In this document: positions 1 to 64,000 of the stretch, piece by piece | How positions within the stretch are numbered: position 1 is the first letter of the stretch | Layout: the number at the start of each line of letters is the position of its first letter | Assembly: GCA_018268465.1 (NCBI GenBank) | Contig: JAFDWN010000033.1 | Location: forward strand, 65,165 to 129,164 | Reading direction: 5' to 3' | DNA length: 64,000 nucleotides | Origin: Actinomycetota bacterium | GTDB taxonomy: Bacteria > Actinomycetota > Actinomycetes > Mycobacteriales > Mycobacteriaceae | The notes under the pieces: generated by a model | Databases searched by the model: none | The model's input: the letters and a program-made list of their open reading frames with translations, nothing else | Told to the model about the DNA's origin: nothing | Position numbers and translations under genes: made by a program

Positions 1-269
1 CCGCCGGGCACGGCGAGTTGCGTGCCACCGGGCACGGCGAGTGGGTCGGTGCCGGGAACGTCGGTCGCCCTGGCGACGCCGATCGTCGGGCCCGTGGAGT
101 TCCCGCCTCCGTACGTGAACGGGACCCCGATCTGGGCCAGCGCGCGGGTCAGAACGTAGTTGATCGCCTGCTGGTTACGCGCCGGCCGGTTGAAGGTGTC
201 GGCGGTCGCGAGCCCTGGCGTCGACACGACCAGAGCCAGGCTGATCGCTAACGCATAGATGAGTCGCAT
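1..269 (-). CDS. NlpC/P60-family secreted protein, RipD-like (C-terminus outside window)
   Basis: Only the N-terminal ~89 residues are inside the window; the frame is open to base 1. The ATG at 269 opens a signal peptide (MRLIYALAISLALVV, cleavage near ATA-D at about residue 24). A segment ALAQIGVPFTYGGGNSTGPT follows at residues ~43-62. It resembles the start of NlpC/P60 domains, especially mycobacterial RipD (GVPFSWAGGG-SGPT), a peptidoglycan-binding protein with a degenerate catalytic site. Whether this copy keeps the catalytic Cys-His pair cannot be seen. The last visible residues repeat PLAVPGGTQLAVPG, a short Pro/Gly-rich duplication. Expected location is the periplasm or cell wall. The 254-bp region upstream holds an 18-bp direct repeat that may be regulatory. 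Confidence 0.75.
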   Translation of the reverse strand, partial: MRLIYALAISLALVVSTPGLATADTFNRPARNQQAINYVLTRALAQIGVPFTYGGGNSTGPTIGVARATDVPGTDPLAVPGGTQLAVPG

Positions 270-412
270 GGGGACGTGTGCCTTTCCGACCGCGGCGCGA
301 TCGCATCCGGGTCGACCCATTCGCTCACAGCAGTCACTACCTTCACTTCTACAACATCGGGCGGCCGGACCCCCCATCGCGAAGGTCTGCCCGGCTAAGG
401 AGTTGCCGTACC

Positions 413-461
413 GTGACCCAACGGTGACCGAAGTTCTTACTTTGTGACACAACGGTTTCCG
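413..461. repeat. 18-bp direct repeat upstream of the NlpC/P60 gene
   Basis: GTGACCCAACGGTGACCG (413-430) and GTGACACAACGGTTTCCG (444-461) match at 15 of 18 positions and start 31 bp apart. Read on the minus strand, the first copy has two GTCAC pentamers separated by 6 nt (GTCAC-CGTTGG-GTCAC). This recalls the spaced direct repeats reported for MtrA sites, and MtrA regulates several mycobacterial cell-wall hydrolase genes. The assignment to MtrA is inference. The rest of 270-523 shows nothing else I can name. Confidence 0.4.
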
Positions 462-523
462 GAGGTACGAATACGGGGCGGCCCGCATGGCGGAACCGCC
501 CCGTACGGCGATGACCCGACGTG

Positions 524-1018
524 CTAGCTGACCGCGGCAAGCGCCGCGTCGTAGTCCGGTTCGGACGCGATCTCCGGCACCAGCTCGGAATACAGGACGT
601 TGCCGTCCGCTCCGACGACCACGACGGCCCGCCCGAGCAGTCCCGCCATGGGACCGTCGACGATGGTGATGCCGTAGTCCTCACCGAAACTGTCCCGAAA
701 CGCCGATGCCGTCACGACGTTCTCGATGCCCTCGGCGCCGCAGAAACGCTTCTGGGCGAAGGGCAGATCCTTCGACACGCACAGCACCGCCAAACCGTCC
801 CCGGCGGCACGCTCGTTGAACGTCCGCACGCTCATCGCGCACACCGGGGTGTCGATGGAGGGAAAGATGTTCAGCACCAAGGGCTTGTCGCGGAACTGGT
901 CGCTGCTCACCGCCGCCAGATCGGTGCCGGTGAGGGTGAAGTCGGGAGCAGGGGAACCCACAGCGGGCAATTCGCCGACCGTATTGGCCGGATTACCGCG
1001 CAACGTTATCTGTGCCAT
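524..1018 (-). CDS. tpx: Thiol peroxidase (Tpx, atypical 2-Cys peroxiredoxin)
   Basis: Reduces hydrogen peroxide and organic hydroperoxides in the cytoplasm, using thioredoxin as reductant. The 164-residue protein from ATG 1018 (MAQITLRGN) matches the usual Tpx length. The peroxidatic Cys60 lies in SIDTPVCAMSVRTF, Cys93 (KRFCGAEG) is the resolving cysteine, and Cys80 is also present, the same three positions as in M. tuberculosis Tpx. An in-frame upstream start would add 11 non-conserved residues and is rejected. It lies 72 bp downstream of the papain-like peptidase gene on the same strand, so they could share a transcript, but no coupling is visible. Confidence 0.96.
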   Translation of the reverse strand: MAQITLRGNPANTVGELPAVGSPAPDFTLTGTDLAAVSSDQFRDKPLVLNIFPSIDTPVCAMSVRTFNERAAGDGLAVLCVSKDLPFAQKRFCGAEGIENVVTASAFRDSFGEDYGITIVDGPMAGLLGRAVVVVGADGNVLYSELVPEIASEPDYDAALAAVS

Positions 1019-1090
1019 GGGCGACAGTCTGCCAAGCCGGCCCAGAGCCACGCGGGGCAGGGTGGCATGGTCCGGCGCGCGCCGCCCGAC

Positions 1091-2668
1091 CTACCGTTTG
1101 GTGCCCTGAACGCCGAATGTCCGGCCGTCCCACACGGTGGTGCCCGAGAAGCGGGTGCACTCCCACGTGTGGGCGAGCAGCCGGAACGGCTGGTCGTTGC
1201 CGGGGAACGCGATGCTCAGTGCCAGCTGGTACGGTGCCGCGGCGTCCACCGTGCCCGAGACCTGCAGTGGCGATCCGCCGTCGGGGACGTAGCCGGCGAC
1301 CAGCGGTGAGAGGGAGGAGATCTCCAGCCGCCCGTGCCATCCGTCGTGGTTCATCTCCCACACGCCCAACCACGCGGCCGGCTCGAACTCTCCGGTCGGA
1401 TCGCCGGCGATGGGGTCGCGGCTCATGCTGACGCCGAACGGCGCGCCCGACCACGTCGTGACGCCCGCGGCCGTGCGCGGCTCCCATGAGTACAGGTAGG
1501 ACCGGAACTCCTGGCCCACCGGTTCGCCGGCGGGCACCCGGCCGGTGGTGTCGGCGATCCAGAAATGCAGCTGGCGGCCGTCGTCCTCCACCAGGCCGTT
1601 GACGTCGTAGCTCTGGCCGTCGCGGAAGTAGGTGCCCAGCTTCGTCGGCTGTCCGACGGGCTGGCGGTAGTCGGTGGTGCGGCGGACGAGGAGCTCACCC
1701 TTCCAGCCGTCGTGGTCCATGAACCAGCGGCCGCCCCACCATGCCTCCACCGCCGGCGGGCTGTCCGGCGCGACCACCGACGTCACGTAGTGGCCACCGA
1801 GGATCCGCCGATTCGCGTCGTCGAATCGCACGCGGATGAACGCGTTTTCGTTCCACGAATTCTTCACCAGCCATTCGCCGGTGTTCAGGTCGTAGCCGAC
1901 GATGAGGTAGCAGTGACCCGGAACGTCGGCGATGACCTCGTGCCCAGAAGCCAGGACACGCTGGACGTCCTCATTCGACGGGAATCCGCCGAGGGCCCGG
2001 CACCCGTCGACGCGGTACCGCGCGACGTGGCGCGCCGCCGTCGGAATGTGGCCCTCGGTGAATTCGAAGGCATCCAGCTGACTCTGCGGAGTGGAGTCCG
2101 CGGTGACGAGATCCCCGGCACCGGGAGTGGCCACCCGCAAGGCCTCCATCTCGGCGGCGAGCAGATACCGGGCGGCCGATTCGTCCGGGATGGCGCTGCG
2201 GGCCAACTTCTCGATGATGTCCGAGGCGCCCTGGAAGCCCCAGTACGAACTGTTGTTCTCGTGCTGGGACGCCGACGACTCATACGACGGGTACAGCTCG
2301 CCGGCCTTGTTGAGGTGGAAGGCGAACTGCTCGGACAGGTCCAGCGTCACGCCGTGCTGACGGCGATACGCCGCCTCCATCGCCGCGACCGCCGCGAACG
2401 CATAGCAGGATCCCCGCTGCTCCTGGTTGCGGAAGCCGGTCTGCCAATGGGCAAGCGACACGGTCCGGGGCAGGTCCGCACGCGCGATCGTCGGGATGTG
2501 CACCAGTCCCTGCCGCACCGCGACGGCGTTGCTGATGCCGACCGTTTCGGCGTGCGCGTCGACGTCGTCGAGCAGATCGGGCCGCAGGATCTCGTCGCAG
2601 GAGATGACGTTGGGCGGCCACAGACCCGAAACGGCAGGTTGCGCCACAGGATTGACGGTATCGGTCAT
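1091..2668 (-). CDS. Papain-like (C1-family) cysteine peptidase with duplicated C-terminal beta domain
   Basis: A 525-residue protein. The C1 catalytic set is complete: Gln82 (oxyanion) six residues before Cys88 in NQEQRGSCYAFAAV, His252 in GHCYLIVGYD, and Asn270 in VKNSWNE. No signal peptide is visible at the MTDTVNP start, so it is probably cytoplasmic or leaves by another route. No separate propeptide family is recognised in residues 1-70. Behind the protease domain, residues ~310-413 and ~433-521 are two related units. Both open with a W-G-x-W-x-M-x-HDGW-x-G pattern (WFMDHDGWKGEL, WEMNHDGWHGRL) and close with TxWxGxxFGV. They look like tandem copies of one beta-rich domain. Substrate is unknown. 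Confidence 0.85.
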   Translation of the reverse strand: MTDTVNPVAQPAVSGLWPPNVISCDEILRPDLLDDVDAHAETVGISNAVAVRQGLVHIPTIARADLPRTVSLAHWQTGFRNQEQRGSCYAFAAVAAMEAAYRRQHGVTLDLSEQFAFHLNKAGELYPSYESSASQHENNSSYWGFQGASDIIEKLARSAIPDESAARYLLAAEMEALRVATPGAGDLVTADSTPQSQLDAFEFTEGHIPTAARHVARYRVDGCRALGGFPSNEDVQRVLASGHEVIADVPGHCYLIVGYDLNTGEWLVKNSWNENAFIRVRFDDANRRILGGHYVTSVVAPDSPPAVEAWWGGRWFMDHDGWKGELLVRRTTDYRQPVGQPTKLGTYFRDGQSYDVNGLVEDDGRQLHFWIADTTGRVPAGEPVGQEFRSYLYSWEPRTAAGVTTWSGAPFGVSMSRDPIAGDPTGEFEPAAWLGVWEMNHDGWHGRLEISSLSPLVAGYVPDGGSPLQVSGTVDAAAPYQLALSIAFPGNDQPFRLLAHTWECTRFSGTTVWDGRTFGVQGTKR

Positions 2669-2889
2669 AGCCGGCCTGCCTTCGGTCTGGCGGATGGGGT
2701 CGGATCGCGCCCGTCCCGGGCCGCGCCCGCGACGACGATCAGTCTGCCGACCGGCGCCGGCCGCGACGCGAGTAATCGACTACCCGACTTCGCGGCGGCT
2801 CATGTGGGATGTTGTGCAGAGGTGATGACGCGTCGAGCGCGACGACGTGGAACACGTGGAGCAATCGGCCGCGCAGGAGGCAGGACGAC

Positions 2890-4539
2890 GTGACCAGCAT
2901 CTACGACCAGTGCCTGGACAAGAACAGCGCCAACTACGCGGCGCTGTCGCCGGTGAGTTTCGTCGAGCGCAGCGCCGAAGTCTTCGGTGACCTGCCCGCG
3001 GTGATCCACGGCGAACGGCGTTACGACTGGCGCACCCTGCGGGACCGTTCGGCGCGACTGGGTGCGGCGCTGTGCGCGCTGGGAGTGCGGCGCGGCACCA
3101 CGGTCAGCACCATGCTGGCCAACACCCCCGAAATGATCGAGGCGCATTACGCCGTCGCCGCGGTCAACGCCGTACTCAACACCTTGAACACCCGTCTGGA
3201 TGTGGCGACGCTGGCCTGGCAGCTGAACCACTGCGAATCGGCGGTGCTGATCACCGACCGCGCCTTCGAGCCGGTGATCGGCCACGCGCTTCGCATCCTC
3301 GACGAGGAATATGGGCGGCGCCCGATCGTCGTCGACGTGTGCGACAGCGAATACGGGGGCCCCGGCGAGCGGCTCGGCGGCTACGAGTACGAGGCGCTGC
3401 TGGCTGCCCACGATCCGCTGGCACGCCTGGCCGGTCCCGGCGACGAATGGGATGCGATCGCCGTCAGCTACACCTCGGGGACCACCGGCGATCCCAAGGG
3501 GGTCGTCACGCATCACCGCGGTGCATACCTGAACGCGGTGTGTAACGCGGTGACGTGGTCGATGCCCCACTTCCCGCGTTATCTGTGGACCCTGCCGATG
3601 TTCCACTGCAACGGGTGGTGCTTCCCGTGGACCATCGCGATGCTCGGCGGCGTGCACGTATGCCTGCGCCACGTCGACGGACCGTCGATCCTGGCGGCGA
3701 TGCGCGACCACGGTGCCGATCACTACTGCGCCGCGCCGATCGTGCACAACCTGATCATCTGCGCGTCTCCGGAGGAGCGCGCGGGTATCACACAGCGGGT
3801 GCGCGGCATGGTGGCCGCCGCCGCTCCCCCGGCCGCGATGATCGAGGGGATGGCCGAGATCGGCTTCGACATCACCCACGTCTACGGACTGACCGAGGTC
3901 TACGGCCCCGCAGCCGTCGCCGTCAAGCGGGACAGCTGGTCCGGCGAGAGCCTGGCCGAGCAGACGCGCCTCAACGGCAGGCAGGGTGTGCGCTACGCGC
4001 TGCAGGACGGGATGTGCGTGCGCGATCCGCAGTCCATGCGGGAGCTGCCCGCCGACGGAGAGACGATGGGCGAGATCATGTTTCGCGGCAACATCGTGAT
4101 GAAGGGATACCTGAAGAACGACGCCGGCACCCGGACCGCATTCGAGGGTGGCTGGTTCCACACCGGGGATCTCGCGGTGCTGGAGCCCGACCGTTACGTG
4201 AAGATCAAGGACCGCAGCAAGGACGTCATCATCTCGGGCGGTGAGAACATCAGCTCACTGGAGGTCGAGGACGTCCTGTACCGGCATCCGGCGGTGATGG
4301 CCTGCGCCGTGGTCGCGACACCGCACCCGAAGTGGGGTGAGACGCCGCTGGCGTACGTCGAACTCAAACCCGGCGCGCGGGCCAGCGCCGAGGAGTTGAT
4401 CACCCATTGCAAAGGTCTCCTGGCGCATTTCAAGGCGCCCAAGGAGATCCGGTTCGAGGAGATTCCGAAGACCTCCACGGGCAAGATCCAGAAGTTCCAG
4501 CTACGTGACCGTGCCAAGAGCACCACGGCGATCGAGTGA
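2890..4539 (+). CDS. Acyl-CoA synthetase (AMP-binding, FadD-like)
   Basis: ATP-dependent activation of a carboxylic acid to its acyl-CoA through an acyl-adenylate. The GTG at 2890 has a strong AGGAGG at 2875-2880 (9-nt spacing), giving 549 residues, normal for the family; the longer reading from 2809 is not needed. The phosphate-binding loop SYTSGTTGDPKG is at ~193-204. The adenylation motif YGLTEVYGP and the hinge/C-terminal segments WFHTGDLAVL and KDRSKDVIISGGENISS follow. The catalytic-lysine segment PKTSTGKIQKF is near the C-terminus. An enoyl-CoA hydratase-family gene begins 8 nt after the stop and an alpha-toroid gene follows, so this is the first gene of a three-gene operon. Chain length and substrate cannot be read from the sequence. 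Confidence 0.93.
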   Translation: MTSIYDQCLDKNSANYAALSPVSFVERSAEVFGDLPAVIHGERRYDWRTLRDRSARLGAALCALGVRRGTTVSTMLANTPEMIEAHYAVAAVNAVLNTLNTRLDVATLAWQLNHCESAVLITDRAFEPVIGHALRILDEEYGRRPIVVDVCDSEYGGPGERLGGYEYEALLAAHDPLARLAGPGDEWDAIAVSYTSGTTGDPKGVVTHHRGAYLNAVCNAVTWSMPHFPRYLWTLPMFHCNGWCFPWTIAMLGGVHVCLRHVDGPSILAAMRDHGADHYCAAPIVHNLIICASPEERAGITQRVRGMVAAAAPPAAMIEGMAEIGFDITHVYGLTEVYGPAAVAVKRDSWSGESLAEQTRLNGRQGVRYALQDGMCVRDPQSMRELPADGETMGEIMFRGNIVMKGYLKNDAGTRTAFEGGWFHTGDLAVLEPDRYVKIKDRSKDVIISGGENISSLEVEDVLYRHPAVMACAVVATPHPKWGETPLAYVELKPGARASAEELITHCKGLLAHFKAPKEIRFEEIPKTSTGKIQKFQLRDRAKSTTAIE

Positions 4540-4546
4540 GGCTGCC

Positions 4547-5365
4547 GTGACCGACGAGCCCCTCCTGCTGCAGGAGCGTGACCACCGGGGAGTCGTCACG
4601 CTGACGCTCAACCGCCCGCAGGCGTTCAATGCACTGTCCGAGGCGATGCTCGCCGCGCTCGGCGAGGCGTTCGCCGGACTGGCCGACGACAGCGCCGTGC
4701 GAGCGGTCGTCATCGCCGCTTCCGGCAAGGCCTTCTGCGCGGGCCACGATCTCAAGGAAATGCGGGCCGAGCCGTCGCTGGAGTACTACCAGCGCCTGTT
4801 CTCCCGGTGCACCTCGGTGATGCTGGCGATCCAGCGCCTGCCGGTGCCGGTTATCGCACGGGTGCAGGGTCTGGCCACCGCGGCCGGTTGCCAACTGGTC
4901 GCGATGTGCGATCTCGCCGTGGCCAGTAGCGACGCTCGACTGGCGGTCAGCGGTATCAATGTCGGATTGTTCTGCGCGACACCGGGAGTGGCCCTTTCGC
5001 GCAATGTGCCACGCAAGGCCGCCTTCGAGATGCTCGTCACCGGCGAGTTCGTGTCCGCCGAGCAGGCCCGGGAGCTCGGCCTGGTCAACCGGGTGGTGGC
5101 GCAGGAGGCGCTGGACGGCGAGGTCGAGGCGCTGATCGCGACGATCGTCGCCAAACCAGGCGTCGCGGTGGCCATGGGCAAGGCCCTGTTCTACCGGCAG
5201 ATCGAAACCGGTATCGAGGCGGCCTACCAGGATGCGGGCGCGACGATGGCGTGCAACATGATGGACCCCAGCGCGCTCGAAGGTGTCGAGGCCTTCATCG
5301 AGAAACGCCCGCCGAACTGGGACGTCGACGCCGGTGTCGGCACGTCGGCCCGGACGGGCCAGTGA
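4547..5365 (+). CDS. Enoyl-CoA hydratase/isomerase-family protein (ECHDC3-like)
   Basis: Crotonase-fold enzyme of 272 residues. The GTG at 4547 begins MTDEPLLLQERDHRGVVTLTL, where the fold starts, and sits 8 nt after the ligase stop. The acyl-CoA binding segment AFCAGHDLKEM and the oxyanion-hole region GLATAAGCQLVA are present. The latter, with GLFCATPGVALSRNVPRKAA, resembles the ECHDC3 subgroup more than classical FadB/EchA hydratases. The usual paired catalytic glutamates are not obvious, so hydratase activity should not be assumed. Operon context supports a role on the CoA ester made by the preceding ligase. Confidence 0.9.
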   Translation: MTDEPLLLQERDHRGVVTLTLNRPQAFNALSEAMLAALGEAFAGLADDSAVRAVVIAASGKAFCAGHDLKEMRAEPSLEYYQRLFSRCTSVMLAIQRLPVPVIARVQGLATAAGCQLVAMCDLAVASSDARLAVSGINVGLFCATPGVALSRNVPRKAAFEMLVTGEFVSAEQARELGLVNRVVAQEALDGEVEALIATIVAKPGVAVAMGKALFYRQIETGIEAAYQDAGATMACNMMDPSALEGVEAFIEKRPPNWDVDAGVGTSARTGQ

Positions 5366-6354
5366 ACCCCGTCCCGATGAACGACGCGCTCACCGCGTGG
5401 CTGCTCGACTCCGACCCGGCGCTGCGCTGGCAGGTCGAACGCGACCTGGTGGGAGAAGCGCCGCGGGTGTGGCAGGCCACCAGGGCTAGGATCGCCGACG
5501 AAGGCTTCGGTGCTCGCCTGCTCGCAGTGCAGGGACAGGACGGCCAGTGGGCCGGCGGCGCATTCTTCCCTGCGGACTTCGACTTCGACGGGCCCGAGGC
5601 CGCCGAGGACGCCGGCCAGCCCTGGACCGCGACCACGTGGACGCTGAACACCTTGCGGGACTGGGGGCTGGACGCCGAGGTCTTGCGGCGGCGCCGCACG
5701 GCCGAACTGCTGGCCGCGAACAGCCGCTGGGAGTACGACGATCTGCCGTACTGGGACGGCGAGGTCGACTGCTGCATCAACGCGTGGACGGTCGCCAACG
5801 GGGTGTGGCTGGGCGCCGACGTCAGCGGGATCGTCGACTGGTTGCTCGAGCATCGAATGCAGGACGGTGGCTGGAACTGCGAATGGGTCAACGGTTCGAC
5901 GCGGTCGTCGTTCCACTCGACGCTCAACGCGCTGCGGGGGCTGCTCGCCGACGACGTCGCCACCGGCGGTTCGGAGGCGACCCGTGCCGCCAGGAACGCC
6001 GGGCAGGAATACCTGCTGCTGCGCGGCCTCATGCTCCGGTCGTCGACGGGCCAGCCGGTGGCGCCGTGGGTGGGACGGTTCGCCTATCCGTTCCGCTGGG
6101 TCTACAGCGTGCTCAACGCGGCCGACTACTTCCGGGAGGTGTCACTGCACGAAGGGGCGGCACCGGACCCACGCATGGCCGATGCCGTCGAACTCATCCG
6201 GGCCGCAAGGCAACCCGATGGCACCTGGTTGCAGGAGCGCAGGCATCCGGGGCGGGTGTGGTTCGAGGTCGACGTGCCCGCAGGTGAGCCCTCCAAGTGG
6301 CTCACCCTGTATGGCAGCCGCGTACTCGCCTGGTGGGACGCGCGCCGGGACTAG
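5362..6354 (+). CDS. Terpene cyclase/prenyltransferase-like alpha-toroid protein
   Basis: About 330 residues. GTG 5362 overlaps the hydratase stop by 4 nt (GTGA), suggesting translational coupling; ATG 5377 ([10 protein letters not shown]) is an alternative, and neither has a good ribosome site. Three QW-like motifs ([27 protein letters not shown]) and [15 protein letters not shown] indicate the (alpha/alpha)6 barrel of squalene/hopene cyclases and prenyltransferases. The DxDD protonation motif of class II cyclases is absent and the length is about half that of a hopene cyclase. It is therefore unlikely to be a classical cyclase. It may be a single-barrel relative with another role in the CoA-ester operon. 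Function unknown. Confidence 0.75.
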
Positions 6355-6541
6355 CAGCACGGCGTTCCGGCGGCCGTGCGGGAGGTCGCTGATAACGCCG
6401 TCGCCGTCCCTGACCGGGCCGTATCGTCGGGTTACGGCGCTGCTCGGTTCCGCGCACGCATGGAGCACGAGAGCCCCGGCCGACCGTCGGCGGGAGCGTC
6501 GAGAGCCAGCGCGAGGAACGGACCAGTCAGGAGTCAGGACC

Positions 6542-8839
6542 ATGTCCACGATCGAAGCGAACCTGCACGCTCCCACGCCGTTCGAACAGGACGTCGCCGC
6601 CACCCAGCGGTACTTCGACGGTCCGCGGTTCGACGGGATCATCCGCCTCTACTCGGCGCGCCAGGTGGTCGAGCAGCGCGGCACGATCCCCACCGACCAC
6701 ACGGTCGCCAGGGAGGCGGCCGCGGCGTTCTACGAGCGGCTGCGCGAGCTGTTCGCGCAGCACAAGAGCGTCACGACCTTCGGCCCGTATTCGCCGGGGC
6801 AGGCGGTGACCATCAAACGGATGGGGATCGAGGCGATCTACCTCGGCGGATGGGCGACCTCGGCGAAGGGTTCCATCACCGAGGACCCCGGCCCGGATCT
6901 GGCGAGCTACCCGCTGAGCCAGGTGCCCGACGAGGCCGCCGGTCTGGTGCGTGCACTGCTGACCGCCGACCGCAATCAGCACTACCTGCGCCTGCGCATG
7001 ACCGAGGCCGAACGGGCCGCGAACCCGGCATACGACTTCCGCCCGTTCATCATCGCCGACGCCGACACGGGCCACGGTGGTGATCCGCACGTGCGCAACC
7101 TGATCCGCCGTTTCGTCGAGGTCGGCGTGCCGGGCTACCACATCGAGGATCAGCGGCCCGGCACCAAGAAGTGCGGCCATCAGGGCGGCAAGGTCCTGGT
7201 GCCCTCGGATGAACAGATCAAACGGCTCAACACCGCCCGGTTCCAGCTCGACGTGATGCGGGTGCCCGGCATCATCGTCGCCCGCACCGACGCGGAGGCG
7301 GCCAACCTGATCGACAGTCGCGCCGACGAGCGCGATCAGCCCTTCCTGCTCGGCGCGACCAACCTCGCGATCCCGTCCTACAAGGTGTGTTTCCTGGCGC
7401 TGCTGCGCCACTTCCACGAGTCGGGGGTCACCGAACTCAACGGTCATCTGCTCTACGCCATCCCAGACGCCGAACATGCCGCGGCCGTGGAGTGGCTAGG
7501 GGACCAGGGCCTGCTGGACCTCGTCGCCGACGCCGCCACGGCCTGGAAGGACGGCAGGGAACAGTCGGTCGACGCGTTGTTCGACACCGTCGAATCCCGA
7601 TTCGTCGACGCCTGGCAGCAGGATGCCGGACTGATGACCTACGGCGAGGCGGTCGCGGCCCTGCTCGACTTCGCCGAGAGCGAGGGTGAGACGCGCGATG
7701 TCAGCGCCGCGGAATGGCGGCGCTTCGCCGAGCGCGCCTCGCTGTATTCGGCACGCGAGAAGGCCAGAGCGCTGGGCGCCGACGCGGCGTGGGATTGCGA
7801 GCTGGCGAAAACGCCGGAAGGGTACTACCAGATCCGTGGCGGCATCCCCTATGCCATCGCCAAGTCGCTGGCCGTCGCCCCGTTCGCCGACATCCTGTGG
7901 ATGGAGACCAAAACCGCGGATCTCGCCGACGCCCGGGAGTTCGCCGAGGCGATTCACGCCGAATACCCCGACAAGATGCTCGCCTACAACCTCTCGCCGT
8001 CGTTCAACTGGGACACCACGGGGATGTCCGACGACGATATGCGCGCCTTCCCCGAGGAGATCGGCAAGTTGGGTTTCGTCTTCAACTTCATCACCTACGG
8101 CGGACATCAGATCGACGGCATGGCCGCCGAGGAATTCGCCACCGCGCTGCGTCAGGACGGCATGCTGGCGCTGGCCCGGCTGCAGCGCAAACTTCGTCTG
8201 GTCGAATCGCCCTACCGGACACCGCAAACCCTGGTCGGCGGTCCGCGCAGCGACGCGGCACTGCTCGCGTCCTCGGGGCGCACGGCGACCACGAAGGCCA
8301 TGGGCAAGGGTTCGACGCAGCACCAGCATCTGGTGCAGACGGAGGTGCCGCGCAAACTGCTTGAGGAGTGGCTGGCGATGTGGACCGCCCACTATCAGCT
8401 GCCGCAGACGCTGCGGGTCCGGTTGCGCCCCCAGCGTGCCGGCTCGGAACTGCTCGAACTGGGCATCTACGGCGACGGTGACGGTGGCGAGCAGAAGCTC
8501 GCCAACGTGATCTTCGACCCCATCCGGGATCGGCGTGGACGCAGCATCCTGACGGTACGGGACCAGAACACGTTCGCCGAGGCGCTGCGCAAGAAGCGCC
8601 TGATGACGCTCATCCACCTATGGCTGGTGCACCGCTTCAAGGCCGGTTCGGTCTACTACGTCACCCCGACCCAGGACAACCTCTATCAGACGGAGAAGAT
8701 GAAGTCCCACGGGATCTTCCGTGACGTCCACCAGGAGGTGGGCGAGATCATCGTCGCCGATGTGAATCAGCCCCGTGTCGCCGAGCTGGTGGAACCGGGC
8801 AGCGCCGCGCTGGGCCGCCTCATCCGCAAGGAGGACTGA
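6542..8839 (+). CDS. aceA: Isocitrate lyase 2 (long, AceA2/ICL2 type)
   Basis: Cleaves isocitrate to glyoxylate and succinate for the glyoxylate shunt; mycobacterial isocitrate lyases also act as methylisocitrate lyases on propionyl-CoA carbon. ATG 6542 has AGGAG at 6529-6533 and gives 765 residues, matching the long ICL2 form. The catalytic loop KKCGH has Cys211. Metal/substrate segments [17 protein letters not shown] and [11 protein letters not shown] precede it. Residues beyond ~590 form the ICL2-specific C-terminal domain ([20 protein letters not shown] to RLIRKED), known in M. tuberculosis ICL2 to bind acetyl-/propionyl-CoA and activate the enzyme. It appears monocistronic. Confidence 0.96.
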
Positions 8840-9254
8840 GCTCGCGGGCGGACTTCGTCACCGAATCCGCCTGCGCCCCAACCTGTCGTCCCGCCACGAA
8901 CCGCCAAGAGTAGCCCTCGGCTCATCTGGTTCGTTGTGCGACAACAGGTTCGCCGACCGTGCCCACCGTGCCCGCCGTCACGCCGGTGACGGGTGTCGGT
9001 CACACCGGGAGCGGGATCATGGCCCGGCTCCGGCCATTTCGAGTGACCGGGCTCACCCTGGGGGCGGCGCACCGTCAGCGTCACGTCGCCGCCTCTCGAA
9101 ACGTCACGCCGCAACCCATACGGTGGATGGGTAGCCGCGCGCCGATGCGCACGCACTCCAGCGCCGCATACCCGTTGCTGTCGGATGTCCCGTCGATCGC
9201 CTGTCGTCCCGAACCACCGGTGAATGGTGTCCGTCCCGACCCTCAGGAGCTCCC
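8840..9254. other. 415-bp intergenic region between aceA and the patatin gene
   Basis: No convincing gene on either strand. It holds a perfect interrupted palindrome GTTGT-GCG-ACAAC at 8933-8945, close to the TTGTGCGCACAA core found in the 16-27 kb regulatory elements but without their flanks. An AGGAG at 9245-9249 belongs to the next gene. No strong terminator with a U-tract follows aceA. Confidence 0.5.
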
Positions 9255-10328
9255 ATGGATGAAACCGTGCTGTATCGCAGGCAGGATGCCACCGCGGCGC
9301 CAGCCGCCCGCCGGGGCCTGGCCGGACCCCGCGCCGAGAAGGTGGTGTCGCTGGCGTTGCAGGGTGGCGGTGCCCACGGCGCCTTCACCTGGGGTGTCCT
9401 CGACGCCCTTCTGGAGGACGGCCGCCTGGCGGTCGACGCGATCACCGGCGCCAGTGCCGGGGCGATGAACGCGGTCGTCATGGTGCAGGGCTGGCTCGAA
9501 GACGGGCCCGACGGCGCACGCGCCGCGCTGGCCACCTTCTGGCGCCGGGCCAGTGTCGACGGATACCTCTCCCCGACCCAGCGCCGGCTGCTACGCCGGA
9601 TGCTCGGTCTGTGGCGTGCGGAGACACTGACCACCGTCATCACCCACAGCCTCAGCCCGTATCAGACCAATCCGCTCAACATCAATCCCCTGCGGCACGC
9701 CATCGGCCGGCTGGTCGACTTCGACCGGGTGCGCGCATGCACGGACGTCGAGGTCTACCTCAGCGCCACCAACGTGTGGACCGGCGCGGTCGAGATTTTC
9801 ACCCGTGAGGAGCTGACCGCGGACCACCTGATGGCGTCGGCATGCCTGCCCCAGATGTTTCAGGCCGTGGAGATCGACGGCGTGCCGTACTGGGACGGCG
9901 GCTACATGGGCAACCCCGCGCTGTTCCCGCTTCTGTACCAGTCGAACACCGAGGACATCCTGCTCGTGCAGATCAATCCCATGGAGCGCAGACACACCCC
10001 GCGCACGGCGCGCCAGATCCGCAACCGCCTCAACGAGATCACGTTCAACAGCAATCTGCTGCGGGAGCTGCGCGCGGTGGCGTTCGTCCAGCAGCTCATC
10101 GAGGAAGGCAAGCTGTCCGCGGAGGACTACAAGAACGTGCACCTGCACCGCATCGACGGGGCCGGTCTGCTCGACGCCCACCAGGCCTCGTCGCGCCGCA
10201 AGGCCGAATGGGACTTCTTCGTGCAGTTGCGCGACGCGGGCCGGCGCGCCGCCGGGAACTGGCTGGCCGCGCACTACTCCTCGGTCGGGGAGCGAGGCAC
10301 CGTCGATCTGCGGGCCGTGCTGCGGTGA
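9255..10328 (+). CDS. Patatin-like phospholipase
   Basis: Serine lipid acyl hydrolase with a Ser-Asp dyad, 357 residues. The oxyanion loop LALQGGGAHGAF is at ~33-44, the nucleophile Ser67 lies in TGASAGAMN, and the catalytic Asp214 is in YWDGGYMGNPALF. No signal peptide is evident; the N-terminal ~28 residues are polar and variable. ATG 9255 is preceded by AGGAG 6 nt upstream. The C-terminal third (residues ~240-357) is helical and arginine-rich (RTARQIRNRLNEIT). Substrate could be phospholipid, neutral lipid or a storage polymer; the sequence does not decide. Confidence 0.92.
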   Translation: MDETVLYRRQDATAAPAARRGLAGPRAEKVVSLALQGGGAHGAFTWGVLDALLEDGRLAVDAITGASAGAMNAVVMVQGWLEDGPDGARAALATFWRRASVDGYLSPTQRRLLRRMLGLWRAETLTTVITHSLSPYQTNPLNINPLRHAIGRLVDFDRVRACTDVEVYLSATNVWTGAVEIFTREELTADHLMASACLPQMFQAVEIDGVPYWDGGYMGNPALFPLLYQSNTEDILLVQINPMERRHTPRTARQIRNRLNEITFNSNLLRELRAVAFVQQLIEEGKLSAEDYKNVHLHRIDGAGLLDAHQASSRRKAEWDFFVQLRDAGRRAAGNWLAAHYSSVGERGTVDLRAVLR

Positions 10329-10471
10329 CCGGACGCACCGCCGGGTGGTCGTGACCGACCGGCGGCTGCAAAGATGCAGTGTATGGAGTATGGAACGCGT
10401 TCGATCGCGGACACCCCCAGACCCGCGCCGGCCCGCACCGTCGCCACCCACGCCGGCTCCTGGAAACCGCG

Positions 10472-11167
10472 GTGACGGCCCTCTCGATCGGTTCGGCCGA
10501 TCCGCAGTCCTGGTCGAACCGGCTGTGGGCGGACATCGGGCCCACGTTCGAGGCCATCCTCACCCACCCGTTCCTGACCGGCCTCACCGACGGCAGCCTC
10601 GATCCCGGCGTCTTCGCCGACTACGTCGCACAGGATGTGCACTACCTGCGCGACTATTCGCGTGCGCTGTCCATTGTCGCGGCCAAGGCGCCGGGGTTGG
10701 CCGACACCGCCACCTTCGCCCGCCACGCCGCCGAGGTGTTCGACGTCGAAGTCGCCCTGCACTCCACACTTCTGCCCCAGCTCGGCCTCGACGCGGCCGC
10801 CATCGACGCGGTGCCGGTCTCCCCCACCACGCGGGCCTACACCAGCTACCTGCTCGCGACCACCTACGGCGGGAGCTTCGCCGACGGTCTGGCCGCCGTC
10901 CTGCCCTGTTACTGGATCTACGCCGAGGTGGGTGCCGTCCTGGTGAAGCAGGGCTCCCCCGATCCGCGCTACCAACTGTGGATCGACAGTTACGGCGGTG
11001 AGGAGTTCGCGGCCACCGTCGCGCAGGTCCTGGCCGTGACCGATCGGATCGGACCGACCCTGACCCCCGCCCAGGAGGCCGCGGCCAGGGCGCACTTCGT
11101 GACCACCGCGCGCTACGAGTGGATGTTCTGGGACGCCGCGTTCCGCCGGGAGCAGTGGCCGGTCTGA
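10472..11167 (+). CDS. tenA: TenA family aminopyrimidine aminohydrolase (thiaminase II)
   Basis: Salvages the pyrimidine part of degraded thiamin by hydrolysing aminopyrimidines to HMP. GTG 10472 starts MTALSIGSADPQSWSNRLW, where family homology begins (231 residues). Residues matching the B. subtilis active site are Asp55 (YVAQDVHYL), Cys146 (LPCYWIYAE) and Glu216 (ARYEWMFWDAA), so it belongs to the Cys-containing TenA_C class. No other thiamin gene lies nearby. The gap from the patatin gene (143 bp) contains no obvious motif. Confidence 0.9.
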   Translation: MTALSIGSADPQSWSNRLWADIGPTFEAILTHPFLTGLTDGSLDPGVFADYVAQDVHYLRDYSRALSIVAAKAPGLADTATFARHAAEVFDVEVALHSTLLPQLGLDAAAIDAVPVSPTTRAYTSYLLATTYGGSFADGLAAVLPCYWIYAEVGAVLVKQGSPDPRYQLWIDSYGGEEFAATVAQVLAVTDRIGPTLTPAQEAAARAHFVTTARYEWMFWDAAFRREQWPV

Positions 11168-11171
11168 GACG

Positions 11172-11861
11172 TCACCCGTCGATCTCGCCGGCGATGCCGC
11201 GCTCGATACCGGCGCGCGTATTCGGCGGCAGGACGATCAGGCCGTCCAACTCCCGACACGCCAGCTCGTAGGCGCGTTCGCGTTCGTTGACCGTCGCACC
11301 GGGATCCGAGGCGACCCGCAACAGGCTCTGCGCCCGCACGATCCGCTGCTGATCCGCCTGCCCGAAGCCGCTGCGGCGCCGACGGATGGCCTCGGCCTCG
11401 GCGGCGTCGAACGCCGTCACATAGTCCTCGACCGCGGCCAGATACCGCTCCGCGGAGTCGGGATCGTCGAGAAGATCCTCGGCCTTGGCCGGACGTATGA
11501 GATCCGCGCGCAGTTTCGCGCGATGGAACGCCGTCGTGAGCGGATCGCGCATATCGGTCATCGACGGGAAGTCGAGCAGCTTGGTGACGTCGAGTTCGTA
11601 CTCGAGCCAACGGGTGTCGGTGCGGGCATGCTCGTCGACGACCCGGGTGATCGCCCGCCACCGCGCCGCCTGGCCACCCCCACCCCGCGCCGGGCGGACG
11701 GCGGGTTCGACCGGCTCATCCTCGTCGAGCGGCGCGGGTTGCTGCGGCTGATCGCCCATCCTCCGCTGCGCGGCGGAGAACGCCTTGAACGCCGCCACGG
11801 CGATGCCCGCCACCGGCACGAGCAGGATGAGCAGCTCGGCCAGGCGAAATAGCAATCCCAC
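11172..11861 (-). CDS. Membrane-anchored protein of unknown function
   Basis: A 229-residue protein from GTG 11861. One N-terminal transmembrane segment (LFRLAELLILLVPVAGIAVA, residues ~4-23) is followed by a Pro/Glu-rich linker and a cytoplasmic-looking helical domain rich in Arg, Asp and Glu (RWLEYELDVTKLLDF to ELACRELDGLIVL). It converges with tenA, whose stop is 4 bp away. No enzyme motif is recognised. Several mycobacterial genomes carry similarly built anchors, but I cannot name the family with confidence. Confidence 0.75.
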   Translation of the reverse strand: MGLLFRLAELLILLVPVAGIAVAAFKAFSAAQRRMGDQPQQPAPLDEDEPVEPAVRPARGGGGQAARWRAITRVVDEHARTDTRWLEYELDVTKLLDFPSMTDMRDPLTTAFHRAKLRADLIRPAKAEDLLDDPDSAERYLAAVEDYVTAFDAAEAEAIRRRRSGFGQADQQRIVRAQSLLRVASDPGATVNERERAYELACRELDGLIVLPPNTRAGIERGIAGEIDG

Positions 11862-11919
11862 ACGGCCAGGATGCCACCCCGGCCCGCCCGAGCCCGGCGG
11901 CGCCGGGGCGCGCGGTGGT

Positions 11920-11934
11920 TAGGCTTGGCGTGTG
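11920..11934 (+). promoter_or_regulatory. Probable leaderless promoter -10 for the LLM oxidoreductase
   Basis: TAGGCT at 11920-11925 is followed after 6 nt by the GTG start at 11932. A TANNNT box 6-7 nt before an RTG codon is the usual arrangement of mycobacterial leaderless transcripts. No Shine-Dalgarno sequence is seen before this start. Confidence 0.5.
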
Positions 11935-12831
11935 CGTTTCTCCGTGTGGCCGGGCGCTGCCCAGCCGTGGCCCGAACTCCTCGAGCTCGCCCGCCACACC
12001 GACGACGGTTTCTGGCACGCGATCTACGTCGCCGACCACTTCATGGGCAACGGCAGCGGGCCGCCCTACATGTTGGAAGCCACCGGTGTGCTGGCGGCAT
12101 TGGCGGCGTCCACGTCACGGTTGCGGCTGGCGAACCTGGTCCTGTCGATGACCTACCGGCATCCCGCCGTGCTGGCCAACACCGCCGCAACCATCGACCA
12201 GGTCAGCAACGGCCGGCTCACCCTGGGGCTCGGCGCGGGCTGGCAGGTCAATGAACACGAGCAGTACGGCATCGACCTCGGGGCCCCGCGGGAGCGGGTG
12301 GACCGCTTCGCCGAAGGTCTCGCCGTGCTCACCGGCCTGCTGACCCAGCCGGTGACCAGCTTCGACGGCCGCTACTACCGGCTGACCGACGCGGTGTGTG
12401 AACCCAAACCGGTGCAGTCGCCGCTGCCCGTGCTCATCGGCGCCGCGGGCCCCCGCATGCTCGGATTGGTCGCCCGTCACGCGCAGCAGTGGAACCACTG
12501 GTCGGCACCCGGCTCGTTCACCGAGACGGCCGCCCTGCTCGATGCCGCGTGCGAACGCGTGGGGCGTGACCCGGCGACGGTGTGGCGGTCGACCCAGGCG
12601 CTCGTCATCGTGACCGACACACCCGAGGAGGAATCGCGGGCCAGGGCGACCGCCGACAAGGTGCCGATGCCGGTCGTGCACGGTTCGGCGGCGCGGATCG
12701 CCGACGAGATGGCGCGCTGGCGCGACGAGGGCGTCGACGAGATCATCATCCCCGACCGGGCGATGCCCGGCGGGCAACAGCGTCTCGACGCCTACGACGC
12801 GCTCGCCGCGGCGCTGGGCCCGCTGGCCTGA
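11932..12831 (+). CDS. LLM-class (probably F420-dependent) oxidoreductase
   Basis: Luciferase-like TIM-barrel flavin/deazaflavin oxidoreductase of 299 residues. Family marks are AIYVADHFMG near residue 36, LRLANLVLSMTYRHPAVLANTAATIDQVS at ~63-91, the GRLTLGLGAGWQVNEHEQYGI cofactor loop, and a C-terminal GSAARIADEMARWRDEGVDEIIIP segment typical of actinobacterial F420 members. Substrate is unknown. The next gene downstream, an aldo/keto reductase, is convergent, leaving only 18 bp between stops. Confidence 0.9.
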   Translation: MRFSVWPGAAQPWPELLELARHTDDGFWHAIYVADHFMGNGSGPPYMLEATGVLAALAASTSRLRLANLVLSMTYRHPAVLANTAATIDQVSNGRLTLGLGAGWQVNEHEQYGIDLGAPRERVDRFAEGLAVLTGLLTQPVTSFDGRYYRLTDAVCEPKPVQSPLPVLIGAAGPRMLGLVARHAQQWNHWSAPGSFTETAALLDAACERVGRDPATVWRSTQALVIVTDTPEEESRARATADKVPMPVVHGSAARIADEMARWRDEGVDEIIIPDRAMPGGQQRLDAYDALAAALGPLA

Positions 12832-12849
12832 GATACCGGCCCACCGGGT

Positions 12850-13920
12850 CTACAGCTCCGAACTGGACCGCCACAGGTCGATACCCGATTCGGCCGCGTA
12901 CCGGTCGATCTCCTGGAGGTCCACGGCGGTGAAGTCCAGATTGTCCAGCGCGCCCAGGTTCTCGTCGAGCTGCGCGACGCTCGACGCGCCGATGAGGGTG
13001 GAGGCGACCGTCGGATCGCGCAGCACCCACGCCAACGCGAGCTGCGCCAACGTCTGCCCACGCCGCTCGGCGATCCCCGCGAGCGCACGCAGCCGCTCGC
13101 GGACCGTGTCCGTGACCAGCTCGTCGTCGAAGGACGGGCGGTCGGTGGAGCGCACGACCTGATCGGCCGGCCGGGACACGTAGCGGTCGGTGAGCAGTCC
13201 CTGCGCCAGAGCGGTGAACGCGATCGCGCCCATACCCGCGGTGGCGAGTTCGGCGATGAGACTGCCCTCGACCCACCGGTTGAGCATCGAATACGAGGGC
13301 TGGTGGATCACCAGCGGCGTCCCCAGTCCCCTGGCGATGGCGGCGGCCTCGGCGGTGTGGGCCGCCGAATACGACGACACCCCCACGTAGCGGGCCTTCC
13401 CTGCGCGCACGGCGCTGTCCAGTGCGCCGATCGTCTCGGCCAGCGGGGTGTACGGATCGAATCGGTGTGAGTAGAAGATGTCCACGTAGTCGATGCCCAG
13501 CCGGGCCAACGACGCGTCGAGACTCGACAGCAGATAGGTGCGGCTGCCGAGCTGGCCGTGGGGCCCGGGCCACATATCCCAGCCCGCCTTGGTCGAGATG
13601 ATCAGTTCGTTGCGGTACGGCTTGAAGTCGCCGCGCAACATCCTGCCGAAGTTCTCCTCGGCGGAGCCGTAGGGCGGGCCGTAGTTGTTGGCCAGGTCGA
13701 AATGTGTGATGCCGCGGTCGAATGCGTGCCGCAACACCTCGCGCTGCGCGGCGAACGGCCGGTCGTCGCCGAAGTTGTACCAGAGTCCCAGCGAGATCGC
13801 CGGCAGCAGCAGCCCCGACTCTCCGACGCGCCGATACGGCATCGCGTCGTAGCGCGTCCGCGCGGCGACCCAGGGGTCGTGGGTGAAGGGAACGTTCGTG
13901 ATCAGGAGATCTTCGTTCAT
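12850..13920 (-). CDS. Aldo/keto reductase (YghZ/MgrA-like)
   Basis: NADPH-dependent carbonyl reductase of 356 residues with the catalytic tetrad Asp75, Tyr80, Lys111 and His152 (HFDLANNYG, STKAGWDMW, FYSHRFD). The NADPH-binding end is seen as STLIGASSVAQLDENLGALD. The insert GPPYGSAEENFGRML after the tyrosine and the overall length match the L-glyceraldehyde-3-phosphate reductase group (YghZ). ATG 13920 is used. It is transcribed away from a second aldo/keto reductase 90 bp away, so the pair may share a divergent control region. Confidence 0.92.
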   Translation of the reverse strand: MNEDLLITNVPFTHDPWVAARTRYDAMPYRRVGESGLLLPAISLGLWYNFGDDRPFAAQREVLRHAFDRGITHFDLANNYGPPYGSAEENFGRMLRGDFKPYRNELIISTKAGWDMWPGPHGQLGSRTYLLSSLDASLARLGIDYVDIFYSHRFDPYTPLAETIGALDSAVRAGKARYVGVSSYSAAHTAEAAAIARGLGTPLVIHQPSYSMLNRWVEGSLIAELATAGMGAIAFTALAQGLLTDRYVSRPADQVVRSTDRPSFDDELVTDTVRERLRALAGIAERRGQTLAQLALAWVLRDPTVASTLIGASSVAQLDENLGALDNLDFTAVDLQEIDRYAAESGIDLWRSSSEL

Positions 13921-14010
13921 GGTCAGCCATCGTAGGATCCGTCACTGGGTGGTTCGTGGGAGTCTTGCCGCGCAGCGAGCCGCATTGACCCGATGGGAGG
14001 CGCCGGACAG

Positions 14011-14997
14011 GTGAGTGAGAAGTCCGCGAACCAGCTCGGCGCCGCCGCGGTCGGCCTGGGCATCGGCCTGGCGGCGGTCGCACGGCCGGCCTACATCACC
14101 GCGGGCCGCGCCGGTGACCTGCCCGGCGACCGGACCGTCGACGCACTGCGCGCGCGCACTTTCGAGGTGCTCGATGCGGCATATGCCGGCGGGATCCGGT
14201 ACGTGGACGTGGCCCGGTCCTACGGCTACGCCGAACGATTCCTGCGCGACTGGATGGACACCCACCCCGAGATCGCCGACATCACCGTCGGCTCGAAATG
14301 GGGATACCGCTATGTGGGCGACTGGCGGATGGACGCCGCCGTGCACGAGATAAAGGACCATTCGCGTGACGCCTTCACCAGGCAGCTGGCCGAGACGAGA
14401 GCCATCCTGGAGACGCGCCTCGGCATCTACCACATCCACTCCGCGACACCCGAGACCGGCGTGCTCGCCGACCGGGACCTGATGTCGGCGCTGGCGCGTC
14501 TGCGCGATACGGGTGTCGCGATCGGCCTGTCGGTTTCCGGTCCCAGCCAAGCGGATTCGATTCGTGAGGCGATGCGCATCCGCGTCGACGGCACGCCGCT
14601 GTTCACCTCCGTGCAGGCGACCTGGAACCCTTTGGAGCCCTCGGCGGGTGCCGCGCTGGAGGAGGCCGCGCACCACGGCGCCCGCGTGATCGTCAAGGAA
14701 GCGCTGGCGAACGGCAGGCTCGCACCCGGTCAGCGGGGCGACGATCCCGGCGCCGCCCGGATGGCACACATCGCCGACGAGGTGGGTATGCGCATCGACT
14801 GCCTCGCACTGGCTGCCGCGCTGAGCCGGCCCTGGGTCTGGCGGGTCCTCTCCGGGGCTGTCGATGCCGGTCAGGTTCGCGAGAACCTCTCCGCCGTCGG
14901 GGTTTCCGTGTCGGCCGGTGCCATGTCTGCGCTCGGTGAGGTGGCAGAGGAGCCGAACCGGTACTGGTCGGGGCGTTCGGCGCGATCCTGGAACTGA
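14011..14997 (+). CDS. Aldo/keto reductase family protein
   Basis: About 328 residues. GTG 14011 is preceded by GGGAGG at 13995-14000; ATG 13993 in the same frame is a less likely start. Tetrad candidates are Asp66 and Tyr71 (RYVDVARSYGYAERF), Lys96 (VGSKWGYRY) and the His of YHIHSATPETG. It is shorter and more divergent than its neighbour and probably differs in substrate. The sequence right after its stop (from ~15054) is the remnant of an unrelated metallo-hydrolase gene. Confidence 0.88.
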   Translation: MSEKSANQLGAAAVGLGIGLAAVARPAYITAGRAGDLPGDRTVDALRARTFEVLDAAYAGGIRYVDVARSYGYAERFLRDWMDTHPEIADITVGSKWGYRYVGDWRMDAAVHEIKDHSRDAFTRQLAETRAILETRLGIYHIHSATPETGVLADRDLMSALARLRDTGVAIGLSVSGPSQADSIREAMRIRVDGTPLFTSVQATWNPLEPSAGAALEEAAHHGARVIVKEALANGRLAPGQRGDDPGAARMAHIADEVGMRIDCLALAAALSRPWVWRVLSGAVDAGQVRENLSAVGVSVSAGAMSALGEVAEEPNRYWSGRSARSWN

Positions 14998-15053
14998 CGT
15001 CGGTCCGCGGCACCGGGACACGTTTCGGCCGTGGCGAAATCGGCGCGGTCTCG

Positions 15054-15350
15054 ATGGCGGGACGCGCAGGATGGGCCGACAGTGCCGGGTTGATCGCGCA
15101 GGCGCTGCGGGAGCTGACACAACGCCGCGGTGACGTCCGAAGGATCGTGCTCACGCACTTCCACGAGGACCACGCCGGGGCCGCCGCGGAGATCGCGGCC
15201 TGGTCGGCCGCCGAGGTCATCGCAGGCGCAGGTGACGCCGGGCGGCCAAACTGTCGTTGGGCACACTCGCCGGCACCGGCGCGCAGGTCGCGGGATTCGG
15301 CCACGGCGAGGCGGTACTCAGCGGCGCTGCGAACCTCAGGCGGATTGACC
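15054..15350 (+). pseudogene. Metallo-beta-lactamase-fold hydrolase remnant (internal deletion and frame change)
   Basis: Two separated pieces of one family are visible. The first (15081-15240) encodes a helix plus the metal motif, SAGLIAQALRELTQ then RRIVLTHFHEDHAGAAAEIA, the HxHxDH signature. The second, in another frame from ~15245, encodes LAGTGAQVAGFGHGEAVLSG, which resembles the closing GHG segment of the same fold. The N-terminal strands, about 100 residues between the pieces, and a continuous frame are all missing; an intact family member is over 200 residues. This is a gene worn down by deletion. The 3' end overlaps the opposite-strand secreted protein. Confidence 0.7.
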
Positions 15351-15878
15351 CGCTTGACGTCCACCGGCGGTGTCAGCCTGGTGCTGGCGGTCGGATCCCG
15401 TAGACCCGGCCGCGGCGTCGCCGGATTCCGAGCTGGATGACGCCTCGTGGTGGCCGGTCTTGTCGTGCGGCCACTTACCGTGCGCCGTGCCGGTGCCGGG
15501 GGCAGGCAGCCGGTCGGTCAGCGTGGGCGCGTCGGGTTCGCCGACAGCGGGAATCCACGCGTCGGGTTCGCGGTTTTCGGCGGCCACCGCCCCGGGCGGA
15601 GGCACCCTGTCCGCCGTCGCCATCGCTCCCGGCTCGATCATCGCGCGCAGCAGGGTCGCCGAGCCCTCCGGCGGGCATCCGCGTGCGGGTCCGCCTGCGG
15701 CGGGTCCGGCGGTGTGAGTCGAAGACTGCGGCGACGTCGCCGTCATCGACGGTCCGTAGCTCGCAGCGCCCCACGCGGGGGCCGCGCCGGCAGGAGCTGC
15801 CGCGACGCTGCCGAGTGCGCCCGTCAGCGCGGTGGTGGCGAGGAGTGCCGCGGCCCTACACAGGGTCGGTGGTGTCAT
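15336..15878 (-). CDS. Small secreted Ala/Pro-rich protein, unknown function
   Basis: About 180 residues from ATG 15878 (MTPPTLCRAAALLATTALTG). A Sec signal peptide is clear, with probable cleavage after APAGAA near residue 33. The mature part is low in hydrophobic residues, rich in Ala, Pro, Gly, Ser and Thr, with a charged histidine-containing stretch (GKWPHDKTGHHEASSSSES) near the C-terminus. No domain is recognised. An earlier in-frame ATG (15905) is possible. Because the 3' end runs into remnant sequence of the MBL pseudogene, the C-terminal tail may be recent. Confidence 0.55.
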   Translation of the reverse strand: MTPPTLCRAAALLATTALTGALGSVAAAPAGAAPAWGAASYGPSMTATSPQSSTHTAGPAAGGPARGCPPEGSATLLRAMIEPGAMATADRVPPPGAVAAENREPDAWIPAVGEPDAPTLTDRLPAPGTGTAHGKWPHDKTGHHEASSSSESGDAAAGSTGSDRQHQADTAGGRQAGQSA

Positions 15879-16147
15879 GGGGATCCGCTCTCTGACGTTG
15901 CGCAATGGCTATTCACCCGCAGGCGATTCGGCACCACTATCCGGCACGAGCGAACTCCTCACCATCGGCCGATCGGCGGATAAAACAGATGACCCTCCGT
16001 CGGTGACCTCACAGCCCACCTGCCGGGCCGGCGTGGCCTGCCATGGTCCGTCCGCGCCGTACCGCCGGTGTCGTATGACATGTCACTGCCTCTGGCGCTG
16101 AAGAATTCACTGATCGATCGCGGTGAACCGGACGGCGGCCGGTGCGA

Positions 16148-16202
16148 TGAGCACAATGCGCAAAAGCGTCAAATCGACTGTTGTGCGGCTTGTGCGCACA
16201 AG
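16148..16202 (+). promoter_or_regulatory. 55-bp regulatory element, copy A
   Basis: First of three ungapped 55-bp copies. It opens with TGAGCACAATGCGCA and ends with the palindrome TTGTGCGCACAA (16190-16201). TTGTGC half-sites occur at 16151 (reversed), 16181, 16190 and 16196 (reversed). It matches copy B at 48/55 and copy C at 46/55 positions. It points towards the operon at 16291, with 88 nt to the start codon, and a -10-like box lies 25 nt after its end. Likely activator binding site; the protein is inferred to be the response regulator at 23867. Confidence 0.75.
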
Positions 16203-16227
16203 CGAGCCAGGGGGTGCGGCCCGACCG

Positions 16228-16233
16228 TAGCTT
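16228..16233 (+). promoter_or_regulatory. Predicted -10 box (TAGCTT) of the element-A promoter
   Basis: TAGCTT in the context CCGTAGCTTCGG, 25 nt downstream of element A. The same CCGTA context and spacing recur at copies B (TAGTTT, 25 nt) and C (TAACTT, 24 nt), which makes a chance match unlikely. No recognisable -35 is present, as expected for an activator-dependent promoter. Confidence 0.55.
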
Positions 16234-16290
16234 CGGATCAGCCGGTTCACGACGAACTGCACCAGCAAATCCCGAAGTAAGGAGAGCACG

Positions 16291-17121
16291 ATGACGAACC
16301 CCTCGACACCGCCCCGCACCGACCGGTGGTGGGCCACCGGGACCGTCCCGCTGGACAGCCCGACGCTTGCCGCCCCTGCCGCCGGGGGGATCGACACTTC
16401 GGCGCGCACGATGGCTATGCCGGTCTACCGCGGAGACTTCGCGTGGTCCTCAGAGGTGGCGCAGCCAACTGCCGACGCGGCGGTCGCAGCCCCTGCCGAC
16501 GGCGCCCCGGACGCGTCGGCAGGGATGCTCGCGCGTGCTCTGCGCCCGCGGGTGCTGGCTGCCGCTGTCGGCGGTGTCGCCGCCGCGGCGGCCGTCGGTA
16601 TCTTCCTCATCCCGCACAGTGGTGCTTCCGCACCTGTCGCGGTCGACACGTCCACGGTCACCGCGCCCGCGTCGACGGCCGCCCCCGCCCCCGCCAAAGT
16701 GGTCACGGCGCCGGCCGCACCCCGCGCTGTGCAGCCCACCCACGCGGCCGCCCCCGCCAGTCACGCCGCGACGCCGTCCGCCACGGCGCCGGCTCCGTCG
16801 ACATGGAGCCAGCACGGTGACGCGACGTGGAGCTCACGCGGTGATCAGAACTGGCAGACCCGCGGTGACCGGGATTGGCGTACCCCGGATGATGACTGGC
16901 GTTCCTCGGGCGATCGGGACGGGCAGAGCGGCGGGAACCGGAACTGGCAGTCCCGCCAGGATCAGGATTCGCAATCCCGCGGGGATCAGGATTCGCAGTC
17001 GCGCGGGGATCAGGATTCGCAGTCGCGCCATGACGCCGGGACTCTCCCGACGTGGAACTGGAACTTCTATCAGCCGCCGAAACACAGTCGCGATCGCGAC
17101 GCGTCGTCCGACACCTTCTGA
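16291..17121 (+). CDS. Single-pass membrane protein with repetitive SRGDQ-rich outer domain
   Basis: A 276-residue protein with AAGGAG 6 nt before its ATG. The N-terminal ~85 residues are soluble, then one transmembrane helix (VLAAAVGGVAAAAAVGIFLI, ~88-108), an Ala/Pro/Thr-rich spacer (~115-170), and a polar C-terminal tail built of degenerate W-SRGDQ units (TWSSRGDQNWQTRGD), ending in three near-perfect 8-residue repeats. No family is recognised. The layout (inside domain, helix, extended outer tail) suggests a cell-envelope protein. It is the first gene behind element A and lies 18 bp before an MFS transporter, so it probably belongs to the same response. Confidence 0.75.
   Translation: MTNPSTPPRTDRWWATGTVPLDSPTLAAPAAGGIDTSARTMAMPVYRGDFAWSSEVAQPTADAAVAAPADGAPDASAGMLARALRPRVLAAAVGGVAAAAAVGIFLIPHSGASAPVAVDTSTVTAPASTAAPAPAKVVTAPAAPRAVQPTHAAAPASHAATPSATAPAPSTWSQHGDATWSSRGDQNWQTRGDRDWRTPDDDWRSSGDRDGQSGGNRNWQSRQDQDSQSRGDQDSQSRGDQDSQSRHDAGTLPTWNWNFYQPPKHSRDRDASSDTF
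16960..17029 (+). repeat. 24-bp tandem repeat, about three copies
   Basis: Units start at 16960, 16984 and 17008 with GATCAGGATTCGCA; the last is slightly short. They encode DQDSQSRG repeats in the C-terminal tail of the membrane protein. Copies 2 and 3 are nearly identical, so copy number may vary between strains. Confidence 0.85.
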
Positions 17122-17139
17122 CGAAAGAGATCACCCGAG

Positions 17140-18540
17140 ATGACTACCACTCTGCGGACCGATAACCCGCTGCACGTCAACGACATCGGCGCCCGGCTGG
17201 ACAACCTCGCGGTGGGGCCGGTCCACCGAAAGGTGGTGGTCGCCATCGGGCTGGGACTGTTCTTCGAGGTCTACGAGATTTTCCTGTCCAGCACCATCGC
17301 CACCGCATTGAAGACCCAGTACGGCCTCGGAGGTATGGCCCTGCAGGCGCTAATGGCTTCGTCGTTCGTCGGGATGTTCATCGGCGCAGCGGTTTTCGGC
17401 CGTGTCGCGGACCGGCTGGGCCGGCGGCGGGCATTCCTGGTCAACCTCGTCTGGTTCTCCGTGTGGAGCCTGGTCGCCGCGGTCGCCCCGAATCCGCTGA
17501 TTCTCGTCGCGGCGCGCTTCATGGCGGGTATCGGGGTCGGCGCCGAGTACCCGGTGGCCGACGCCTATCTCTCCGATGTCCTCCCCAAGGCGCACCGCGG
17601 GCGGCTGTCGGCCTGGGCCTATACCTGTTCCTTCGTTGCCGTCCCGGCGCTCGGGTTTCTGTCCCTGGCGCTCACGGGGCACCGCGTTCTCGGAATGGAC
17701 GGCTGGCGAGTCCTGCTGGTCGTCGGTGCGGTCGGTGCGGTCGTCGTGATCGCCATTCGACGCGGGTTGCCCGAATCGCCGCGCTGGCTGGCGGGCGTGG
17801 GGCGCACAGAAGAGGCGCGTGCCGCGCTGCGGGTGCTCGAGACCGGGCTGACGACCCCGGCAGACGACACGCGCCGAAACGTCGACGCCGCGTCGGCGCC
17901 ACACGCGGCAGCCGAACCGCGTCCGACGGTGAACCCCGTTCGGCGCCTGGGTCAACGACCCTATCGGCAACGGCTGGCGATGCTCGGGGTGTTCCACCTG
18001 TTCCAACCGTTCGGCTACTACGGATTCGGCACCCTGGCCGCCCTGGTGCTGGTCAGTCGCGGATATGACGTCACATCGTCGTTGTTGTTCACGGCACTGT
18101 CGTTCATCGGATATCCGGTCGGATCGCTGCTCTCGATCCCCCTGTTGAAGCGGTTCGAACGTAAGTACCTGGTGATGGCGAGTGTTGTGGTGATGGCCGT
18201 GTGCGGTGTGCTGTTCGCCACCGTGCACACCCCGGCGCTCATCGTGACATTCGGACTGCTGACGACCGCGGCGAGCAACGTGTTCTCGAACATCTACCAC
18301 GTCTACCAGGCCGAGATCTTCCCGAGCGATGTCCGGGCAACCGCCGTCGGCTGGACCTACTCCGTGTCGCGGCTGTCCAGTGCGGCCCTGCCCTTCATCC
18401 TCATCCCCGTCCTGGACACCTACGGTCCCACGGCGATGTTCGGGGTCGTCCTGGCGGCGCTGGCCGTCACCATCGCGGTGGTTGCTCCCTTCGGTCCCCG
18501 CACGACGGGCCGCAGCCTCGAAGAGATCAACCCGGTCTGA
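17140..18540 (+). CDS. MFS transporter, metabolite:H+ symporter type
   Basis: A 466-residue carrier with ~12 transmembrane helices. The MFS loop motif GRVADRLGRRRAF lies between helices 2 and 3; ARFMAGIGVGAEYPVADAYLSD (helix 4) and RRGLPESPRWLAGVG fit the sugar/aromatic-acid symporter branch. A polar central loop (~225-270) separates the halves. The gene follows the membrane protein by 18 bp and is therefore controlled by element A. The family includes niacin, aromatic acid and dicarboxylate carriers; substrate is not decided. A strong hairpin follows the stop. Confidence 0.9.
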   Translation: MTTTLRTDNPLHVNDIGARLDNLAVGPVHRKVVVAIGLGLFFEVYEIFLSSTIATALKTQYGLGGMALQALMASSFVGMFIGAAVFGRVADRLGRRRAFLVNLVWFSVWSLVAAVAPNPLILVAARFMAGIGVGAEYPVADAYLSDVLPKAHRGRLSAWAYTCSFVAVPALGFLSLALTGHRVLGMDGWRVLLVVGAVGAVVVIAIRRGLPESPRWLAGVGRTEEARAALRVLETGLTTPADDTRRNVDAASAPHAAAEPRPTVNPVRRLGQRPYRQRLAMLGVFHLFQPFGYYGFGTLAALVLVSRGYDVTSSLLFTALSFIGYPVGSLLSIPLLKRFERKYLVMASVVVMAVCGVLFATVHTPALIVTFGLLTTAASNVFSNIYHVYQAEIFPSDVRATAVGWTYSVSRLSSAALPFILIPVLDTYGPTAMFGVVLAALAVTIAVVAPFGPRTTGRSLEEINPV

Positions 18541-18560
18541 GCCCGGTCCACCGGATCTGC

Positions 18561-18592
18561 GTGCCGGCCTCCATCTAGTGGGAGGCCGGCAC
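18561..18592. terminator. Bidirectional terminator-like hairpin
   Basis: A perfect 12-bp stem, GTGCCGGCCTCC (18561-18572) and GGAGGCCGGCAC (18581-18592), with an 8-nt loop. It sits between the convergent MFS and PPOX genes and is followed by GCTTTCGT on the plus strand. It probably ends transcripts from both sides. Confidence 0.75.
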
Positions 18593-18637
18593 GCTTTCGT
18601 CGTTGCCGCCGGTAATACCAACGAAAAGCCAAGCCGG

Positions 18638-19093
18638 CTAGCCGCGTTCGATCCTTCGCAGCCCGTGCGCGGGGGTCCACCACTCCACGACGAGCAGCGT
18701 CGCTTCCGCGTTGAGGTGGGTATGCACAACCTCGGCGATGTCGGCGTGGAAGAGTTCGCCGTCGGGTTCGTCGGCGACCGGGCCGGATACGATCGCCCGC
18801 CCGGAGATTTTCGCCTCACCCGGCCATTGCGCCTCGGAACCCTCGATCGGATCGACCGTGGCACTGTGTAAGGCGAACCGTGGGTCGCGGCGCAGATCCG
18901 CACCTTTACGCGCATTCGGCATCGATCCGAAGACCAGGATCCCGTCCTCGAATGCCGCCTCGATTCCGGAGATTCGCGGTGACCCGTCGGCTCGCAGTGT
19001 CGCGATGGTTTTGTGCTTGTGCGCATCGAAGAGCACCCGCACGGACCGTGCGAAATCCGGCGCTGACTCTTCGACGTCTCGCCACGTCGCCAT
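18638..19093 (-). CDS. Pyridoxamine 5'-phosphate oxidase-fold protein
   Basis: A 151-residue split-barrel flavin/deazaflavin-binding protein from ATG 19093 (MATWRDVEESAPDFA). Typical features are the N-terminal strand pair KTIATLRADGSPRISGIEA and the following GILVFGSMPNARKGADLRRDPRFALHS, then a short C-terminal WW segment. Many mycobacterial members use F420 or bind haem; which cofactor applies is not visible. It is convergent with the MFS carrier and divergent from the DUF222/HNH gene. Confidence 0.85.
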   Translation of the reverse strand: MATWRDVEESAPDFARSVRVLFDAHKHKTIATLRADGSPRISGIEAAFEDGILVFGSMPNARKGADLRRDPRFALHSATVDPIEGSEAQWPGEAKISGRAIVSGPVADEPDGELFHADIAEVVHTHLNAEATLLVVEWWTPAHGLRRIERG

Positions 19094-19237
19094 CGGTCCA
19101 TGATCGCACCCGCGGGTGGGCGAGCTCGGTCGGCACCCGGTGGCGCAGATGAGGCCGGATGGTGCGGCAGCTGGGCGATCCCGTTCGCAGGGATCGCGAC
19201 GGCGATTCTTGTCATACCCGGGTGGGAGGATGGTGCT

Positions 19238-20566
19238 ATGTCCACCGCCGCAACTTCTTTCGGGGATGTTGGGGATGTCGGGGATGTCGGGGATGAGGTG
19301 CGACCGTGTGACCGGTTGGAGACGTTGTTCGACGAGATCGCGGAGCTGATGGGGCAGCGCAATGCGATCGATGGCCGGTTGGTGCAGATCGTTGCCGAGA
19401 TCGACGGCCAGCAGATGTGGGGTAGCACGGGATGTCGTTCGATCGCGGCGTTGGTGGCGTGGCGCACCGGCATGGCCCCGCGCAACGCCGAGACGGTCGT
19501 GGCGATCGCCAACCGCATCGAGGAGTTTCCTCGCCTCACGCAGGGGATGGCACAGGGGCGGCTGTCGTTGGATCAGGTCGGGGTGATCGCCGAATATGCC
19601 GCGGACGGGTCCGATGAGCACTATGCCGCATTGGCGCCTGTCGCGACGGTCACTCAGTTGCGCACGGCGGTCAAGCTCGAACCGCGGCCGGCGAAGAAGC
19701 CGAAACCCGAACCGAAGGCGGAGTTCACCCGCATCGAGGACGGTGAGTTCACCACCTACCGGATCCGGCTCCCGAAGGTGGAGGCGGCGAAGTTCGATGC
19801 CGCGCATCGGGCGCACCGGGATGGGTTGATCGCAGACTGGAAACGTGATCGGGATCCGGGGTTCGACCCGGAGGCCGCGGACGAGCAGGACGAGCAGGAC
19901 GAACGCATGGCGCCACCGGAGCAGGCGCCGCCGTTTCCGAGCACTGTGGAGGCGTTCATGAGTCTTGTCGAGGCAGGCTGGGACACCGAGGTGGCCGCGC
20001 GCCCGCACAGCGCGCACGCCACCCTGATGGTGCATGTCGACGTGGACAAGCCCGTTGCCTCACTTCATCTGGGTCCGCTGCTGTCCGACGACGAGCGGCA
20101 GTTTCTGGGCTGCGATGCGACATGTGAGGTGTGGTTCGAACGTTGCGGTCAGCTGATCGGGTCCGGCCGCACCACCCGCACCATCTCCCGCCGGTTGCGG
20201 CGGGCATTGGAGCACCGTGACACGACGTGCGTGGTGCCCGGCTGCGGCGCCACCCGGGGTTTGCATGCCCATCACATCGTGCACTGGGAAAATGGCGGTG
20301 CCACCGAACTCGACAACATGGTGCTGGTCTGCCCGTTTCATCACCGGCTGCACCATAAGGGTGGGATCACCATCACCGGACCCGCCGACCGGCTCGCCGT
20401 CAGCGACAGTCGTGGCCGGCAACTGACCGGCGGATCCTTGGCCCGCCCACCCACCGGGTCACCACCCGACGTCCCACCGTGTCGCGGCCCGTTGGGTGAA
20501 GACGCGGAATGGTGGTGGTACACACCCTTTGAACCACCGGCGGATAGCCAGGTCGAGCCGTCGTAA
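19238..20566 (+). CDS. 13E12-family DUF222/HNH endonuclease domain protein
   Basis: A 442-residue protein: DUF222 (~20-330) then an HNH nuclease domain with CVVPGCGATRGLHAHHIVHW and LDNMVLVCPFHHRLHH, which keeps the zinc cysteines and the catalytic His-Asn-His set. ATG 19238 follows GGGAGGA. This family is present in multiple copies in mycobacterial genomes and is suspected to be mobile or recombination-prone, but its biological role is unknown. An acidic DEQDEQDE stretch near residue 217 separates the two halves. It lies inside the transport block without clear functional connection. Confidence 0.9.
   Translation: MSTAATSFGDVGDVGDVGDEVRPCDRLETLFDEIAELMGQRNAIDGRLVQIVAEIDGQQMWGSTGCRSIAALVAWRTGMAPRNAETVVAIANRIEEFPRLTQGMAQGRLSLDQVGVIAEYAADGSDEHYAALAPVATVTQLRTAVKLEPRPAKKPKPEPKAEFTRIEDGEFTTYRIRLPKVEAAKFDAAHRAHRDGLIADWKRDRDPGFDPEAADEQDEQDERMAPPEQAPPFPSTVEAFMSLVEAGWDTEVAARPHSAHATLMVHVDVDKPVASLHLGPLLSDDERQFLGCDATCEVWFERCGQLIGSGRTTRTISRRLRRALEHRDTTCVVPGCGATRGLHAHHIVHWENGGATELDNMVLVCPFHHRLHHKGGITITGPADRLAVSDSRGRQLTGGSLARPPTGSPPDVPPCRGPLGEDAEWWWYTPFEPPADSQVEPS
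19262..19297 (+). repeat. 9-bp tandem repeat at the 5' end of the DUF222 gene
   Basis: Four units GGGGATGTT, GGGGATGTC, GGGGATGTC, GGGGATGAG encode GDVGDVGDVGDE. Because the unit is a multiple of three, expansion or contraction would keep the frame. Confidence 0.85.
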
Positions 20567-20616
20567 GGGGGTGCCCGTCGCGGGTCGTGCCTGTTGGGGC
20601 GCACTGGTCTGGACGC

Positions 20617-22029
20617 TCAGATGGTCGTCCGCGGCGAACGCCCTCGCAGCCGGCGGTAGCCACCCAACGCGATCCCCAGCACCAGCCAGCAGACGCCGAC
20701 GATCTTGGCGTTGGTGTCCGCCTCCCACAATGCCACCAGCAGGATCGCCGAACCGAGAACCGGCGAGATCACATGGGTGAACCACCGCCTTCCGGTGGGA
20801 CGGCGGAGGAAATGCGCGACCACGCTGGCGTGGAGCAGGATGTAGGACAGCAGGGCACCGAATGTCACCAGCGTGGTCAACAACCCGGCCTGGCGCACAC
20901 CGACGATCCCGATGCCCAAGGCAAGGGCCGCGATCAAGATCATGGCGTTGACCGGGACCCGCCGTGCGCCGCTCACGCGCGCCAGAAACGCGGGCAGATG
21001 GCCGTCCCTGGCCATGCTGTAGACCAGCCGCGCTGCGGTGGTGTTGGCCGCGATGAGATTGCCCATCGCCGCCACCAGCGCCGAGTTGAGCACCACGAAC
21101 ATCTTGAACTGACTGTCCATGGCGGTGCCGACCAGATCGTAGAAGGCGTTGTTCGCGGCGGTACCGTCGGCGAAGCGAGAGCCGCCGGGCACCAAGATGC
21201 ATGCCGCGTAGACCTGGATGACGAAAAGCGCGGTGGAGCCGTACATCACGATCATCGTGGCCTTCGACACCGCCTTGCCGCCGCCCTTGGCCTCCTCGTT
21301 GAGCGTCGAGATCGCATCGAAGCCAAGGAAACTGAATGCGGCCACCGGAACAGCGCCGGCGACCATCGCCCAGGACGCCCCGCCGTGCGGACGGAAGGGG
21401 TCCAGCGAGAGATGCGCCTGGCCCGTTGCCACCAGAACAACTGCCCAGCAAAGGAACACGGCGAGAATGAGGAGCTGGACATAGAGGAAGACCGTGTTCA
21501 TCTTCGCGGTCACGCCGATACCCATCACATTGGTCAGTGCGCTCACCGCGACGAAGAAGACCACCCACACCCAGGCGGGCACGCTGGGTACCACCGTGGT
21601 CATCGCGCTGGCCGACAGCACGCACAGCAGAGCGGGCAACAGCAGATAGTCCAGCAGGATCGCCCAGCCGGAGACGAATCCGAGAAAACGGTTGGTGGCC
21701 AGGCTGACATAGCTGTAGGTCGATCCCGAAACGGGGAAGCGCTGCGCCATCTCCTTGTAGCTGATCGCGCTGAACAGCATCGCGACGGCCGCCACGACGT
21801 ATACCGCGGCGACCGCCCCGGCCGACATGTCATAAATGATCCCGAACACTCCGATGGGCGCCAGCGGCACCATATAGATCAGGCCGTGGATCACGAGGTC
21901 GCGCACGCTGAGGCGGCGCGCGAGTTCCGGCTCGTAGCCCAGCTCGCGCAGCCGCGCCGCGCCGTCGTCGGGGCCGGGAGACGCGGTGGTGTCGCCCGGC
22001 GGTGTCGGTGTGGACGACCGTGTCTGCAT
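20617..22029 (-). CDS. APC-superfamily amino acid/organic cation permease
   Basis: A 470-residue permease with ~12 helices. The helix-1 region LIYMVPLAPIGVFGIIYDMS carries the family's substrate loop, and helix 6 has AFSFLGFDAISTLNEEAKGG, a hallmark of APC carriers. RLVYSMARDGHLPAFLARVS precedes helix 9. ATG 22029 follows a ~40-residue polar N-terminus. Element B and its -10 box lie just upstream and point at this gene, 90 nt from the start codon. Substrate class is probably an amino acid or amine; the sequence does not specify it. Confidence 0.9.
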   Translation of the reverse strand: MQTRSSTPTPPGDTTASPGPDDGAARLRELGYEPELARRLSVRDLVIHGLIYMVPLAPIGVFGIIYDMSAGAVAAVYVVAAVAMLFSAISYKEMAQRFPVSGSTYSYVSLATNRFLGFVSGWAILLDYLLLPALLCVLSASAMTTVVPSVPAWVWVVFFVAVSALTNVMGIGVTAKMNTVFLYVQLLILAVFLCWAVVLVATGQAHLSLDPFRPHGGASWAMVAGAVPVAAFSFLGFDAISTLNEEAKGGGKAVSKATMIVMYGSTALFVIQVYAACILVPGGSRFADGTAANNAFYDLVGTAMDSQFKMFVVLNSALVAAMGNLIAANTTAARLVYSMARDGHLPAFLARVSGARRVPVNAMILIAALALGIGIVGVRQAGLLTTLVTFGALLSYILLHASVVAHFLRRPTGRRWFTHVISPVLGSAILLVALWEADTNAKIVGVCWLVLGIALGGYRRLRGRSPRTTI

Positions 22030-22088
22030 CGGGAACTCCTCGGTGATGTCGTCGGCTCTGCGGGACGGCTCCGCGACCCGCCCGACCG

Positions 22089-22094
22089 AAACTA
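22089..22094 (-). promoter_or_regulatory. Predicted -10 box (TAGTTT) of the element-B promoter
   Basis: On the minus strand TAGTTT lies in CCGTAGTTTCGG, 25 nt from element B, the same spacing and context as at copy A. It would drive the APC permease gene. Confidence 0.55.
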
Positions 22095-22119
22095 CGGACA
22101 GCCCAATCCCGTTGGCACG

Positions 22120-22174
22120 CTTGTCCGCACAAGCCGCACAAGCGGCGATTTCGAGCTTTTGCGCATTGTGCTCA
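22120..22174 (-). promoter_or_regulatory. 55-bp regulatory element, copy B
   Basis: Minus-strand copy of the element: TGAGCACAATGCGCAAAAG at 22174-22156 and TTGTGCGGACAA at 22132-22121, where one base breaks the palindrome. It is directed at the APC permease. Its other edge is only 10 bp from the -10 box of the sensor kinase gene, so a bound regulator would block that divergent promoter. Confidence 0.75.
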
Positions 22175-22184
22175 GGTGTGCGGG

Positions 22185-22199
22185 TACGCTCTGCGCATG
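22185..22199 (+). promoter_or_regulatory. Probable leaderless promoter -10 for the sensor kinase
   Basis: TACGCT (22185-22190) lies 6 nt before ATG 22197, and no ribosome site is present. Element B ends at 22174, over the expected -35 position. Confidence 0.5.
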
Positions 22200-23885
22200 G
22201 CAGGGAGCCGCCGCATCGATGTCCGGCTCGCGACCCAGGTGCTCGTGCTGCAACTCGCGGTGGTGGCCATCACCCTGGTGATCGCGTTCGGGCTGTTCGC
22301 GGTGTTCAGCCATCAACGAATCGCCAGCGAGTACGGGATCCGCGCCCTGGATATGGCGCGGGTGGTCGCGGCCGCGCCGGCCGTGCGTGCCGACGTCGCC
22401 CGCTACGACCAGAACCCGCTGCCGCCCGGTAGGGCCGCTGTCGACGAACTGGCTGGCGGTCCGCTGCAGGCGATCGCGACGGAGGTCCAGCGGCGCACGG
22501 ACGTACTGTTCGTGGTCATCACGGACAACCACGGCATCAGGCTGGCCCACCCGGACCGCGACGAATTGGGTGAACGAGTCAGCACCGATCCATCCGAAGC
22601 CCTCGAGGGCCGCGAAGTGGTGCTGCACCAATCCGGCACGCTCGGTCCGTCGGTACGCGCGAAAGTGCCGATCCTGGCCCCTGATTCGAATCGGGTGGTC
22701 GGCGAGGTCAGTGTCGGGATCTCCACCGCCGCGGTGCACGCGCAGCTGTTCAGCAACCTACGGGCGTCGGCTGTGCTGGGCGGGGTGGCACTACTCGTCG
22801 GCGCCGTCGGGTCGGTCCTGCTCGCGCGGCGTTGGCGGGGCCTCACCCTGGGCCTGCGCCCGACCGAGATGGCCGAGTTGGTGCGCAGCCAGGCCGCGGT
22901 ATTGCACGGGATCGGTGAAGGTGTGCTGGCCGCCGACCCGTCCTGGCATACCACCTTCGTCAACGACGAGGCGAGCCGGCTGCTGCAGATCGGCGGGGAA
23001 ACCGGCCGGCCCGTGGCCGAGATCGGTTTGACGCCACGTGTCCTCGACGTGTTCAGCGCGGCCGACTCGGCACCGACACTGGCCACGGTGGGCGAACGCA
23101 TCGTGGTGGTGTCGGCCAGGCCGGTGACCCGGGACGGACATGACCTCGGCACGGTTCTGGTGGTGCGCGACCGCACCGACGTCGAATCCCTGACCCGCCA
23201 ACTCGACGCCGTCCAGCTGATGAGCACGGTGTTGCGCGCTCAACGCCACGAGTTCGCCAACCGTCTGCACCTGCTCAACGGTCTGCTGCACAGCGGCCAC
23301 ACCGAAGAGGCGGCGCAGTACCTGGAGGAGCTGCTGGGATCGGGTCCGCTGGGTTCGGCGCTGCCCGGCATCGACGCCATCCGCGACGCCTATCTGCAGG
23401 CGTTCCTCGCGGCCAAGGCGGCGGCCGCCAGGGAGGCCGGCGTGACGCTGACGATCGGCGAGAATACCTGGGTGTCAGGCCGTCTCGTACTCCCCGTCGA
23501 CGTGACGACGGTGCTGGGCAACCTCCTCGACAATGCGATCGACGCGGCCAGGATCGCGGCGAACGCCACCAAGGTGGTGGAGGTCGAGTTGGTTCAGGAA
23601 GGGTCGACACTGCACGTCACCGTGGCCGACAGCGGAGACGGTGTCGCGCCCGATTTCGTGAGCGAGCTGTTCACCGAGGGCACGTCGACCAAACCGGACT
23701 CCGGGATCCCAGGAGGCCGCGGTATCGGGCTGGCGCTCTCGCGTCAGCTCAGCCGATCCCTCGGCGGCGACCTGCGGCTGTCGAGCCTGGGCGATCCCGC
23801 GGCCGAACTGTGCGGCGCCGAATTCATCGCCCGGCTGCCGGGTGTGATCGTCGAGGAGGAGTCCCAATGGGCAGCGCAGAACTAA
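22197..23885 (+). CDS. CitA/DcuS-family sensor histidine kinase
   Basis: A 562-residue membrane sensor of the carboxylate-sensing family. TM1 is at ~13-37. An extracytoplasmic PAS/Cache-type domain (~40-187) contains the signature LFVVITDNHGIRLAHPDRDELGE. TM2 is at ~191-211, followed by a cytoplasmic PAS domain (~225-325). The phosphoacceptor His351 lies in LRAQRHEFANRLHLLNGLL, diagnostic for this family, and the ATPase domain has NLLDNAIDAA, DSGDG and GRGIGLALSRQL. Relatives detect citrate, C4-dicarboxylates or malate. The response regulator gene overlaps its 3' end by 19 nt, so they are co-translated. Three matching promoter elements nearby mark the likely targets. Confidence 0.93.
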   Translation: MAGSRRIDVRLATQVLVLQLAVVAITLVIAFGLFAVFSHQRIASEYGIRALDMARVVAAAPAVRADVARYDQNPLPPGRAAVDELAGGPLQAIATEVQRRTDVLFVVITDNHGIRLAHPDRDELGERVSTDPSEALEGREVVLHQSGTLGPSVRAKVPILAPDSNRVVGEVSVGISTAAVHAQLFSNLRASAVLGGVALLVGAVGSVLLARRWRGLTLGLRPTEMAELVRSQAAVLHGIGEGVLAADPSWHTTFVNDEASRLLQIGGETGRPVAEIGLTPRVLDVFSAADSAPTLATVGERIVVVSARPVTRDGHDLGTVLVVRDRTDVESLTRQLDAVQLMSTVLRAQRHEFANRLHLLNGLLHSGHTEEAAQYLEELLGSGPLGSALPGIDAIRDAYLQAFLAAKAAAAREAGVTLTIGENTWVSGRLVLPVDVTTVLGNLLDNAIDAARIAANATKVVEVELVQEGSTLHVTVADSGDGVAPDFVSELFTEGTSTKPDSGIPGGRGIGLALSRQLSRSLGGDLRLSSLGDPAAELCGAEFIARLPGVIVEEESQWAAQN

Positions 23886-24550
23886 CCGTGCTGGTGGTCG
23901 ACGACGACTTCCGCGTCGCCAATATGCACGCCGGAATCGTCGATGCGCTACCGGGATTCACCGTGACGACGACCGTCAACACACTCGCTGCCGCGCGCAA
24001 GGCCGATCCGGTCGACCTCGCTCTGGTCGATGTGTACCTGCCCGACGGGTCCGGCATCGATTTCGTCCGCGAGCTCACCACCGACAGCATGGTGTTGACG
24101 GCCGCGACCGAAGCCGTGAGCGTTCGGGCCGCGCTCGCCGCCGGAGCCCTCAGCTATCTGGTGAAACCCTTTCCGCCCGCCGAACTCGCCGCGCGACTCG
24201 CCGGCTACGCCCGCTACCGCAAGATCCTCGCGGGCGCCAACCTCGGCCCCGGTGACATCGACGCGGCGGTGGACGCCCTACGGCCCAGGATCGCCGCCGC
24301 GCAGCCGTCCACCGCTGCCCCCTCCCCCACCAAACAACTTGTGCTGCAGGCGCTGAGAGCGTCGGGTAAGCCGATGTCGTCGGCCGAGGTCTCCGCGGCG
24401 ATCGGGGTGTCGAGGGCAACCGCCCAGCGCTACCTGGCGAATCTGGCCAGCGCCGGTGACGTCAAGATCGGGTTGCGCTACGGCACCACCGGACGCCCCG
24501 AACAGGAGTTCGTCGCCGCCGAGAAACCTCCACAGCGACCTCCCCGGTGA
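23867..24550 (+). CDS. CitB/DcuR-family response regulator
   Basis: A 227-residue partner of the preceding kinase. ATG 23867 has GAGGAGGAG just upstream, inside the kinase gene. The receiver domain has acidic residues VVDDD at 11-14, phosphoacceptor Asp55 (LALVDVYLPDG) and Lys100 (SYLVKPF). The C-terminal domain (~165-215) is a helix-turn-helix (MSSAEVSAAIGVSRATAQRY) followed by GTTGRPEQEF, as in CitB/DcuR regulators. It is the best candidate to bind the three 55-bp elements at 16.1, 22.1 and 26.8 kb; that link is inference. Confidence 0.92.
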   Translation: MGSAELTVLVVDDDFRVANMHAGIVDALPGFTVTTTVNTLAAARKADPVDLALVDVYLPDGSGIDFVRELTTDSMVLTAATEAVSVRAALAAGALSYLVKPFPPAELAARLAGYARYRKILAGANLGPGDIDAAVDALRPRIAAAQPSTAAPSPTKQLVLQALRASGKPMSSAEVSAAIGVSRATAQRYLANLASAGDVKIGLRYGTTGRPEQEFVAAEKPPQRPPR

Positions 24551-24568
24551 CCGCGGCGCCGACCGCGA

Positions 24569-25666
24569 TCACGCCCCGGTGACGACCGCGGGCACCGTAT
24601 CGAGCGCCCTGGCCCGCCGCCGAATCAGCCATCCGATGAACTTCGGGATCATCCCGGCCGCCAGCACCATCGTCACCAGACGCAGTACCTGCAGGGTCAC
24701 CACAATGGGGCCGGAATGCACCTCGTTGGCGATGGCGAGCACGCCGTAGATACCGCCCGGCGTGGTCGCCAGGTAGGCGTCGGCCAACGAAACCCCTGCC
24801 CACTGGCTCACCGCGACCGCCACCGCGAAGCAACTCGCAATCGTCAGGGCGATGAACGTCAGCGTCAACGGGATGAGCCGGACGAACCGGCGCAGCACGT
24901 CGACCGCGAACCCGCCGCCGGCCTGCCAGCCGATCACCACGTAGGCGATACCGGTCACCACCGAATTCGGGGCCATCAAGGCGTCCAGCGACGGGCTGGC
25001 GATCGCCAGCGCTCCGGCGGCGACCAGCGGTCCCAACAAGAACGGTGCCGGCATCCGGATGACCCGGGCCAGATGTCCGGCGGCGATGATCAGCGCCGCC
25101 AGCGCGGCCAGCCCAGCCAGACTCCAGCTGTCCTGCGCCGCAACCAATTGCGGCGTCGGGTCGGCGGTGCCCAACTGGCCGAGGACGATCGGCATCGACA
25201 GCACGACGATCGTGAGGCGCAGGTACTGGGACAAGGCGACGTAACGCTCGTCGGCGCCGAGTTCACGCGCCATGCACGAAATGGTGCTGGCGCCCCCGGC
25301 GATGAGTGACAGGTTCGCCGTCGCCACGCCGAGGTCGGGCGCCCAGCGGGCGAGCACGATGCCGAACACGACGCTGAGGCCGAGCGTGATCGTGATGGAG
25401 AAGGCGGCGCATCCGGCGAAGTGCACGAGGTCGGACCCGGTGAGTTTGGTCAGCGGCTCGACGGCGACCACGCCGATGACGCCTTGCGCAGCCGACATCG
25501 CCCGTGGCGGCGGATTGAGCTCGCGTCGCGAGATCAACGCGGTCGCGGCAGCGCCCAACATGCCGGCGATCAACCAGCCCGCGGGCAGGCCCACCTTGCT
25601 GAACACGACACCCAATGTGACGATCAGGACCGCGGCACAGATCCATCGTCGATATCCATTCAACAT
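24569..25666 (-). CDS. AbrB-family membrane protein (putative transporter)
   Basis: A 365-residue integral membrane protein with ~10 helices in two related halves, each containing the AbrB duplication pattern: LPAGWLIAGMLGAAATA in the first half and MPAPFLLGPLVAAGALA in the second. PGGIYGVLAIANEV and AGGASTISCMARELGAD are matching loop segments. E. coli AbrB has been linked to regulation and its family to ammonia/organic acid transport, but no substrate is firmly established. It starts 5 nt after the PrpF-family gene and is co-transcribed from element C. Its role is probably uptake or export of the compound handled by that isomerase. Confidence 0.85.
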   Translation of the reverse strand: MLNGYRRWICAAVLIVTLGVVFSKVGLPAGWLIAGMLGAAATALISRRELNPPPRAMSAAQGVIGVVAVEPLTKLTGSDLVHFAGCAAFSITITLGLSVVFGIVLARWAPDLGVATANLSLIAGGASTISCMARELGADERYVALSQYLRLTIVVLSMPIVLGQLGTADPTPQLVAAQDSWSLAGLAALAALIIAAGHLARVIRMPAPFLLGPLVAAGALAIASPSLDALMAPNSVVTGIAYVVIGWQAGGGFAVDVLRRFVRLIPLTLTFIALTIASCFAVAVAVSQWAGVSLADAYLATTPGGIYGVLAIANEVHSGPIVVTLQVLRLVTMVLAAGMIPKFIGWLIRRRARALDTVPAVVTGA

Positions 25667-25671
25667 GACGG

Positions 25672-26739
25672 TCAACGTTTCTCGTCGTCGGGCAGTTCGC
25701 AGAACGCGGTTCCGTCGAACAGTTTGCGCGCGGTCGATGTGATGGCCGCGCCGACCGGCGCATCGCCGTCGAGTGTCACCTCCAGCTCGATGATGCCGCC
25801 GGGGTGCTCGATCGACACCGCCCCGCCGGCGGCGGGTGCGTCGACCAGGTCGAAGGCCACGGTGCCCGGGATCGACAGCGCCGACGCCAGATTGATCGCG
25901 CCGGACACCGCGTGCGCGGGGTGGCACGATGTCGGTACCAGGTAGCGCGACCGGATGTCGGCGGTCCGCGACGCGGACACCAGCATGACCTTCGGCACCA
26001 CCTTCCCGGCCACGTCGCCCATGCCCATCAACTCGCCCGCCTTGCGGCGGATGCGCTCGACCCGGGCGAGCAGGGCATCGTCGGCATTGATCTCGGCGGG
26101 GCTCTCCCCGCCGGTCAACCCGACGTCGGTGGCGCGCAGCAGCACCGCACACACACCCGCGTCGACGCAGCTGACTTCGATGCCGTCCACGAAGTCCATC
26201 CGATGTCCGGTCGGGAACAATGCGCCCGCGGTTCCGCCCGCGAAGTCGGTGAAGGTCAGGCGCACCGGCGCCGCGCCGCCGGCGACGCCGGCGATCCTTG
26301 TGGCGCCGGCATATTCGACGGCTCCGTCCGGCGTGCGGACCGTGGCCACCACCCGGGCCCCGGTGTTGACCAGGCGGATCCGCACCGCGGTCGTGGTTCC
26401 CGCCACGTCCACCAGACCCCGTTCGATCGCGAACGGTCCGACCCCGGCAAGGATGTTGCCGCAGGTCGGAACCCGGTCCACCGCTCCGGTCTGGGGATCG
26501 ACCTGAGCGAAGAGGTAGTCGATATCGATGCCGGGCTCGGCAGAACGCCCGACGATCGCCACCTTGCTCGTCGTCGTCGCGGCGCCGCCGAGCCCGTCGA
26601 TCTGCCGCGGCGCACCGCCCATCAGCGCCGACAACACCGCGTCCAGGGAACCCTCATACGTTCCGAGATCGTCGCGGAGCAGATACACCCCCTTCGAAGT
26701 TCCCCCTCGAAATTGCATGGCAGGCAATGAGATAAACAC
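25672..26739 (-). CDS. PrpF-family isomerase (4-oxalomesaconate tautomerase/aconitate isomerase-like)
   Basis: A 355-residue protein of the DapF-like PrpF fold, which shifts double bonds or cis/trans geometry in unsaturated tricarboxylates. GTG 26739 starts FISLPAMQFRGGTSKGVYLL, aligning with the family N-terminus (PA-x-MRGGTSKG). The conserved GGAATTTSKVAI (Lys59) and PTCGNILAGVGPF (Cys93) are kept. Known members isomerise methylaconitate, trans-aconitate or oxalomesaconate, so a carboxylate substrate fits the CitA-type sensor next door. Element C lies 64 nt upstream of the start. The gene forms an operon with the AbrB-family gene. Confidence 0.9.
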   Translation of the reverse strand: MFISLPAMQFRGGTSKGVYLLRDDLGTYEGSLDAVLSALMGGAPRQIDGLGGAATTTSKVAIVGRSAEPGIDIDYLFAQVDPQTGAVDRVPTCGNILAGVGPFAIERGLVDVAGTTTAVRIRLVNTGARVVATVRTPDGAVEYAGATRIAGVAGGAAPVRLTFTDFAGGTAGALFPTGHRMDFVDGIEVSCVDAGVCAVLLRATDVGLTGGESPAEINADDALLARVERIRRKAGELMGMGDVAGKVVPKVMLVSASRTADIRSRYLVPTSCHPAHAVSGAINLASALSIPGTVAFDLVDAPAAGGAVSIEHPGGIIELEVTLDGDAPVGAAITSTARKLFDGTAFCELPDDEKR

Positions 26740-26773
26740 TTTGATACTCCGTTTCTCCGGCTTTCCAGGCCCA

Positions 26774-26779
26774 AAGTTA
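26774..26779 (-). promoter_or_regulatory. Predicted -10 box (TAACTT) of the element-C promoter
   Basis: Minus-strand TAACTT in GCCGTAACTTTGG, 24 nt from element C. It parallels the boxes at copies A and B. Confidence 0.55.
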
Positions 26780-26803
26780 CGGCGATCGGGCAACCGATTC
26801 GCG

Positions 26804-26858
26804 GTTGTGCGCACAACCCGCACAACCAGCGATTTGCGACTTCTGCGCATTGTGCTCA
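26804..26858 (-). promoter_or_regulatory. 55-bp regulatory element, copy C
   Basis: Minus-strand copy: TGAGCACAATGCGCAGAAG at 26858-26840 and a perfect TTGTGCGCACAA palindrome at 26816-26805. It is directed at the PrpF/AbrB operon. The divergent flavoprotein gene starts 105 bp away on the other side and could also be affected. Confidence 0.75.
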
Positions 26859-26963
26859 CGGATCGCGGGGCGGGTATGAGCGGTGCGTCGCGCGCAGTGC
26901 GACGGCCTGACAGGATGGGGACGATGCGAAGCACAACACCGCGGCGCCGCTGCGCACGCGCCC

Positions 26964-28187
26964 ATGAATAGCGTCGTCGTCATCGGCTCGGGGTTCGCCG
27001 GGCTGTGGGCGGCGCTGGGTGCCGTACGTCGACTGGACGAACTCGGGGTCCCTCCCGACGCCGTGGACGTCACCGTGCTGAGCGACAAACCGTTTCACGA
27101 CATCCGCGTCCGCAACTACGAGCCCGATCTCACCGACTGTCGGATTCCGCTGGGCGCGGTGCTGGACCCCGCAGGTGTCGCCCACGTCACCGCCACCGTG
27201 ACGGGTATCGACTCGCACGCCCGAACGGTGACGATGATCGGCGTCGACGGGCAGACGACAACCCGAGGGTACGACCGCCTCGTGGTGGCGCCGGGCAGTC
27301 GGGTGTTCCGGCCCGACGTCCCTGGTCTGGCCGAATTCGCCTTCGACGTGGACACCTACGACGGCGCGACGGCGCTCGCCGACCATCTCGCAGCCCTCGC
27401 CGACACCGGGGTCACTCCGCTCGCGGCGACCGCCGTCGTCGTGGGGGCGGGCCTCACGGGAATCGAGACGGCATGCGAACTCCCCGGCAGGCTCGCAGCG
27501 GTGTTCGCCGGGCACCGGGTCACACCGCGTGTGGTCCTCGTCGACCACAGCCCGGCCGCGGGTTCGGATATGGGCGAATCGGCACGTCCTGTCATCGAAT
27601 CGGCACTGGTGGACAACGGGGTCGAGGTGAAGGCCGGTGTGCGGGTCGCCGCGATCGACGAGGGGGGTGTCGTCCTGTCGTCGGGCGAGCGAATCCCCGC
27701 GGCGACCGTGGTGTGGTGTGCGGGGATGCGGGCCAGCCCGCTGGCCGCCCAGCTGCCGGTCGGCGCGGACCGGTTGGGGCGGGTACCGGTCGACGGCTAT
27801 CTGCGGGTGATCGGTGTGCCTGGCGTTTTCGCGGCCGGCGATGTCGCGGTCGCGAGGATGGACGATGAGCACCACTCGGTCATGTCGTGTCAGCACAGCC
27901 GCCCGATGGGCCGCTACGCCGGCTACAACGTCGTCAGCGATCTGCTGGGCGCCCCCATGCTCGAATTGCGCATCCCCTGGTACGTCACCGTTCTCGACCT
28001 CGGTCCCGCCGGGGCGGTGTACACCGAGGGGTGGGACCGTCATGTGGTGTCGCGGGGAGCCGAAGCCAAGGCGACCAAGACAACGATCAACACCGCGCGG
28101 ATCTACCCTCCGCTCGACGGCGATCGCGCCGCGCTACTGGCCGCCGCGGCCCCCGCCTTGCAGCAGCGGCCCGAGGTCGGCCGCTAG
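26964..28187 (+). CDS. NAD(P)/FAD-dependent oxidoreductase, NDH-2-like
   Basis: A 407-residue two-dinucleotide-fold flavoprotein. FAD motif VVVIGSGFAGLWAAL is at residues ~4-18, the NAD(P) motif AVVVGAGLTGIETA at ~157-170, and the second FAD motif PGVFAAGDVAVAR near 288. The pattern resembles type II NADH dehydrogenases and related quinone reductases, which pass electrons from NADH to membrane quinone. The C-terminal membrane-anchoring helix of classical Ndh is not obvious, so the exact activity is open. ATG 26964 is the first good start after element C; no clear ribosome site precedes it. Confidence 0.88.
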   Translation: MNSVVVIGSGFAGLWAALGAVRRLDELGVPPDAVDVTVLSDKPFHDIRVRNYEPDLTDCRIPLGAVLDPAGVAHVTATVTGIDSHARTVTMIGVDGQTTTRGYDRLVVAPGSRVFRPDVPGLAEFAFDVDTYDGATALADHLAALADTGVTPLAATAVVVGAGLTGIETACELPGRLAAVFAGHRVTPRVVLVDHSPAAGSDMGESARPVIESALVDNGVEVKAGVRVAAIDEGGVVLSSGERIPAATVVWCAGMRASPLAAQLPVGADRLGRVPVDGYLRVIGVPGVFAAGDVAVARMDDEHHSVMSCQHSRPMGRYAGYNVVSDLLGAPMLELRIPWYVTVLDLGPAGAVYTEGWDRHVVSRGAEAKATKTTINTARIYPPLDGDRAALLAAAAPALQQRPEVGR

Positions 28188-28337
28188 AGCCCAAGCCCAC
28201 CACCTCGGCCCTCCCCCAGAAGTTCATCTAATCGGCCGATGCCACACCGCCTACTGTGCTGACACGCTCAACCTGACGGCGTGCGATGACGCCGTCGCGC
28301 CGTAGTTTTCGTGTCCCCGGTCGCGAGGGAGGGTTCC

Positions 28338-28571
28338 GTGCGCGCACTGTTTGGTGGTAGACGGTCGCTGTGGTGGCTGGTGGGGCCGCCGGTGGTGTTC
28401 CTGGCGGCGCTGCCGTTCGTGAACACCGCGTATCTGCTCGGCCCGTGGGTGCTGGCCTGCACAGTGGCGACTCCGGTGTTCATCATGCTGGCGGCGCGGC
28501 GGGACCCGGTGTTCCGCGCCGCACGCGCTGCGGAGTCGCGGCGTCGATCCGGACGGGGTGACGCCCGATGA
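28338..28571 (+). CDS. DUF3311 small membrane protein, partner of the SSS symporter
   Basis: A 77-residue protein with two transmembrane helices (~10-28 and ~33-56) and a basic tail. GTG 28338 has an AGGGAGG 5 nt upstream; an earlier GTG (28311) lacks one. DUF3311 proteins are usually encoded immediately before a sodium:solute symporter, as here, where the two genes overlap by 4 nt (ATGA). It is presumably a small subunit needed for the symporter. Confidence 0.85.
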   Translation: MRALFGGRRSLWWLVGPPVVFLAALPFVNTAYLLGPWVLACTVATPVFIMLAARRDPVFRAARAAESRRRSGRGDAR

Positions 28572-30067
28572 ACGCGCAGATATCCGTCACCGTGTTGATC
28601 GTATTTCTCATTGCCACAATCGGTTTGGCCGTCGCTGCCCGAAGCCGTCGGACCGTGAGCCGCGACCTCGCGGATTGGTCCATCGGCGGCAGGAGCCTGG
28701 GCGTGGTGCTCACCCTCGTGCTGATGGCCGGCGAGACCTACACCAGTTTCAGCTATCTGGGTGCTGCCGGATGGTCGTACACGAATGGGGTTTCGGCACT
28801 CTACGTCGTCGCCTACCTGTCGATCGGCATGGGCGTGAGCTACCTGGTGGGGCCGATGCTGTGGCGGTACGCCCAGGAGCACAACCTGCTGGGCATCAGC
28901 GACATCGTGGCGCACCGCTTCGCGTCGCCGTGGCTCGGAGCGCTGATCGCCGTGCTGGCAACGGTGTTCGTGCTGCCCTACATCCAGCTGCAGATTACGG
29001 GACTGGGTGTGGTGATCAGCGTCGTCAGCTACGGGACCATCGGGCTGTCGGTCGCCTACCTGGTCGCCTTCGCCGTCGCCGAGGCCTTCATCCTGGTCAG
29101 CGGTCTGCGGGGCAGCGCCTGGGTGTCAGCGCTCAAGGACACGCTCACCGTCGGCACGTTGGCCCTGGTGTTCGTCTATGTGCCGCTGCACTATTTCGGT
29201 TCCTACGGTGAACTGTTTCGGCGGATCGAGGAGCAGCATCGCGCGTGGCTGACTCTGCCGGGGCCCGCGCATGCGGCGCTGGGGATCGGTTGGTTCATAT
29301 CGACGGTTGTGCTCAACAGTGTCGTGTTGACCGTCTACCCCACGCAGGTGGCCGGCTACCTCAGTGCGCGTAGCGCACAGGCATTGCGCCGCAACGCGAT
29401 GATCCTGCCGTTCTATCAGGTTCTGCTCTTCGTGCCGGTGGTGTTGGGGATGGCGGCGCTGTTCGTGGTTCCGGGCCTGAAGGATTCCAACCTCGCGCTC
29501 TTCGAGATGATCAAGACCGCGGTGCCGGCGTGGCTGCTCGGTGTCATCGGAGCGGCCGGTGCGCTGTCGTCGATCGTGCCGATGGCGATGTTCATGCTGG
29601 TGATCGGGACCATGTGGAGCCGATCCGTGCTGGGCCGCCACCCCCGAACCGCCCCGCGGCAACGCGAACTCGCGCAGGGCGTCGCGCTGCTGGCGGGCGT
29701 GGCCGCGCTGGGTATGACTTACCTGTGGCCGAATGCGCTGGTGCGGCTGTCGCTGCTGTCCTACGACGGAATGGCGCAGTTGATGCCCGCTGTGCTGGTG
29801 GCGTTGGTGTGGCGGAGGGTGTCGGTCCGCGCGGTGGTCAGCGGGCTTGCGGCGGGGTTGGGGGTGGTCTCGTGGATGGTGCTCACCGGCCACGACCCGT
29901 TCCACGGCGTCAATGCCGGACTGCTGGCCCTGGCCGTCAATGTGGCCGTCATGACCATCGTCACGCTCCGGTGGCCATCGGACACACCGCAGGAACGCAT
30001 GCCGCAGCCGGAATGGCCGGTCTGCGAGGCATCGTCCGTGGTCGAGCCGTTGGTGGTGGCTCGCTGA
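28568..30067 (+). CDS. Sodium:solute symporter (SSS) family transporter
   Basis: A 499-residue secondary carrier with ~13 helices. ADWSIGGRSLGVVLTLVLMAGETYTSFSYLGAAGW (helices 1-2) and VSGLRGSAWVSALKDTLTVG (helix 6 region) are typical of the SSS family. Translation is coupled to the DUF3311 gene by an ATGA overlap. The pair is the fourth carrier system in the 16-30 kb block, but no copy of the 55-bp element lies before it. Members move sugars, amino acids, pantothenate or monocarboxylates; the substrate here is not known. Confidence 0.92.
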   Translation: MNAQISVTVLIVFLIATIGLAVAARSRRTVSRDLADWSIGGRSLGVVLTLVLMAGETYTSFSYLGAAGWSYTNGVSALYVVAYLSIGMGVSYLVGPMLWRYAQEHNLLGISDIVAHRFASPWLGALIAVLATVFVLPYIQLQITGLGVVISVVSYGTIGLSVAYLVAFAVAEAFILVSGLRGSAWVSALKDTLTVGTLALVFVYVPLHYFGSYGELFRRIEEQHRAWLTLPGPAHAALGIGWFISTVVLNSVVLTVYPTQVAGYLSARSAQALRRNAMILPFYQVLLFVPVVLGMAALFVVPGLKDSNLALFEMIKTAVPAWLLGVIGAAGALSSIVPMAMFMLVIGTMWSRSVLGRHPRTAPRQRELAQGVALLAGVAALGMTYLWPNALVRLSLLSYDGMAQLMPAVLVALVWRRVSVRAVVSGLAAGLGVVSWMVLTGHDPFHGVNAGLLALAVNVAVMTIVTLRWPSDTPQERMPQPEWPVCEASSVVEPLVVAR

Positions 30068-30081
30068 CCGGTGCGCGCGGA

Positions 30082-30516
30082 CTACTGTTCGAGCGCGTTC
30101 GCGCACCCGCCGAGGATGGCCAGAAAGCTGGAGCGCAGCAGCGGACCCGTGATCGCCTGAGTCACTGCGCCTCCTGCGTAGAGCGGGTGAGTGTAGGAGC
30201 TGCGCCAGTCGACATGCGTGCCCATCCCCGACGGGGTGAACGTCAGTGTGCCGCCGCGGTGATCGAACGCGGGGATCGCGCGGAGGATCCGGTAGGAGTA
30301 GCTGTCCGGCGGGTCGTAGGCGGTGATCTCCTCACGGACCCAGATGCCGGCCCCGACGAGCCAGCGCTGCGCGCCGACGGCCGGTGCGCAGGTGCCGCGA
30401 CAGAATCCCGCTCGGAAGGCCAGCGGTGCGGTGGTCAGATTGCCCGGGTCGGCCAGCCAGGCGAAGACGGCCGGCTGCGGCGCGGCGATCACCCGTTCTA
30501 CGTGCAGCTCGACCAT
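30082..30516 (-). CDS. SRPBCC-family (polyketide cyclase/START-like) protein
   Basis: A 144-residue lipid/small-ligand-binding fold. ATG 30516 begins MVELHVERVIAAPQPAVFAWLADPGN, the typical first strand and helix. Central strands (YRILRAIPAFDHRGGTLTFTP) and a long C-terminal helix (AITGPLLRSSFLAILGGCANAL) complete the helix-grip fold. No catalytic residues can be assigned. Convergent with the SSS gene (14 bp apart). Confidence 0.85.
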   Translation of the reverse strand: MVELHVERVIAAPQPAVFAWLADPGNLTTAPLAFRAGFCRGTCAPAVGAQRWLVGAGIWVREEITAYDPPDSYSYRILRAIPAFDHRGGTLTFTPSGMGTHVDWRSSYTHPLYAGGAVTQAITGPLLRSSFLAILGGCANALEQ

Positions 30517-30714
30517 CGAGGACCATCCTGGAACGTCTCGGCGCGGCCATCGGTTTGGCTGCCCGCCATCGTAGTAGGGGCCGGATTCGCCGCGCCCCCC
30601 ACTTTCGGGGTGGTGGTCGGTCGCCGGTGCGGGATTCGGCGGGGCTTGTTCGAATGCCGCGATGCGGGGGCGTTGGTGGGTGAGAGCGAAACCCTGCACG
30701 CTCAGGAGTTCCGG

Positions 30715-31965
30715 TTATGCGTTGGCGTGGTGCGCGCTCCGCGGCAGCGTCACGAGGAGTAGTCCGGCGAACAGGACGCCCGCGCCGAGATAGAGCCAGC
30801 CCAGCGGCGCCTGCGAACGCTCGGGCAGGTAGGCCATCACGGCCATCGCGACGGTGATCGACAAGTAGCAGCACGTGTTGACGAACCCGGCGATCAACCC
30901 GATGTTGTTACCGAACACGCTCATTGCCAGACCCTTGCTCAACGGATCGAGCACCCCGATACCGAGCAGGGCCAGCATCGCACCGGCCGTGATCGCCCAT
31001 GCATCGACGCCGATGAGGGCGGCCGACCCGACAAGTACCGCCGCACCTGCCATCAGCACGGCGGCCGCCGCCAGCGCCAGCCGCCGGTTGGCGACGCGCC
31101 TGGCCAGCCCGCCGCAGACCAGCGCACCGACCAGATTCGCGCCACCCACCGCGAGCGCGATGACGCCGTACGCACCGGGCGAGAAACTCAGATCCGCCTG
31201 ATACAGAAACGGGCCGACCACACCGAACACCGTTTGTGCCGCACCCACCAACCCGAACATCAGCACGAATCCCAGAAATGCGCGATGCCGTAGGGCCCGG
31301 CCCAAAACCGATGCCGCCGAACGCAAGTCGACGGGCACTCGCCGCTCTTCGGTGAGGGTCTCGGGCAGTACGCGTGCCGCCAGCACCGTCACCGATCCGG
31401 CCACGACGGCCAGCAGCACGAACACCAACCGCCACGACCCGAACTGCACCACGAAGCCACCCACGGCGGGGGCCAGCACCGGCGCGGCGCCCCACGCGGC
31501 GCCAAGCAGTCCAAGCACCGACACCAGTTGGGCACCGCGGAAGCGATCCGCGGCAATGGTGGCCGCCAGCAGCAGGCAGGTGCCGGCACCAAGCCCCTGC
31601 AGGAACCGCAGCCCCAAGAGCTCGGTGGCGCTTTGCGCCATCGCGCAGCCGATACTGGTGACCGTCATCAACGTCAATGCGGACAGCAGAACCCGCTTGC
31701 GGCCGAATGCGTCGGCCACCAGCCCCGCCGGCAGGACCACGAGCGTCATACCGAGCACGTAGACCGTCACCGTGTTCTGGGCGAGCGCATTGGACGCGGC
31801 GAACTCGACGGCGATCTTCGGAAGCGCCGGTGTGTACACATCCAGCCCGATCGACTCCAGCGGACTCACCAGCAGCAGAACGGCGATCATGCGCCGCGCC
31901 GCGCAACTGCGCCACGGGTGCGGAGGCGCGGTGGCCTCATCGGTCGCATCGACGACGCTGTGCAT
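30715..31965 (-). CDS. MFS multidrug efflux carrier, Bcr/CflA type
   Basis: A 416-residue 12-helix drug:H+ antiporter. Features are the first-helix segment SPLESIGLDVYTPALPKIA, motif A VADAFGRKRVLLSA, and RFLQGLGAGTCLLLAATIAAD in helix 4, all matching the chloramphenicol/bicyclomycin group. ATG 31965 (MHSVVDATDEA) is used instead of farther upstream starts that add a poorly conserved polar stretch. It is divergent from the NarL-type sensor gene (176 bp), which may control it. Confidence 0.88.
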   Translation of the reverse strand: MHSVVDATDEATAPPHPWRSCAARRMIAVLLLVSPLESIGLDVYTPALPKIAVEFAASNALAQNTVTVYVLGMTLVVLPAGLVADAFGRKRVLLSALTLMTVTSIGCAMAQSATELLGLRFLQGLGAGTCLLLAATIAADRFRGAQLVSVLGLLGAAWGAAPVLAPAVGGFVVQFGSWRLVFVLLAVVAGSVTVLAARVLPETLTEERRVPVDLRSAASVLGRALRHRAFLGFVLMFGLVGAAQTVFGVVGPFLYQADLSFSPGAYGVIALAVGGANLVGALVCGGLARRVANRRLALAAAAVLMAGAAVLVGSAALIGVDAWAITAGAMLALLGIGVLDPLSKGLAMSVFGNNIGLIAGFVNTCCYLSITVAMAVMAYLPERSQAPLGWLYLGAGVLFAGLLLVTLPRSAHHANA

Positions 31966-32141
31966 GACGCGACTATCGCGCACATCGCACGACCACAGCA
32001 TCGGGTGATCGGCTGATGAGATGGATGATTCTTCGCACCCACCCGATGGGCGGGCCGCGCCGCGGATGTGCCGATGATCGGCTGCGTCGTCACCGGCCGG
32101 CGACATATCGTGATCACATCCAGGGTTGAACAGGAGATACG

Positions 32142-33392
32142 ATGCCTCGACCGGACGGGCGCGCGGCGGATCGAGCGGCAGCCGGATCCACCCGGCCCCC
32201 CGGACGTCACCTACTCCTGGGCCTGCGGCTGCAGTTCGTATTGCGGCTTTTCCTCACGGCTTTCGTCGCCATCACCCTCGTCTTCGAACCGCCGCACGAC
32301 AAGAAATGGCTCTGCTATCTGATCCTCGGGATCTATGTGGCGGTCGTGTGCTGCTGGACGGTGTGGGTGCTGTTACCCGGTCATGCCGGTGCCGGGATGA
32401 ACGGACCGGCCACCTTCGCGGTGCTCTCCGCCGACGTGGCCATGATCTCGGTGCTCGCCGTTCTGACCGCGATCACCTCGCCGAGCAGCTGGACATCCGA
32501 CCTCCTGACCCAGGGCCTGTTCCTGATCCCGCTCATCGCCGCGGCTCAGCTCAGCCCCAATGTCAGCGCGGCGATGGCGGTGCCCACCGTTCTGGCGCTG
32601 CTGGTGTCGAGCTGGATCAGCAAGTCCCCCAGCACCGAACCATGGCTGCCCATCGTCTTGAACGTCGCCCTGCTGTGCGGGCTCGCCTGCGGTTCGGTGG
32701 CGTTGTCACTCATCCAGCGGTCACGTGTGGCGATGATCGAAGAACTCGCGCAGCAGCGAACCTACCTGCTCGACGAACTGCTGGAGTTGGAGAAGGACGA
32801 ACGTTCGGCGCTTTCGGAGCGGCTGCACGACGGCGCGCTCCAATGCGTGCTGGCGGCGCGTTACGACCTGCGCGAGGTGCGCACCGGCTCGGCCGCGGCG
32901 GTCGACCGGGTCGATGAGGCGCTCACCGAGACCGCTCACATGCTCAGAAACGTCGTCCGCGAACTGCACCCCGAGGTGCTCGTCCGCTCGGGGCTGCGTT
33001 CCGCGGTGGAACAACTCGCCGTCAACGTGGCCGACCGCGCCAAGTTGACCGCCAACCTCGACATCGCCCGCTGGCCGCTCGGTATCCACACCGACCTGGA
33101 CGACATCTTGTACAGCGCGGCCCGCGAGGTCATGACCAACGTCGCCAAACACGCGAACGCGCGCAGCATGGACGTCGAACTGGCGCTGGAAGACCACCTC
33201 GCCCGGCTGTCGGTCTCCGATGACGGCGTCGGGATGTCGGATACCGAGCTGTCGGACAAACTGGCCGCCGGGCATATCGGGTTGGCCGCGGTGCGCACCA
33301 AAGTGCTTGCCGCGGACGGCGAATTCGACATCCGGTCGACCCCGGACGGCACCGATGTGACGATCTCGATTCCCCTGGAACGGCTGGTGTGA
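32142..33392 (+). CDS. NarL-type (HisKA_3) sensor histidine kinase
   Basis: A 416-residue membrane kinase. ATG 32142 has AGGAG 5 nt upstream. Five to six transmembrane helices (~25-190) without a large outer domain suggest sensing within or near the membrane. The H-box RSALSERLHDGALQCVLAARYDL has His229, and the ATPase domain has AAREVMTNVAKHANARSM and SDDGVGM. A LuxR-type regulator follows after 121 bp on the same strand. The divergent drug-efflux gene is a possible target. Confidence 0.92.
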   Translation: MPRPDGRAADRAAAGSTRPPGRHLLLGLRLQFVLRLFLTAFVAITLVFEPPHDKKWLCYLILGIYVAVVCCWTVWVLLPGHAGAGMNGPATFAVLSADVAMISVLAVLTAITSPSSWTSDLLTQGLFLIPLIAAAQLSPNVSAAMAVPTVLALLVSSWISKSPSTEPWLPIVLNVALLCGLACGSVALSLIQRSRVAMIEELAQQRTYLLDELLELEKDERSALSERLHDGALQCVLAARYDLREVRTGSAAAVDRVDEALTETAHMLRNVVRELHPEVLVRSGLRSAVEQLAVNVADRAKLTANLDIARWPLGIHTDLDDILYSAAREVMTNVAKHANARSMDVELALEDHLARLSVSDDGVGMSDTELSDKLAAGHIGLAAVRTKVLAADGEFDIRSTPDGTDVTISIPLERLV

Positions 33393-33513
33393 CGCGTTGC
33401 CGGCGAACACGGAGCGCTTCGCGGAACGGCCCGGGTGGCGGTAGCCGCCGTGATAGCCTGAACCGGCTCGGCCCGGCCGCGCCCACGAACGATTCGAAAG
33501 CCGGTGTGACGAG

Positions 33514-34161
33514 GTGCAGACGACGAAACCCCGGGTTCGGGTGGTCGTATGCGATGACCATCCGCTGTTTCGCGAGGGTATGGTGCGCGCTCTGAAAGCC
33601 AGCGGCACCATCGAAGTCGTTGCGGCCGTGGACAACGGCAGAACCGCGCTCGACGCGATCCGGGAGTTGCGTCCCGACGTCGCCGTCGTCGACTACAAGA
33701 TGCCCGGACTCGACGGTGTGGCGGTGGCGAACGCCGTGATGCGCGACGAACTCCCGACACGGACGCTGCTCGTGTCGGCATTCGACGACAGCACGATCGT
33801 CTACGAAGCGCTGGCGTGCGGCGCGATGGGATTCATCAGCAAAGAGGCACCGAGCGAGGAAGTCATCGAGGCCGTGCACCGCTGCGCGAAGGGCGAAGAG
33901 GTGGTTCCCGCCGAGCTCGCGAGAGGTCTGGCCGGCGAAGTCCGCCGACGGGCGCGGGGCACCATCGCCGTGCTGAGCCCCCGCGAACTCGAGGTCGTCA
34001 AACTCATCGCGGCCGGATACACGGTGCCGCGGATCAGCCGGGAACTGCACCTGTCCCCCGCCACCGTGCGCACCCACATCCAGAAGCTCTACGAGAAGCT
34101 CGGGGTGTCGGACCGGGGTGCCGCGGTGGCCGAAGCCATGCGGCGCCGCCTCGTCGAATAG
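33514..34161 (+). CDS. NarL/LuxR-family response regulator
   Basis: A 215-residue regulator: receiver (Asp14-15, phosphoacceptor Asp60 in VAVVDYKMPGLDG, lysine in GFISKEAPSEEV) and a LuxR helix-turn-helix at ~150-210 (LSPRELEVVKLIAAGYTVPRISRELHLSPATVRTHIQKL). It starts with GTG 33514. The 121-bp gap after the kinase gene has no terminator-like hairpin, so a common transcript is plausible. Confidence 0.93.
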   Translation: MQTTKPRVRVVVCDDHPLFREGMVRALKASGTIEVVAAVDNGRTALDAIRELRPDVAVVDYKMPGLDGVAVANAVMRDELPTRTLLVSAFDDSTIVYEALACGAMGFISKEAPSEEVIEAVHRCAKGEEVVPAELARGLAGEVRRRARGTIAVLSPRELEVVKLIAAGYTVPRISRELHLSPATVRTHIQKLYEKLGVSDRGAAVAEAMRRRLVE

Positions 34162-34395
34162 GTCTCGCCGCACCGCGGACTATGAGCGCTCGTCGGCGCT
34201 GATCGTGATTGTGAAAAGCGTTGCCCGAAGGAATGATTCGGCGATGTACGCGCCGTAGCGAGGTGCGGGGGCGCGCGCCCGAGTCGCCCTGGGCGCCGGA
34301 CACTTGCATCCCGGCGGCCAGGGGGCGATCATTCTCTCACCGCCGGTGCGGCAGATTAGGTTTGCTGACATGTTTGCTGGCAATAGGAGGAACGC

Positions 34396-34914
34396 ATGGC
34401 CTCACTCAAGTCGCTCCCCGTCCTGCTGATCGGACCGGCCCTGGCCGGCTGTCAGTTCACCGCATCCGCCGGCGGGCTGGACTACGAGAAACTGCAGGAC
34501 GCGATCACCGCCGAACTCAACGGCAGCTACTCGGGGATATCGCGGCAAGTGTCGTCCGTCGACTGCCCCCGGCAGTCGGAGACGCCGAAGACGGGCGACA
34601 CCTTCCTGTGCACCGCCAGTGTCGACAGCGAGAAGGTACGCGTCGAGGTGACCGTCAAGGACGACGACTACAACGTCGACTTCACCACCCTCGACGCCCT
34701 GTTCGACCTGCCCGGTACGGCCGACGGCCTCACCGGGCAGATCACCGAACAGCTCGGCTTCCCCGTCACCGTGACGTGCGGGGAAGGCTTGAAGGCCGTC
34801 GAGATCGGGACGACGTTCGAGTGCACCGCGGCCGACGAGGACGGCGACACCCGCACCGTGCAGGTCACCGCGGGGGCGGTGGGCGAGAGCGACAGCTGGG
34901 AACTGGTCGAGTAG
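34396..34914 (+). CDS. Lipoprotein with two DUF4333 domains
   Basis: A 172-residue exported protein. The signal peptide ends in a lipobox LAGC (Cys19), so the mature protein is probably diacylated and held at the outer face of the membrane. Two DUF4333-like units follow, ~27-95 (with VDCPRQSETPKTGDTFLCTA) and ~105-172 (with VTCGEGLKAVEIGTTFECTA), each with a pair of cysteines that could form a disulfide. AGGAGG lies 6 nt before ATG 34396. DUF4333 proteins are common in mycobacteria; function unknown. Confidence 0.9.
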   Translation: MASLKSLPVLLIGPALAGCQFTASAGGLDYEKLQDAITAELNGSYSGISRQVSSVDCPRQSETPKTGDTFLCTASVDSEKVRVEVTVKDDDYNVDFTTLDALFDLPGTADGLTGQITEQLGFPVTVTCGEGLKAVEIGTTFECTAADEDGDTRTVQVTAGAVGESDSWELVE

Positions 34915-35014
34915 CCGCACCAGTCGCCGGCGGCCGCCGCGTGGGCCCATGTTTCCCGGGGCGCCGCTATCGGTAGATTGATTGCGCCCACCGTGCCCCG
35001 ACCAACGAAACGAC

Positions 35015-35764
35015 ATGTCCGCAAACCTCGGCGACCGCCCCTTCCTGTTACTGTCCATTCGCGCCGAGGACGAAGCCGCCGACGACGAGTACCTGGCGAT
35101 CCGGCGTTTCACCGGACTGGACGAACGCGGACTGCGCCGCATCCGGCTGACCCACCAGTCCCTCGGCGAAATCGACCTCGACCGTTGGTCGGGTGTCATC
35201 CTGGGCGGCGGACCCTACAACGTCACCGACCCGGCGCACACCAAGTCCCCGACCCAACAACGCGTGGAATCCGAACTGTTCCGGCTGATCGCCCGCATCG
35301 TCGAGGACGACCACCCGTTTCTCGGATGCTGCTACGGGGTGGGCACGCTCGGAACGGTGATCGGCGCCACCGTCGACCGCATCTACAGCGAACCCGTCGG
35401 CGCGGTCACCGTCACCCTGACTCCGGCCGGCCTGGACGACCCGCTGTTCGCCGACCTGCCCGGAGTGTTCGACGCGTACGGGGGACACAAGGAGGCCGCC
35501 GCGGCCCTGCCCGCCGCGGCCGTCTGTCTCGCCTCGTCGCCGACCTGCCCGGTGCAGGCGTTCCGGGTCGGCGACAACGCCTACGCCACCCAGTTCCACC
35601 CCGAGTTGGATGTGGACGGCCTGTGCACCCGCATCGACGTGTACAAGAACCACGGATACTTCGCGCCCGAGACCGCCGAGGCACTCAAACTCGCAGCCCG
35701 CCAACGTGACCCCAGGCATCCCCCGGCCATCCTGAAGCGGTTCGTCACCCGCTACGCGAGGTGA
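35015..35764 (+). CDS. Class I glutamine amidotransferase-like protein
   Basis: A 249-residue single-domain GATase-1 protein (GuaA amidotransferase-like). The nucleophile elbow GCCYGVG gives Cys106; His195 and Glu197 in TQFHPELD complete the triad. GVILGGGPYNV near residue 60 is the oxyanion-side strand. It is free-standing, with no synthetase partner nearby, and may act as a glutamine hydrolase for an unlinked partner or as a gamma-glutamyl hydrolase-type enzyme. ATG 35015 (MSANLGDRPF) starts at the fold. Confidence 0.88.
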   Translation: MSANLGDRPFLLLSIRAEDEAADDEYLAIRRFTGLDERGLRRIRLTHQSLGEIDLDRWSGVILGGGPYNVTDPAHTKSPTQQRVESELFRLIARIVEDDHPFLGCCYGVGTLGTVIGATVDRIYSEPVGAVTVTLTPAGLDDPLFADLPGVFDAYGGHKEAAAALPAAAVCLASSPTCPVQAFRVGDNAYATQFHPELDVDGLCTRIDVYKNHGYFAPETAEALKLAARQRDPRHPPAILKRFVTRYAR

Positions 35765-35795
35765 GAAAGCAGAGTCGGGATGGTTCAGTAAGTCC

Positions 35796-37061
35796 ATGAC
35801 CCCGGATATCGATGCCCCGCCCGGCGCGTCACGCGGGCCGGAACCCGCCGTCTCGACCCGATCCGGCAGCGGCGCGACGTCCGCCGATTCGGGCGCCATC
35901 GCGGCCACCGAGGAGCTGCGTTCCCTACTGGACGTCCTGCGTCGTGTCGATGCCGCCGCGGCGGCCGCTCAGTGGGGCGACGACACCGCCATCGCCGCCG
36001 TCGTCGATGAGGCGCGCGAGGAACTCGGCACGATCGCCGGCACCGTCGACGGCGACGTCGCCGCCGCCGGCGCCTCGGCACCGTGGCGGGCACGCGCCCA
36101 GGACTACGCGCGCGAGGTGGAGCGCACCCGCGACCTGAGTCCGACCGCGCAGGAAGCGGGAGCGAACGCCGTCGTGGCGGTCGGGTTGGCGAAGGCGGCG
36201 CTGGCCGAGGCGGTCCTCACCGTCGCGCAGGCACGCGGAATGGCCCGTGCCTCCGCCGACCCCGCCGCCGGCCGGCGCGGTGCCGCGCGACGGACGGGGG
36301 CCCGGCTGGGCCTATTCGGTCACCGGGTTGCCGGCGAGTTGCGTCATGTCGCCGCCGACAAGCCCCGGTCGATTCTCATCCGGCTGATCATCACCCTGGC
36401 CATCAGCCTGTCCCTGGTGAGCTTCTATCACTTCAGCGGAATGGCCCGCTACGACGACGCGGGCCGACTCACCCTGTACCTGTTCTCGGCCGTCGTGGGC
36501 AGCGTGGTGTGTACCAACGCGTTGTGCTTCGAAGCGGAACGCGTGCGCACGGCGCTGTCCAGGGGCGACCGGCTCTGGCGCATCCTGGTGGTCAAGAACC
36601 TCGCCATGGCCATCCTCGTGACCATCGCCGGGCTGCCCGTGATCGCCTTTCTCAGCGTGACCGACAAGGCGAACCCGGTGGCTCTGATCGACCAGCTCGT
36701 CACGATGGTGTTCATCTGGATGGGTGTCGGCAACGTGCTGTCCGTGGTGTATCCGCTGCGGCACGAACCCGTGGCGGCCAGGTTGCGCGACGGCACCTGG
36801 AAGCCGTACCTGGTGTCGTTCGCGGTGTCCTACGGGGTCGGCCTCACGGTGAACCTGATGATCTTCTGGCGGCTGTTCGCCAGGCAGGCCGCGGCTGCCG
36901 AACTCGCCGGGGGTGCGTGGGCGGCCTTCGCGTTGGTGCTCCTCAGTGCCATCGCGATCTGGGTGCTGCTCACCGTGTTCGCGGTGGCGTGCAGCCGCGA
37001 ACCGCGCATCCGTCAGGTGTTGTCGCGGGAGATGGTCGTCTACCGCAAGCCCGGCGGATGA
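35796..37061 (+). CDS. Polytopic membrane protein of unknown function
   Basis: A 421-residue protein. The first ~170 residues are soluble, Ala/Asp-rich and probably helical. From ~190 on there are six hydrophobic helices (ILIRLIITLAISLSLVSFYH; RLTLYLFSAVVGSVVCTNAL; MAILVTIAGLPVIAFLS; QLVTMVFIWMGVGNVLSVV; YLVSFAVSYGVGLTVNLMIF; AFALVLLSAIAIWVLLTVFA). The layout resembles ABC-2-type permeases but no ATPase gene is adjacent. It begins 31 bp after the amidotransferase stop; a joint role is possible but unproven. Confidence 0.75.
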   Translation: MTPDIDAPPGASRGPEPAVSTRSGSGATSADSGAIAATEELRSLLDVLRRVDAAAAAAQWGDDTAIAAVVDEAREELGTIAGTVDGDVAAAGASAPWRARAQDYAREVERTRDLSPTAQEAGANAVVAVGLAKAALAEAVLTVAQARGMARASADPAAGRRGAARRTGARLGLFGHRVAGELRHVAADKPRSILIRLIITLAISLSLVSFYHFSGMARYDDAGRLTLYLFSAVVGSVVCTNALCFEAERVRTALSRGDRLWRILVVKNLAMAILVTIAGLPVIAFLSVTDKANPVALIDQLVTMVFIWMGVGNVLSVVYPLRHEPVAARLRDGTWKPYLVSFAVSYGVGLTVNLMIFWRLFARQAAAAELAGGAWAAFALVLLSAIAIWVLLTVFAVACSREPRIRQVLSREMVVYRKPGG

Positions 37062-37097
37062 TCCGCGGGCCGCGCCGACACCGGGCCGGTGCCCGGG

Positions 37098-38042
37098 TCA
37101 GTCGCCCGTCGCGGCAGCGAACGTCCCGATGTTCGCCTCGAGGAACTCCCGCAGTCCGACCGGTTCACCGTCGATGAGCCGCCGCAGCCCGTCGGGGTCG
37201 GCACGCCGCGTGGGCCCGTTGTGCGCGACGACGTGACCCACCGCGGAAATGTGCTGGGCCATGGCCGGGTTGACCACGCCCCCGCCGTCGAGGGCGGCAA
37301 GGTCGACGAGTTCCGCGCGCCACGCCTCACGGTCGACGGGTTCGAAGCGGATCGGTCTGCCCAGCAACTCGGTGAGCAGGCCGGCGATCTCGTCGTGGGT
37401 GAAGTCCTCGGTTCCGCCCGGATACACCACGGGTCCGTCGAACCGTTCTGGGTGCAGCAGTGCGGCACGGGCGAGTCCGGCGGCGTCGCGCCCGTTGATC
37501 CATCCGATCGGATTGGCGCCGAACGAGTTTCGGATGACGGCGTCGCGGCGGACCGAGCGCGAGTGCAGGGCCAGCAGGTTCTCGTGGAACAGTGCGGCCA
37601 CCCGCAGCACCAGCACGTCCAGGCCCGCCCACTGCAGCACCTCCTCGGCCAGCCATTGGTCTTTACCCAGGGTGCTGGGATGGCCGGGGTGCGACGGACC
37701 CATCGACATGACCACCGTGCGGGGGCGCCGTCCCACCTCCCGCACTGCCGCGGCGTAATTCGCCGCCGCCGCGATGACGCCGCCGGCGATCGGATAGGTG
37801 AAATACGCCAGGTCGACTTCGTGCAGGGCGGGCACCAGACTCTGCCGATCGTGCAGATCCCCGACGACCACCTCCGCGCCCAGCGCCATCAGCCGCTGTG
37901 TGTGCTCCCCAGTCGTGCGGGAGAGGACCCGAACCGGGTGGCCGTCGTCGCGCAGTCGCCGCACCAGGTGTCCACCCGTGCTGCCGTGCCGTCCGGTGGC
38001 GCCGATGACCAGGATCGGCCCGTCCGAGGGCTCCGCTGCCAT
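37098..38042 (-). CDS. NmrA/SDR-family NAD(P)-binding protein
   Basis: A 314-residue atypical short-chain dehydrogenase. ATG 38042 has GGGAG just upstream. The Rossmann motif GATGRHGSTGGHLVRRL is at ~14-30. The SDR catalytic tyrosine motif YxxxK is not evident, as in redox-sensing NmrA proteins. GRDAAGLARAALLHPERFDG and the C-terminal GLLTELLGRPIRFEPVDREAW match the NmrA/TMR branch. Divergent from an MFS drug carrier across a 259-bp region with two operator-like repeats. Confidence 0.88.
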   Translation of the reverse strand: MAAEPSDGPILVIGATGRHGSTGGHLVRRLRDDGHPVRVLSRTTGEHTQRLMALGAEVVVGDLHDRQSLVPALHEVDLAYFTYPIAGGVIAAAANYAAAVREVGRRPRTVVMSMGPSHPGHPSTLGKDQWLAEEVLQWAGLDVLVLRVAALFHENLLALHSRSVRRDAVIRNSFGANPIGWINGRDAAGLARAALLHPERFDGPVVYPGGTEDFTHDEIAGLLTELLGRPIRFEPVDREAWRAELVDLAALDGGGVVNPAMAQHISAVGHVVAHNGPTRRADPDGLRRLIDGEPVGLREFLEANIGTFAAATGD

Positions 38043-38106
38043 ATTCACTCCCGTGTTCGGTGACGGTTCCGGATCGATCGCCGCCGTCCCGGTGGGTGCG
38101 GACGCG

Positions 38107-38180
38107 GTAAACCGATCGGTGTGCTTATGGACGGCCACCCTATCGGGTCGGCGCCTGAGAGTAAACCGACTGGTGTACTT
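38107..38180. promoter_or_regulatory. Two 20-bp operator-like repeats between NmrA and MFS genes
   Basis: GTAAACCGATCGGTGTGCTT (38107-38126) and GTAAACCGACTGGTGTACTT (38161-38180) agree at 17 of 20 positions, 54 bp apart. The first contains the perfect palindrome ACCGATCGGT. The layout suits a dimeric repressor controlling one or both divergent genes. No regulator gene lies beside them. Confidence 0.55.
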
Positions 38181-38301
38181 CGGCGATAGGGCGGTGCGGA
38201 CGCGGGAGCGATGCCGCCCCGCGCTATACCTGGTACCGGCACATCCGGGGTGAAGGGGCGGTGGGTACAGACATGGCGAGCGTGCGGACGGGCGGCCTGC
38301 C

Positions 38302-39723
38302 GTGAACGACCCCGCCGCAGGCCCGTCCTATCCCCGCGGTGTGGCGCTGCTGGTGGCCGGTGCGTTCTTCATGGAGATCCTGGACGCGACGATCATCGGC
38401 CCCGCGATCCCGCGCATCGCGGAGTCCTTCGGGGTCGACCCGGTGGACGTCAACATCGCCATCTCCGCATATCTGGTGACGGTCGCGGTCCTCATCCCCG
38501 CAAGCGGCTGGATGGCCGACCGCTTCGGGGCCCGCCGGGTCTTCCCGGCCGCGATCGCCGTCTTCACCATCGCGTCCATCGGCTGCGCGGCCAGCACATC
38601 ACTGCCCATGCTCGTGGCGATGCGGGTGCTCCAGGGCGTCGGTGGGGCCATGATGGTGCCCGTCGGGCGACTGGCGGTGCTGCGGTCGACCGACAAGACC
38701 GACCTGGTACGGGTGATCGCCCTGCTGACCTGGCCCGCCCTCGTGGCGCCGGTGATCTCCCCGGCGGTCGGCGGCGCGATCGCGACTTTCTGGTCGTGGC
38801 GGTGGATCTTCATCGTCAACATACCCATCGGCATCCTGGGACTTGTGCTGTCGCTCAAGCTGATACGCGGTGGACCACGGTCGGGCAACCCGCCGCTGGA
38901 CTGGCTCGGACTCACCGCGCTCGGCGGCGGAATCGCCGCGGGGCTGATCGGGCTGGAGGGCATCCGAGTGAGTGGCACCGACTGGCTGCACGTGGCTATC
39001 GGTGTCGCGGCCGCGATGATCCTGCTCGTGGTTGCCGCCGCGCACCTCGTGCGGGCGCGCCATCCCCTGGTCCAGCTGCGCGTGCTGCGGACCCAGACGC
39101 TGCGGATCACCGTGACGGCCGGAGCGCTGTACCGGCTCGTCATCACCGCCGTCCCGTTCCTGCTCCCGCTGCAGTTCCAGCTCGTCTTCGGCTGGTCCCC
39201 ACTGTCGGCCGGGCTGGTCACCGCCGCGCTGTTCCTCGGCAACATCGCGATCAAACCGGCCACCACCACGCTGATGCGGAGGTTCGGCATCCGTCGGCTC
39301 CTGCTGGCCAATGCGCTGGTGTCGGCGGGCTGGTTCGTGGTGCTTGCACTGGTGACCCCGGGCACCCCGGTGCCGGTCATCGTCGCGATCCTGTTCGTCA
39401 GCGGAGTGCTGCGGTCGATCGGGTTCACCGCCTACAACAGCCTGGCGTTCGCCGACGTGGACAGCGCCCACCTGAGCCACGCCAACACCCTCAACGCCGC
39501 GGTGCAGGAACTTGCGGCGGGCATCGGGATCGCCGTGGCCGCCCTGCTGCTGGGAGTGATGACCCCGCTCGTCGGCGTCGCCGACGGCGGGTTGGGCGCG
39601 GCCTACTCCTGGACGTATCTGGCCCTGGGCGCACTGATGATCCTCACGGCGGCCGAGACGCTGCGACTGCCGCCCGACGCGGGCGCGGCGGTGACGGGCA
39701 CGCGCCCGCGAGCCGGCGGCTGA
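38302..39723 (+). CDS. MFS drug efflux carrier, DHA2 (EmrB/QacA) type
   Basis: A 473-residue transporter with ~14 hydrophobic helices. Helix 1 AFFMEILDATIIGPAIPRIAESFG, the loop GWMADRFGARRVFPAA, and motif C in helix 5 (WPALVAPVISPAVGGAIATF) are hallmarks of the DHA2 branch. It starts with GTG 38302. Expected to export hydrophobic drugs or dyes at the expense of the proton gradient. Divergent from the NmrA-like gene, with operator-like repeats between. Confidence 0.9.
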   Translation: MNDPAAGPSYPRGVALLVAGAFFMEILDATIIGPAIPRIAESFGVDPVDVNIAISAYLVTVAVLIPASGWMADRFGARRVFPAAIAVFTIASIGCAASTSLPMLVAMRVLQGVGGAMMVPVGRLAVLRSTDKTDLVRVIALLTWPALVAPVISPAVGGAIATFWSWRWIFIVNIPIGILGLVLSLKLIRGGPRSGNPPLDWLGLTALGGGIAAGLIGLEGIRVSGTDWLHVAIGVAAAMILLVVAAAHLVRARHPLVQLRVLRTQTLRITVTAGALYRLVITAVPFLLPLQFQLVFGWSPLSAGLVTAALFLGNIAIKPATTTLMRRFGIRRLLLANALVSAGWFVVLALVTPGTPVPVIVAILFVSGVLRSIGFTAYNSLAFADVDSAHLSHANTLNAAVQELAAGIGIAVAALLLGVMTPLVGVADGGLGAAYSWTYLALGALMILTAAETLRLPPDAGAAVTGTRPRAGG

Positions 39724-39741
39724 CCCGCCGGCGCGGCGAGG

Positions 39742-40047
39742 TCAGGTGCCGGCGGGATCCGGAATCTCGAATTGCGCCCTGGCGATCTGCTCGATGGACG
39801 GCGCCAGTTTGGCCCGCAGGCGGTTGTGCTCGGCATCCTGGTCGTAGCCGCGGTACGCCTCGACGTCGGCAAAGTCCGCGACGATCGCGAAACTCCAGTT
39901 GCCGTCCCGCAGGCCTAGATCGTCACCGATGGTGTAGGAGACCGTCCCCGGGCAGTTGAGACCCCGGAAGCCGGCCTGGACCTCGGCGACCTCGGCGGGA
40001 TCGTGACCCGCCTTCAGCTTGACCATCACCACATTGCGAATCACCAC
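39742..40047 (-). CDS. Dabb (stress-responsive alpha/beta-barrel) domain protein
   Basis: A 101-residue ferredoxin-like dimeric barrel. It starts with GTG 40047 (VVIRNVVMVKLKAG, the first strand), with the typical WSFAIVADFADVEAYRGYDQDAEH centre. Dabb proteins form dimers and include stress proteins and some cyclases. No function can be assigned. It converges on the MFS gene. Confidence 0.87.
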   Translation of the reverse strand: MVIRNVVMVKLKAGHDPAEVAEVQAGFRGLNCPGTVSYTIGDDLGLRDGNWSFAIVADFADVEAYRGYDQDAEHNRLRAKLAPSIEQIARAQFEIPDPAGT

Positions 40048-40234
40048 CGAACCCTAGCAAGCGCACCGGACGGTGGCGGCCGCGCCGAAGTCTTGAATTG
40101 AGACGCAACCTGTTTCGTGCCGGACGAAGATGTAGCGGCGCCCGGCTTGCCACGCCCGGGCGGCGGCCGGACGACCCGTGCGGTGCGGGTGCAACCGGGC
40201 ACCGGGCATGCACCGACATCAACCCGACCAAGTC

Positions 40235-40264
40235 TTGACTGAATCCAGAAAAGGGCGTAACTAT
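40235..40264 (+). promoter_or_regulatory. furA promoter (leaderless)
   Basis: TTGACT (-35, 40235-40240) and a TAACTAT -10 region (40258-40264), 17-bp spacer, lie immediately before the GTG at 40271. Mycobacterial furA transcripts are known to start at the first base of the coding sequence and are autoregulated by FurA over this AT-rich stretch. The sequence here fits that arrangement. Confidence 0.7.
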
Positions 40265-40270
40265 GTGTCT

Positions 40271-40714
40271 GTGTCGAGCACATCGGACCACGCAGAGCAG
40301 CTTCGTCTGGCGGCTCTGCGCGTGACCCGCCCCCGGGTCGCAGTGCTCGAAGCCGTCCATACGCATCCGCACGCCGACACCGAGACCATCTTCGGCACGG
40401 TTCGCGGTGCGCTGCCAGACGTGTCTCGGCAGGCGGTGTACGACGTGCTCAACGCGCTCACCGCGGTCGGACTGGTGCGCCGCATCCAGCCGTCCGGCTC
40501 ACTGGCCCGCTACGAGGCGCGCGTCGGCGACAACCACCATCATGTGGTCTGCCGCTCATGCGGCGTCATCGAGGACGTCGACTGCGCGGTCGGTGAGGCT
40601 CCGTGTCTGACCGCCGTCGACGACAACGGCTTCGTGGTCGACGAGGCCGAGGTCATCTACTGGGGTCTGTGCCCCGACTGCTCGGCCCCCGATACTTCAC
40701 GATCACAACCGTGA
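40271..40714 (+). CDS. furA: Ferric uptake regulator family repressor FurA
   Basis: A 147-residue redox- and metal-sensing repressor of katG. GTG 40271 matches the leaderless start; a GTG at 40265 is in frame but would precede the expected transcript start. The winged helix includes LRVTRPRVAVLEAVHTHPHADTETIF and DVSRQAVYDVLNALT. The metal/redox region has GDNHHHVVCRSCGVIEDVDC and the C-terminal YWGLCPDCS, with the CxxC pairs of the family. katG follows after 36 bp, the standard mycobacterial furA-katG operon. Confidence 0.97.
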   Translation: MSSTSDHAEQLRLAALRVTRPRVAVLEAVHTHPHADTETIFGTVRGALPDVSRQAVYDVLNALTAVGLVRRIQPSGSLARYEARVGDNHHHVVCRSCGVIEDVDCAVGEAPCLTAVDDNGFVVDEAEVIYWGLCPDCSAPDTSRSQP

Positions 40715-40750
40715 TCACAGCCCGATTCACCACTCGCGAAAGGAAATGCA

Positions 40751-42943
40751 GTGCCTGAGGAAACGCCTCCGATTGGAGAGGCCCAGACCGAGCCCGCGGA
40801 AACCGGCGGTTGCCCGATGCGCATCAAGCCCCCTGTCGAGGGTGGAAGCAACCGCGACTGGTGGCCCAATGCGGTGAACCTGAAGATCCTGCAGAAGGAC
40901 CCCGAGGCCATCAACCCGCTCGACGAGGGCTTCGACTACCGAGAAGCGGTCCAGACCCTCGATTTCGAGGCCTTCGAGCGCGATTTCGATGCGCTGCTGA
41001 CCGACTCGCAGGACTGGTGGCCCGCCGACTTCGGTCACTACGGACCACTCTTCGTACGGATGTCCTGGCATGCCGCCGGGACCTACCGGGTTCAGGACGG
41101 CCGCGGCGGCGGCGGGAAGGGCATGCAGCGCTTCGCACCGCTGAACAGCTGGCCCGACAACGTCAGCCTGGACAAGGCGCGCCGCCTGCTGTGGCCGCTG
41201 AAGAAGAAGTACGGCAAGAAGATCTCCTGGTCCGACCTGATCGTCTACGCGGGCAACCGTGCCATGGAGCACATGGGCTTCAAAACCGCCGGATTCGCCT
41301 TCGGTCGCCCGGACTACTGGGAGCCCGAGGAGGACATCTACTGGGGTGCCGAGCACGAGTGGCTGGGCTCTCAGGACCGCTACGCCGGCAGTGACCGCAC
41401 CAAGCTGGAGAACCCGCTCGCCGCCAGCCACATGGGACTGATCTATGTCAATCCCGAAGGTCCCGAAGGGATTCCGGATCCGATCGCCGCGGCCATCGAT
41501 ATCCGCGAGACGTTCGGCCGGATGGCGATGAACGATGTCGAAACCGCGGCGCTGATCGTCGGTGGCCACACGTTCGGCAAGACCCACGGTGCCACCGACA
41601 TCGTGAACGGCGTCGAGCCCGAAGCCGCCCCGCTGGAGCAGATGGGCCTTGGCTGGAGCAACCCCGGCGTCGGCAACGAAACCGTCAGCAGCGGTATCGA
41701 GGTGACCTGGACCCACACGCCGACCAAATGGGATAACTCGTTCCTGGAGATCCTGTACAGCAACGAGTGGGAGCTGACCAAGAGCCCGGCGGGCGCCAAC
41801 CAGTGGAAGCCCAAGGACAACGGCTGGGCCAACTCGGTACCCATGGCCCAGGGCACCGGTAAGACCCACCCGTCCATGCTGACCACCGATCTGTCGATGC
41901 GGCTGGATCCGATCTACGGCGAGATCACCCGTCGCTGGCTGGACCATCCGGAGGAGTTGGCCGAGGAGTACGCCAAGGCATGGTTCAAGTTGCTGCACCG
42001 CGATATGGGTCCGGTGGTCCGCTATCTCGGCCCGCTGGTACCCAAGCAGAACTGGCTGTGGCAGGACGTCATCCCGGCGGGTAAACCGCTGTCCGACGCC
42101 GATGTCGCCACCCTGAAGGCGGCGATCGCCGAATCGGGACTGACGGTGCAGCAGCTCGTTGCGACCGCATGGAAGGCCGCGTCCTCGTACCGCAACAGCG
42201 ACAAGCGCGGCGGTGCCAACGGCGGCAGGATCCGGCTTCAGCCCCAGCTGGGCTGGGAGGTCAACGAGCCCGACGAGCTGGCGCAGGTAATCCGCAAGCT
42301 CGAGGAGATTCAGACCGGCGCGGGTGTCGACGTATCGTTCGCCGACCTGGTGGTGCTGGGCGGCAACGTGGGCATCGAAAAGGCCGCCAAGGCAGCCGGA
42401 TTCGACATCGAGGTACCGTTCACCCCGGGTCGCGGCGACGCCGCCCAGGACCAGACCGACGTCGAGTCGTTCGCGTACCTGGAGCCCAAGGCCGACGGCT
42501 TCCGCAACTACGCCGGAAAGGGTCTGACGGTTCCGCCGGAGTATCAGCTCATCGACCGAGCCAACCTGCTGAACCTGACCGGTCCGGAGACGGTGGTCCT
42601 GCTCGGTGGTCTGCGGGTGCTCGACGTCAACCACGGTGGCTCCAAGCTTGGCGTGCTGACCGACCGGCCGGGTGCGCTGACGAGCGACTACTTCGTCAAC
42701 CTGCTCGACATGGGCATCAAGTGGGAGCCCTCGTCGGCCGACGACGGCACCTACGTGGGCAAGGATCGCGAGTCCGGTGACGACAGGTACACCGCCAGCC
42801 GGGTCGACCTGCTGCTCGGCTCGAACTCGCAACTGCGGTCATGGGCCGAGGTGTACGGCGAGGACGACGCCAAGGAGAAGTTCGTCAAGGACTTCGTCGC
42901 GGCGTGGACCAAGGTGATGGACGCCGACCGGTTCGACGTCTGA
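40751..42943 (+). CDS. katG: Catalase-peroxidase KatG
   Basis: A 730-residue bifunctional haem enzyme that removes hydrogen peroxide and, in mycobacteria, activates isoniazid. It starts with GTG 40751, preceded by AAAGGAAA. Distal residues Arg103, Trp106 and His107 lie in [14 protein letters not shown]. The Met-Tyr-Trp cross-link partners and the proximal histidine in [12 protein letters not shown] are present. The position equivalent to M. tuberculosis Ser315 is Ser in [11 protein letters not shown], the wild-type state. The duplicated C-terminal domain (~430-730) is intact. A strong hairpin follows the stop. Confidence 0.98.
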
Positions 42944-42965
42944 TCCGGTCGTCGAGTCGCGGTGC

Positions 42966-43000
42966 GGCGCCCCGCGAGCGGTCATCGCTCGCGGGGCGCC
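42966..43000 (+). terminator. Strong hairpin after katG
   Basis: A perfect 15-bp inverted repeat GGCGCCCCGCGAGCG / CGCTCGCGGGGCGCC around a GTCAT loop, 22 bp after the katG stop. No U-tract follows, as is common in mycobacteria. It probably ends the furA-katG transcript before the kinase gene at 43034. Confidence 0.75.
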
Positions 43001-43033
43001 GTCGCGTCGGGGCACGCCGGTGAATCCGCTCCG

Positions 43034-43927
43034 GTGACCCGACTTCCCGCCGCGGTGCTGGCCATGGCCGCTCGCGGCCCCGACTGGGCGGCGTGGGTCG
43101 ACACCCTCCCCGGGCTGACGCGCGGCTGCCTGACCGACTGGGGCCTCGCCCCCGACGGTGACCCCGCGCACGGATACTGCTCACTGGTGTTGCCCGTCCG
43201 TGCGCCCGGCGGCGCACCCGCCGTCCTGAAAGTCGGGTTCCCCGACGACGAATCCGAGCACGAGCACCTGGCGCTGCGGCGGTGGGCGGGCGACGGCGCG
43301 GTGCGGCTCCTGCGCGCGGATCCGCACCGGCGCGCGCTGCTGCTGGAACGCCTGCACGGCGAGAACCTCACCGCGCTGTGGGATATCGAGGCCTGCGAGA
43401 TCGTCGCCGGACTGTACCGGCGGATCCACGTGCCGGCGCTACCGCAGCTGCGGACACTGACCTCCTACATCCAGCGGTGGACCGCCGATCTCACCGCGCT
43501 ACCCCGCAATGCGCCACTACCCCGCCGGCTGGTCGAACAGGCGATCGCGCTCGGCGGCGAGCTGGCCGCCGACCCCGCTAGCATCGGCGCGATCATTCAC
43601 GGCGACCTGCACTACGAGAATGTGCTCGCCGCCGACCGTGAACCGTGGCTGGTCATCGATCCCAAGCCGATGAACGGTGATCCGCACTACGAACCCGCCC
43701 CGATGCTGTGGAACCGCTGGGACGACCTCGCCGGCGACATCCGCGGTGGCGTGCGGCGCCGGTTCTCCGCTCTCGTCGACGCCGCCGGGCTGGACGAGGA
43801 CCGGGCCCGGTCCTGGGTGGTCGTGCGCATGGTCCACAACGCCATGTGGGAGCTCACCGACCGTGGCGAGCCGGATCCCGCGTGGCTCACCGCGTGCGTC
43901 GCGATCGCCAAAGCGGTGCAGGACTGA
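43034..43927 (+). CDS. Aminoglycoside/hydroxyurea phosphotransferase-like kinase (APH(6) type)
   Basis: A 297-residue kinase of the streptomycin 6-phosphotransferase/hydroxyurea-resistance family. The catalytic loop IIHGDLHYENVLA (Asp base, Asn metal ligand) and the VIDPKPMNGDPHYEPAPML segment (DFG-equivalent Asp) are intact, and PAVLKVGFPDDESEHEHLAL supplies the ATP lysine and helix C. GTG 43034 begins MTRLPAAVLAMAARG; an upstream extension would run into the katG hairpin. It may give intrinsic resistance or phosphorylate an ordinary metabolite. Confidence 0.88.
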   Translation: MTRLPAAVLAMAARGPDWAAWVDTLPGLTRGCLTDWGLAPDGDPAHGYCSLVLPVRAPGGAPAVLKVGFPDDESEHEHLALRRWAGDGAVRLLRADPHRRALLLERLHGENLTALWDIEACEIVAGLYRRIHVPALPQLRTLTSYIQRWTADLTALPRNAPLPRRLVEQAIALGGELAADPASIGAIIHGDLHYENVLAADREPWLVIDPKPMNGDPHYEPAPMLWNRWDDLAGDIRGGVRRRFSALVDAAGLDEDRARSWVVVRMVHNAMWELTDRGEPDPAWLTACVAIAKAVQD

Positions 43928-43930
43928 CCG

Positions 43931-44632
43931 TCACCCCTCCAGGCCGAGCAGCACCGCGGCCAGATCGCCGGGGTGGGACAGAAACGGCGAGTGATCGCCG
44001 GGCATGTCGACGATCTCGGCGCCCAACCGTTCGCGGGCAATGCGCCGTGACCAGTCCGGCCCGACCATGGCGTCGTCTCGGCACACGATGTACGTGCTGG
44101 GCGCCGGTGGGAACTCGTTGAGCGGGAACGGTATTCGGTACGGATATGTCGACTGCGGGCGCAGCCGTGCCAGCGCGGCATCGGCGACCGCCCCGTCGCA
44201 GTCTCCGTAGAACAGCGACCGCGCGAGCTCGAGATCGATCCAGGCGCGGCTGCGCTGGGAGTCGGGTGCACCGAGGCCGGAGTCGACCAGCGGGTTGAGC
44301 ATTCCCGCCTCGTTGAGCACCTGGTCGCGCAGGGTGCGTCCGATCGCGGGCACGAGCGCGCACAGGTACACCAGACGTCGTACCGGCCTGCGCGCCGCGA
44401 CGAGCGGAATCGTGTTGCCCCCCAGGGAATGACCGACCACGACCACGTCGTCGCCGTGCCCTTCGAGCGCCGCGCACACGGTGTCGGCGTAGGCATCGAA
44501 GCCGGCCGACCCGTCCTCGGCGGGCAGGTCCACCGCGACGACGGCATGTCCGCGTTCTGCGAGCAACGGCGTCAGCCGATGCCAGCACCACGCGTCATGC
44601 CAGGCGCCGTGCACCAGGGCGAAGGTCGTCAT
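43931..44632 (-). CDS. Alpha/beta hydrolase
   Basis: A 233-residue hydrolase of the esterase/MenH-like type. The oxyanion strand ALVHGAWHDAWCWHRL is at 5-20, the nucleophile elbow VVGHSLGGNTI near 65-75, the acid in CRDDAMVG, and the histidine in PGDHSPFLSHP. Its ATG overlaps the stop of the upstream AlkC-like gene by 4 nt, so translation is coupled. Its substrate and the reason for pairing with a DNA glycosylase are unknown. Confidence 0.9.
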   Translation of the reverse strand: MTTFALVHGAWHDAWCWHRLTPLLAERGHAVVAVDLPAEDGSAGFDAYADTVCAALEGHGDDVVVVGHSLGGNTIPLVAARRPVRRLVYLCALVPAIGRTLRDQVLNEAGMLNPLVDSGLGAPDSQRSRAWIDLELARSLFYGDCDGAVADAALARLRPQSTYPYRIPFPLNEFPPAPSTYIVCRDDAMVGPDWSRRIARERLGAEIVDMPGDHSPFLSHPGDLAAVLLGLEG

Positions 44633-45747
44633 CGGCTCGGCGCGGGATCGAGTTCGAACACCGCGGGTTCGGTCATCACACCGTTGACCTGCAGGGAGAT
44701 GGCGTGCGTGCCCGCGTGGTAGCGGCGGGTGGTGATCGGGCGGAACGAGTGTTCCCTGCCGACGTCGACGGCATCCCCGGCGGGAAGGGTCGCGGTGGTG
44801 AGTTTGAACGTCTTGGGACTCAGCGTTCCGTTTGCCTTCCGGTGATGCACGACGTAGTCGATGGCCAACCGTGCCGGCTCGTCACCGACGTTGCGGATGG
44901 TGGCCGAGAACCGGACCGAACCACCCATCGGTATCCGTGCCGGATCCACGGTCGGCCCGTCGACGGTGATCGAGGCGGGCGCGAAGCCGAGAATCTCCAG
45001 CGCCCCGGGATGTCCCCGCTTGACGAGCGTGCGCAGGCCGTGGCGGATGACCGCGGCGGTGTGCTCGTCGGGTGCCGCCAGCCAGCGCGCGGCGAGCTCG
45101 ACGGCCAGTTCGGCGTGGTCGCGGCCGAGGTCGTTGACATGGTTGGCGACCGAGCGGCGGACGTCCTGGCTGCTGTCGCGGTAGAGAGCGTCGAGAAGCG
45201 GTACGGTCACCCCCGGCCGCGCGATGATGCCGGGCACCCGCAGCGACCACGGCAGATACGGCCGGGTGCCCTCCGAGGCGAGCCGGCGGACCGCCACATC
45301 GGGGGCCGACGTCCACGTCGCGATCGTCGCCAGGGCACGATCAAGGTTGTGGCGCAACAGGATTCGGATGGCGAACTCCGACGTCAGTCCGCCGGTGAGA
45401 TCGGCCAGCAGCGCCATCGCGTCGTCGAACACGCCGTCGGTGCCCTCGTCGACCGCCTTCGTCGCGACCGCGCAGGTTACTGGCCACAACAGCCAGCCGG
45501 TGAAGTCGGGGTCGCTGCGGTGCGCGGTGCGTACGATATCGGCGAATCGCCGGTAATCGCCCGCGATGTCGTCGAGAAGGGCGTCTCTGAGCAGGTCGGC
45601 GCGTTCACGCAACGCCAAGTCGCCCAATGTCTGAGCCGCGGCGTCGAGGGCGGGCACCGCCGTAACTGCGGCGGCCCCGATCGCCTCCGCGAGGCGCCGC
45701 GCGGTGGCCGGGCCGATGAGTTCGTCAGCGAACGGCACGGCCGTCAC
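44629..45747 (-). CDS. DNA alkylation repair protein, AlkC/AlkD-like HEAT-repeat glycosylase
   Basis: A 372-residue protein. The first ~265 residues are helical HEAT-like repeats (DALYRDSSQDVRRSVANHVNDLGRDH; IRHGLRTLVKRGHPGALEIL), as in the non-base-flipping alkylpurine glycosylases AlkC/AlkD. Residues ~270-372 are beta-rich (MGGSVRFSATIRNVGDEPARLAIDYVVHH) and look like the Ig-like domain found in one AlkC subgroup. It removes positively charged alkyl adducts if active. It starts with GTG 45747. Translationally coupled to the alpha/beta hydrolase gene. Confidence 0.85.
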   Translation of the reverse strand: MTAVPFADELIGPATARRLAEAIGAAAVTAVPALDAAAQTLGDLALRERADLLRDALLDDIAGDYRRFADIVRTAHRSDPDFTGWLLWPVTCAVATKAVDEGTDGVFDDAMALLADLTGGLTSEFAIRILLRHNLDRALATIATWTSAPDVAVRRLASEGTRPYLPWSLRVPGIIARPGVTVPLLDALYRDSSQDVRRSVANHVNDLGRDHAELAVELAARWLAAPDEHTAAVIRHGLRTLVKRGHPGALEILGFAPASITVDGPTVDPARIPMGGSVRFSATIRNVGDEPARLAIDYVVHHRKANGTLSPKTFKLTTATLPAGDAVDVGREHSFRPITTRRYHAGTHAISLQVNGVMTEPAVFELDPAPSR

Positions 45748-45795
45748 CGTCCGTCGCGGTCATGGTGTCGCCGAACATCATTCATCCCTTCCCGG

Positions 45796-46479
45796 TCAGG
45801 GCAGTTGCGCCCCGATGAGCGGTGCGATCTGGTCGGCCAGGTAGGCGTGGCCGGAATCCGTGGGGTGTATCCCGTCCTGGCCGATCAGGTCCGGCCGGCC
45901 GACGAACCAGCCCGCGGCGATCGGATCGACGAAGGTCGCGTCGGCAAGGCCGGCCTGATATTCGAGGGCGTCGCGGATCCGCAGGACCGCCCCGGGTGGG
46001 TCGGCCGTCGGCCACGGCGGTCCGATGACCAGGAAGCGTGCATTCGGCGCCATCCGGCGCGCCAGCTGAAATGTGCTGTACACCATGACCGGGTACAACA
46101 GCGGGTCGGCGTGTTCGTCGTTGCGGGAGCCGAAGAACACCACCACCGTGTCGTCGGGCCTCAACGCGCCCCGCGCCAGATCCTGGAAGATGCGGCCCTG
46201 CTCGCCGCGGGCGGCGTACCCGGCGCCGCGTTCGGCGGCGACATCGGTGGTCGTCGGAACACCCTCGCGGGCGAGGATCTGCCAGGCGATGGCCGTCCAC
46301 CCGTTGGCTCCGGTACCGCCCTCGTCGCCGCCGGTGGTGTAGGAGTCGCCGATCACGGCGACGCGGTTGAGCCCGAAACTCAACGGTGCCGTCGGCTCCG
46401 GCGCGCCGGGGTGGCGGTAGGCGCCGGTGACCCCGCCGAGGACAGCGAGTGCGAGCAGCACGGCCACGAGCCCGCGCAC
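45796..46479 (-). CDS. SGNH/GDSL-family hydrolase, membrane-anchored or secreted
   Basis: A 227-residue esterase-like protein. An N-terminal hydrophobic segment (GLVAVLLALAVLGGVTGAY) serves as signal or anchor. Block I is VIGDSYTTGG with nucleophile Ser46, block III VVVFFGSRNDEH, and block V DGIHPTDSGHAYLADQ with the Asp-His pair. GTG 46479 is the start. Possible activity on cell-wall or lipid esters outside the membrane. Its distance from the AlkC operon argues for an independent unit. Confidence 0.87.
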   Translation of the reverse strand: MRGLVAVLLALAVLGGVTGAYRHPGAPEPTAPLSFGLNRVAVIGDSYTTGGDEGGTGANGWTAIAWQILAREGVPTTTDVAAERGAGYAARGEQGRIFQDLARGALRPDDTVVVFFGSRNDEHADPLLYPVMVYSTFQLARRMAPNARFLVIGPPWPTADPPGAVLRIRDALEYQAGLADATFVDPIAAGWFVGRPDLIGQDGIHPTDSGHAYLADQIAPLIGAQLP

Positions 46480-46589
46480 CGCGACCCCCTCTCCGACCGG
46501 CCGGCAGCCCGATCCGGCGGCGCGTCATCGCGCACCGCGACGTCAGCCTAGATCCCGTCGGGCGGGAATCGTGCCGCCGACGCGCCCGG

Positions 46590-47255
46590 TCAGGCGTCGG
46601 TGGCGTCGACGCGCCGGTGCGCCAGCCGCATCGTCTTCTCCGGCAGCGCCTCGGCGACGACGAGTTGCGGCAGCAACTCGGGCTCCAACGTCAGCGCCCG
46701 GAAGACCATTCCGACCGTCACATCGTGGGCTGGCCGGTCGGTCACGGTGATCGAGTCGCCGGCACGCACCGAGCCGGGGACTCGCACCCGCAGATAGGCA
46801 CCGGGGACGGCGGCGGCGGTGAACGTCTTGACCCAGCCGCGGATCTCCAGCCAGGCGGCGAAGGTCCGGCACGGGATACGGGGCGCGCAGACCTCGAGAA
46901 CCAGCCCGTCGGAGCCGACCTGCCAGCGTTCGCCGATCCGCGCACCGGTCACGTCGACCTCGGCGGTGGTGAGGTTCTCGCCGAAAACGCCGTTGCCGAG
47001 CGAACGGTCCAGCTGGGTCTGCCACACGTCGAGATCCTCACGGGCATAGGCGTATACGGCTTGATCGTCACCGCCGTGAACCTTGTGGTTGCCGATGACG
47101 TCACCGGCCAGGCCGCTGCCCAGCCCCGCATGCATGGGGCCGGGCGCCCGCACGGCGACGGGATCGCCCGTCGGCCGTTTGTCGATGCCCGTCACCGGGC
47201 CCGTATCCGGATTGGGGCGCGGATGGGCGATGTTGACCGTCAAAACCGTGGCCAT
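46590..47255 (-). CDS. MOSC-domain protein
   Basis: A 220-residue MOSC protein, a fold that binds sulfur or molybdenum cofactor and often supplies sulfur. ATG 47255 is preceded by GGAGGA. The conserved cysteine region LEVCAPRIPCRTFAAWL, VGSDGLVLEVC and FGENLTTAEVDV are recognised. Members such as YiiM catalyse hydroxylaminopurine reduction; this may be a related enzyme. Divergent from the HAD gene (62 bp). Confidence 0.87.
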   Translation of the reverse strand: MATVLTVNIAHPRPNPDTGPVTGIDKRPTGDPVAVRAPGPMHAGLGSGLAGDVIGNHKVHGGDDQAVYAYAREDLDVWQTQLDRSLGNGVFGENLTTAEVDVTGARIGERWQVGSDGLVLEVCAPRIPCRTFAAWLEIRGWVKTFTAAAVPGAYLRVRVPGSVRAGDSITVTDRPAHDVTVGMVFRALTLEPELLPQLVVAEALPEKTMRLAHRRVDATDA

Positions 47256-47317
47256 ATCCTCCACAGTAGTGGCAGACCCGTGTCCGCCGCCGTCCCGATG
47301 CCGAGGAGGTCTTCGCC

Positions 47318-48064
47318 ATGACAGGGTTTCGGTCACCGTCGACGGCGCGCCGCATCCGCGCCGTCCTGTTCGACACGTTCGGAACCGTCGTGGACTGGCG
47401 ATCGGGGATCGCCGCCGCCGTCGCCCAGTTCGCCGCGGCCCGGCAGATCACCGTGGACTCCACGGCCTTCGCGATGGCCTGGCGCGCGCAGTATCAGCCC
47501 GCGATGCAGCGCATCCGCTCGGGTGCCAGACCCTTCGAGACCCTGGACACCCTGCATCGGGAGAATCTCGACGAGGTCCTCGTTCAGCACGGATTGTCCC
47601 CGCGGGATTTCGGCGCCGATCTCGACGATCTTGCCCGGTCCTGGCGCAGGCTCCCCCCGTGGCCGGACAGTGTCGCCGGAATCAGCGCTCTCAAAGCACA
47701 TTTCGTCGTCGGTCCGCTGTCGAACGCGAACACTTCGCTGCTGGTCGACATGGCCAGATTCGGCGGCCTGCCCTGGGACGTGGTGCTGGGCTCCGACGTG
47801 AGCCGTGCGTACAAGCCCGATCCGGCGGCCTACCTCACACCCGCGGCGCTGCTCGGGCTCGATCCCGGCGAGGTGATGCTGGTCGCGGCGCACAATTCCG
47901 ATCTCGCGGCGGCGCAGGCCGTGGGGCTTGCCACGGGTTTCGTCGCCCGGCCACTGGAGCATGGTCCCGGCCAGACCGTCGACCTCGCACCGTCGGGTCC
48001 GTGGGATGTGTCGGCGTCCTCGATCGCCGACCTGGCGGGCCCGCTCACCGGCGGCGCCGGGTAG
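47318..48064 (+). CDS. Haloacid dehalogenase type II / HAD hydrolase
   Basis: A 248-residue HAD-superfamily enzyme. Motif I VLFDTFGTVVDW has nucleophile Asp19, motif II is GPLSNANTSLL, motif III YKPDPAAYL, and motif IV AAHNSDLAAAQAVG. The combination with HNSD at motif IV and the cap (RQITVDSTAFAMAWRAQYQPAM) fits L-2-haloacid dehalogenases, although phosphatases use the same motifs. AGGAGG lies 8 nt before ATG 47318. Confidence 0.88.
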   Translation: MTGFRSPSTARRIRAVLFDTFGTVVDWRSGIAAAVAQFAAARQITVDSTAFAMAWRAQYQPAMQRIRSGARPFETLDTLHRENLDEVLVQHGLSPRDFGADLDDLARSWRRLPPWPDSVAGISALKAHFVVGPLSNANTSLLVDMARFGGLPWDVVLGSDVSRAYKPDPAAYLTPAALLGLDPGEVMLVAAHNSDLAAAQAVGLATGFVARPLEHGPGQTVDLAPSGPWDVSASSIADLAGPLTGGAG

Positions 48065-48200
48065 GCCGGCCGCGCGGAGCCCGCCGGTGCGCTCGACACG
48101 ATGGCGGATTGGAATGGGCGCGTCCTGGGTATTGTCGGAAGGTCGTGCCCCGACCAGGGTCGGCGCGAGGGGATGATCAGAGCCGAAGGACGTGTTGCCG

Positions 48201-49421
48201 ATGCGTGCGCCGCACGATCCCGAGCTCGCGGTTCCGCTCGATTCGGCCCGCATCCGTGAACCGGGTGCCGGGCCGCTGAACGTCTTGCTGGTCGAGGACG
48301 ACCGCGGGGACGCCCTGCTGGTGGAGGAGCTGATCGCCGAGGCCGCCGTCGACATCCGCCTGGTGTGGGTGCAGACCATGGCCGCCGCGGAACGCGAACT
48401 GGCCGCTCGCCGTCCCGACTGTGTGCTGCTGGATATGCACCTCCCCGACGCCACCGACGTGGACGCCGTCGCCCGCGTGGCCAAACAGGACGCGACGACG
48501 CCGATCGTGGTGCTGACCGGTCTCAGCGACGAGCACTTCGGGGTCGCCGCCCTCGCGTCGGGTGCCCAGGACTACCTGGTCAAGGGTCGTGTCGAAGCCG
48601 ACGTGCTCCGCCGCGCACTGCTGTACGCGATCGAGCGGAAACGCGCCGAACTGACCGCCGTCGACCTGCAGGCGACCAGGCTGCGGGCCGTGGAGAACGC
48701 CCGCCTGGAGCGCGGTCTGCTGCCCTCTCCCCTGCTACTGGACGACCCCGGTGTCGAAATCGTCACCCGGTATCGGCCGAGCCGGGAGAACGCCCTGCTC
48801 GGTGGCGACTTCTACGACTTCATCCAGACCCCCGACCGCACTGTGCACGTGATGATCGGTGACGTCGCCGGACACGGGGCCGACGAGGCGGCCCTCGGTG
48901 TCGCGTTGCGCATCGCCTGGCGCGCACTGACGTTTGCCGGGCTGCGCGGCCCGCAGCGGATGCGCGAGTTGGACCGGATCCTGCGGGCCGAACGTGCGGG
49001 GCCCGGCATCTTCGCGACGGTGATGTCGCTGGCGATTCCGCCCGAGGGGCCGCTGATCACCGCGGTCCGCGCCGGCCATCCGGGGATGCTGCTGCACCAC
49101 GGCGGCGCCGTGGAGTGGGTCGAGCCGCCCGGTGCCCCGGCGCTGGGCCTGCACACCGGTGAGTGGGTCGCCGACCGGGTGGCGCTACCCGTCGGCGCCG
49201 GCCTGGTGCTGCTGACCGACGGCCTCTTCGAAGGGCATTCCGGCCGGGGCAATGAACGGCTCGGCGAACAGGGCCTGCTCGAACTCGCCGGCCGCTACGC
49301 CCATCTGCCCGGTGCGGAGTTCGTGGATGCCCTCATCGACGGGGCCGAGAGACTCGCGCAGGCCCACGGCGGGCTGACCGACGACATCGCCGTGGTGCGG
49401 GTGGAGCGGATGCGGGTGTGA
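48201..49421 (+). CDS. Response regulator with SpoIIE-type PP2C phosphatase output
   Basis: About 406 residues: receiver domain (~25-140; acidic pocket VEDDRGD, phosphoacceptor Asp in CVLLDMHLPDATD, lysine in YLVKGRV), a coiled linker (~145-180), and a SpoIIE-like PP2C domain (GGDFYDF with metal aspartate, DVAGHGADEA, AGHPGMLL, LLTDGLFEG, GLTDDIAVV). ATG 48201 lies 10 nt after AAGGA; GTG 48192 would leave no spacing. Such proteins dephosphorylate anti-anti-sigma (STAS) proteins when the receiver is phosphorylated. It is the first gene of a three-gene operon with a kinase and a single receiver, linked by 4-nt overlaps. Confidence 0.93.
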   Translation: MRAPHDPELAVPLDSARIREPGAGPLNVLLVEDDRGDALLVEELIAEAAVDIRLVWVQTMAAAERELAARRPDCVLLDMHLPDATDVDAVARVAKQDATTPIVVLTGLSDEHFGVAALASGAQDYLVKGRVEADVLRRALLYAIERKRAELTAVDLQATRLRAVENARLERGLLPSPLLLDDPGVEIVTRYRPSRENALLGGDFYDFIQTPDRTVHVMIGDVAGHGADEAALGVALRIAWRALTFAGLRGPQRMRELDRILRAERAGPGIFATVMSLAIPPEGPLITAVRAGHPGMLLHHGGAVEWVEPPGAPALGLHTGEWVADRVALPVGAGLVLLTDGLFEGHSGRGNERLGEQGLLELAGRYAHLPGAEFVDALIDGAERLAQAHGGLTDDIAVVRVERMRV

Positions 49422-51034
49422 CCGGCGCCGCGCGGCGAAGCCGTGGTTCGCGACTGACGGTTCAGGGCTGGCTGACGGTCGTGCTGTCCGTGATGGGTGC
49501 GGTGGTGCTGGCCGGCGCGATCGTGGCCGGGGTGCTGCTCCATCGCACCGACAGGGTCACCCAGCAGCTCATCGAGCAGATCCAGCCGGCGCGGGTCTCC
49601 GCCTACCAGGTGCAGGCGGCGCTGCGCGACCAGGAGACGGCACTGCGCGGCTACGTGCTCGCCGCGGACCCGCAATTCCTCGCGCCCTACACCGACGGGC
49701 AGCGCGCCGAACGCCAGGCGATGGAGAACTTCCGGCAGCAGCTCGGCCACAACCCGGCCCTGACGGCCGACCTGGACCGCATCGAGGAGGCCGGCCGGGT
49801 GTGGCGGGAAACCTACGCCGAGCCCCTCATCGCAGATGTGGTGCCGGGCAGGCCAGGGGTGGCGAACAACGAGCTCGTCGAACAGGGCAAAGTCGAATTC
49901 GACCGTATCCGAGCGCTTTTCGATCGCCAGAACGCGGATCTGGTCGCCGCGCGCGCGGTGGCGGTCGACGAACTGGAACGTGTGCAGGCGTGGCGGGACG
50001 GCGTCCTGATCGTGGTGGAGGTGGCGTTCTTCGCCACGGCGATCCTGCTGGCGATCCTGGTCAGAAGTGCCGTCACCCGGCCGCTGTCCGCGCTGGCCGC
50101 GTCCTGCCGGCGCATCACCCAGGGCAACTTCGGCGCGCGGATACAGCCTCGGGGGCCAAAGGACATCCGGGCTATCGCCACCGACGTGGAGGATATGCGG
50201 CAGCGCATCGTGACCGCATTGGATGAATCCCAGATGGCCCAGCGGCGCCTGCTCGACCAGGCCGACATTCTCGACGAGCAGGCGATCGAGTTACGGCGCT
50301 CCAATGCCGAACTCGAGCAATTCGCCTATGTCGCCTCACACGACCTGCAGGAGCCGTTGCGGAAGGTGACCGCGTTCTGCCAGCTGCTGGAGAAGCGCTA
50401 CGGCGACAAACTCGACGACCGCGGCGCCGAGTACATCGGGTTCGCGGTCGACGGGGCCAAACGCATGCAGGTGCTGATCAACGACCTGCTGGCGTTCTCC
50501 CGGGTCGGCAGGCTCAACGTCACGCAGGCCGATGTCGACCTCGACGCCGCCGTCGATGGTGCGCTGGCCAACCTCGCGACCACCGTCGAGGAGTCGCATG
50601 CCGAAATCATCCGGCCGGCCGGGGGTCTGCCCCACGTCGTCGGCGATCCCACCCTGCTGGGCATGTTGTGGCAGAACCTCATCGGCAATGCGGTGAAATT
50701 CCGTCGCGACGGTGTCGCGCCGAGGATCCTCGTCGACTGCGAACCCGGTACGGGCGACCGTGACGGCCAGTGGGTGTTCACCCTGTCCGACAACGGCATC
50801 GGGATCGCCGAAGAGTTCGTCGACAAGGTCTTCGTGATCTTCCAGCGCCTGCACGGCCGCGACGCCTATGCCGGCACCGGCATCGGCCTGGCGCTGTGCA
50901 AGAAGATCGTCGAGTACCACGGCGGACTCATCTGGATCGACACGTCCTATACCGGCGGAACGCGATTCCGCTTCACTCTGCCCGCGAACGTCGACGAGAC
51001 GCCGAGGGCGGTTCTGGAAGGAGCTCAACGATGA
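49418..51034 (+). CDS. CHASE3/HAMP sensor histidine kinase
   Basis: A 538-residue membrane kinase: TM1 (~18-41), a CHASE3-like helical outer domain (~45-190; DQETALRGYVLAADPQFLAPY), TM2 (~195-215), HAMP (~216-270), coil, HisKA with His308 (YVASHDLQEPLRKVTAFCQ) and an ATPase domain (NLIGNAVKFRR, SDNGIGI, YAGTGIGLALCKKI). The histidine box resembles bacterial phytochrome-type kinases that signal to Rcp1-like receivers. Its start overlaps the phosphatase stop and its stop overlaps the receiver start, so all three are made together. Confidence 0.93.
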   Translation: MTGAARRSRGSRLTVQGWLTVVLSVMGAVVLAGAIVAGVLLHRTDRVTQQLIEQIQPARVSAYQVQAALRDQETALRGYVLAADPQFLAPYTDGQRAERQAMENFRQQLGHNPALTADLDRIEEAGRVWRETYAEPLIADVVPGRPGVANNELVEQGKVEFDRIRALFDRQNADLVAARAVAVDELERVQAWRDGVLIVVEVAFFATAILLAILVRSAVTRPLSALAASCRRITQGNFGARIQPRGPKDIRAIATDVEDMRQRIVTALDESQMAQRRLLDQADILDEQAIELRRSNAELEQFAYVASHDLQEPLRKVTAFCQLLEKRYGDKLDDRGAEYIGFAVDGAKRMQVLINDLLAFSRVGRLNVTQADVDLDAAVDGALANLATTVEESHAEIIRPAGGLPHVVGDPTLLGMLWQNLIGNAVKFRRDGVAPRILVDCEPGTGDRDGQWVFTLSDNGIGIAEEFVDKVFVIFQRLHGRDAYAGTGIGLALCKKIVEYHGGLIWIDTSYTGGTRFRFTLPANVDETPRAVLEGAQR

Positions 51035-51471
51035 CATCAGGCAGCCGCGCGATCGACGTCCTGCTGATCGAGGACGACCCCGGTGACGAATTGATCACCA
51101 GGGAGGCCTTCGAACACAACAAGATCAACAACACCCTGCATGTCGCGCGTGACGGGGAGGAGGGGCTGGACTTCCTCTACCGGCGGGGAGACTACGAGGG
51201 TGCGCCGCGGCCCGACCTCGTGCTGCTCGACCTGAACCTGCCCAAATACGATGGGCGCCAGCTGCTGGAGAAGATCAAATCCGATCCCGACCTGTGCCAC
51301 ATCCCGGTGGTCGTGCTCACCACGTCGTCGGCCGAAGAGGACATCTTGCGCAGCTATAAACTGCACGCCAATGCCTACGTGACCAAACCGGTGGACCTGG
51401 ACCAGTTCATGGGCGCGGTGCGCCAGATCGACGAGTTCTTCGTCCAGGTGGTGCGCCTGCCGCAGGGGTGA
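51031..51471 (+). CDS. Single-domain response regulator (Rcp1-like)
   Basis: A 146-residue receiver without output domain. Acidic pocket LIEDDPGDE, phosphoacceptor Asp67 (LVLLDLNLPKYDG), and Lys119 (AYVTKPVDL). The sequence TTSSAEEDILRSYKLHANAY is typical of Rcp1-type receivers that work with phytochrome-like kinases. GGAAGGAG precedes ATG 51031, which overlaps the kinase stop (ATGA). It may shuttle phosphate between the kinase and other proteins, or damp the signal to the phosphatase. Confidence 0.93.
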   Translation: MTSGSRAIDVLLIEDDPGDELITREAFEHNKINNTLHVARDGEEGLDFLYRRGDYEGAPRPDLVLLDLNLPKYDGRQLLEKIKSDPDLCHIPVVVLTTSSAEEDILRSYKLHANAYVTKPVDLDQFMGAVRQIDEFFVQVVRLPQG

Positions 51472-51481
51472 GGCCCGCCGC

Positions 51482-52237
51482 TCAGGGCAGTTCGAAGTGC
51501 TGGTAGTCGATCGGCGTTCGCCAGTGCCCGCCCCAGCGCCAGCCGCGGTCGGTGAACGCCAGGACCGCGGGGTCGCCGTCGTGCAGCAGTCCCGGATCGG
51601 CCCGGGTCCGGTCGAGATACGGTCCGGCATTGGCGGGCTGGAATCCGCCGCGGGCATCGATGTAGGGGTTGAGCAGCGGGTTGATGTCGATGGCGCGTCC
51701 TGAGGCGTGCCAGGACCAGCACCCCGTCCCGGGAATGTCGCGGCAGTTGAATGCCGACGTGTTGTTGTCGGCCATGGACAGCTCGTCGTCGGCGTCGCGG
51801 TATTGCTCCACCGTGCGCATCTTCTCGATGGGGTACCGCAGCCGGTAGAGCTCCTCGAAGACGTCGATCACCGGCCCTACCAGCTCCGCGTTGACGATCA
51901 GGCTGCCTCGTTGGGTCTGCCCGTCGAATCCGATGTAGTCGAGGTCGACCCGTCGCAGCTGGGCAGGGTCGATGGGGCACCCCGGACGCCAGCTGGCGCC
52001 GAGATCGGCGGTGCTCACCGCGGCGACCTCGGCCGCACGTGCTGCCTGCGGTGGCGCGGCGCTCGTGGTGACGGGGCTGGTGGATGTGGTGGTCGGTGCC
52101 GGCGAGGTCGTGACCGGCGTGGTGGCGGGCTCGGTGGCGACCGGCCGGGCGGCACACTGGGTCAGCGCGCCGACAGCCGTGACCAGCGTCACCGCGATCA
52201 CCGCGGTGCGCCGGCGCACCCTTGGGTCCTCTCCCAT
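51482..52237 (-). CDS. M15-family (VanY-like) D-alanyl-D-alanine carboxypeptidase
   Basis: A 251-residue exported zinc peptidase acting on peptidoglycan stem peptides. An N-terminal export segment (TAVIAVTLVTAVGALTQCAA) ends in a cysteine that might be lipidated, though LTQC is not a canonical lipobox. A Thr/Pro-rich linker (~33-62) leads to the catalytic domain with His177 and Asp184 (WHASGRAIDINPLLNPY) and His247 (YQHFELP), plus WRWGGHW. ATG 52237 (MGEDPRVRRR) is preferred. Convergent with the signalling operon. Confidence 0.88.
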   Translation of the reverse strand: MGEDPRVRRRTAVIAVTLVTAVGALTQCAARPVATEPATTPVTTSPAPTTTSTSPVTTSAAPPQAARAAEVAAVSTADLGASWRPGCPIDPAQLRRVDLDYIGFDGQTQRGSLIVNAELVGPVIDVFEELYRLRYPIEKMRTVEQYRDADDELSMADNNTSAFNCRDIPGTGCWSWHASGRAIDINPLLNPYIDARGGFQPANAGPYLDRTRADPGLLHDGDPAVLAFTDRGWRWGGHWRTPIDYQHFELP

Positions 52238-52589
52238 ACGAACTCGACGGTACGCGCACCGCGTGGCGGCGTGATGACGGTAGCCGCGTGACGCCGAATA
52301 GTGCTGCAGCACAGCTTGTTTGACGGAGCCATCGGTCGAAGCGGCGGAGCTCCCGGCGTGGCCGCGGCCGCCATGGGCGGACGGGAGCGAATTCCCTTAC
52401 CGGTCAGTAACTCTCGTAGGCGCCCAGCGCTAGGGGTGTTATCGCCGGCGCCCCCGGTGGGTGCTGAACACGGCGAATACCGGTTCTCACCAAAGTGTTA
52501 GATGGTGCACGCGGACACCTTAGATTCACCGCATAGCCTGGCGTGCAGTTCGAGGTCCATCGCACGACGCCACGGAGACGAGGCCGCAC
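52238..52589. other. 352-bp divergent region between VanY-like and STAS genes
   Basis: No gene is supported on either strand. A CTGCAGCACAGC palindromic patch near 52305 and AT-richer TTAGATGG and TTAGATTC patches near 52498 and 52520 may be promoter elements. I cannot assign a sigma factor. Confidence 0.4.
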
Positions 52590-53048
52590 ATGACCACCGC
52601 GACGATCGCCACACCCACTCCCCTGCTGCCGCGCCGGGGCGCCCCGGTGATCGAATGCGGTACCGCGCGAATCCGGGCCCAAGCGCGGCATCTGGCCACC
52701 GTGGTCAGCGTGTACGGCGAGGTCACCGAAGCGAATGTCGACGATGTGACGGCGTGCGTCAGGCGGTTCCTGCTGCCCGAAACCCCGATCGTGCTCGACA
52801 TCTGCGGCGTGCATATCCGAACGACGCGCGGCCTCGAGCTGATCGGCGTCATCGACGAGCACTGCGCCGCGATCCGGGTGCCGTGGCTGCTCGTGGCCAC
52901 CGATGCGATGGTCGAGGTGCTGGCGCTGTGCGTGGCCGAGGACCTGCCCGCCACTGCGTCCTCGGTGCCTGCCGCGCTGCATCAGTTGGCGGATTGGAAC
53001 GCGGCCTGGCGCAGTCTGCTGCTACCGCTGTTCAAGAAGCCGGCCTGA
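52590..53048 (+). CDS. STAS-domain protein (anti-anti-sigma-like)
   Basis: A 152-residue protein with a STAS fold (~25-125): HLATVVSVYGEVTEANVDDVTACV then PIVLDICGVHIRTTRGLELIGVIDEHCA. In classical anti-anti-sigma factors a serine or threonine lies in the DLS/T loop; here Thr residues lie in IRTTRGLEL. It could be a substrate of the SpoIIE-type phosphatase 3 kb upstream, but the genes are not in one operon. The C-terminal tail is helical (QLADWNAAWRSLLLPLFKK). Confidence 0.8.
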   Translation: MTTATIATPTPLLPRRGAPVIECGTARIRAQARHLATVVSVYGEVTEANVDDVTACVRRFLLPETPIVLDICGVHIRTTRGLELIGVIDEHCAAIRVPWLLVATDAMVEVLALCVAEDLPATASSVPAALHQLADWNAAWRSLLLPLFKKPA

Positions 53049-53059
53049 TCCGCCGGCGG

Positions 53060-55171
53060 CTACCACCATACGGTGGCCGCGGAAAGCTGCCGCGCGAGTT
53101 CGTCGGCCAGTGACCGGACGTACGTCGCCGACAGGTGGTGGGAGTCGTGGTAGACGAGCACGTTGCCCTCGACGGCCCGGCACACGTCGGTCCGGCACAA
53201 CGCGTCGCTGAGGTCGAGCGCGGCCAGCGACGGGTAGCGCGACAGGTACTCCAGCGTCGGGTTGCGTTCGGCGAGCGCCTCGCTGCGGGGCAGCCCGCAG
53301 TTTTCGGCATCCCCGCCGCCGGCCAGGCAATCCGCCGGTGAGAACAGCGTGCCGTTGCTGAACATCCACGGGGTGTCGCGGATGCCCAGGATGGGTATGC
53401 CGTTGGCTGCCAGCTCATCCCAGATTCCGAGGTAGTTGTCGGGTACGAAATCCCCCGGTGCGTCGATGTAGGGCCGCGTCGTCGTGGTGAACACGTAGTC
53501 GGGAGCATCGGCGATCAGCGTCCCGACGGCGTGGTCCAACCAGCTGCGGCACTCCGGGTAGGGCTTGAGGGAGCCGGCGATGACCGGTTGCTCGGCGGTG
53601 CTCAGCGGGCAGCCCATCTTGAGGTAGGTAGTCACCTTGAAGCCGTGTTGGCGCCCGAGCATGTCCAGGGCGGTGATCCAGTGCTCGGAGTGCGAGCCGC
53701 CGGCCAGGGCGATCGTCCTGCCGGCACGCGGGTCGCCGTAGGTGCACACGATCAGTTCGGTGCTGGTGAAATTGGTGATGCACCCGTCGACGGTGGTCAG
53801 CGGCAGATCCTGGCTCGCCTCGAGAACGGTGGGCCGCATCGGCAGCTTGGCCACCCGTAGCTGCCCGGCCAGGGCCCGCCCGCCCGGATAGTCGCGTTCG
53901 GACAAGTTGAGCAACTCCGCCCCGCTGGCCCGCACCACATTGACGTGCTCGCGCCAGCCGAACGAGGTCACCGCCAGGGCCACCGAGACGAGGACCAGCG
54001 TCGACCCGAGTAGCGCGACGGGGCGCCGCGCCCGCGGCGGCAGCGCATGCGCCGGTGGTCGCCGCCCGGGTGCGCGCAACGGTTCCTCGACGAACCGGTG
54101 GGTGGCGAACGCCGCCGCCAGGGACACCGCGACAACCATCGCGCCGTCGACGAATCCGGCCGAACCGCGGTCGCCCAGCGCCAGCCAGAAGATGAGCAGC
54201 GGCCAGTGCCACAGGTAGAGCGCGTAGGCGAGACCCCCCAAGGTCACCAGCGGTGCCGCGGCGAGCAGCCGGTGCGGCCCCGCGGAGCCCGTCGCCGAGC
54301 CGTCGTGCGCCGCGCCCGCCCCGCTGAGGATGATGAGCACGGTCGCACCGACGGGCACGAGCGCCCACGCGGCGGGATACTCGCGGGCTCCGTCGATCAG
54401 GGCCCCGCAGAGCAGAATCGCGGCCAGGCCCGCGGACGCGGCGGCCACGCGCAGCAGATACGGCATCCGGATCCGGGCGATGACCGCCGCGACGACGACG
54501 CCCGCCAACAGTTCCCACGCCCTGGCGAAGGTGTCGTAGTAGGCGCTGGTCTGGTCGGTGGTGTGGGCGACGTTCGCGTACCCGAAGGACGCCACCATGA
54601 CGACTGCCGCCACGGCGACGATGACACCGCGACGCCGGGTGGCTGGCAGCCGTCGGGCGGCGAACACGGTAAGCGCCGTCACCACCAGCAGTGCGACGAA
54701 GACCTGACCCTGCACCGACATCGACCACAGGTGCTGCAGCGGGCTGACGGCCTCGCCGGCCCGTGCGTAGTCGGCCGCGGTGGCGGCGAGGTGCCAGTTC
54801 TGGAAGTACCCCATGCTGGCCAGGCTCTGGTCGGCGAACGCCTCCCACCGCGTCTGCGGCTGGATCAATACGGTCAGGACGGCGGATACGGCCAGGACCA
54901 GGACCAACGCGGGCAGCAGCCGGCGGGCCAGCCGGACCAGTTCGGTGGTCAGTGAGATCGGCTCGCCCTCGCCGGTGAGGCGCAGCAGCCGGGCGCCGAG
55001 GAAGAACCCCGACAACACGAGGAAGACGTCGACACCGCCGGACACCCGGCCGAACCAGACGTGGAAGACGACCACCAGAGCGATCGCGATGCCGCGCAGG
55101 CCGGCGAGGTCGTCTCGGACCTGCCGATCGGCGGGGCGCACGCGGTCGGGGTGATGCGTTGTGGTCTGCAC
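53060..55171 (-). CDS. OafA-type acyltransferase with C-terminal SGNH domain
   Basis: A 703-residue membrane O-acyltransferase. GTG 55171 has AGGAA 8 nt upstream. The acyltransferase-3 domain (~20-375) has ~10 helices, with LRGIAIALVVVFHVWFGRVSGGVDVFLVLSGFFLG containing the catalytic His and the LWSMSVQGQVF segment. After an eleventh helix (~410) comes an outer SGNH esterase-like domain with Ser in AGGSHSEHW and Asp-His in YHDSHHLSATY. Such fusions acylate cell-envelope sugars or lipids; substrate unknown. The ArsR gene downstream of its start is separate. Confidence 0.92.
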   Translation of the reverse strand: MQTTTHHPDRVRPADRQVRDDLAGLRGIAIALVVVFHVWFGRVSGGVDVFLVLSGFFLGARLLRLTGEGEPISLTTELVRLARRLLPALVLVLAVSAVLTVLIQPQTRWEAFADQSLASMGYFQNWHLAATAADYARAGEAVSPLQHLWSMSVQGQVFVALLVVTALTVFAARRLPATRRRGVIVAVAAVVMVASFGYANVAHTTDQTSAYYDTFARAWELLAGVVVAAVIARIRMPYLLRVAAASAGLAAILLCGALIDGAREYPAAWALVPVGATVLIILSGAGAAHDGSATGSAGPHRLLAAAPLVTLGGLAYALYLWHWPLLIFWLALGDRGSAGFVDGAMVVAVSLAAAFATHRFVEEPLRAPGRRPPAHALPPRARRPVALLGSTLVLVSVALAVTSFGWREHVNVVRASGAELLNLSERDYPGGRALAGQLRVAKLPMRPTVLEASQDLPLTTVDGCITNFTSTELIVCTYGDPRAGRTIALAGGSHSEHWITALDMLGRQHGFKVTTYLKMGCPLSTAEQPVIAGSLKPYPECRSWLDHAVGTLIADAPDYVFTTTTRPYIDAPGDFVPDNYLGIWDELAANGIPILGIRDTPWMFSNGTLFSPADCLAGGGDAENCGLPRSEALAERNPTLEYLSRYPSLAALDLSDALCRTDVCRAVEGNVLVYHDSHHLSATYVRSLADELARQLSAATVWW

Positions 55172-55283
55172 GCTGATTCCTCGGGCTCGTCGCGTGCCGA
55201 TCACCGGGGTCATGCGGTCACGCCGGTTTGCCGTCCAGAGCATAGCGGTCCGGCCGTTCGGCAGTGCGATGGCCGCCGACCGG

Positions 55284-55604
55284 CTACAATCCGGCCTCTT
55301 CGTTGGCCCGTGTGACGATGGACGCCAGCAATCCGGGAATCTCGGCATCGATCGCGTCGGTGCGCAGCCGCTGATGCGTCAGCCCGTCGGTGATCTGCCG
55401 CTCGATGAGGCCCGCTTCGCGCAGGATTTTGAAGTGATGGGTCGCGGTCGACTTGTTGATGCCGTCGTAGAGGGCTGCGCATTGCAGCGGGACGCCCGCG
55501 TTGCTCAGTCGGCGCACCATCTCCAGACGCACCGGGTCCTGGAGGGCCGAAAGGACCTGGTGCAGCTGGACGCGTTCCGCCGCGCCCGTGCCCGGTCCCG
55601 TCAT
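55284..55604 (-). CDS. ArsR/SmtB-family transcriptional regulator
   Basis: A 106-residue winged-helix repressor from ATG 55604 (MTGPGTGAAERVQLHQVLSAL). The DNA-binding motif is PLQCAALYDGINKSTATHHFKILREAGLIERQ. No metal-binding CxC or ELCVCDL box is visible, so the ligand is probably organic rather than a metal. Divergent from an MFS carrier with two matched inverted repeats between, which are its likely operators. Confidence 0.9.
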   Translation of the reverse strand: MTGPGTGAAERVQLHQVLSALQDPVRLEMVRRLSNAGVPLQCAALYDGINKSTATHHFKILREAGLIERQITDGLTHQRLRTDAIDAEIPGLLASIVTRANEEAGL

Positions 55605-55627
55605 CGCCGTGTGTCCTCCACAATCAA

Positions 55628-55683
55628 GTTTGATGAGGATCAAACCCGCGTATATGCTCGACTCGGTTTGATCTTCATCGAAC
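55628..55683. promoter_or_regulatory. Twin ArsR operators with central -10 box
   Basis: GTTTGAT-GAGG-ATCAAAC (55628-55645) is a perfect inverted repeat; GTTTGAT-CTTC-ATCGAAC (55666-55683) is the same with one mismatch. They are 38 bp apart centre to centre and flank TATATGCT (55651-55658), a likely -10 for the MFS gene. Occupation of both would close the divergent promoters. Confidence 0.75.
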
Positions 55684-55703
55684 TTACCCCACGGGAGAAA
55701 TCT

Positions 55704-56924
55704 ATGGTGTCCACCGCGGCCGCTCGCGACGAGAGCACACAGCGCTGGGCCTATCCCCTGCTCCTGGTGCTCTGCGGCGTCGCGCTGGGAGTGTCGGGGC
55801 TGCCCGCGCCGCTGTACGGGATGTACGAAACGGTCTGGCACCTGTCCCCGTTGTCGACGACCATCGTGTTCGCCGTCTACGCCCTCGCCGCGCTCGGTGC
55901 CGTCCTGGTCGCGGGCAAGATCTCCGACGTCGTCGGCCGCAAACCGGTCCTGCTCGGTGCCGTCGTGGCGATGATCGTCGGACTCGGGGTGTTCCTGATC
56001 GCCGACGGCATGGCCCTGCTGCTGGTGGCCCGGGCGATCCACGGGGCCGCGGTCGGTTCGATCGTCGTCGCCGCCGCGGCCGCCCTGCTCGACCTGCGTC
56101 CCCACCATGGCATCCGAACCGGTCAGCTCAGCGGGGTGAGTTTCAACATCGGGATGACGGTCGCCGTACTCGGCTCGGCCCTGCTCGCCCAGTACGCCCC
56201 GCACCCCATGCGGACCCCGTACGCGGTCGTCGCCGCGATGTGCGTATTGGTCGGGATCGCGGTGCTCGCGCTGAAGGAAACCCATGCGAACCGTTCCGGC
56301 GGCGCCATCCGGATCACCAAACCCCGGGTTCCCCAGGAGATCAGGACCGACTTCTGGTTCGCCGCGCTCGGCGCGATGGCGGCGTGGTCGGTGCTCGGCG
56401 TACTGCTGTCGCTGTACCCGACGCTGGCCGCGCGGCAGACCCATGTCGACAACCTCGTATTCGGCGGCGGTGTCGTCGCGACCACGGCGTTCGCCGCGGC
56501 GCTCGCGCAGATGTGCGCCACCCGCATCCCGGCCCGGCGTGCCGCCATCATCGGCGACGTGGGAATGGCGGTGTCGCTGCTGCTGACGGTGCCCGTCCTG
56601 GTCACCCACCTGTGGCCGTTGGTGTTCGTGGCGGCGGCCGCTCTCGGCGCCACCTTCGGTCTGGGATTCGGGGGTTCACTGCGGCACCTGTCCGACGTCG
56701 TCCCGACCGGGCGGCGCGGCGAAACGATGTCGGCGTACTACCTGCTCGCCTATGGGGCCATGGCCGTACCCACGATCGTGGCCGGCTGGGCCGCGACACG
56801 CTGGTCACTGGCGGCGGTGTTCCCCTGGTTCGCCTACGCGGTCGCGCTGGCGTGCCTGATCGCCGCCGCGGTCGGCGCGACGACGGGCCGGCGTACCCGC
56901 AGAGCCGCCGGCGCGGTGCTCTGA
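55704..56924 (+). CDS. MFS transporter controlled by the divergent ArsR regulator
   Basis: A 406-residue 12-helix carrier. GGGAGAAA precedes ATG 55704. Helix 1 LLLVLCGVALGVSGLPAPLYGMYE, motif A AGKISDVVGRKPVLLGA, and helix 4 RAIHGAAVGSIVVAAAAALLDL are recognised, as is GFGGSLRHLSDVVPTGRRGETMSAYY. Probably an efflux pump for the compound sensed by the ArsR protein. Confidence 0.9.
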   Translation: MVSTAAARDESTQRWAYPLLLVLCGVALGVSGLPAPLYGMYETVWHLSPLSTTIVFAVYALAALGAVLVAGKISDVVGRKPVLLGAVVAMIVGLGVFLIADGMALLLVARAIHGAAVGSIVVAAAAALLDLRPHHGIRTGQLSGVSFNIGMTVAVLGSALLAQYAPHPMRTPYAVVAAMCVLVGIAVLALKETHANRSGGAIRITKPRVPQEIRTDFWFAALGAMAAWSVLGVLLSLYPTLAARQTHVDNLVFGGGVVATTAFAAALAQMCATRIPARRAAIIGDVGMAVSLLLTVPVLVTHLWPLVFVAAAALGATFGLGFGGSLRHLSDVVPTGRRGETMSAYYLLAYGAMAVPTIVAGWAATRWSLAAVFPWFAYAVALACLIAAAVGATTGRRTRRAAGAVL

Positions 56925-56937
56925 AACACCGGCCGTG

Positions 56938-57855
56938 TCAACGAATGGCATGTTCGATGCGGCCCACACCCTCGATCGCGAGTTCCAGACGGTCGCCTTT
57001 TCGCAGCCAGCGCCCGATCTCCATACCGCTGCCCCCGACGAAGGTGCCCGTGCCGAAAAGCTCGCCGGGATAGAGCGTTTCGCCCGCCGAAGCGTGGGCG
57101 AGCACCTCACCCAGACGGTAGCGGGCTGATTCGGCCACCGGGCGGGCCACCACCTCGCCGTTGATGGTCACCGTGGCAGCCAGCGACCGCCAGCGGTGCA
57201 GCACCTCGTCTGCGGTCACCGCGGTCTGTGACATCGACGCGGCGAAATGCTTGGACTTCTGCGGGCCGAAACCGCTTCGCATTTCCGCGATCTGGACATC
57301 GCGGGCGCTGAAGTCGCAGATCGCCACGAAGGCGCCGATGGCCCGCTCGGCGGCCTCCGGGCTCGCGTCGCGCAGGGACTGCTTCAGGACGAAGCCCAAC
57401 TCCAGTTCGTAGTCCAGCGCTTGCGAATACGCCGGGAAGGCGATGGCCGCTCCGCTCGGTGCGAACGTCGCCGCGTTACTCATGTAATAGATCGGCTGCC
57501 GGTACCACAGCGGTGCGGGCCGAAACGCCCGCGGCGGCCGACGCGTCACGAACTCCACGGCCGAGGCCAGGCGTGCCGCCGTCGGCAGAAATCGCCTGGC
57601 GTAGCCCCTGCTCGCATCGATGTTGTGTTGCTCGAACAACATGAAGTCGCGAAACGACAAGGGCTGGAACGGAAGAACGACACCACCGTCCACGGCGCCC
57701 GCGTTGCGGGCATGATCGGCCTCGAACGCCGCGGTGAACGGCGAGACGTATCCCAGCGCGGTGGCACTGTCGACGGCCTGCCAGTCGGCACCGTCGTGCG
57801 GGCGGATTTCGGCCCGCAGGCCGTCCGGTTCGACGAGTCTGCGACGGATCTGCAT
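56938..57855 (-). CDS. Fumarylacetoacetate hydrolase (FAH)-family enzyme
   Basis: A 305-residue FAH-fold hydrolase/isomerase. ATG 57855 opens MQIRRRLVEPDGLRAEIRP. Metal-ligand glutamates lie in LDYELELGFVLKQ and the aspartate in AICDFSARDVQ. FGPQKSKHFAAS is the family KSKxF segment and ELFGTGTFVGGSGMEIGRWL the closing loop. Members cleave or decarboxylate beta-diketo acids in aromatic degradation. Convergent with the MFS gene; no pathway partners nearby. Confidence 0.9.
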   Translation of the reverse strand: MQIRRRLVEPDGLRAEIRPHDGADWQAVDSATALGYVSPFTAAFEADHARNAGAVDGGVVLPFQPLSFRDFMLFEQHNIDASRGYARRFLPTAARLASAVEFVTRRPPRAFRPAPLWYRQPIYYMSNAATFAPSGAAIAFPAYSQALDYELELGFVLKQSLRDASPEAAERAIGAFVAICDFSARDVQIAEMRSGFGPQKSKHFAASMSQTAVTADEVLHRWRSLAATVTINGEVVARPVAESARYRLGEVLAHASAGETLYPGELFGTGTFVGGSGMEIGRWLRKGDRLELAIEGVGRIEHAIR

Positions 57856-57899
57856 ATACGTCTCCCTGTCCGGTGAACGCCGGCGTGCCACCTTAGCCG

Positions 57900-59057
57900 A
57901 TGTGGCAGCCTGGGACGGTGGAGCCACCTCGACCCGACCCGCACGCCGCGCATCTGGCCGACGTCGTGCCGTCGGTGCTCGCGGCGATGGGCGTCGCCGG
58001 TTTCGCACCACGCATCGGCGTGCCCGACGGCGTGCGGGGTGCGTGCGTCCTGCTGATCGACGGTCTGGGCGCCGAACTGCTGGACACCTTCGCCGACGAT
58101 GCACCCGTGCTGGCTGGCCTGCGCGCCGGGCGCACCCTGCAGGCCGGGTTTCCGTCCACCACCGCGGCCGGCCTGGCCGCCATCGGCACCGGTCGCCGCT
58201 CCGGTGAGCACGGAATGGTCGGGTATTCGTTTCGGCTTCCCGGCTCCGGTGTCGTCAACGCCCTGCGGTGGCGCCCCCACCCCTGGGGTGAGGATCTGCG
58301 GGATGCGCAACCGCCCGAGCAGGTTCAGCCGATCCCCACCACCTTCGAACGGGCCGCGGCCGCCGGTGCCGCGGTGAGCGTGATCTCCGGGGCGGAATTC
58401 GCCGGCTCCGGGCTGACCCGTGCCGTACTGCGCGGCGGCCGCTATGTCGGGGTCCACGCCCTGGGAGACCTGGGCGCCTGTGTGCGCACCGCGCTCGCCG
58501 GCGGGGGCTTCTGCTACGGCTACCACGGCGAACTGGATCTCCTCGGACATCTGCACGGCCCGGGCTCGCCCGCCTGGCGCATGCAGCTGCGGCAGGTGGA
58601 CCGCCTCGTCGAATCGGTGGTGGACGGGTTGCCGCGCGGCGGCCTGCTCGCGGTGGTGGCCGACCACGGCATGGTGACCGTCGAACCCTCCGACACCGTG
58701 GACGTCGACGGCTGCGGCGCACTCTGCGACGGCGTCGCGGAGATCGGCGGCGAACCGCGGGCCCGCCATGTCTATGCCCGCCCGGGCGCCGCGGCCGCGG
58801 TGCTGTCGGCGTGGCGGGACACCCTGGCCGAACGCGCCTGGGTGTTGTCCCGCGACGAGGCCATCGCCGCCGGGTGGTTCGGGCCGCGGGTCGAGGACGC
58901 GGTAGCGGCACGGATCGGCGACGTGGTGGCCGCCGCCCGGGGTGCCGCGGCGTTGGTGCGCCGCGCAGCCGAACCGCTGGAATCGTCGTTCATCGGCCAC
59001 CACGGCTCGCTGACCAGCGCCGAACAGTCCGTTCCCCTCCTGCTGGCGCATCGCTGA
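57900..59057 (+). CDS. Alkaline phosphatase-superfamily nucleotide pyrophosphatase/phosphodiesterase
   Basis: A 385-residue enzyme of the type I phosphodiesterase family. Metal site 1: Asp54 (LLIDGLGAEL) and nucleophile Thr87/Thr88 in GFPSTTAAGLAAIGTG; further ligands in LLGHLHGPGSP, VVADHGMVTV and FIGHHGSLT. No signal peptide is visible, so it is probably cytosolic. ATG 57900 or GTG 57918 may be the start. Divergent from the FAH gene (44 bp). Confidence 0.9.
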   Translation: MWQPGTVEPPRPDPHAAHLADVVPSVLAAMGVAGFAPRIGVPDGVRGACVLLIDGLGAELLDTFADDAPVLAGLRAGRTLQAGFPSTTAAGLAAIGTGRRSGEHGMVGYSFRLPGSGVVNALRWRPHPWGEDLRDAQPPEQVQPIPTTFERAAAAGAAVSVISGAEFAGSGLTRAVLRGGRYVGVHALGDLGACVRTALAGGGFCYGYHGELDLLGHLHGPGSPAWRMQLRQVDRLVESVVDGLPRGGLLAVVADHGMVTVEPSDTVDVDGCGALCDGVAEIGGEPRARHVYARPGAAAAVLSAWRDTLAERAWVLSRDEAIAAGWFGPRVEDAVAARIGDVVAAARGAAALVRRAAEPLESSFIGHHGSLTSAEQSVPLLLAHR

Positions 59058-59098
59058 CCGGCTCATAGACTGGCCGCAATCGACGGGAGGTGACGAGC

Positions 59099-59692
59099 AT
59101 GGAGACCCGCTGGCAGCGAAGCAGTGCGCCAAGAGGTGAGGACTACGACGCGCGCTGGCGGGATCTGGCCGCGGCGGGCCAGAATGTCCACGGCGAAGCG
59201 GATCTCGTCGAGCAGTTGCTGCGCGAGACGGGCGGACAGCGCGTTCTGGACGCGGGCTGCGGTACGGGCCGGGTGGCGATCGAACTGGCGGCACGCGGGG
59301 TGCAGGTCGTCGGCGTCGACGCCGACGCGGGCATGCTCACCGCCGCACAGGCCAAGGCCCCGACGCTGCGGTGGATCGAGGCGGACCTGGCCCGCCTGAG
59401 CATCCCGGACGATCCGTTCGACCTCATCCTGCTGGCCGGAAACGTGATGATCTTCCTCGACCCCGGCACCGAAGCCCAGGTGCTCGCCGGGTTGTACGAC
59501 CGGCTGGTCCCGGCCGGCCTGCTGGTCGCCGGGTTCTCGGTCCGCTCCGACCGGCTCCCGCTGCCCACCTACGATCGGCTCGCGCAGACCGCAGGCCTGC
59601 GGCTGGTGCATCGCTGGTCCACGTGGGACCGCGCGCCCTACGACGGCGGAGACTACGCGGTGTCGGTGCACCGCGGGCATCCGCAAGGCTGA
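59099..59692 (+). CDS. Class I SAM-dependent methyltransferase
   Basis: A 197-residue enzyme. GGGAGG at 59085-59090 gives an 8-nt spacing to ATG 59099. Motif I RVLDAGCGTGRVAIELAARG, motif II acid in VVGVDADAGML, and motif IV DLILLAGNVMIFL define the SAM fold. Substrate unknown. A TAGACT box at 59066-59071 may be its -10. Confidence 0.9.
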   Translation: METRWQRSSAPRGEDYDARWRDLAAAGQNVHGEADLVEQLLRETGGQRVLDAGCGTGRVAIELAARGVQVVGVDADAGMLTAAQAKAPTLRWIEADLARLSIPDDPFDLILLAGNVMIFLDPGTEAQVLAGLYDRLVPAGLLVAGFSVRSDRLPLPTYDRLAQTAGLRLVHRWSTWDRAPYDGGDYAVSVHRGHPQG

Positions 59693-59745
59693 ACCCACGG
59701 GCGGCGGCAGCGTGCGGGCCGTGCGCCGGACATCGGCGACGTGGC

Positions 59746-60228
59746 TCAGTCGTCGATGTTCAGATCGGGGGCGAGTGCCACGGCCTGCTCGAGCAGGTGG
59801 AGCAACCGCTGGTAGGTCTTGTCCGACATGGCTTCTCGCAACGCGGTCTCCACGTGTCGCGCCAGCTTGTGCGCCTGGTCGGCGCGGGTCACGCCGGCTT
59901 CGGTCAGCGAGATGAGCATGACTCGCGCGTGATCGGGTGAGGGATGGCGCGTCACCAACCCCTTGACCTCGAGGTTCTTGACGATGCCGGTCATGGTCTG
60001 CGAGGTGACGAGTGCTTCGCGGGCAAGGTGTGTCGCCGACTTCGGTACGCCGTCGGCCAGCAACGTGAGCACCTTGCATTGCGACTCCGTCAGGTCCAGC
60101 GCCCGCACGGCCGCCGATTTCCGCGCCACGAGGGCGTTGTCGAGCAATTTGAGCCGATAGGCCAGCGCACCCACGGATTCTGGGTCGCCCACGGCGACGT
60201 CGTCGTGGCGGCGTTCGGCGGTCGCCAT
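59746..60228 (-). CDS. MarR-family transcriptional regulator
   Basis: A 160-residue winged-helix regulator. It contains LDLTESQCKVLTLLADGVPKSATHLAREALVTSQTMTGIVKNLEVKGLVTRHPSPDHARVMLISLTEAG, the full MarR DNA-binding domain with the charged wing. It is divergent from the reductase gene at 60415. The 186-bp gap holds a 9-bp repeat that may be its operator. Confidence 0.92.
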   Translation of the reverse strand: MATAERRHDDVAVGDPESVGALAYRLKLLDNALVARKSAAVRALDLTESQCKVLTLLADGVPKSATHLAREALVTSQTMTGIVKNLEVKGLVTRHPSPDHARVMLISLTEAGVTRADQAHKLARHVETALREAMSDKTYQRLLHLLEQAVALAPDLNIDD

Positions 60229-60247
60229 GGCGGCCCTTCCTCAAGTC

Positions 60248-60310
60248 AGGTTCCTGCATCGACAACGGTACCGGCATGAGGGAATACCATCGATCTATTG
60301 AAGGTTCCTG
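60248..60310. promoter_or_regulatory. Paired AGGTTCCTG repeats between MarR and reductase genes
   Basis: AGGTTCCTG occurs at 60248-60256 and 60302-60310, 54 bp apart. Around the second copy, TGAA-GGTTCCTGG-TTCA is an inverted repeat. Likely binding sites of the divergent MarR protein. Confidence 0.45.
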
Positions 60311-60414
60311 GTTCAGACCAGCTAGCGATAACAATTGAGGAGACTGAGCTGTCACCCGCACCGACCAGCCCCACGCCCCCGATCGACACCGACAACCTGA
60401 AAGAAACCACGACA

Positions 60415-61470
60415 ATGTCCGCTCACCACAAGACCGCCCTGGTCGTCGGCGCCACCGGCGTCGTCGGCACGAAACTCGTCGAAGAACTGCAATCCCAGGG
60501 CGACTGGCAGATCATCGGCCTGTCTCGTCGCGGCGGCACCGACAGTGCCGACACCCGCCACATCTCCGTCGAACTGCTCGACATCGAGGCCAGCCGTGCC
60601 GCCTTGCAGGACCTGCGCGAGGTGACCCACATCTTCTTCGCCGGATTCATCGAGCGCGCCAACTGGGCCGAGATGGTCGCCCCCAACCTGGCGCTGCTGG
60701 TCAACGTCGTCGACATCATCGAACCGGTGGCGGCCAACCTCCAGCACATCAGCTTGATGCAGGGATACAAGGTGTACGGCGCCCACCTCGGGCAGTTCAC
60801 GACACCGGCGCGCGAATCCGACGGCACCCATGCCTCGCCCGAATACAACGTCGAGCAGCAGAAGTTCATCGTCGAACGCCAGCGCGGCAAGACCTGGACC
60901 TGGTCGGCGATCCGGCCGTCCGCCGTGGGCGGATCATCGATCGGCACACCGATGAACCTGGCGTTGGTCATCGCCGTGTACGCATCCATCTCGAAGGAGC
61001 TCGGGGTGCCGCTGCGCTTCCCGGGCAAGCCGGGCGCCTACGACACCCTCATGGAGATGACCGACGCCGCGTTGTTGGCCAAGGCCACAGTCTGGGCGGC
61101 CACCAATCCCCGCACCGGAGGCGACGAATACAACATCGCCAACGGCGACCTGTTCCGATGGACCAGGATGTGGCGCGCTATCGCCGACTACTTCGACATG
61201 GAAGTCGGTGACCCCATTCACTTCTCGCTCGATGAGTCCATGCCCGGCCATCGGCAGCTGTGGGAGCAGATGACGACCAGGTACGGGTTGAAACACAGTT
61301 ACGACGCCGTGTCGACGTGGTGGTTCGGTGACCACGTACTGGGCTACGACTACGACTTCTTCGCCGACTCGTCCAAGATCCGCCGGGCCGGCTTCCACGA
61401 GTTCGTCGACACCGAGAACATGTTCCGCCAGATCTTCGACGACTTCCGGGCACAGAAGATCATCCCGTAA
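60415..61470 (+). CDS. PRISE-type NAD(P)-dependent enone reductase (5-beta-reductase-like SDR)
   Basis: A 351-residue extended SDR. ATG 60415 begins MSAHHKTALVVGATGVVGTKLVEEL, the Rossmann motif. LMQGYKVYGAHLGQF, EYNVEQQKFIVE and TWSAIRPSAVGGSSIGTPMNL correspond to the segments around the catalytic Lys and Tyr of progesterone 5-beta-reductase/iridoid synthase-like enzymes, which reduce activated C=C bonds. Control by the divergent MarR regulator suggests induction by a small enone or phenolic compound. Confidence 0.87.
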   Translation: MSAHHKTALVVGATGVVGTKLVEELQSQGDWQIIGLSRRGGTDSADTRHISVELLDIEASRAALQDLREVTHIFFAGFIERANWAEMVAPNLALLVNVVDIIEPVAANLQHISLMQGYKVYGAHLGQFTTPARESDGTHASPEYNVEQQKFIVERQRGKTWTWSAIRPSAVGGSSIGTPMNLALVIAVYASISKELGVPLRFPGKPGAYDTLMEMTDAALLAKATVWAATNPRTGGDEYNIANGDLFRWTRMWRAIADYFDMEVGDPIHFSLDESMPGHRQLWEQMTTRYGLKHSYDAVSTWWFGDHVLGYDYDFFADSSKIRRAGFHEFVDTENMFRQIFDDFRAQKIIP

Positions 61471-61505
61471 GCCGACTCCCGAACGGCGGCGCCGTGGCCG
61501 GGCAC

Positions 61506-61520
61506 TAGCGTGTCAGCGTG
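61506..61520 (+). promoter_or_regulatory. Probable leaderless promoter -10 for yaaA
   Basis: TAGCGT (61506-61511) lies 6 nt before GTG 61518, with no ribosome site between. Confidence 0.45.
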
Positions 61521-62264
61521 ATCGTGCTGCTACCGCCCTCGGAGACCAAACGCGCCGCCGGCGACGGCCCTCCGCTGCGCCTGGATGCGCTGAGCTTCCC
61601 CGAGCTCTCCCCGCTGCGCGCCGCGCTGGTCGGCGAACTGGTCACGCTGGCCGTCGACCGGACCGCGAGCCGGACCGCCCTGGGCCTGACACCGGCGCAG
61701 GACGCCGAGATCGACCGCAACGCCGCACTTCGAGACGCCCCGACGCAGCCCGCCGTCAACCTCTACACCGGGGTGCTCTACGACGCGCTGGATGTGACGT
61801 CCTTGCGTGCCGCCGAAGCCGCCAGGGCCGGCACCCGGCTGGTCATCTGTTCGGCACTGTTCGGGTTGTTGGGCGCCGGCGACCCGGTGCCGCCCTATCG
61901 GCTGTCGGGGACGTCCAGACTGCCGGGACGCCCCACCCTCGCCTCGCGATGGCGCCCGCTGCTCGAACCGGTGCTGTCGCGAATCGCTGCCGGGGAGTTG
62001 GTCGTCGACCTGAGATCCGGGCCGTACGCGGCGCTCGGCAGACTGCCGGGTGCGGTCCGGGTCGACGTCGTCTCCGAACGTCCGGACGGCCACCGCAGCG
62101 TGGTCAGCCATTTCAACAAGGCGCACAAGGGCAGGCTCGCGCGGGCGCTGGCCGCGACGAGGTCAGAACCCGCCGATCCGGCTGCGGTGGCGGCGATCGC
62201 CCGCCGCGCCGGGATGCGGATCGAGCGGACGGGCCACGAACTGGTCGTCGTCGTTTCGGCGTGA
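61518..62264 (+). CDS. yaaA: Peroxide stress protein YaaA (DUF328)
   Basis: A 248-residue DNA-binding cantaloupe-fold protein; in E. coli YaaA lowers free iron during peroxide stress. The N-terminal signature IVLLPPSETKRA and segments VNLYTGVLYDALDV, LVICSALFGLLG and HFNKAHKGRLARAL are family marks. Leaderless GTG start is likely. Confidence 0.92.
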   Translation: MIVLLPPSETKRAAGDGPPLRLDALSFPELSPLRAALVGELVTLAVDRTASRTALGLTPAQDAEIDRNAALRDAPTQPAVNLYTGVLYDALDVTSLRAAEAARAGTRLVICSALFGLLGAGDPVPPYRLSGTSRLPGRPTLASRWRPLLEPVLSRIAAGELVVDLRSGPYAALGRLPGAVRVDVVSERPDGHRSVVSHFNKAHKGRLARALAATRSEPADPAAVAAIARRAGMRIERTGHELVVVVSA

Positions 62265-62283
62265 CCCCGCCCGAGGCGCCGAG

Positions 62284-64000
62284 TCAGGGCGACGTGAGAT
62301 CCACCGGCAGGTGGCGCACGGTGAGCAGACGTTCGGCCGTCCGCGCTTCCACCGGCGGGGACAGCAGAAATCCCTGCGCCCGCCGGCAACCCAGATCGAG
62401 CAGGCACCGGGCGGCGGCCGCGGTCTCGACACCTTCGGCCACCACCTCGAGGCCGAACGCGTCCGCCAGCGCCAGCACCGCCCGCACGATCGCCAGGTTG
62501 CCGGAATCGTCGACGATGTCGCTGACGATATGCCTGTCGATCTTGACGGTGTCCACCGGCAGCGACTTGAGCTGGGTGAAACCGCTGAACCCCGTGCCGA
62601 AGTCGTCGATCGCGAGTTGAATCCCCAAGTTATGCAGTCCCGCAAGGGTTTTACGGGTGGTCTCGATATCGAGCACCGCCACGCTCTCCTTGACGTCCAG
62701 GCACACCGAACCCGGCGGGATACCGAACGCCTCGATGGTGTCGGCCACCGATTCCACGAAACTGGCCGAGAGCAGTTGCACCGGCGAGATGTTGATCGAC
62801 AGCACGGCGTCGTATCCGACCCCGTGTGAACGCCAACTCCTCAGGTCCGCGCACGCCGTACGGTTGACCAGGCGGCCCAGCGTGGCCGCCCGGTTGATCG
62901 ATTCCGCGACCCCCAGGAACGACGCCGGCTGCAGCAGACCGCGGGTCGGGTGTTGCCAGCGCGCCAGCGCCTCCACACCGAGGATCTGCCCGGTGGCGAG
63001 ATCGACCTCGGGCAGGTAGTGCAACACCAGCGCGCCGTCGTCGTTGTCGAGACCTTCGGCCAGGTGGCGTGCCAGCTCGTCGGCCGCCTTGTCCCCGTCG
63101 GCGGACTCGCCGCCGAGCACCGCGACCTTGGAGCGGCCGGACCGCTTGGCCGCCAGTCCCGCCCGATCGGCGCGGTGCAACAGATCCGATGTGCTGTCGC
63201 GGCCGGGGATCCCCACGGCGGCGCCGATGCTGACCGTCCGGGCCAACACCGCCGAGTCGATGACCACGTGTTCGTGCAGGCGGTGCTGCAGATTGCCGGC
63301 GAAACGTTTGACGGATTCGGTGTCCATCGGTCGGGCGGGGACGACGACGAATTCGTCGCCGCCGACACGGGCGACGACCGCCTCGGCCTCGACCTCCTCG
63401 CGCAGCCGGCGGGCGAACTCACGGATGAACCAGTCGCCCGCGTCATGCCCGAGATAGTCGTTGATGGCCTTGAGCCGGTCCAGGTCGAGGTAGAGCACCG
63501 ACACCGGGCCCGGCCGGCCCGCCCGCAACCTCTCGTCGAGATGGGCGGTCAGCGCGCGGCGGTGCGGGAGGCCGGTGAGATCGTCGGTGAGGAACTCGAC
63601 CTGCTCCTCGGCGGCCAGACGCGCCTGCAGCTGGGCGAACAGGGCCGCGATCGTCTGCAGGGGATTCAGCTCGGTGTCGGTCCAGTCCCGGTCGCCGAAC
63701 TTCACGAACCCCAGCACACCCGTGGTCACAACGCCCGACAACAGCGGCACGCAGGCCAGTGAGACCGGGGCGAGGCCGGTGGCCGCTTGGATCCGTTGCT
63801 GGAAGGGTTCGTTCTCCGGCGCCGGCCGCAGCACTGCCGGCGCCTTGAGGTGTTCGGCCATTGCGAAGATGGCGTCCGCCTCGGCGAACCGCACGACCCC
63901 GATCGGGTCGGGGTCGGGTACGAAATCCCGCGGCGGCCACTGCGCGACGAGCGTGGTGGTGCCCATTGCATGGTCGTTGTGGCGCAGGAAGCCGATGTCG
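62284..64000 (-). CDS. GAF-GGDEF-EAL cyclic-di-GMP enzyme (N-terminus outside window)
   Basis: The frame is open to base 64000 (DIGFLRHNDHA precedes the ATG at 63966), so the true start lies beyond the window. Visible parts: the end of a GAF-like domain (VSLACVPLLSGVVTTGVLGF), a GGDEF domain with intact RVGGDEFVVV and DLTGLPHRRAL, and an EAL domain with VEALARWQHP, INISPVQL, AIDDFGTGFSGF, KIDRHIV and EGVET. Both active-site signatures are kept, so it may make and degrade c-di-GMP, like the mycobacterial DcpA type with the same domain order. It is convergent with yaaA (19 bp). Confidence 0.9.
   Translation of the reverse strand, partial: DIGFLRHNDHAMGTTTLVAQWPPRDFVPDPDPIGVVRFAEADAIFAMAEHLKAPAVLRPAPENEPFQQRIQAATGLAPVSLACVPLLSGVVTTGVLGFVKFGDRDWTDTELNPLQTIAALFAQLQARLAAEEQVEFLTDDLTGLPHRRALTAHLDERLRAGRPGPVSVLYLDLDRLKAINDYLGHDAGDWFIREFARRLREEVEAEAVVARVGGDEFVVVPARPMDTESVKRFAGNLQHRLHEHVVIDSAVLARTVSIGAAVGIPGRDSTSDLLHRADRAGLAAKRSGRSKVAVLGGESADGDKAADELARHLAEGLDNDDGALVLHYLPEVDLATGQILGVEALARWQHPTRGLLQPASFLGVAESINRAATLGRLVNRTACADLRSWRSHGVGYDAVLSINISPVQLLSASFVESVADTIEAFGIPPGSVCLDVKESVAVLDIETTRKTLAGLHNLGIQLAIDDFGTGFSGFTQLKSLPVDTVKIDRHIVSDIVDDSGNLAIVRAVLALADAFGLEVVAEGVETAAAARCLLDLGCRRAQGFLLSPPVEARTAERLLTVRHLPVDLTSP

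Follow-up and report, generated by a model that had tools for sequence, protein, structure and literature searches.

We identified a 55-bp repeat in a mycobacterial genome which we regard, with considerable confidence from comparative sequence analysis, as the operator half of a promoter module that depends on an activator and belongs to the adjacent CitA/CitB-type two-component system. Its three copies (A, B and C) in the window, i.e. the whole stretch of 64,000 nucleotides that was analysed, very probably serve as docking sites for the response regulator encoded next to them (Table 1).

Table 1. Elements, presumed promoter motifs and genes of the three transcription units and the two-component system in the window
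Feature	Position	Strand	Details
Element A	16148-16202	+	Profile R1 E=1.7e-19; A in R1 training set
Box 1 of element A	16148-16162	+	
Box 3 of element A	16190-16201	+	TTGTGCGCACAA
-10-like hexamer, promoter A	16228-16233	+	TAGCTT; initial TA and final T shared by all 49 aligned elements
276-aa ORF, first gene behind A	16291-17121	+	Low-complexity repeats
MFS transporter, behind A after the 276-aa ORF	17140-18540	+	PF00083 2.1e-51
APC-family permease, target of B	20617-22029	-	PF13520 3.2e-35
-10-like hexamer, promoter B	22089-22094	-	TAGTTT
Element B	22120-22174	-	R1 E=1.9e-18; B outside R1 training set
Element B, box 1 in kinase direction	22160-22174	+	Presumed autoregulatory operator
-10-like hexamer, presumed leaderless kinase promoter	22185-22190	+	TACGCT
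CitA/DcuS-type sensor histidine kinase	22197-23885	+	sCache_3_2, SPOB_a, HATPase_c
CitB/DcuR-type response regulator	23867-24550	+	PF00072 receiver (D55, K100), C-terminal HTH
AbrB-family membrane protein, second behind C	24569-25666	-	PF05145 3e-63, TIGR03082
PrpF-family protein, behind C	25672-26739	-	Likely GTG start at 26739
-10-like hexamer, promoter C	26774-26779	-	TAACTT
Element C	26804-26858	-	R1 E=8.3e-19; C in training set

The coordinates and strands that the initial annotation had assigned to the three copies were exact on recheck, as were its ungapped identities of 48/55 for A/B and 46/55 for A/C; B and C share 45/55, and the next-best 55-mer anywhere in the window, self-overlaps around the copies excluded, reaches at most 31/55. 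The sequence said to be common to one end of all copies, TGAGCACAATGCGCA, occurs without mismatch in the window at A, B and C only. Four TTGTGC/GCACAA half-sites per copy had been described, which holds exactly for A and C, while B has three and reads GGACAA at the fourth. The similarity goes beyond 55 bp: a divergent stretch is followed by a -10-like hexamer (TAnnnT) lying 24-25 bp downstream of the element in each copy and beginning at element position 81 (A and B) or 80 (C). The sites do look like the promoter elements they had been taken for, and the element is a module of about 90 bp consisting of a promoter and a predicted operator. Reading it as an RNA element was dropped, given its position upstream of the -10 and zero Rfam matches at gathering thresholds in 15500-27500.

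Comparison with relatives defines which parts of the module are conserved. We built a sequence-only profile of 96 positions, R1, from 49 element copies, which remained of 100 distinct copies after two removals of near-duplicates (the first leaving 72), leaving out two copies from relatives (L125, L139); window copy B and a further genomic copy, E, are not among the 49. All 49 aligned copies agree at G2, C5, A9, G11, C12, A17 and A18 of box 1, at T43, G47, A53 and A54 of the box 3 region and at T81, A82 and T86 of the -10. Across relatives box 1, box 3 with CACAAGCG and the -10 are kept and an AATCG centre is largely kept; an inverted repeat of four half-sites was ruled out as the conserved core since the central TTGTGC varies. 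The element is thus bipartite, with box 1 (TGAGCACAATGCGCA) and box 3 (CGCACAAGCG) similar to each other and about 45 bp apart; GAGCACAATGCGCA and GCGCACAAGCGCGA may represent direct repeats. Spacing between box 3 and the -10 is almost constant, and between box 1 and box 3 it differs by 1-2 bases among copies; judged by eye, the promoter module contains no -35. A transcription start about 7 nt past the -10, which we assume, would put the centre of box 3 near -41 and that of box 1 near -85, consistent with class-II activator geometry.

The next unit on the strand of each element holds a membrane protein, in line with the claim of a carrier or carrier-like protein: the MFS transporter for A, the APC permease for B and the PrpF-like protein together with the AbrB-family protein for C, PF05145 (AbrB) being, as we understand it, a membrane family despite its name. 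The best NCBIfam model of the PrpF-family protein is 4-oxalomesaconate tautomerase (409.4 bits, cut-off 440), and the 276-aa ORF behind A has no Pfam or NCBIfam match. Gene order like that of the A unit, including the region of the 276-aa ORF, recurs in one related locus (L069). The A and B units are separated by an ORF at 19100-20566 (+) and a small ORF at 18643-19092, the larger resembling what we take to be mycobacterial 13E12-repeat/HNH proteins; the stretch 18643-20566 looks inserted because the A-type unit directly adjoins the kinase in L069.

Element B sits in the divergent intergenic region between the APC permease and the sensor kinase. The kinase contains the domain set of its family (PF17203 1.3e-23, PF14689 5.3e-09, PF02518 3.4e-17) and a histidine, His 351, in an RHEF motif. 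Scoring 297.9 bits against the DcuS/MalK subfamily model (cut-off 520) and 179.2 against DpiB (cut-off 656), it is by sequence a family-level relative of these proteins and not an equivalog; the best NCBIfam model of the regulator is DcuR at 85.1 bits (cut-off 262). Structures of CitA and DcuS are among the matches of the sensor domain, whose pocket residues R115, H118, R154 and K156 align with the CitA chain, DcuS having RVF where CitA has RGK. We take R, H, R and K at these four CitA pocket positions to be citrate contacts. As the kinase keeps all four, its signal is likely citrate or a related tricarboxylate.

Across genomes the element goes with this regulator. In a genus sample of 296 genomes, 65 have the regulator (E<=1e-50), 77 the element (E<=0.001) and 61 both. 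Counting regulators of at least 60% identity, 61 genomes have both, one the regulator only, 16 the element only and 218 neither, i.e. the element is present in 61/62 genomes with and 16/234 without such a regulator (Fisher 5.5e-47, kinship ignored). No element at E<=0.001 was found in three genomes with regulators of 52-54% identity (G335, G337, G353) and one with 74% (G383). The R1 training copies come mostly from regulator-linked loci, a bias in favour of co-occurrence, and the filters were tightened, at the cost of weak matches, whenever a run covered more than 40 genomes. A model-free test avoids the training bias by using a 15-mer derived from the window (C or G at position 7), which is present in 40/65 genomes with the regulator (E<=1e-50) and in 18/231 others. 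R1 matches four of these 18 (G186, G278, G299, G349). Eight of nine 15-mer sites inspected in regulator-less genomes lack the full element (L127, L132, L133, L138-L142) and the ninth, L134, has it; a separate weak element lies near L139, and G278 carries full elements elsewhere. As a detector the raw 15-mer was rejected in favour of R1, being too strict (absent from 25/65 regulator genomes) as well as too loose.

In a family sample of 151 genomes, R1 matches 20 of the 52 with the regulator (E<=1e-50), leaving 32 without a match, and one of the 99 without it. Among the 21 genomes with a match, 20 have the nearest one 1.7-3.4 kb away from the regulator gene; 11 of these 20 near-regulator matches are weak (E 7e-4 to 1e-2), with regulators 47-61% identical to that of the window. 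No R1 match was found in three genomes with only ~40% paralogues of the regulator (G028, G050, G109). At least 56 of 80 fetched loci with a relative of the regulator contain the full element, and related promoters keep it, those of PrpF and an APC permease in L036, of PrpF and a repeat-ORF/MFS unit in L069 and of an MFS transporter in L024. Regulator plus element thus occurs in many mycobacteria and Nocardia. The CitA/DcuS-CitB-type pair, put forward in the initial annotation as the natural candidate to bind the sites, is by far the best candidate, since element and regulator gene both occur and lie together across genomes.

Box 1 also stands before the start of the kinase gene. In 57 of the 64 loci with a complete kinase start (nine with incomplete starts were dropped), a reverse-orientation box 1 with at most three mismatches lies 15-39 bp upstream of the start, in 36 of the 57 at 21-23 bp, against a chance expectation of about 5e-4 per locus; it is missing in seven of the 64. 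No full element is present there in 32 of the 57. The recurrence of box 1 before the kinase suggests autoregulation. A TAnnnT follows this box 1 at 9-11 bp in 38/57 loci, at 16-27 bp in 18 and at 3 bp in one. Because the TAnnnT ends a few bases before the start codon, we predict the kinase transcript to be probably leaderless; in the 9-11-bp group the spacing suggests that the putative operator box 1 overlies the -35 region of the kinase promoter.

In the model that we propose, the phosphorylated regulator would bind box 1 and box 3 cooperatively, box 1 being the primary site and box 3 a class-II activator site replacing the -35 contact. In copy B, box 1 read in reverse would overlie the -35 region of the kinase promoter, which we presume to be leaderless, and the system would accordingly probably repress or tune its own synthesis. 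The targets, i.e. the MFS, APC and PrpF-AbrB units and a distant organic-acid/H+ symporter, would import or process acids such as the presumed signal.

That a different or additional factor, such as a second or global regulator, binds the element, the two-component genes being merely members of the regulon or neighbours, we consider unlikely. The main evidence against the link to the regulator is the persistence of strong elements (E<=1e-10) in 12 of the 16 genus genomes that carry the element without a close regulator, and an abhydrolase-like gene follows the element in at least five of these 12. In three, regulator loss looks secondary by sequence: in L172 (G379) the left half of the element is fused to the box 1 sequence that otherwise precedes the kinase, in L170 (G408) the element now points at what is a neighbour of the kinase in other genomes, and G278 may retain a stop-containing remnant of the regulator ~15 kb from one element. 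The remaining nine, several of them with the element before an abhydrolase-like gene, count against the link without an explanation of this kind. Besides these scars, two findings argue against another factor: the element co-occurs almost perfectly with a single regulator orthologue but not with the ~40% paralogues, and the proximity of element and regulator holds down to 47% regulator identity. A scan of nine window proteins, the two ORFs at 18.6-20.6 kb apart, turned up no further DNA-binding regulator.

Invariant -10 letters at a near-fixed distance from box 3 in the 49 aligned copies would also fit a core promoter of an alternative sigma factor with box 3 and the -10 as its two contacts, which we consider very improbable: box 3 stops 25-27 bp short of the -10, a distance too large for a -35, conservation is strongest in box 1 about 65 bp upstream of the -10, and the lone box 1 before the kinase gene stands at a different distance from its own -10. 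Least probable of all, and already refuted by copy number and positional conservation, is a dispersed or mobile repeat lying near promoters by chance. Near-identical copies within 11 kb might suggest it, and the initial annotation had named many copies scattered away from transporter promoters as one observation that would speak against its reading. In the 6.9-Mb genome, however, R1 finds exactly five matches at E<=1, which leaves the promoter-element reading standing; moreover the similarity ends at element and -10, and the copies occupy corresponding positions in other species. The two copies outside the window lie on other contigs, D (E=3.4e-14) preceding a metabolite/H+ symporter gene (TIGR00883 399.9 bits, cut-off 443.45) and E (E=1.3e-11) a 53-aa ORF. 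GAGCACAATGCGCA is likewise found in exact form at five sites, and with up to two mismatches at 78 against 24 for a reversed control pattern. Six relatives chosen for high counts have 6 to 11 copies each, and like D and E they do not support the description of the regulon as local; the element is neither a dispersed repeat nor strictly local.

The presumed operator of the two-component system is conserved beyond transport targets. From regulator loci and selected genomes we assembled 131 distinct element copies. The set is redundant, and gene starts in it were called by a GC-position heuristic, so that target naming is approximate; the heuristic gave no ORF for three of the 131, window copy A included. 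Genes behind them cluster as ABC ATPases (22), PapA-like condensation proteins (19), MFS transporters (14), PE proteins (14), abhydrolases (13), MMPL proteins (13) and smaller groups, with family assignments checked on representatives. The transport theme of the initial annotation therefore stands for the window, whose targets are transport units, and gives way elsewhere to PapA-like, MMPL, PE, abhydrolase and small proteins. Sixty of 85 aligned kinases (L094 and rows without a readable N-terminal half left out) keep R, H, R and K, and 25 have Val at the second Arg, 14 of which also lack the pocket His. The Val-type sensors come from 25 Mycobacterium records, including M. szulgai, M. asiaticum, M. 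gordonae and M. colombiense, these and the other named species being presumably slow growers, and form one group in a quick tree (SH-aLRT 100).

The comparison of sensor pocket and targets covers the window plus 56 loci in which the kinase is readable and the element complete; eight loci with a readable kinase that lack the full element were left out. The 22 loci without R, H, R and K aim only at PE (9), MMPL (11) and PapA-like (8) genes and at an unnamed class (3) without Pfam or NCBIfam match, which we take for acyltransferase-like, and ABC, MFS, APC or PrpF targets occur only among the 35 loci with all four residues. PapA-like targets nevertheless occur in nine of these 35, alone or beside others, and an MMPL target in one (L026); judging from these loci, the targets seem to have started shifting before the pocket did. 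The shift of targets and pocket is essentially one event on the tree and not a statistical association. We give about an even chance to the reading that, in a clade of slow-growing Mycobacterium, the module of regulator and operator moved from citrate and organic-acid transport to envelope lipid and PE genes with a single-origin loss of the second citrate arginine (25/25 Val), a citrate switch turning into a sensor of another signal while its DNA code stayed fixed. It would be a clear case of regulon rewiring in which the operator is conserved and targets and sensor pocket change.

The two-component system belongs to a known citrate family and comes with an apparently undescribed operator module and an apparently rewired branch; a literature search, with most subscription papers outside its reach, returned no description of the element. 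The kinase/regulator architecture of the window pair is like that of C. glutamicum CitAB, known here by description, which activates citH and tctCBA; according to a 2012 review (PMC3353115), CitB binds both promoters and the exact motif of this CitB-class site had not been determined by then. For a CitB-type regulator in Mycobacteriales the module would supply a concrete DNA code that can be tested, and the 96-position model reads candidate regulons from genomes. In contrast to C. glutamicum, the window targets are the MFS, APC and PrpF-AbrB units, and no CitMHS gene was seen beside the two-component system. MaeKR, DcuSR and CitAB share with the window pair the sCache_3_2 sensor, SPOB_a and a CitB-type regulator with a C-terminal HTH. 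Repeated sites have a precedent in MaeR, which binds three direct repeats TTATT(A/T)AA (PMC5457438); those are short and AT-rich, whereas the window element is GC-rich and bipartite, its boxes being ~45 bp apart and its -10 following at a constant distance.

Twenty regulator regions were fetched from more distant family genomes. A box-1-like sequence lies upstream on the transporter-kinase-regulator strand in 13 of them, with 2-4 mismatches and in one case none, and is often shortened, such as TGAGCAAAACGCGCAAAACG...CTTACGCGCTCAAGCGTGACTG. At four mismatches one chance match per region is expected, so the weight rests on position and a shared TTAnGCGCTCAAGCGTGACTG-like continuation. In L224, L226 and L230 the best match is at the kinase end but on the opposite strand; inspection of L213, L215, L217 and L225 showed neither arrangement. 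All four neighbouring transporters tested are CitMHS (tandem in L211, L222 and L228, divergent in L226); L226 has a divergent citH/citA arrangement, with TGAGCTTTATGCGCACAAG, which has three mismatches in box 1, at the kinase end of the intergenic region.

Some further observations concern individual loci. In Nocardia and Mycobacteroides (L070-L075, L078-L091, L095) the divergent target is an ABC ATPase and the copies contain TGTGAC between box 3 and -10; the one ATPase scanned (L074) is nearest to taurine/nitrate-like models, under cut-off. Strong elements without a close regulator orthologue precede the abhydrolase-like gene in L151, L153, L158, L160 and L161, and in L172 and L170 the two-component genes appear deleted, one end of the deletion lying at an element and the other at box 1 on the kinase side or at the neighbour of the kinase. 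The targets in L195, L198, L203 and L207 are small proteins with signal-peptide-like N-termini, those of L203 and L207 without Pfam match, and in L192 the element stands before a protein with FHA and ABC ATPase domains.
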